Below are positions 1-16,263 of a stretch of DNA of 16,263 bases, one piece after another (position 1 is the first letter of the stretch; every line of letters starts with the position of its first letter). A program made the translations under genes and the position numbers. Source of the DNA: Collinsella aerofaciens (lineage in GTDB: Bacteria; Actinomycetota; Coriobacteriia; Coriobacteriales; Coriobacteriaceae); NCBI GenBank assembly GCA_008671285.1, contig RPYR01000212.1, positions 1 to 16,263 on the forward strand, in the 5' to 3' direction. The notes below the pieces were generated by a model. That model had not been told where the DNA came from. It saw nothing but the letters and a program-made list of their open reading frames with translations, and did not search any database.

Positions 1-930
1 ACTTGGCTTATCGGCGCGGGCGACCGCTATGGTCTTTTGGGCGAGAACGGCGCCGGCAAGTCGACCTTGCTCGACGTGCTCCAGGGCAAGATCGCGCCCC
101 TGCGCGGTCGCGTGCAGATTGGCCAGACGGTGCGCTTTGGCGTGCTGTCGCAGCAGCTCGAGGAGCTCGAGCCCTACATGGGCGACACGATTCGCGAGGT
201 GCTCAGCCATTATAAGAAGTACTACGTCATTGACGGCAAGGAGACTTCGCCCGAGAAGCTCTGCGAGCGTCTGGGCTTTACGACGCAGCAGCTCTGGAGC
301 CGCATCGGCGATCTTTCGGGCGGCCAGCGCCGTCGCCTGTCGCTGTTGCTGACGATTCTGGACGAGCCCAACGTGCTCATCCTGGACGAGCCGGGCAACG
401 ACCTGGATACCGACATGCTCGCGATTGTCGAGGACCTGCTGGACGGCTGGCCCGGCACGCTGATCCTGGTGACGCACGACCGCTTTTTGATGGAGCGCGT
501 GACCGACCAGCAGTGGGCGCTGCTCGACGGCCACCTGACGCATATGCCCGGTGGCGTGGACCAGTACCTGCGCCTGTGCAACGCTACCGCCGAGGGCGAG
601 CCCGTGGGCGCGCCGAGCGCCAAGACCGGCACGTTCGACACCGGTGCCGCGGCAGCTGCGGCCGAAAAGCCCAAGTCGAGCGGTCAGCCCAACGGCCTGT
701 CCAACGCCGAGCGCCAGAAGCTCCGCCGCGAGGTGAGTTCGCTCGAGCGCAAGATGGAGACGCAGCGCACCCGCGTTGAGGAGGCCGAGGCAGCAATGGC
801 CCAAGTCGATCCCACCAACTACACGGCGCTCGGCGAGCAGCAGGCAAAGATCGACGAGGCTCACGCTGCCATGGACGAGCTGGAGATGGCGTGGCTCGAG
901 GCGAGCGAAAAGCTCGAGGGCGAGGAGTAG
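1..930 (+). CDS. ABC-F family ATPase, C-terminal part (5' end outside the window)
   Basis: The frame is open from base 1, so the gene begins upstream; 309 residues are visible. They hold the second nucleotide-binding domain: Walker A GENGAGKS (visible residues 14-21), signature LSGGQ (105-109), Walker B VLILDE (125-130) and the H-loop histidine in LVTHDRF (159). After an Ala-rich linker a charged, heptad-like C-terminal segment follows (about 240-305), as in the Uup-type coiled-coil tail. ABC-F proteins are soluble, lack membrane segments, and act on ribosomes or nucleic acid rather than in transport. An oddity is that the family motif DEPTNDLD reads DEPGNDLD here. The stop lies 6 nt before the next gene, so the two are probably co-transcribed. 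The exact subfamily cannot be set without the first domain and the inter-domain linker. Confidence 0.93.
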   Translation, partial: TWLIGAGDRYGLLGENGAGKSTLLDVLQGKIAPLRGRVQIGQTVRFGVLSQQLEELEPYMGDTIREVLSHYKKYYVIDGKETSPEKLCERLGFTTQQLWSRIGDLSGGQRRRLSLLLTILDEPNVLILDEPGNDLDTDMLAIVEDLLDGWPGTLILVTHDRFLMERVTDQQWALLDGHLTHMPGGVDQYLRLCNATAEGEPVGAPSAKTGTFDTGAAAAAAEKPKSSGQPNGLSNAERQKLRREVSSLERKMETQRTRVEEAEAAMAQVDPTNYTALGEQQAKIDEAHAAMDELEMAWLEASEKLEGEE

Positions 931-936
931 GCGAGA

Positions 937-1707
937 ATGATCAAAGCCGCGTTTTTCGATATCGACGGCACGCTGCTGAGCTTTAAGACCCACCGGATTC
1001 CGGCGTCGGCGCAGCAGGTGCTCGACAGCTTTCACGAGCAGGGGATTGCGTGCGTGATCGCCACGGGCCGTCCGACCTACCAGATGCCGGACTGGCTGTT
1101 CGACCTGGGCTGGGATGCGTACATTACGCTTTCGGGCCAGCACTGCTTTGATGCCGAGGGGGTTTACCGCAGCTGCCCGATCGATTCGGACGACGTCGCG
1201 GTGATTGTGGACCAGGTGGCGCAGGGGCGCTACGACTCGCTGTGCATGCAGGGCGAGAGCTCGTTTGTGAACCGCCTGTCCGAGCGCGTGGTGACGGCTG
1301 GCAGCAACGCGGGAATCGTCTACCACGAGGAGCCGTTTGAGCACGCCTTTGACGCACCGGTCTACCAGTTTTGCGCCTTTGTGGACCCGGTCGACGAGCA
1401 TATCGTGACCGACGCCGTGTCGCATTCGCTCACCACGCGCTGGTGCGACCTGTTCTGCGACATTATTCCCGCTAACGGCGGCAAGGACCTGGGCGTGGCG
1501 GCGACGCTCGAGCGGCTTGGTATCGACGCGAGCGAGGCGATTGCCTTTGGCGACGGCGAGAACGACCTGTCGATGTTTGCCGCCGTGGGCACGAGCGTGG
1601 CCATGGGCAACGCACAGGACACGGTGAAAGCTGCGGCGACCTATGTGACGACTGCCGTGGACGACGACGGCATCTACAACGCTGCGAAGCACTTTGGACT
1701 CGTGTAG
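937..1707 (+). CDS. Cof-type HAD-superfamily hydrolase
   Basis: This 256-residue protein carries the four HAD motifs. Motif I is DIDGT, with nucleophile Asp8 and acid/base Asp10. Motif II is the Thr of IATGRP (Thr43). Motif III is Lys183 in GGKDLG. Motif IV is GDGENDLSMF, with Asp206 and Asp210. The large insert between motifs II and III is the C2-type cap typical of the Cof/YidA group, which dephosphorylates sugar phosphates and other small phosphorylated metabolites in the cytosol; the substrate is not predictable. The length is close to the family norm of about 260-270. The ATG at 937 is preceded by GAGGAG, which lies inside the last codons of the ABC-F gene (922-927), suggesting translational coupling. 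A terminator hairpin follows the stop. Confidence 0.93.
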   Translation: MIKAAFFDIDGTLLSFKTHRIPASAQQVLDSFHEQGIACVIATGRPTYQMPDWLFDLGWDAYITLSGQHCFDAEGVYRSCPIDSDDVAVIVDQVAQGRYDSLCMQGESSFVNRLSERVVTAGSNAGIVYHEEPFEHAFDAPVYQFCAFVDPVDEHIVTDAVSHSLTTRWCDLFCDIIPANGGKDLGVAATLERLGIDASEAIAFGDGENDLSMFAAVGTSVAMGNAQDTVKAAATYVTTAVDDDGIYNAAKHFGLV

Positions 1708-1730
1708 CTGCGGGCCGGCACCTGGCACCT

Positions 1731-1766
1731 GGGGACACTCCTTGAGGGGCGTCCCCATTTTGTTTT
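1731..1766 (+). terminator. Rho-independent terminator after the HAD gene
   Basis: GGGGAC (1731-1736) pairs with GTCCCC (1751-1756). The stem continues inward as CTCC with GGGG, past one mismatch and around the loop TTGA. A T-rich tract (ATTTTGTTTT) follows. It lies 23 nt after the HAD stop codon. The stem contains GGGACA/GTCCC, a motif that also occurs in other intergenic hairpins of this window. Confidence 0.75.
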
Positions 1767-1787
1767 CGTCCCGCACGTTTTGTGAAA

Positions 1788-1870
1788 CACGGCTAACTTA
1801 TAGGCAAAGTAGTAAGACATGGGCAACTTTTGCGGTAAAGTTAGCCGTGGAAAGTATCCAAAGGCTAACT
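1788..1870 (+). promoter_or_regulatory. Candidate operator of the DtxR/MntR-type gene (three GGCTAACT half-sites)
   Basis: CACGGCTAACTT (1788-1799) is a perfect 12-bp inverted repeat of AAGTTAGCCGTG (1838-1849). A third half-site, GGCTAACT, lies at 1863-1870, just before the ribosome binding site of the regulator gene. The half-site core TTAGCC/GGCTAA matches the centre of the DtxR/IdeR consensus (TTAGSCTAA). Autoregulation by the downstream protein is an inference. No confident -35/-10 pair was identified in this stretch. Confidence 0.5.
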
Positions 1871-1894
1871 AGCAATCATCGCGAAAGGCGGCCC

Positions 1895-2284
1895 ATGGCC
1901 CTACGTGAATCCGGAGAAGACTATCTCGAATCGATCTACGTTCTGTCGGAACGTCAGGGCATCGTGCGCTCGATCGACGTTGCGGAGTACCTCGGCGTAA
2001 CCAAGGCGAGCGTTTCCAAGGCCATGGCGACGCTGGAAAGCAACGGCTATGTCGAAATGGGCAAGCGCGACGTTCATCTGACGGAGCGTGGTCTGGAGGT
2101 CGCTCGCCAAATGTGGGAGCGTCACTGCTTTTTCGTGGGGCTGCTGGAGGATGCGGGTGTTTCGGCTGAGGTCGCGTCGCAAGAGGGCTGCCACATGGAG
2201 CACTGCCTGAGCGAGGAGAGCTTTGAGAAGCTACGGGCGATGTTGGGTCGGGAAGATGCAGCGGGTCCAACAACAGAAGCCTAA
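1895..2284 (+). CDS. DtxR/MntR-family metal-dependent transcriptional regulator
   Basis: The start is the ATG at 1895, preceded by GAAAGG (1882-1887). The frame is open further upstream, but that part crosses the terminator and the operator. The 129-residue protein has an N-terminal winged helix-turn-helix (SIDVAEYLGVTKASVSKAMATL, about 26-47, shown here only by its ends and not meant as one string: SIDVAEYLGV ... SKAMATL) and a dimerisation/metal domain. It lacks the SH3-like third domain of DtxR, as MntR and TroR types do. Candidate metal ligands are Asp9, Glu12, His77, Cys99, Glu102 and His103. The EGCHMEH segment matches DtxR EACRWEH, where Cys102, Glu105 and His106 are ligands, while MntR has Glu in place of that Cys. 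An iron-type preference is therefore possible despite the MntR-like size. It is transcribed alone, toward a convergent efflux locus. Confidence 0.9.
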   Translation: MALRESGEDYLESIYVLSERQGIVRSIDVAEYLGVTKASVSKAMATLESNGYVEMGKRDVHLTERGLEVARQMWERHCFFVGLLEDAGVSAEVASQEGCHMEHCLSEESFEKLRAMLGREDAAGPTTEA

Positions 2285-2420
2285 CTGTCCCACAGTAGCG
2301 CGGAGTTCACGCAAAGCGCGAACCAGCGACTGGGACCAGCGGCCCTTTCGGCCAAGTCCATTTCAGCAAAGGAACCCTGCCAGCAAGCGATGCCCAAGAA
2401 CCACCAGCAACGTCACCGTA

Positions 2421-2547
2421 GGCCGGGGCCGGGCTTGGTTTTGAAAACACTCCGCAGCGCGAGGCCCGTCTTTCCGTTGCTCCGCAGGAGCAGGAAAGGC
2501 GGGCCTCATGCGTGAGGACGTTTTCAAAACCAAGCCCGGCCCCGGCC
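2421..2547. repeat. 127-nt foldback with perfect 28-bp outer arms (MITE-like or bidirectional terminator)
   Basis: The outer arms 2421-2448 and 2520-2547 are perfect inverted repeats. The left arm begins GGCCGGGGCCGGGCTTGG and ends TTTTGAAAAC. A second stem, GAGGCCCGTCTTTCC (2461-2475) with 2493-2507, has one G-U type mismatch. A third, TGCTCC (2478-2483) with GGAGCA (2487-2492), closes on the loop GCA. The whole could form one near-continuous hairpin. It sits between the convergent regulator and ATPase genes, so a termination role is possible, but it is far longer than a normal terminator. The rest of the interval (2285-2420 and 2548-2563) holds no convincing gene, only a short CTGTcccACAG dyad at 2285-2295. 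Confidence 0.85.
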
Positions 2548-2563
2548 GGAGGGACCACGAGTG

Positions 2564-4516
2564 CTACAGGTTCTTGACACCCATCGCGCGCATGGCGTTC
2601 AGGATGGCGATGATCGCCACGCCCACGTCGCCGAACACAGCAAGCCACATGTTGGCGATGCCGAGCGCCGCAAGCACTAAAATCAGCAGCTTAATACCCA
2701 GCGCAAAGATGATGTTCTGCCAAACAATCGCCATGGTCTTGCGCGCCACGCGGATCGCGCGGGAAATGTTGGACGGCTTGTCGTCCATGAGCACAACGTC
2801 GGCGGCCTCAATTGCGGCGTCGGAACCCATGGCGCCCATGGCAATGCCAACGTCTGCGCGGGTGAGCACGGGCGCATCGTTGATGCCGTCGCCGACAAAG
2901 GCGAGCTTGCCCTTGCCCGATTCGGCTGCCAGCAATGCCTCGACGCGCTCGACCTTGTCGCCCGGCAGTAGTTGCGCGTGGAACTCGTCGAGCCCCAGCT
3001 GCTTGGCCACCGCAGCAGCCACTTCCTCGCGGTCGCCCGTGAGCATGACGGTGCGCTTGACGCCGGCGGCGTGCAGGTCGCGGATCGTCTGCTCGGCGTC
3101 GGCCTTAACGGTGTCTGCAATCACGATGTGGCCGGCGTAAACGCCGTCAACGAGCACATGGAGGATCGTGCCGACAACCTCGCAATTGGGAGCGTCGATA
3201 CCGGCCGCAGCAAGCATCTTGGCATTGCCAACGACGACGTGCTTGCCGTCGATGGTTGCCGTCACGCCGTGGCCCGCGTCGTTGGTGGAGTTGCTAACGC
3301 GCTTGGGGTCGACCTCGCTCTGGTAGGCGACACGCACGGACTGCGCGATGGGGTGATCGGAGAACGACTCCGCAAGGGCTGCGACTTCAAGCAACGACTG
3401 CTCGGTGTAGCCAGCCTCGGGGTGTACCGCGACCACCGAGAACGTGCCGTTGGTGAGGGTGCCTGTCTTGTCAAAGACGACGGTGTCCACATCGGCGAGC
3501 GTCTCGAGATAGTTAGAACCCTTGATGAGAACGCCCAGCTTGGAGGCGCCGCCGATGCCGCCAAAGAAACTGAGCGGCACGCTGATCACCAACGCGCACG
3601 GGCAGCTGACGACCAGGAAGGTCAGGCCGCGCAGGATCCAGTCGGACCAGGCGCCGGTGACCAAGCCGCCGCCAAGCGCGAGCACCGCGGCAGCGCCGGT
3701 GACGGCGGGCGTGTAGACGCGGGCGAAGCGCGTGATGAAGTTCTCGGTGCGCGCCTTCTTTTCGCTGGCATTTTCCACGAGCTCCAGGACGCGTGCGACG
3801 GTGGACTCGCCAAAGGGCTTGGTGGTGCGCACGTGGATGAGGCCCGTCATGTTGATGCAGCCGCTGATGATGTCGTCGCCGGACTTGGCGGGGCGGGGGA
3901 TTGACTCGCCCGTGAGAGCGGCGGTGTCGAGCTGGGTTTCGCCCTCGACGATGACGCCGTCGATAGGCACGCGCTCACCGGGCTTGACCACGATCACGGT
4001 GCCGACGGCGATGTCATCGGGGAAGACCTGCTCGAGCGTGCCGTCGGGCTGCTCGACGTTAGCGTAGTCGGGCGCGATATCCATCATGGCACTGATCGAC
4101 TTGCGGCTCTTGCCCACGGCGTACGCCTGAAACAGCTCGCCGACCTGGTAGAACAGCATGACGGCGGCGCCTTCGGCCATGTGCGGGTCGGTATCGGGGA
4201 AGAGCACCATGGCAAACGCGCCGATGGTCGCGACGGCCATGAGGAAGCTCTCGTCGAAGGCCTTGCCGCGGCGGATGTTATTGAATGCCTTTTGCAGTAC
4301 GTCGTAGCCGGCAATCAAAAACGGTATGAGGAACAGCATAAAGCTGGCGTAGATGTCGCCCGGGGTACCGAATGCGGCGGTGAGGGTGCCGAACTCATCG
4401 AGGGCGTACACCACGGCAAAAATGCCCAGCGCTACCACGATGCGGTTGCGCTTATGCTCAAGGGACTCTTTCTTCTTACGCTTCTTCTTTTTCTTTTTGG
4501 GATCGGCGGTGGTCAT
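2564..4516 (-). CDS. P1B-type heavy-metal ATPase (Zn/Cd/Pb class), without its own HMA domain
   Basis: The start is the ATG at 4516, with GGGAGGA upstream, giving 650 residues; the frame is open to 4585, but that part crosses the operator. Motifs in order: actuator TGES (202-205), metal-binding SCPCAL (CPC 305-307), phosphorylated Asp349 in DKTGTLTNG, the SDHP motif (His388-Pro389) and hinge GDGINDAP (542-549). A Lys in GIKLLILV (609) and Asp630 in FGDVG, both in the last membrane helices, are typical of the Zn2+/Cd2+/Pb2+ subgroup that exports metal from the cytosol. The usual N-terminal HMA domain is absent. In its place is a run of ten basic residues (KKKKKKRKKK, 7-16) before the first membrane segment. 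A separate HMA protein is encoded just upstream, and an ArsR-type operator precedes the gene. Confidence 0.95.
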   Translation of the reverse strand: MTTADPKKKKKKRKKKESLEHKRNRIVVALGIFAVVYALDEFGTLTAAFGTPGDIYASFMLFLIPFLIAGYDVLQKAFNNIRRGKAFDESFLMAVATIGAFAMVLFPDTDPHMAEGAAVMLFYQVGELFQAYAVGKSRKSISAMMDIAPDYANVEQPDGTLEQVFPDDIAVGTVIVVKPGERVPIDGVIVEGETQLDTAALTGESIPRPAKSGDDIISGCINMTGLIHVRTTKPFGESTVARVLELVENASEKKARTENFITRFARVYTPAVTGAAAVLALGGGLVTGAWSDWILRGLTFLVVSCPCALVISVPLSFFGGIGGASKLGVLIKGSNYLETLADVDTVVFDKTGTLTNGTFSVVAVHPEAGYTEQSLLEVAALAESFSDHPIAQSVRVAYQSEVDPKRVSNSTNDAGHGVTATIDGKHVVVGNAKMLAAAGIDAPNCEVVGTILHVLVDGVYAGHIVIADTVKADAEQTIRDLHAAGVKRTVMLTGDREEVAAAVAKQLGLDEFHAQLLPGDKVERVEALLAAESGKGKLAFVGDGINDAPVLTRADVGIAMGAMGSDAAIEAADVVLMDDKPSNISRAIRVARKTMAIVWQNIIFALGIKLLILVLAALGIANMWLAVFGDVGVAIIAILNAMRAMGVKNL

Positions 4517-4539
4517 GACTCGTATCCTCCCATTTGAAT

Positions 4540-4585
4540 GAATGAACACTCGCTCATATAATTTCGCGAGCAAAGGCCGCGGCAA
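4540..4585 (-). promoter_or_regulatory. ArsR-type operator and putative promoter of the P1B-ATPase
   Basis: Bases 4540-4559 (GAATGAACACTCGCTCATAT) match 16 of 20 positions of the operator in front of the ArsR gene (5278-5297). On the minus strand TTATAT (4561-4556) can serve as -10 and TTGCCG (4585-4580) as -35, with an 18-nt spacer, so the operator overlaps the -10 box and the start region. The operator similarity is seen directly; the promoter boxes are a weaker inference. The ATPase thus probably has its own regulated promoter inside the locus. Confidence 0.65.
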
Positions 4586-4595
4586 GCGCGGCCTT
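4573..4595 (-). terminator. Hairpin after the HMA gene (weak terminator or attenuator)
   Basis: AAGGCCGCG (4573-4581) pairs with CGCGGCCTT (4587-4595) around a 5-nt loop, 21 nt downstream of the HMA protein's stop. On the minus strand only a short T-tract follows (TTTG), so termination may be partial. It overlaps the putative -35 of the ATPase promoter. Confidence 0.4.
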
Positions 4596-4616
4596 GCAGG
4601 TTGGCGTAAACCCGGG

Positions 4617-4835
4617 CTAGAGAATGATCTCGCAGTCCGGCTCGGCGTCGGCCGTAAACTCTACAACGCGGTTGAGTACCTCGTCGAACTCGGCGTCATC
4701 GGCTTCGAGCGTCAATTTTTGGGTCATGAAGTTGACGGACACGGATTTGACGCCCTCGAGCTTGGCCAGCTCGTCCTGAAGCTCGCGCGCACAGTTGGCG
4801 CAGTCGATTTCGTCGAGCTTGAACTGCTTTTTCAT
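4617..4835 (-). CDS. Stand-alone HMA heavy-metal-binding protein
   Basis: This 72-residue protein has the size of one HMA domain. The metal loop reads EIDCANCAREL, with Cys12 and Cys15. The DCxxC form is that of ZntA/CadA-type N-terminal domains rather than the GMTCxxC of copper chaperones. It is strongly acidic: 18 Asp/Glu against 8 Lys/Arg by my count. The start ATG at 4835 has AAAGGA upstream. It lies between the ArsR-type gene and the P1B-ATPase, which lacks an HMA domain, so it is probably the detached metal-delivery or regulatory domain of that pump. A general metallochaperone is the alternative. Confidence 0.9.
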   Translation of the reverse strand: MKKQFKLDEIDCANCARELQDELAKLEGVKSVSVNFMTQKLTLEADDAEFDEVLNRVVEFTADAEPDCEIIL

Positions 4836-4948
4836 GGGGGTTCCTTTCTCTGTATTTGCGGCTTGGATGCAGGCCGCGCTGGTACCGTGGTTGGTCGCTA
4901 TTCGCAGATGTGGCTCATGCCTTGGTTGAGCATGGTGTAGAAATCGTA

Positions 4949-5263
4949 TTACGCCATATAATTAAAAAAAATACGCACGTCGAGCCGGAATTTAACCAGG
5001 TGCGACTGCTTGAGTGTGCGCAGCTGGTGCGACACCGCGGACTGCGAGGTTTCGGTCGCTTCGGCGATGTCTGCCACGCAGAGCTCGCGGCCCATGAGGG
5101 CATAGAGGATCTTGATGCGCGTGGTGTCGCTGAAGACCTTGAACAGGTCGGCGAGGTCGTAGAGAAGCTCCTCGTCGGGAAGGTCCTCGGGCGAGCAGGT
5201 GGTCGGGATCGCGGGTTCGGTGGCCTCGATGTCGAGTTTCGTTTCATCAACGCGGATGCTCAT
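4949..5263 (-). CDS. ArsR/SmtB-family metal-responsive repressor, truncated by an in-frame stop at the sensing helix
   Basis: The start ATG at 5263 follows GAAAGGA at good spacing. The 104 residues include the ArsR winged helix: VFSDTTRIKILYAL (43-56), the alpha3 metal motif ELCVADIAE (Cys62) and the recognition helix SQSAVSHQLRTLK (73-85). The reading then stops with TAA at 4951-4949. The same frame continues past it for 16 codons to TAG (4900-4898), reading YDFYTMLNQGMSHICE. This looks like the missing alpha5 helix of SmtB/CzrA, and full length would be 121 residues against about 122 for SmtB. The stop occupies the place of the Asp in the family motif D-x-H-x10-H-x2-E. The regulator may therefore be unable to sense zinc through alpha5, or may be a recent pseudogene. 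Confidence 0.85.
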   Translation of the reverse strand: MSIRVDETKLDIEATEPAIPTTCSPEDLPDEELLYDLADLFKVFSDTTRIKILYALMGRELCVADIAEATETSQSAVSHQLRTLKQSHLVKFRLDVRIFFNYMA

Positions 5264-5277
5264 TGCAATATCCTTTC

Positions 5278-5297
5278 ATATGAACATGCGCTCATAT
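5278..5297 (-). promoter_or_regulatory. ArsR/SmtB-type operator A, near the start of the regulator gene
   Basis: ATATGAACATGCGCTCATAT is an imperfect dyad whose outer six bases (ATATGA/TCATAT) are perfectly inverted. It resembles known SmtB/CzrA operators built on TGAACA...TGTTCA half-sites. It lies just upstream of the ribosome binding site of the ArsR-type gene, downstream of its promoter. Confidence 0.75.
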
Positions 5298-5309
5298 AAC
5301 TTGCTTTCG

Positions 5310-5337
5310 ATTATATGAGTGTATGTTCATATGTCAA
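5310..5337 (-). promoter_or_regulatory. Consensus promoter of the ArsR-type gene with operator B in its spacer
   Basis: On the minus strand TTGACA (5337-5332) and TATAAT (5315-5310) are both perfect sigma70-type boxes with a 16-nt spacer. A second dyad, ATATGAGTGTATGTTCATAT (5313-5332), fills the spacer and overlaps both boxes. It shares ATATGA/TCATAT ends with operator A. Repressor binding here would block RNA polymerase directly. The boxes and dyad are seen; the binding is inferred from the family. Confidence 0.8.
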
Positions 5338-5411
5338 TACAATTTGCGTTAATTTCGATGACTGCTTGCCGCCTCTGCGATTTTCTGTGGGTTGGGAGAC
5401 ATCGACGCAAT

Positions 5412-5635
5412 GCTCGCCAACATATTTCGAGATGTTCGGCTAGCATGCTAAGAAAGCCACCTTGAGAAGCATTAGAACTGTTCATATTTGTACTTTATCG
5501 TGTCAAATACCGCGAGAATCAGTTCTTCCTCTACGGGAGTTCCTGCAGAATCAGTTTTATCTAAAGTTATATTGAGCATTGCTGCAGCCAATCTGGCACA
5601 TCGGTGGCCGAATAAGTCGAAAAATGTAGGTGGAC
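5412..5635. repeat. Inverted-repeat element downstream of the AbiEi-like gene (repeat copies D and A)
   Basis: Copy D lies at 5412-5442 on the minus strand and copy A at 5605-5635 on the plus strand. They are inverted copies of a ~31-nt motif of the form RGCCGAAYAACTCGAAA followed by WATGTWGGYGRGC. Copy A matches copy B (7235-7265) at 28 of 31 positions; D matches B at about 26 of 32. The interior (5443-5604) is AT-richer than the neighbourhood and has no recognisable gene; a 66-codon minus-strand frame crosses it but starts outside and runs through copy A. Bases 5338-5411 show nothing else. This accounts for the gene-free stretch between 5338 and 5652. Confidence 0.75.
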
Positions 5636-5652
5636 ATCCGCAGAGATCGCCT

Positions 5653-6861
5653 TTAGAAGAGCGAATTCTCAATTAGATCAATAATCGTGTCGTCTTCCGT
5701 GCGGTTTTCATCGATTTTTGCGAACATGTCGCATTCCCAAGCCCCATTGATTTCCTCAGCAAGGGCCCCGACGTGTTGCATGTCGTCGGGTTCGGGCACA
5801 TCGTTGATGCTCGGGTCATCAGCTTGCGGATATTGGCTTGCAATTTCGCGCTTGGCGGCCTCTTCTTCTTTGAGTGTCTCCAGGACGCGGCGACCGTATT
5901 CGAAGTAGCGCCGCAAGACAAATTGACGAAGAGTTTCTTGCAGGATGGCGAAGTTATCCGGGAGTCGACCGGGCCATATCTTCTCGCGAATGCGAATCGC
6001 TTCCATGACCCGTTTAAAAGCGGACTGTTTGAAAAACGAATGACGATTAACTGTGATAACGGCATATCCCATGTTTCGCAGCGTGTTTCGGCGCTCCTCG
6101 TCAATTGATTGCTGCTCGGGTTCGTCGTGGTAAAAGCCGTTGTATTCGATATCGGTCATCGAATTTTCGAGCAGCGCGTCGAGGTAGAAAACCGTCCGTC
6201 GCGTTAGGGCGGCGTATCTTTTGGGGACTGGGATCGGATAATCCGTTTTGATAGCGCGTATGGCTAAGCCACCCATTGACTTGGGCATTGTCAGCATCAT
6301 GACAAACGCCGTTTCGAGTGGGGAGCGACAGCCTTCGTGTACATAAGAAAGTGCCTTAAGTGCTTTATTAGATCCACGATACCCCGGTGCCTCTGAAAAG
6401 AAGGCTCTGAGCTCTTCAACGCTGGTTAGGGCTGGGCGCTCGCGATATTGAGTTTCGTCGGACGTTCCAAGCGCGTAGGAGCCGCAGATTTCAAAGTAAT
6501 ACTCAACGAGCTCCGAAAGGTTGAGGTCGGCTGTTGCTTCTAACGCGCACAGCTTGATATCGACGATGTAGACGTTCGGCTTGAGTTCTAGGTAGCTTTC
6601 TGCATCAAACGTATAGTGCGTGCAGTGGCAGATGCAGCCCTTGCGGTGCCTTTTGGCATTATTGGAAAACGTCAGCACATGGATACGTTCAGAATCGACA
6701 TTCTTTCTGTTGAGCCATGCTCGTGCCGCTTCCAGGTCGGACGTGGTCGGCGCAGACACCCTGATCTTTTCCATAGGTATGGGACCGGTCGCGTAGCTTG
6801 CGAGCGAGTTGGCTGTTTGGTATACAGCGCGTGCCGTGGTATGTGACAGAATGATTCCCAT
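5653..6861 (-). CDS. AbiEi-like / DUF559-type protein (putative PD-(D/E)XK-fold, defence or toxin-antitoxin related)
   Basis: With the ATG at 6861 the product has 402 residues. The start is uncertain: the frame is open to an ATG at 7083, but that codon lies inside a repeat copy, and no candidate has a clear ribosome binding site. Family-like sequence begins at MGIILSHTTARAVY, as in AbiEi-type proteins. Next comes a Cys cluster GCICHC (76, 78, 80) and a helical middle with SPLETAF (180-186). The C-terminal part has the DUF559/Vsr-like pattern: Asp228, Glu239 in IEYNG, His245, Asp254, Arg257 and GYAVITV. The usual IExDG Asp is Asn241. The tail is acidic. Lower GC suggests transfer. No AbiEii-like nucleotidyltransferase toxin is adjacent. 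The assignment rests on pattern recognition and needs a profile search. Confidence 0.7.
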   Translation of the reverse strand: MGIILSHTTARAVYQTANSLASYATGPIPMEKIRVSAPTTSDLEAARAWLNRKNVDSERIHVLTFSNNAKRHRKGCICHCTHYTFDAESYLELKPNVYIVDIKLCALEATADLNLSELVEYYFEICGSYALGTSDETQYRERPALTSVEELRAFFSEAPGYRGSNKALKALSYVHEGCRSPLETAFVMMLTMPKSMGGLAIRAIKTDYPIPVPKRYAALTRRTVFYLDALLENSMTDIEYNGFYHDEPEQQSIDEERRNTLRNMGYAVITVNRHSFFKQSAFKRVMEAIRIREKIWPGRLPDNFAILQETLRQFVLRRYFEYGRRVLETLKEEEAAKREIASQYPQADDPSINDVPEPDDMQHVGALAEEINGAWECDMFAKIDENRTEDDTIIDLIENSLF

Positions 6862-7071
6862 ACGCGCATGATGGCATAGCGGACGCCGCATACGCCCGAA
6901 ACTTCGGGCAACGGTATTGGGGCGCGGCTTATCTTCTGCGAACGGTGGGTTTTTGAGCTGTCGTATTGAGGGAGCAGCTTTGGCTGGGGAGGTTTCTGCC
7001 GGCTGCCCCTTTTTGATGAACTTTAGTTGCGGATTCGTAGCTTCTAAGCGTTTTTGCCGACCGCTCAGATG

Positions 7072-7265
7072 CCTCACCAACATAATTTGAGTTATTCGGC
7101 CTTATCCTATACAAATAGGTGCGATCGCAACGTCCTATTCGAATTGATTCAGGTAGATTTATGGGGCTTGGTTGCGAAATTAAGGCGATTTTAGCTTCGA
7201 TTGCGGTTCAAGGGGCCTTGACTAGTGGTTCAGCTGGCCGAACAACTCGAAAAATGTAGGTGGGC
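7072..7265. repeat. Inverted-repeat element upstream of the AbiEi-like gene (repeat copies C and B)
   Basis: Copy C (7072-7101, minus strand) and copy B (7235-7265, plus strand) are inverted copies of the same ~31-nt motif found at 5412-5442 and 5605-5635. C and B agree at 22 of 27 core positions. The interior (7102-7234) is AT-rich and shows no gene. The whole 6862-7412 stretch otherwise holds only the open N-terminal extension of the AbiEi-like frame and the terminator near 7312-7347. A small dyad, CCCGAA/TTCGGG, lies at about 6896-6909. Confidence 0.7.
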
Positions 7266-7303
7266 CAACCTGCCGACTATGTGAAGCACGCGTATTTGCT
7301 CGT

Positions 7304-7347
7304 TTTGATGAAAACTAGGGTGCAGCCATAAGGCTGCGCCCTAGTTT
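7304..7347 (-). terminator. Rho-independent terminator of the exonuclease-like gene
   Basis: AAACTAGGGTGCAGCC (7312-7327) pairs with 7332-7347 over 16 bp with one G-U-type mismatch around the loop ATAA. On the minus strand the stem runs into TTTTCATCAAAA. It lies 66 nt downstream of the gene's stop. Confidence 0.9.
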
Positions 7348-7412
7348 ACTGCGTGTCGGTGTGCCCAGACGGATTGCGCTGTGCCTGGCAGGCGCTCCCG
7401 CAGATGGATCGG

Positions 7413-8381
7413 TTATTTCGCGAATAGGTTCTTGAGGTTGAACTCGGCTTGGACGGTGCGGAGCATGAGGTCGGTGTCGTCCAGGCCCAGATGCTGCTCG
7501 TTGGCGTCGGCGGCGAGGGTTCCACGGCGGCGCGCCCAGTTCTCGAGCGCGGCGGGGGCGGATTCGCGGGGGAGCGAGCGGACGTCGGCATCCAGGCTGC
7601 GGCAGATCTGGCGCGAGTCGATGACGATAATCTTGCCGGCACGACGCGCCTCGGCGTAACCGTCCAGGTGAATCTTGAACCAGCTGTCCTCAAACGCGGC
7701 GTTGTGTGCCATGTACGGGTACTTCTTCATGAGCTTGAGCAGCTGCTTCTGCAGCTCCTTGTTCTCGCGGAACGGCTCCTTTCCGTCGATGTCGTCCCAG
7801 GTGATGTGGTGGATATTCGACAACGGCACATCCTCGCCGCGGTAGATATCGGGCAGGCCGCAGTAGTGTGCCTCGGCGTCGTGCGGGACGGCGTCGCTGG
7901 TGAGCTCCATGATCTCCCAGCCCACGTTGATAATGTAGCCGCGCTCGGGCGCACGTCCGGTGGTCTCGATGTCGATGCCGAGCACCGTGCCCTGGATAGG
8001 CTTGCGGGCGTACGCCACGCCGAGCGCGTCGCGGTCGCCGCGGATTTCGCGCATGACGGACGCAGCGGTACGCTTTTGCATCTTGCCGATGGCGGCGCAG
8101 GTGTCGGCATCGGACAGGCCGCGCGAAAGCGTCGCGGGCGTCACGTTGCGCAGGCGTGCCTCGCCAATTTGGTCGCACAGGTCGCGGTTGCGGTCAGCCA
8201 GGTCGCGCACGGTGGCAAAGTCGAAGCTGGGGTCGCCCTCGGCGGTAAAGTACTCGGTTTCGAGCACATTAAGGGCCTCCTCGCCCTTCTGGCGCTCGGA
8301 CTCCATGGCGCCGTGATCGCCATAGATAAACATGGGAATAAACGGCTGGCGCTCGTATTCGAGTGCTTGTGAAACGTTCAT
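7413..8381 (-). CDS. DEDDh 3'-5' exonuclease-like protein (DnaQ/RNase T superfamily)
   Basis: The 322-residue product starts at the ATG at 8381 behind AAGGAG (8394-8389). Residues 133-312 form a DEDDh exonuclease domain: ExoI GIDIETTG (Asp137, Glu139), ExoII AHNAAFED (His227-Asp232) and ExoIII HLGLDD (His297, Asp302). Such enzymes trim DNA or RNA 3' ends using two metal ions. The ExoII aspartate expected right after HNAxF is Glu231 here, with Asp232 next to it, so activity is not certain. The first ~130 residues are a charged, helical region that I do not recognise. The gene stands alone, diverges from the exporter gene and has its own terminator. The substrate is unknown. Confidence 0.85.
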   Translation of the reverse strand: MNVSQALEYERQPFIPMFIYGDHGAMESERQKGEEALNVLETEYFTAEGDPSFDFATVRDLADRNRDLCDQIGEARLRNVTPATLSRGLSDADTCAAIGKMQKRTAASVMREIRGDRDALGVAYARKPIQGTVLGIDIETTGRAPERGYIINVGWEIMELTSDAVPHDAEAHYCGLPDIYRGEDVPLSNIHHITWDDIDGKEPFRENKELQKQLLKLMKKYPYMAHNAAFEDSWFKIHLDGYAEARRAGKIIVIDSRQICRSLDADVRSLPRESAPAALENWARRRGTLAADANEQHLGLDDTDLMLRTVQAEFNLKNLFAK

Positions 8382-8442
8382 ACAACTGCTCCTTGGATGG
8401 GCCGCGTCGTGCGGCTCAGTGTCATTAAGATGTGGCGAGATG

Positions 8443-8521
8443 ATAGTTTACCATGGGCAACTATTGGCATCGCGCCTAGGACAACTACAATACCCTAGTT
8501 GACCGCTAGGACTTTTACAAT
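8443..8521 (+). promoter_or_regulatory. Promoter and repeated half-sites upstream of the ArsP_2-type exporter
   Basis: TTGGCA (8464-8469) and TACAAT (8486-8491) make a plausible -35/-10 with a 16-nt spacer. Around them lie four copies of one half-site: TAGTTT (8444), CAACTA (8458), CAACTA (8482) and TAGTTG (8496). They form two dyads; the first spans 8443-8464 with a CCATGG centre and the second 8482-8501. The direct repeats CTAGGACAACTACAAT (8476-8491) and CTAGGACTTTTACAAT (8506-8521) are also present, 30 nt apart. Regulation by a dimeric metal-sensing repressor is likely but not shown, and the divergent exonuclease-like gene could share it. Confidence 0.55.
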
Positions 8522-8553
8522 GCTGCCGAAAGACACGAAAGGTTCCATCCGTC

Positions 8554-9636
8554 ATGGATTTGCTGATTGATATTCTGCTCGACGCCGGCAAGGACACGCT
8601 CTCGCTGGTACCGTTCTTATTGGTGACATATTTGGCCCTCGAGACCCTGGAGCACGTCGCGGGCGACAGCGTTAACGGCGCCATCAAGCGCGCCGGCGCC
8701 GCGGGTCCCGTGGTTGGCTCGTTGCTGGGCATGGTGCCGCAGTGCGGCTTTTCGGCAATGGCGGCAACGCTGTACGCCGGTCGTGTCGTGACCTTGGGCA
8801 CGTTGGTGGCGGTGTTCCTTTCGACCTCCGATGAGATGCTGCCGCTGTTGCTCGCCGAGCAAGTTCCCGTGCAGACCATGGCGATGTTGCTCGCCTCGAA
8901 GGCGCTGATCGCGCTGGTCACGGGCTTTATCGTGGATGCGGCTATCCGCGGCCTTCGTCGTAATGCCCGCGCGCATGCGGCGATTCGCCGTACCGTGCTG
9001 GGGACCGCTGCCAATCCGGCTCATGTGAACTGCGCGCACGACGACCATACCGGGGGCGACATCATTGATGAAGTGGCCGAGGCGGGCGTAAGTGCTGATC
9101 ACATCCACGAGCTGTGCGAACGCGATCATTGCGGCTGTGACGAGGATGAGGACGAGCACGGGCACGACCACAGCCACGATCATGGTCACGCGGACGAGCA
9201 CGAGCGCCACCACGACCACAGCCACTCCTACGAGGGCGCGCCCATCGTGTCGATCATCCGCAGCGCGATCTCGCATACCGTGCAGGTGTCGGTATTCATT
9301 TTCCTGGTGACGCTGATTCTGGTCGCCGTGCTCGAGACCTTTGGCGAGTCGGCGATCGAGCAGTTCCTGCGCGGCAACGAGACGCTTGCGGTCCTGGGCT
9401 CGGCGCTTGTCGGCCTGATTCCCAACTGCTCGGCCAGCGTCGTCATCACGCAACTGTACCTGGAAGGCGCGCTGCAGCTGGCCCCGATGCTCGCCGGCAC
9501 GCTCATTTCTGCCGGCGTGGGCTACCTGGTGCTGTTCCGCACCAACCGCAGCGCCCGCGAAAACGTCGTGTTCCTGGTCATGATGTACGTCATCGGCGCC
9601 GGCTGGGGCCTTATCCTATCCGCCGTTGGCCTTTAA
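8554..9636 (+). CDS. Putative manganese/heavy-metal exporter, ArsP_2 (DUF2899) type permease
   Basis: The 360-residue membrane protein starts at the ATG at 8554 behind GAAAGG. It has two hydrophobic halves (about 1-130 and 230-360), each with a matching pore-like motif: VPQCGFSA (61-68) and IPNCSAS (289-295). This internal symmetry and length fit the ArsP_2 family, often annotated as putative manganese transporter. Between the halves is a hydrophilic loop (about 131-228) very rich in His, Asp and Glu (for example HGHDHSHDHGH, 202-212) plus Cys160, Cys188, Cys193 and Cys195. This is probably a metal-binding segment on the cytosolic side. The substrate could be Mn, Zn or another divalent ion, and arsenic is less likely. 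It is transcribed alone, diverging from the exonuclease-like gene. Confidence 0.85.
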   Translation: MDLLIDILLDAGKDTLSLVPFLLVTYLALETLEHVAGDSVNGAIKRAGAAGPVVGSLLGMVPQCGFSAMAATLYAGRVVTLGTLVAVFLSTSDEMLPLLLAEQVPVQTMAMLLASKALIALVTGFIVDAAIRGLRRNARAHAAIRRTVLGTAANPAHVNCAHDDHTGGDIIDEVAEAGVSADHIHELCERDHCGCDEDEDEHGHDHSHDHGHADEHERHHDHSHSYEGAPIVSIIRSAISHTVQVSVFIFLVTLILVAVLETFGESAIEQFLRGNETLAVLGSALVGLIPNCSASVVITQLYLEGALQLAPMLAGTLISAGVGYLVLFRTNRSARENVVFLVMMYVIGAGWGLILSAVGL

Positions 9637-9637
9637 G

Positions 9638-9668
9638 TAGATTATTGGGACATGTCTTACGATCTACC
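9638..9668. repeat. Palindromic intergenic element with TTGGGACATG core, copy 1
   Basis: GTAGAT (9638-9643) pairs with ATCTAC (9662-9667) around a core containing TTGGGACATGTC. It matches the reverse complement of the hairpin at 9704-9740 at about 26 of 31 positions, so two copies lie in opposite orientation, as in bacterial BIME pairs. It starts right after the exporter's stop codon. Confidence 0.7.
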
Positions 9669-9693
9669 CCTGTGACCAGGGCATTCCCCGCTG

Positions 9694-9740
9694 CCAAAAC
9701 AAAAAGGTAGATTTTTAGGCATGTCCCAAAAATCTACCTT
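9694..9740 (-). terminator. Terminator of the yaiI-type operon; also copy 2 of the GGGACATG element
   Basis: AAGGTAGATTTTT (9704-9716) and AAAAATCTACCTT (9728-9740) form a perfect 13-bp stem. The loop reads GGGACATGCCT on the minus strand, which then continues into TTTGTTTT. It lies 2 nt after the stop codon of the minus-strand gene. The sequence is the second, inverted copy of the element at 9638-9668. Confidence 0.8.
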
Positions 9741-9742
9741 GG

Positions 9743-10225
9743 TTAGCGCAGCAGCTCGGTGAGGTTGCGCTTAAAGCGGGCCCGGTCTTCGCTGGTAAAT
9801 GCCGCCGGACCGCGAGTGCGACCGCCGGCGCGGCGCACCTTCTTTTCCTCGTGGCGAATAAACAGTTGCATGTCGATGGTCGCCTTATCGTAGACGCGCC
9901 CGCGCACGCCGATGGCGGCGGCATCGCGCCCGAGCACCATGCTCGCCAAGCCAATGTCCTGCGTCACGACTACGTCGCCCGCCTGCAGGCGTTCGACAAT
10001 GGCAAAGTCGGCGCTGTCGGCGCCAACGCTCACATCGAGCGTCGTGACCCAAAATCCGCGTCGCGCGTGCTCAGCATCGCGCGGGTCGTCGCGGCGAATG
10101 TGCCGTTCTAGGTTTTGCGTGCTGTTGCCGGCGATAACGACGGCAACGCCCGCCCGCCGCGCGCAGTCAATCGACTCGCGCGTGACCGGGCAGGCGTCTG
10201 CATCAATAAAGAGCGTTCGCGGCAT
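9743..10225 (-). CDS. yaiI: UPF0178 family protein (YaiI/YqxD-like, PIN-type fold)
   Basis: The 160-residue length matches the family. The N-terminus FIDADACPV is the family hallmark (Asp8, Asp10), and the middle carries DSADFAIVERLQAGDVVVTQDIGLA (quoted in two parts: DSADFAIVER and LQAGDVVVTQDIGLA), whose acidic residues resemble a PIN-like nuclease site. The biochemical role of the family is not established. The start codon directly follows the stop of the HdeD-type gene with no intervening base, and there is only a weak ribosome binding site, so translational coupling is likely. It ends 2 nt before the terminator stem. Confidence 0.93.
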   Translation of the reverse strand: MPRTLFIDADACPVTRESIDCARRAGVAVVIAGNSTQNLERHIRRDDPRDAEHARRGFWVTTLDVSVGADSADFAIVERLQAGDVVVTQDIGLASMVLGRDAAAIGVRGRVYDKATIDMQLFIRHEEKKVRRAGGRTRGPAAFTSEDRARFKRNLTELLR

Positions 10226-10828
10226 CTAGTGCACCAGTTTGCCAAATTGAATAGCGCGAACAATCAGCGTTACGCCAAACACCAGCAGTGCGGCGCCGCT
10301 AAAGATGACGAGCATCTTGGCCGACCACAGCGGATAGATAAACACGAACATGCCGGCGATGATGGAGAGCGCGCCGCTCAGGATGGCGAGGGCACGGTTG
10401 GACGAAAGCTCGGACTCCAGAATGGACATGACACCTTCGACGATCCAGCCAAAGCCGGCCACGATAACCACCATCGTGGTGAGCGTCGCGGTCGAGAAGG
10501 CCTGGTTGCGCAGGATTATGACGCCGCCCAAGATAATGAGTAGGTTGGAGATGATGCTCGTCACGCGCCAGCCGGTGGGCAGCAGTGGCTCGAAAACAGC
10601 GGTAAACAGCCTGATCGCGGCCGTGATCACAAAGTAGAAGCCCAAGACGGTCGTTAGGAAGACGAGGGACTTGGCGGGCGCAAACAGCAGTGCGATGCCG
10701 GCGACGAGCGCCAAGACGCCCGTGATGGCGTAAATCCAGCGTACGGCCTTGACGGCTTTGCCCGCCATGCTTTTCTCGTCAAATCCAAACTGGCTCGATT
10801 TTTGGTCATCGTTCTTAAAGATGCCCAT
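10226..10828 (-). CDS. HdeD-family (DUF308) membrane protein
   Basis: The start is the ATG at 10828 with AAAGGAG upstream; the frame opens at 10864, but that ATG has no such site. The 200-residue protein has a short charged N-terminus (MGIFKNDDQK...) and then about six hydrophobic segments in three hairpins between residues 28 and 195, as in HdeD/DUF308 proteins. In E. coli HdeD is linked to acid resistance, but in Gram-positive bacteria its role is unproven. It is the first gene of a two-gene unit with the YaiI-type gene and diverges from the nitroreductase-like gene. Confidence 0.88.
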   Translation of the reverse strand: MGIFKNDDQKSSQFGFDEKSMAGKAVKAVRWIYAITGVLALVAGIALLFAPAKSLVFLTTVLGFYFVITAAIRLFTAVFEPLLPTGWRVTSIISNLLIILGGVIILRNQAFSTATLTTMVVIVAGFGWIVEGVMSILESELSSNRALAILSGALSIIAGMFVFIYPLWSAKMLVIFSGAALLVFGVTLIVRAIQFGKLVH

Positions 10829-10987
10829 AATGTCTCCTTTCCGTGCGGCGTAAGCCTTGATCATTACAACCAGTATCGCCTAAAGGCGCTGGCGTATGGG
10901 TCGGGGAGGGCGGAACGTAACCCAAAGGCCCCGAATTGTTTCCGTTGTTCCCCACGTCGCGATTTTCTATTCAACAGGTGTAGAACA

Positions 10988-11035
10988 TTGCAGCCCTGTT
11001 CGTTATTGCCTACGTTTTAGGTTAGATTTTCCTAA
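10988..11035 (+). promoter_or_regulatory. Putative promoter with a DtxR/IdeR-like iron box, upstream of the nitroreductase
   Basis: TTAGGTTAGATTTTCCTAA (11017-11035) matches the 19-bp DtxR/IdeR consensus (TWAGGTTAGSCTWACCTWA) at 16 of 19 positions. The TTAGG/CCTAA ends are perfectly inverted. TTGCAG (10988-10993) and TACGTT (11011-11016), with a 17-nt spacer, could be the promoter, which would place the box at the transcription start. The -10 is poor. Iron control is an inference. Confidence 0.5.
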
Positions 11036-11063
11036 GAACAATTGCCCGAAATTGGGGGTCCCT

Positions 11064-11735
11064 ATGAACGAAGCAGTTCCCGCAGCGCCGGTAAGCGCTG
11101 AGTCGATGGCAAAGCAGGGTTGCGAAAAGCTCGGCTTGGACGCGTTTGATGCGTTGGTTCGCTGCGCCCGCACGTGCCGTCGCTTTGACGAGTCCATGCG
11201 CGTGCCGCGTGAGCTTTTGCTTGAGCTGGCGGAGCTGGCGCACCTGACTCCCTGTGGTGCCAATGCTCAGCGTCTGCGTTTTCATGTGGTAAGCGGTGCA
11301 GAGGACTGCGCGCGTGTATTTGACGAGCTCGCATGGGCCGGCGCACTTAAGGATTGGCCGGGTCCTGCCGAGGGCGAGCGCCCGACCGGCTACATCGCGA
11401 TTCTGGCTGAGCGCGCCGTTCCGGGCAAGCCTGCCGCTCCCATTACCGAGGTCGACACGGGCATTGCCGCGCAGACGATGATGCTCGCCGCCCGCAGCGC
11501 TACGCCCGAGGTGGCAGCCTGCATGTTCAAGGCCTTTACGCCCCATGCGATCGATGCCATGGGGCTCGATAACGACAAGTATGAGCTCAAGCTGATCATG
11601 GCCTTTGGCGTTCCGGCCGAGATACAGGTGATCGATGCGATCGATTCCAACCCCGATGGCTCCATCAATTATTGGCGCGACGAGGCACAGGTGCACCACG
11701 TACCCAAGCGTTCGCTCGCCGACGTGCTGGTGTAG
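11064..11735 (+). CDS. Nitroreductase-family protein (FMN-dependent oxidoreductase-like)
   Basis: The start ATG at 11064 is preceded by TTGGGGGT; the frame is open back to 10896, but that part is the promoter region. The 223-residue protein begins its fold at about 27 (DALVRCARTCRRFDES), with Arg residues at 36-40 in the place of the FMN-phosphate-binding RRSIRxF motif. TPCGANAQRLRFHVV (62-76) corresponds to the family's PSxxNxQPW segment. A helix near 140 (AAQTMMLAARS) and a C-terminal GVPAE loop also fit. Such enzymes reduce nitro groups, quinones or similar substrates with NAD(P)H. The protein is cytosolic and its substrate unknown. It appears monocistronic, behind a possible iron box. Confidence 0.85.
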   Translation: MNEAVPAAPVSAESMAKQGCEKLGLDAFDALVRCARTCRRFDESMRVPRELLLELAELAHLTPCGANAQRLRFHVVSGAEDCARVFDELAWAGALKDWPGPAEGERPTGYIAILAERAVPGKPAAPITEVDTGIAAQTMMLAARSATPEVAACMFKAFTPHAIDAMGLDNDKYELKLIMAFGVPAEIQVIDAIDSNPDGSINYWRDEAQVHHVPKRSLADVLV

Positions 11736-11767
11736 TTGAGCGTCACCGCGGTGTGATCCGGCGGTAA

Positions 11768-11802
11768 ACCACCACAAAGGTACCTGTCCCCTTTGCGGTG
11801 GT
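11768..11802. repeat. Palindromic intergenic hairpin with CTGTCC loop
   Basis: ACCACCACAAAGG (11768-11780) pairs with CCTTTGCGGTGGT (11790-11802) over 13 bp with one mismatch; the loop is TACCTGTCC. No T-tract follows, and the next gene starts 16 nt later, so it is not a typical terminator. The TGTCC(C) in the loop recalls the hairpins at 1731 and 9704. It could affect translation of the downstream gene. Confidence 0.65.
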
Positions 11803-11817
11803 GCGAGAGGAGGGCGT

Positions 11818-12360
11818 GTGGCAGATTTGTATTTAGTGCGGCATGGGCAGACTGAGCTCAACGTGCAGAACATTTTGCAGGGTGGGCACGATTCGCCGCT
11901 TACGGCGCGCGGGCGCGAGCAGGCGCTGACGGCGCGTACGGCGTTTGCGGCGCGTGGCGTGGCCTTTGATCATGTGTATTCCTCGCCGTTGGGCCGGGCG
12001 CGGCATACGGCTGAGCTTATCGTTGGCGAGGACCGTTCCATTGAGCTGGTCGATGACCTACGCGAGTGGCATTTGGGCTCGCTGGAGGGTACATCAAATC
12101 GTGATATGCCGCCGCAGCCCTGGGGTGATTATCCGGTCGCGTTTGGCGGCGAGTCGGAAGTGCAGCTCCAGTCGCGTATGGTCGCGGTGCTGTCGCGCAT
12201 CATGGCCAGGCCGCAGCACGACTGCGTGCTGGCGGTTTCCCACGGCTCAGCCTGCCAGGAGTTTCTTGAGTATGTGACTGGCAGGGGAGAGCTACCCGAC
12301 AACGGAGCCGTGCTTCATTTTGGCTATTGCGACGGGGCGTTTTCGCTCCTTGATTGGTAA
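11818..12360 (+). CDS. Histidine phosphatase (phosphoglycerate-mutase-like), first paralogue
   Basis: It starts at GTG 11818 directly behind AGGAGG (11808-11813) and has 180 residues. LVRHGQTELN gives the phospho-accepting His9 with Arg8, Arg60 lies in SSPLGRARHTA, Glu83 in LREWHLGSLEG and His142 in AVSHGSA. These make the complete catalytic set of the family, so it is probably an active phosphatase such as the CobC/GpmB-like group; the substrate is not predictable. The next gene, 17 nt downstream, is a close paralogue with the same spacing of motifs. Both probably come from one transcript, which ends at the hairpin near 13061. Confidence 0.93.
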   Translation: MADLYLVRHGQTELNVQNILQGGHDSPLTARGREQALTARTAFAARGVAFDHVYSSPLGRARHTAELIVGEDRSIELVDDLREWHLGSLEGTSNRDMPPQPWGDYPVAFGGESEVQLQSRMVAVLSRIMARPQHDCVLAVSHGSACQEFLEYVTGRGELPDNGAVLHFGYCDGAFSLLDW

Positions 12361-12377
12361 CGAACGAAAGGACCCCT

Positions 12378-13013
12378 ATGAATAAAGACCTGTATCTGGT
12401 TCGTCATGGGCAGACAATATTCAACCTTAAGCTCATCATTCAGGGTTGGAGTGACTCGCCGCTCACGCAGCTGGGTTGCGACCAGGCGGCGCGCGCCGGC
12501 ATGTTTTTGCGCGCACGCGGCATTGGGCCCGACCACGTCTACACCTCTACGCTTCATCGCACCGAGCAGACTATCGCCAACTTGTGGCCGGGCTTGGCGT
12601 ACGAGCGCCTGGACGGCCTGCGTGAGTGGTTCTTTGGCGACTTTGAGGCCGAGCGCGTGATGCTCATGCCCAGGCGCCCGTGGCGCGACTTCTATCGCCA
12701 GTTTGGCGGCGAGGGCCAGATGCAGGTGCGCGAGCGCATGGTGGCGACGTTGACCGATCTTATGCGACGCCCGGACCACGAGTGCGTCCTCGCGGTGAGC
12801 CACGGATCGGCCATCAAGGAGTTCATGGACCACGTGAAGGGTGCGGCGGCCGACGAGCGCGATCGTGTGCCGGGCAACTGCTCGGTGCTGCACTTTGCGT
12901 TTGACGACGAATCCGACACGTTTGAGTTGGTCGAAGTCTTTACGCAGGAGGATTACGCGCGCGAGCTGGGGCTTGAACCACTTGTGGCGGCAGCAGGCCC
13001 GCAACGGGGATAA
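12378..13013 (+). CDS. Histidine phosphatase (phosphoglycerate-mutase-like), second paralogue
   Basis: The start ATG at 12378 has AAAGGA 5 nt upstream; 211 residues. The catalytic residues are His10 (VRHGQT), Arg61 (TSTLHRTEQT), Glu83 (LREWFFGDFE) and His142 (AVSHGSA). It shares long stretches with the preceding protein, such as CVLAVSHGSA and the FGGE...RMVA block, so the pair arose by tandem duplication. It differs by a C-terminal extension of about 30 residues, and by MLMPRRPW in place of the shorter linker. The two may have different substrates. Confidence 0.93.
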   Translation: MNKDLYLVRHGQTIFNLKLIIQGWSDSPLTQLGCDQAARAGMFLRARGIGPDHVYTSTLHRTEQTIANLWPGLAYERLDGLREWFFGDFEAERVMLMPRRPWRDFYRQFGGEGQMQVRERMVATLTDLMRRPDHECVLAVSHGSAIKEFMDHVKGAAADERDRVPGNCSVLHFAFDDESDTFELVEVFTQEDYARELGLEPLVAAAGPQRG

Positions 13014-13056
13014 CGCGAGCGTGGCGGCACGGGTCGCTGGCATAACTTCTCGACGC

Positions 13057-13107
13057 AAAAGGGGCGGAGATGCATGTACCTGCTGCATCTCCGCCCCCTG
13101 TTTGTTG
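13057..13107. terminator. Bidirectional terminator between the phosphatase pair and the DUF1015-like gene
   Basis: GGGGCGGAGATGCA (13061-13074) pairs perfectly with 13084-13097 around a 9-nt loop. The plus side continues CTGTTTGTT; the minus side continues into TTTTGCG. It lies between convergent genes, 47 nt after the plus-strand stop and 45 nt after the minus-strand stop. Confidence 0.88.
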
Positions 13108-13142
13108 AGCTGCCGATTTTTGTGCCGGGCGCTTTGGTCTTG

Positions 13143-13823
13143 CTAGAACCGTGCGACCTGGTGCGTGAGCAGACCCGTCGGAACCTGCGGCGCGGCGCCG
13201 CTGACCTGCGCGGCGGGGAAGAGCGCAGCTACGGCAAAGTTGAACGGCTCTTTGCCCGTGTAGGTGCCGGCGGCACGTGCATCGTCGGCCAGGAGCTGTG
13301 ATGCCCCGACTAGCGCGACAGCGTAGGCAGGGTCGTCGGCCAGTGCCGGCTCCGGCGCCTGGTCGAGCATGGCGCGGATGGCCCCGACGGCGTCCTCGCG
13401 CTTGACCTCCCACACGCGGTGCGTAATGCCGGCGGGGTCGGTGACGGCATAGAGTGAAGCGCCCTCTTTTGCGGCGCCGAGGATGATATCCATGACGGGA
13501 GAGGCTTCGTAGACAAGCGTTACGGGACGGGGCTGTACCTTGAGGTCGGCGATTGCGCGCGCAGCGGCGGTCGTATCGGCGGCAACCGCGTCGCCGCCCG
13601 CCAGCGCACCAACCGGGCAGATCGCCACGACACCCGTCACACGTCCCGGCTCGCCCGAGCATTCGTACACGTAATACGCCGCACCCGGGTCCTTGAGCAT
13701 CAGACCATCGGCAATGGCTCCGCGCAGAGCATCGTTGCCGCTCAGGATGCTGCCCATTGCAGGCAGCGCCTCGAGCACGCGGTCCTGAGCCGGGCGGATG
13801 CAGGGAAACGGAAGTGCTTTCAT
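13143..13823 (-). CDS. Short DUF1015-like protein
   Basis: The 226-residue product begins MKALPFPCIRPAQD, like the PF.G.RP start of DUF1015 proteins. YYVYECSGEPGRVTGVVAICPV (quoted in parts: YYVYECSGEPGR, VTGVVAICPV), the YAVTDPAGITHRVWEV segment and NFAVAALFPA also fit that family. Usual members have about 400 residues, so this is roughly the first half. The conserved DGHHR motif appears to be replaced by ADDPAYAVALVGASQLL. The family function is unknown; its genes are often beside serA/serC, and serA lies 1.4 kb away here. It follows the M20 peptidase gene by 39 nt on the same strand. AGGA lies about 9 nt before the ATG. Confidence 0.7.
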   Translation of the reverse strand: MKALPFPCIRPAQDRVLEALPAMGSILSGNDALRGAIADGLMLKDPGAAYYVYECSGEPGRVTGVVAICPVGALAGGDAVAADTTAAARAIADLKVQPRPVTLVYEASPVMDIILGAAKEGASLYAVTDPAGITHRVWEVKREDAVGAIRAMLDQAPEPALADDPAYAVALVGASQLLADDARAAGTYTGKEPFNFAVAALFPAAQVSGAAPQVPTGLLTHQVARF

Positions 13824-13862
13824 GGGCGGTCCTAACGCACGAGTCGGTTTGTTCGCGGCTTA

Positions 13863-15083
13863 TTATGCCCCAACTTGGCCGCTCGCGTCCCAGAGCACGT
13901 TATCGGCGAGCGCGATTAGCACCTGCTGACAACGAACGATATCGGCGTGGGGCACATATTCGTTGGGCTTGTGCGCGAGCGCGAGCGACCCGGGACCGTA
14001 GCTCATGCAATTGCGGTTACCCGTCTTGCCGGCAATGACGGCAGTGTCGGTGTAGCCGGTAAAGAAGCCGACGGTCGTGTCCGCGTCCGTCACGTCATCG
14101 GCGGCACGCTTGAGCGCTGCTAGAAGGGGAGAGTTCGGGTCGCGCTCGATGGCGGGGCGGTCGCCCGTCACGGTGTAGCTGCCATGGCAGCCGGGAACGG
14201 CGGCTTCGGCGACGGCGATGGCCTGCTCTACCATGCGCGTCGCGGCGGCCGTATCGGTCGGCGGGGTCAGGCGCATATCGACCCAGACCTTGGCGCGGTC
14301 GGGCACGACATAGGGGCGATATCCGCCCTCGATTTGGCCAAACGTGATGGTCGAAGACCCCAGCTCATCGTGCGCGGGCAGCGCCACAAACGCGCGACGG
14401 AGCGAACACACGACCTCGGCCATGGCGGCGACGGCATCCGCGCCCTTCCACGGCTGGCTCGCATGCGCCGTCACGCCAGCCATTTCAATCTCGAACCACG
14501 TACGCCCCTTGTGCGCCACCTGGATCTGTCCGTCGGTGGGCTCGGTGTCCAGCACCCATTCGCGCGAACCGACCCAGCCGGCATCGATGGCTGCCTCGGA
14601 GCCTCGCATAAAGTCTTCCTCGTCGACCGAGCAGATGAGCGAAAAGCCGCGGCGGGGCAGCGCGCCATCCGCCGCCACGCGCTCGAGCGTATGGACCAGT
14701 GCGGCAATGGCACAGGCCAGACCGCCCTTCATGTCGCAGGCGCCGCGGCCGTAGAGCTTGCCGTCGCGCACGACCGCCCCGAGCGGCGTAATGTCCGCGT
14801 CCCAGCCGTCGCCCAAGGTGACTGTATCCATGTGGCAGATGTAGACGAGCCGTGGCTCGTCGCTCAAACCGGGCACGGTGACCATGAGATTGCGGCGTCC
14901 GGTCAGCACCTCGAGTTCCTCAACCTGCACGGCATGGAGCACCGGATGGCTCAACCGCTCCAATTGAGCCTCAACAAACACTTTGATATAGCGTTCAATC
15001 TCGCCCTCATACGCACCTGGGTCGGAACTGTCGATCCGCACGAGCCCTTGCGTAAGCCGCCAAGCAAAATCTGTATCAACCAT
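13863..15083 (-). CDS. M20-family metallopeptidase (ArgE/DapE/YgeY-like)
   Basis: The ATG at 15083 is chosen because GAGGTG precedes it and MVDTDFAWRLTQGLVRIDS is the usual N-terminus; the frame is open to 15230 across the terminator region. The 406 residues carry a full M20 zinc site: His84 and Asp86 (CHMDTV), bridging Asp117 (GRGACDMKGG), catalytic Glu155 with ligand Glu156 (SVDEED), Asp179 or Glu181 (DTEPTD) and His371 (LALAHKPNEY). The middle insert is the lid/dimerisation domain. The family hydrolyses N-acyl amino acids, small peptides or carbamoyl compounds in the cytosol. The motif spacing recalls YgeY-type hydrolases, but the substrate cannot be fixed. It is probably in an operon with the DUF1015-like gene. 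Confidence 0.92.
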   Translation of the reverse strand: MVDTDFAWRLTQGLVRIDSSDPGAYEGEIERYIKVFVEAQLERLSHPVLHAVQVEELEVLTGRRNLMVTVPGLSDEPRLVYICHMDTVTLGDGWDADITPLGAVVRDGKLYGRGACDMKGGLACAIAALVHTLERVAADGALPRRGFSLICSVDEEDFMRGSEAAIDAGWVGSREWVLDTEPTDGQIQVAHKGRTWFEIEMAGVTAHASQPWKGADAVAAMAEVVCSLRRAFVALPAHDELGSSTITFGQIEGGYRPYVVPDRAKVWVDMRLTPPTDTAAATRMVEQAIAVAEAAVPGCHGSYTVTGDRPAIERDPNSPLLAALKRAADDVTDADTTVGFFTGYTDTAVIAGKTGNRNCMSYGPGSLALAHKPNEYVPHADIVRCQQVLIALADNVLWDASGQVGA

Positions 15084-15160
15084 AGGCACCTCACAGATAG
15101 TTAGGTCAACATACAGATTGTATGCCAAGAAGCGGCTCAGTGCATTTAATGGAGCGCTCA

Positions 15161-15197
15161 CAAAAATGGGGGCGCCTCTCGTGCGAAAGGCGCCCCC
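15161..15197 (-). terminator. Rho-independent terminator of serA
   Basis: GGGGGCGCCT (15168-15177) pairs perfectly with AGGCGCCCCC (15188-15197). On the minus strand the stem is followed by ATTTTTG. It separates serA from the M20 gene, which therefore needs its own promoter. Confidence 0.85.
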
Positions 15198-15217
15198 GCG
15201 GGCATTCAATGTCAGCG

Positions 15218-15246
15218 ACGGGCAGGCCACATGGGGAACTGCCCGT
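15218..15246 (-). other. Second hairpin directly after serA
   Basis: ACGGGCAG (15218-15225) pairs perfectly with CTGCCCGT (15239-15246) around a 13-nt loop. It has no T-tract, and lies between the serA stop and the main terminator. It may help 3'-end protection or be incidental. Confidence 0.45.
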
Positions 15247-15260
15247 CAGGTCAGTCGGCG

Positions 15261-16262
15261 CTACTTGATCACGCGCACGCGATACATCGACGGAATCTGC
15301 TTGAGCGCCTCGATGGTGCTGCTGTCCAGGTGCTCGTCGGTGTCGAACATGGTGTAGGCGTTCTCGCCAGCGGACTCGTTGGTCATACGCTGCACGTTGG
15401 CGTTGTCCTTGGCGAGAATGGCCGTGATCTGGCCGATCATGTTGGGCACGTTGGCGTGCAGGCAGGCGATGCGGCTTGCGGCGCGCGCCTTGCCCATGCT
15501 GCAGGCGGGGTAGTTGACGCTATGTGCGATGTTGCCGTTCTCCAGGTAATCCTTGAGCTCGCTGATGGCCATATCGGCGCAGTTGGCCTCGGCCTCGCCA
15601 GTGCCGGCGCCCGAGTGCGTGGTGATAAACGTGTTGGGCATCTTGACGGTCTTGGGCGTGGCAAAGTCGCAGCTAAACCAGCTGAGTTTGCCCGCGCGCA
15701 GGGCGGCGTCGACGGCGTCCTCGTCAATGATGGTCTCGCGTGCGTAGTTGATCAGCACGGCGTCGGGTGCCAGCAGGTTGATCTGCTCGGTACTGATCAT
15801 GCCGATGGTGTCGGCCTTGCTGGGCACGTGCACGGTGAGGTAGTCACAGCCACGGCAGAGGTCCTCGAGCGTGCCCACGCGCTGCACCTCGCGGCTCAGC
15901 ACCCACGCGTGCTCGACGGAAATGAACGGGTCGTAGCCGTAAACGTCCATGCCCAGGTCGACGCAGGCGTTGGCGACCTTGGAGCCCACGTTGCCCAGAC
16001 CGATGACGCCGATGCGCTTGCCCTTGAGCTCGCGGCCCACAAAGGCCTTCTTGGCCTTCTCGGCATCGACCTGAATCTCGGGGTCATCGGCGTTGTTGCG
16101 CACCCAGTTCATCGACTGCACTACGCCGCGGCTCGAGAGCACCAGCATGCCCAGGACGAGCTCCTTGACGGCGTTGCTGTTGGCGCCGGGGGAGTTAAAG
16201 ACGACGACGCCCTTCTTGGCGTACTCCTCGACGGGGATGTTGTTGACGCCGGCGCCGCAGCG
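15261..16262 (-). CDS. serA: D-3-phosphoglycerate dehydrogenase, C-terminal part (5' end outside the window)
   Basis: The frame is open to the window edge, so the start lies beyond; 333 residues are visible. They begin with RCGAGVNNIPVEEYAKKGV, the conserved end of the first substrate-binding segment. The NAD-binding motif GVIGLGNVGSKVAN follows, then VHVPSKADTIGMI, the catalytic Arg in INYARE and the His in TTHSGAGTGEAE. The C-terminal ~75 residues (NVPNMIGQITAIL...NAYTMFDTDE) are an ACT domain, which in this enzyme often mediates serine feedback. The enzyme oxidises 3-phosphoglycerate to phosphohydroxypyruvate, the first step of serine synthesis. The layout fits the short, about 390-residue type. 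A nearby DUF1015-like gene agrees with known serA neighbourhoods. Confidence 0.95.
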   Translation of the reverse strand, partial: RCGAGVNNIPVEEYAKKGVVVFNSPGANSNAVKELVLGMLVLSSRGVVQSMNWVRNNADDPEIQVDAEKAKKAFVGRELKGKRIGVIGLGNVGSKVANACVDLGMDVYGYDPFISVEHAWVLSREVQRVGTLEDLCRGCDYLTVHVPSKADTIGMISTEQINLLAPDAVLINYARETIIDEDAVDAALRAGKLSWFSCDFATPKTVKMPNTFITTHSGAGTGEAEANCADMAISELKDYLENGNIAHSVNYPACSMGKARAASRIACLHANVPNMIGQITAILAKDNANVQRMTNESAGENAYTMFDTDEHLDSSTIEALKQIPSMYRVRVIK

Positions 16263-16263
16263 G

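Follow-up and report, generated by a model that had tools for sequence, protein, structure and literature searches.

Pairs of inverted repeat arms around a long, variable loop were found beside genes for putative nucleases with a Vsr/DUF559-like fold, in Collinsella and in other genera of the order Coriobacteriales, and the association of the pairs with this gene family is strong and general. The pairs recur with one architecture, with arm sequences specific to their genes, conserved arm cores and interiors of set length classes, and they form an insertion hot spot for an IS. The window, a stretch of 16,263 nt from Collinsella aerofaciens, holds one gene of the family between two such pairs, E1 and E2. 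At a little short of even chances, we read E1 and E2 as hairpin-forming elements cognate to this gene, in a partnership like that of REPINs and RAYTs, with a nuclease-like protein in place of the Y1 transposase; this suggests that a nuclease and repeated DNA are partners in a way that is not known to have been described.

The initial annotation had reported four copies of one motif forming an inverted pair on each side of a single gene, and all four lie at the positions and on the strands it gave. Element E1 (5412..5635), on the 3' side of the gene, is made of arm A (5412..5442, minus strand) and arm B (5605..5635, plus strand), the latter ending 18 nt past the stop codon; element E2 (7072..7265), on the 5' side, is made of arm C (7072..7101, minus strand) and arm D (7235..7265, plus strand). 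A degenerate 26-mer, allowed up to 3 mismatches, matches the window at exactly these four copies, and there were 0 matches in 200 dinucleotide shuffles of the window. Each pair joins one TTGG-type arm (A, C) to one TAGG-type arm (B, D); the identity of 28/31 over 1.6 kb once assigned to A and B in fact belongs to B (5605) and D (7235), which are 1.63 kb apart. The interiors of E1 and E2 are unlike, and their start-to-start spacings by the 26-mer are 192 and 162 nt, respectively. Folded as single-stranded DNA, E1 is no better than many shuffles (z -1.30), while E2 reaches z -2.72. An Rfam search of the window gave no match. The lower GC noticed around the gene is real, at 0.43-0.54 in 500-base windows across 5251-7500 vs mostly 0.55-0.68 elsewhere.

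The open frame of the gene reaches 7083, but we take the gene to be 5653..6861 (minus strand), probably encoding 402 rather than 476 aa, because many close homologues are 402 aa long and start at residue 75 of the listed frame, and because the preceding stretch (6862-7083) carries frameshifts in 3 of the 6 relatives that were compared; codon-position bias is also absent there. With this start, arm C lies ~210 bp upstream of the coding sequence. The C-terminal domain (residues about 178-296) is Vsr/DUF559-like, and the acidic residues E183, D228, E239 and D254 are invariant; the protein agrees with Vsr/DUF559-like nucleases in both fold and conserved acidic residues and is, going by its model, a putative nuclease. 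Pfam DUF559 scores above cut-off in 3 of 10 relatives and below it in the window protein; family matches were to DUF559/MTES_1575 and to Vsr-like folds, with no Y1 match listed among them. The N-terminal part has a weak fold match to residues 67-195 of AbiEi, which are its C-terminal domain and not its DNA-binding N-terminus. Of the earlier label "AbiEi/DUF559-like", the second half is thus upheld, weakly by sequence and better by fold, and the first shrinks to this weak match. A Foldseek search with the complete model found nothing at E<=0.001, PADLOC gave 0 matches for four family members, and NCBIfam gave nothing meaningful for five. No AbiEii nucleotidyltransferase toxin gene adjoins; the neighbors are one gene for an ArsR-family regulator and one for a 322-aa protein lacking a Pfam match.

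These neighbors border a site that varies among strains. On the left is the ArsR-family regulator gene (4949..5263, minus strand), directly upstream of which two 23-nt arms, 91% complementary and 11 nt apart (5277-5333), look like an operator of that gene. On the right is the 322-aa gene (7413..8381, minus strand), which had no Pfam match at E 0.001 and which, judging by its DIETTG-type motif, may be exonuclease-like. The nearest named relatives are C. aerofaciens and its kin. Among 43 genus genomes the window motif is present in 12 (reversed-pattern control, 0/43), where 47 arms were listed and read as 24 inverted pairs; the count is 47 and not 48 because one arm of the HAD-locus pair in G019 exceeds 3 mismatches. 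The expected recurrence of the motif beside such genes was borne out, with the four-copy locus and the window gene occurring in the same 10 of the 43 genomes. Ten other genomes carry at this site a 46-49% identical allele (allele II), adjoining the same flanking gene; both flanks were seen in nine, and the tenth (G010) is cut by a contig end. Nine of these ten alleles have an inverted pair of another sequence past the stop. Three strains have no gene there (L059-L061), and their intergenic DNA matches what lies to the left and to the right of the L055 allele, the two parts meeting at a 9-nt repeat common to both, with half an allele-II arm left. We favour deletion from allele II as the origin of these gene-less sites, as their sequences suggest; insertion with a 9-bp duplication is a possible alternative.

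An empty site retaining one pair had been predicted. None of the strains compared has a single E pair at the window locus; pair-only sites do exist elsewhere. Of 20 strains examined, 3 carry a window-family pair close to a HAD-family gene, two of the three lacking the window gene, and a further pair, with 33-nt arms, was found in G011 (L062). The strain-specific block at the HAD locus is ~330 bp and is not a clean insertion. Near the HAD-locus pair (L001, about 1020-1130) is a short hydrophobic frame (MTDLIDFVRLL...), picked out by eye, that may resemble the Fst-type small toxins.

To measure the association more broadly, 60 loci were fetched from genus genomes, of which 53 held a family gene, and these fell into 39 groups at 80% identity. 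Pairs were called at a score of at least 16, with a loop of 40-250 and at most 400 bp from the gene. A long-loop pair accompanies 19 of the 39 Collinsella groups vs 22 of 204 background ORFs (p = 2.6e-7), the background being ORFs of at least 250 aa in 400 kb of G003. The pair is on the 3' side in 18 of the 19, mostly directly past the stop. The other 20 groups have no pair at this threshold, including the window's own, which counts as a miss through its weaker arms (14.5 for E2). The same score rule, applied to other genera of the order, found a pair at 16 of 18 loci, these being the best matches of 18 genomes and not a random sample of the family; by our reading, with distances measured from the ends of the profile match, 11 of these pairs are upstream of the match and 5 downstream. 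DUF559-like matches occur in 68 of 90 genomes of the order, with up to 14 in one genome. Two other kinds of repeat were seen along the way: at L073, short-repeat arrays (TGTCAGTGCTGAGT...) stand on both sides of a family gene (946-1199 and 2737-2977) instead of one pair, and a second palindromic repeat, GTGACAAAGGGGCTGTCCCTTTGTCAC, occurs in Collinsella intergenic DNA (L063, L064, L106, L126), where no link to the nuclease family was seen.

One arm family has spread beyond its gene. The element past the gene of L088/L105 has arms that contain CAAATATGAGTACTG, and this arm family is dispersed in 21 of 43 genomes at 11-22 arms each (reversed control, 0), making it the largest family seen. The cognate gene, at 88% identity or more, is present in 19 of these 21 genomes and in 0 of the 22 others (best 37%), although all 21 belong to one clade and the co-occurrence is therefore confounded by descent. 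The two exceptions are G003, which keeps the elements without the gene, and the draft G033, which has a gene fragment. G021 is close by its exonuclease-like gene (98%), yet has neither the cognate gene nor the elements. At six orthologue loci of 32-37% identity (L269-L274), diverged arms lie on the 3' side in L269 and L273, a pair on the 5' side in L270, and weak 3' pairs in L272 and L274; L271 has none. One site of a dispersed element is old and is inherited in many strains. At the L128 site in G001, G002, G012 and G024, the sequences that flank a dispersed element on its left and on its right are ~4.7 kb apart, and a right half-arm is left in the junctions of G001, G002 and G024. The cognate gene is adjoined by a raiA RNA (L105 878-1138; RF03072, 147.9 bits).

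The arm core is near-invariant: over 20 distinct sites, positions 0..14 match in 294 of 300 cases, whereas the interiors vary between elements but keep length classes. Once a 1,514-nt IS was removed where present, start-to-start spacing was 170/171 at 7 and 180-182 at 13 of the 20 distinct sites, into which the elements are loosely grouped. Among 57 pairs tabulated by hand from nine genomes, 25 are spaced 170-171, 31 are spaced 180-182, and one 162; at one orthologous site a 10-nt interior gap in 2 of 12 strains amounts to the shorter class. A difference of roughly one turn of the helix between classes points to two sites bound by protein on the same duplex; founder effects could contribute to the classes.

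The evidence for pairing between arms is mixed. Positions -12/-11 match within sites in 34 of 40 cases vs 21.3±2.45 expected (0 of 20,000 permutations), and across the whole arm co-variation between sites is significant only there, with a weak signal at -26..-17 (p 0.02). The gene-linked element, in 16 strains (14 distinct), has 23 double-changed cells vs 11.0±2.4 (0 of 500 shuffles), while the number of pairs with double changes is unremarkable (6 vs 4.6; 89 of 500 shuffles); few events may lie behind these changes. The interior hairpin at one site appears by eye to co-vary. Two other ideas were set aside. A shared arm word CA[AT]3+ was counted in 20 of 38 vs 8.3 in shuffles, but is not used because it is also present on the control strand (15) and reversed (11). 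For an invertible promoter, arms and interior hold their orientation relative to the flanks, by eye, at L142/L148/L154 and at L147/L156/L164.

Inside E2, G002 has a 1.5-kb insert whose product is a Mutator-family transposase (PF00872), and we call the element IS256-like. It has 26 full-length copies in G001, G002 and G024, of which 25 (L166-L195) were examined as loci; it was also noted at 1285-2619 of L046. Sixteen of the 25 lie inside an inverted pair vs 13 of 400 random intergenic points (p = 2.6e-15), these control points coming from G003 and not from the three IS-holding genomes; with two shared insertions counted once, the figure is 14 of 23 (p = 2.3e-13). The occupied pairs belong to several arm families, and 6 of the 16 are weak (scores 13-16.5). 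The pairs thus mark a strong insertion hot spot for an IS that belongs to a common species of the human gut.

How might such elements and genes work together? Each nuclease-like family member tends to have its own private arm sequence, in two inverted copies around a fast-changing interior. The protein may recognise the arms, either when they are extruded into a hairpin or as a phased pair of sites within a single duplex, and would then nick or cut at them, and repair after the cut would maintain the elements and occasionally copy them. We infer, then, that recognition and cutting are both the work of the protein, and that the elements spread by its action. This partnership is favoured by the pairs at 19/39 groups and 16/18 other-genera loci, by the co-occurrence of 19/21 vs 0/22, by the near-invariant arm cores around unlike interiors, the two spacing classes and the correlated arm changes, by six Y1 loci that lack such pairs and the pairs of G025 in the absence of a Y1_Tnp match, and by the putative nuclease fold with its invariant acidic residues. 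Against it stand the 20/39 groups lacking a pair, the descent that confounds the co-occurrence, the elements of G003 without a gene, the HAD-locus block that is no clean insertion, the old, inherited site, the ordinary fold of E1 and the limited co-variation of the arms. Of the three ideas in the initial annotation (a mobile cassette, a platform for swapping genes and a recognition site for the nuclease-like protein), the last fits best as a candidate, with pairs beside family genes throughout the order and arms specific to their genes.

The elements could instead work as structured RNA, with long-stem hairpins carried by transcripts or small RNAs that the protein binds or cleaves, their spread being old and incidental. 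The correlated arm changes, the interior hairpin that seems to co-vary and the position of Collinsella pairs directly past stops all agree with this, but Rfam searches of 20 loci found only tRNA, raiA and sub-threshold matches, none read as the elements, the pairs of other genera are mostly upstream, and spacing steps of a DNA turn with unlike interiors better fit duplex DNA; we consider RNA unlikely, if a serious contender. An operator role is improbable. Here an AbiEi-like part would autoregulate through the inverted repeats, with the dispersed pairs as a regulon, and E2 is indeed upstream of the window gene; the promoters of AbiEi and Rv2827c contain 23-bp inverted repeats to which these proteins themselves bind (PMC7319586). 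The known operators have gaps of 3 or 13 bp, however, vs about 100-170 here, the Collinsella pairs are 3' in 18/19 groups, the fold match misses the DNA-binding part of AbiEi, and some dispersed pairs lie between convergent genes (L128, L142).

Perhaps another enzyme, a Y1 or an IS256-like transposase, moves the elements and the gene is a passenger. Y1_Tnp matches are found in 23 of 24 genomes searched, and the IS256-like element is often inside the loops. Yet these pairs are absent from six Y1 loci, two of which show only single 4-mismatch matches to an allele-II arm; the one genome without a Y1_Tnp match, G025, has pairs at two family genes; G003 has dispersed elements but no full IS copy; and gene-specific arms would be left unexplained, all of which makes a foreign mobiliser quite improbable. 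We think it very improbable that the pairs are ends or homology arms of a cassette or recombination platform exchanging defence-type genes. The occupancy of one site by the window gene, by an allele with other arms or by no gene recommends the idea, but the arms of the two alleles differ and so could not provide homology common to both. An exchange of genes by way of the repeats is also unsupported because the gene-less sites, with their half arm at the 9-nt repeat, look like deletions, and single-pair strains are lacking at the window locus among those compared.

If the partnership with the nuclease-like protein is correct, many unexplained DUF559-like genes of gut Actinobacteria gain a testable substrate, namely their own neighboring hairpin. 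A bolder version, possible but more doubtful than the partnership itself, is that these are selfish or domesticated hairpin elements propagated by Vsr-like nucleases throughout the Coriobacteriales, a second, HUH-independent invention of the REPIN-RAYT partnership in which each nuclease would co-evolve with a private hairpin, and the helically phased sites would give a bent or extruded loop that attracts the IS.

Any novelty is provisional because our literature search covered open-licence papers only, among which no paper brings DUF559 together with "inverted repeats". The arrangement of two same-orientation elements around one gene led us to consider integron attC sites, whose R-box consensus does not fit by eye. 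The close structures of the protein are the homing endonuclease I-Bth0305I (3r3p), Vsr (1vsr, 1cw0) and the DUF559-type 3hrl. AbiEi offers a precedent for arm recognition, in another layout; unlike the AbiEi/Rv2827c antitoxins (6y8q, 1zel), the window protein has only a weak fold match, to the C-terminal domain of AbiEi, its gene has ArsR-like and exonuclease-like neighbors, and the pairs of Collinsella are mostly 3'. As insertion hot spots the pairs recall the REPs, which are IS targets according to Tobes and Pareja 2006 (PMC1525189), but here the IS sits in the loops of pairs with several unrelated arm sequences.

The closest likeness is to REPIN-RAYT systems. As described by Bertels and Rainey 2011 (PMC3116915), a REPIN has inverted conserved ends, a poorly conserved spacer of preferred lengths, in which length and the capacity to form a hairpin are what counts, compensatory changes and a linked gene. 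The present elements share the conserved inverted ends around a variable spacer with length classes, the predicted hairpin, the compensatory changes, the linkage to a cognate gene and the dispersed copies. They differ in their longer arms (about 26-50 nt), in a dispersal seen for a single arm family plus a few pairs of a second, and in far fewer copies, 11-22 arms per genome for the largest family, where REPs usually exceed 100 per genome (PMC2817692). The linked protein is not a Y1 (HUH) transposase, and because of this, of the six Y1 loci without pairs and of the G025 pairs without Y1, the window system is not a member of REPIN-RAYT. Should our reading be right, the enzyme to which REPIN-like repeats are linked need not be related to the HUH transposases.
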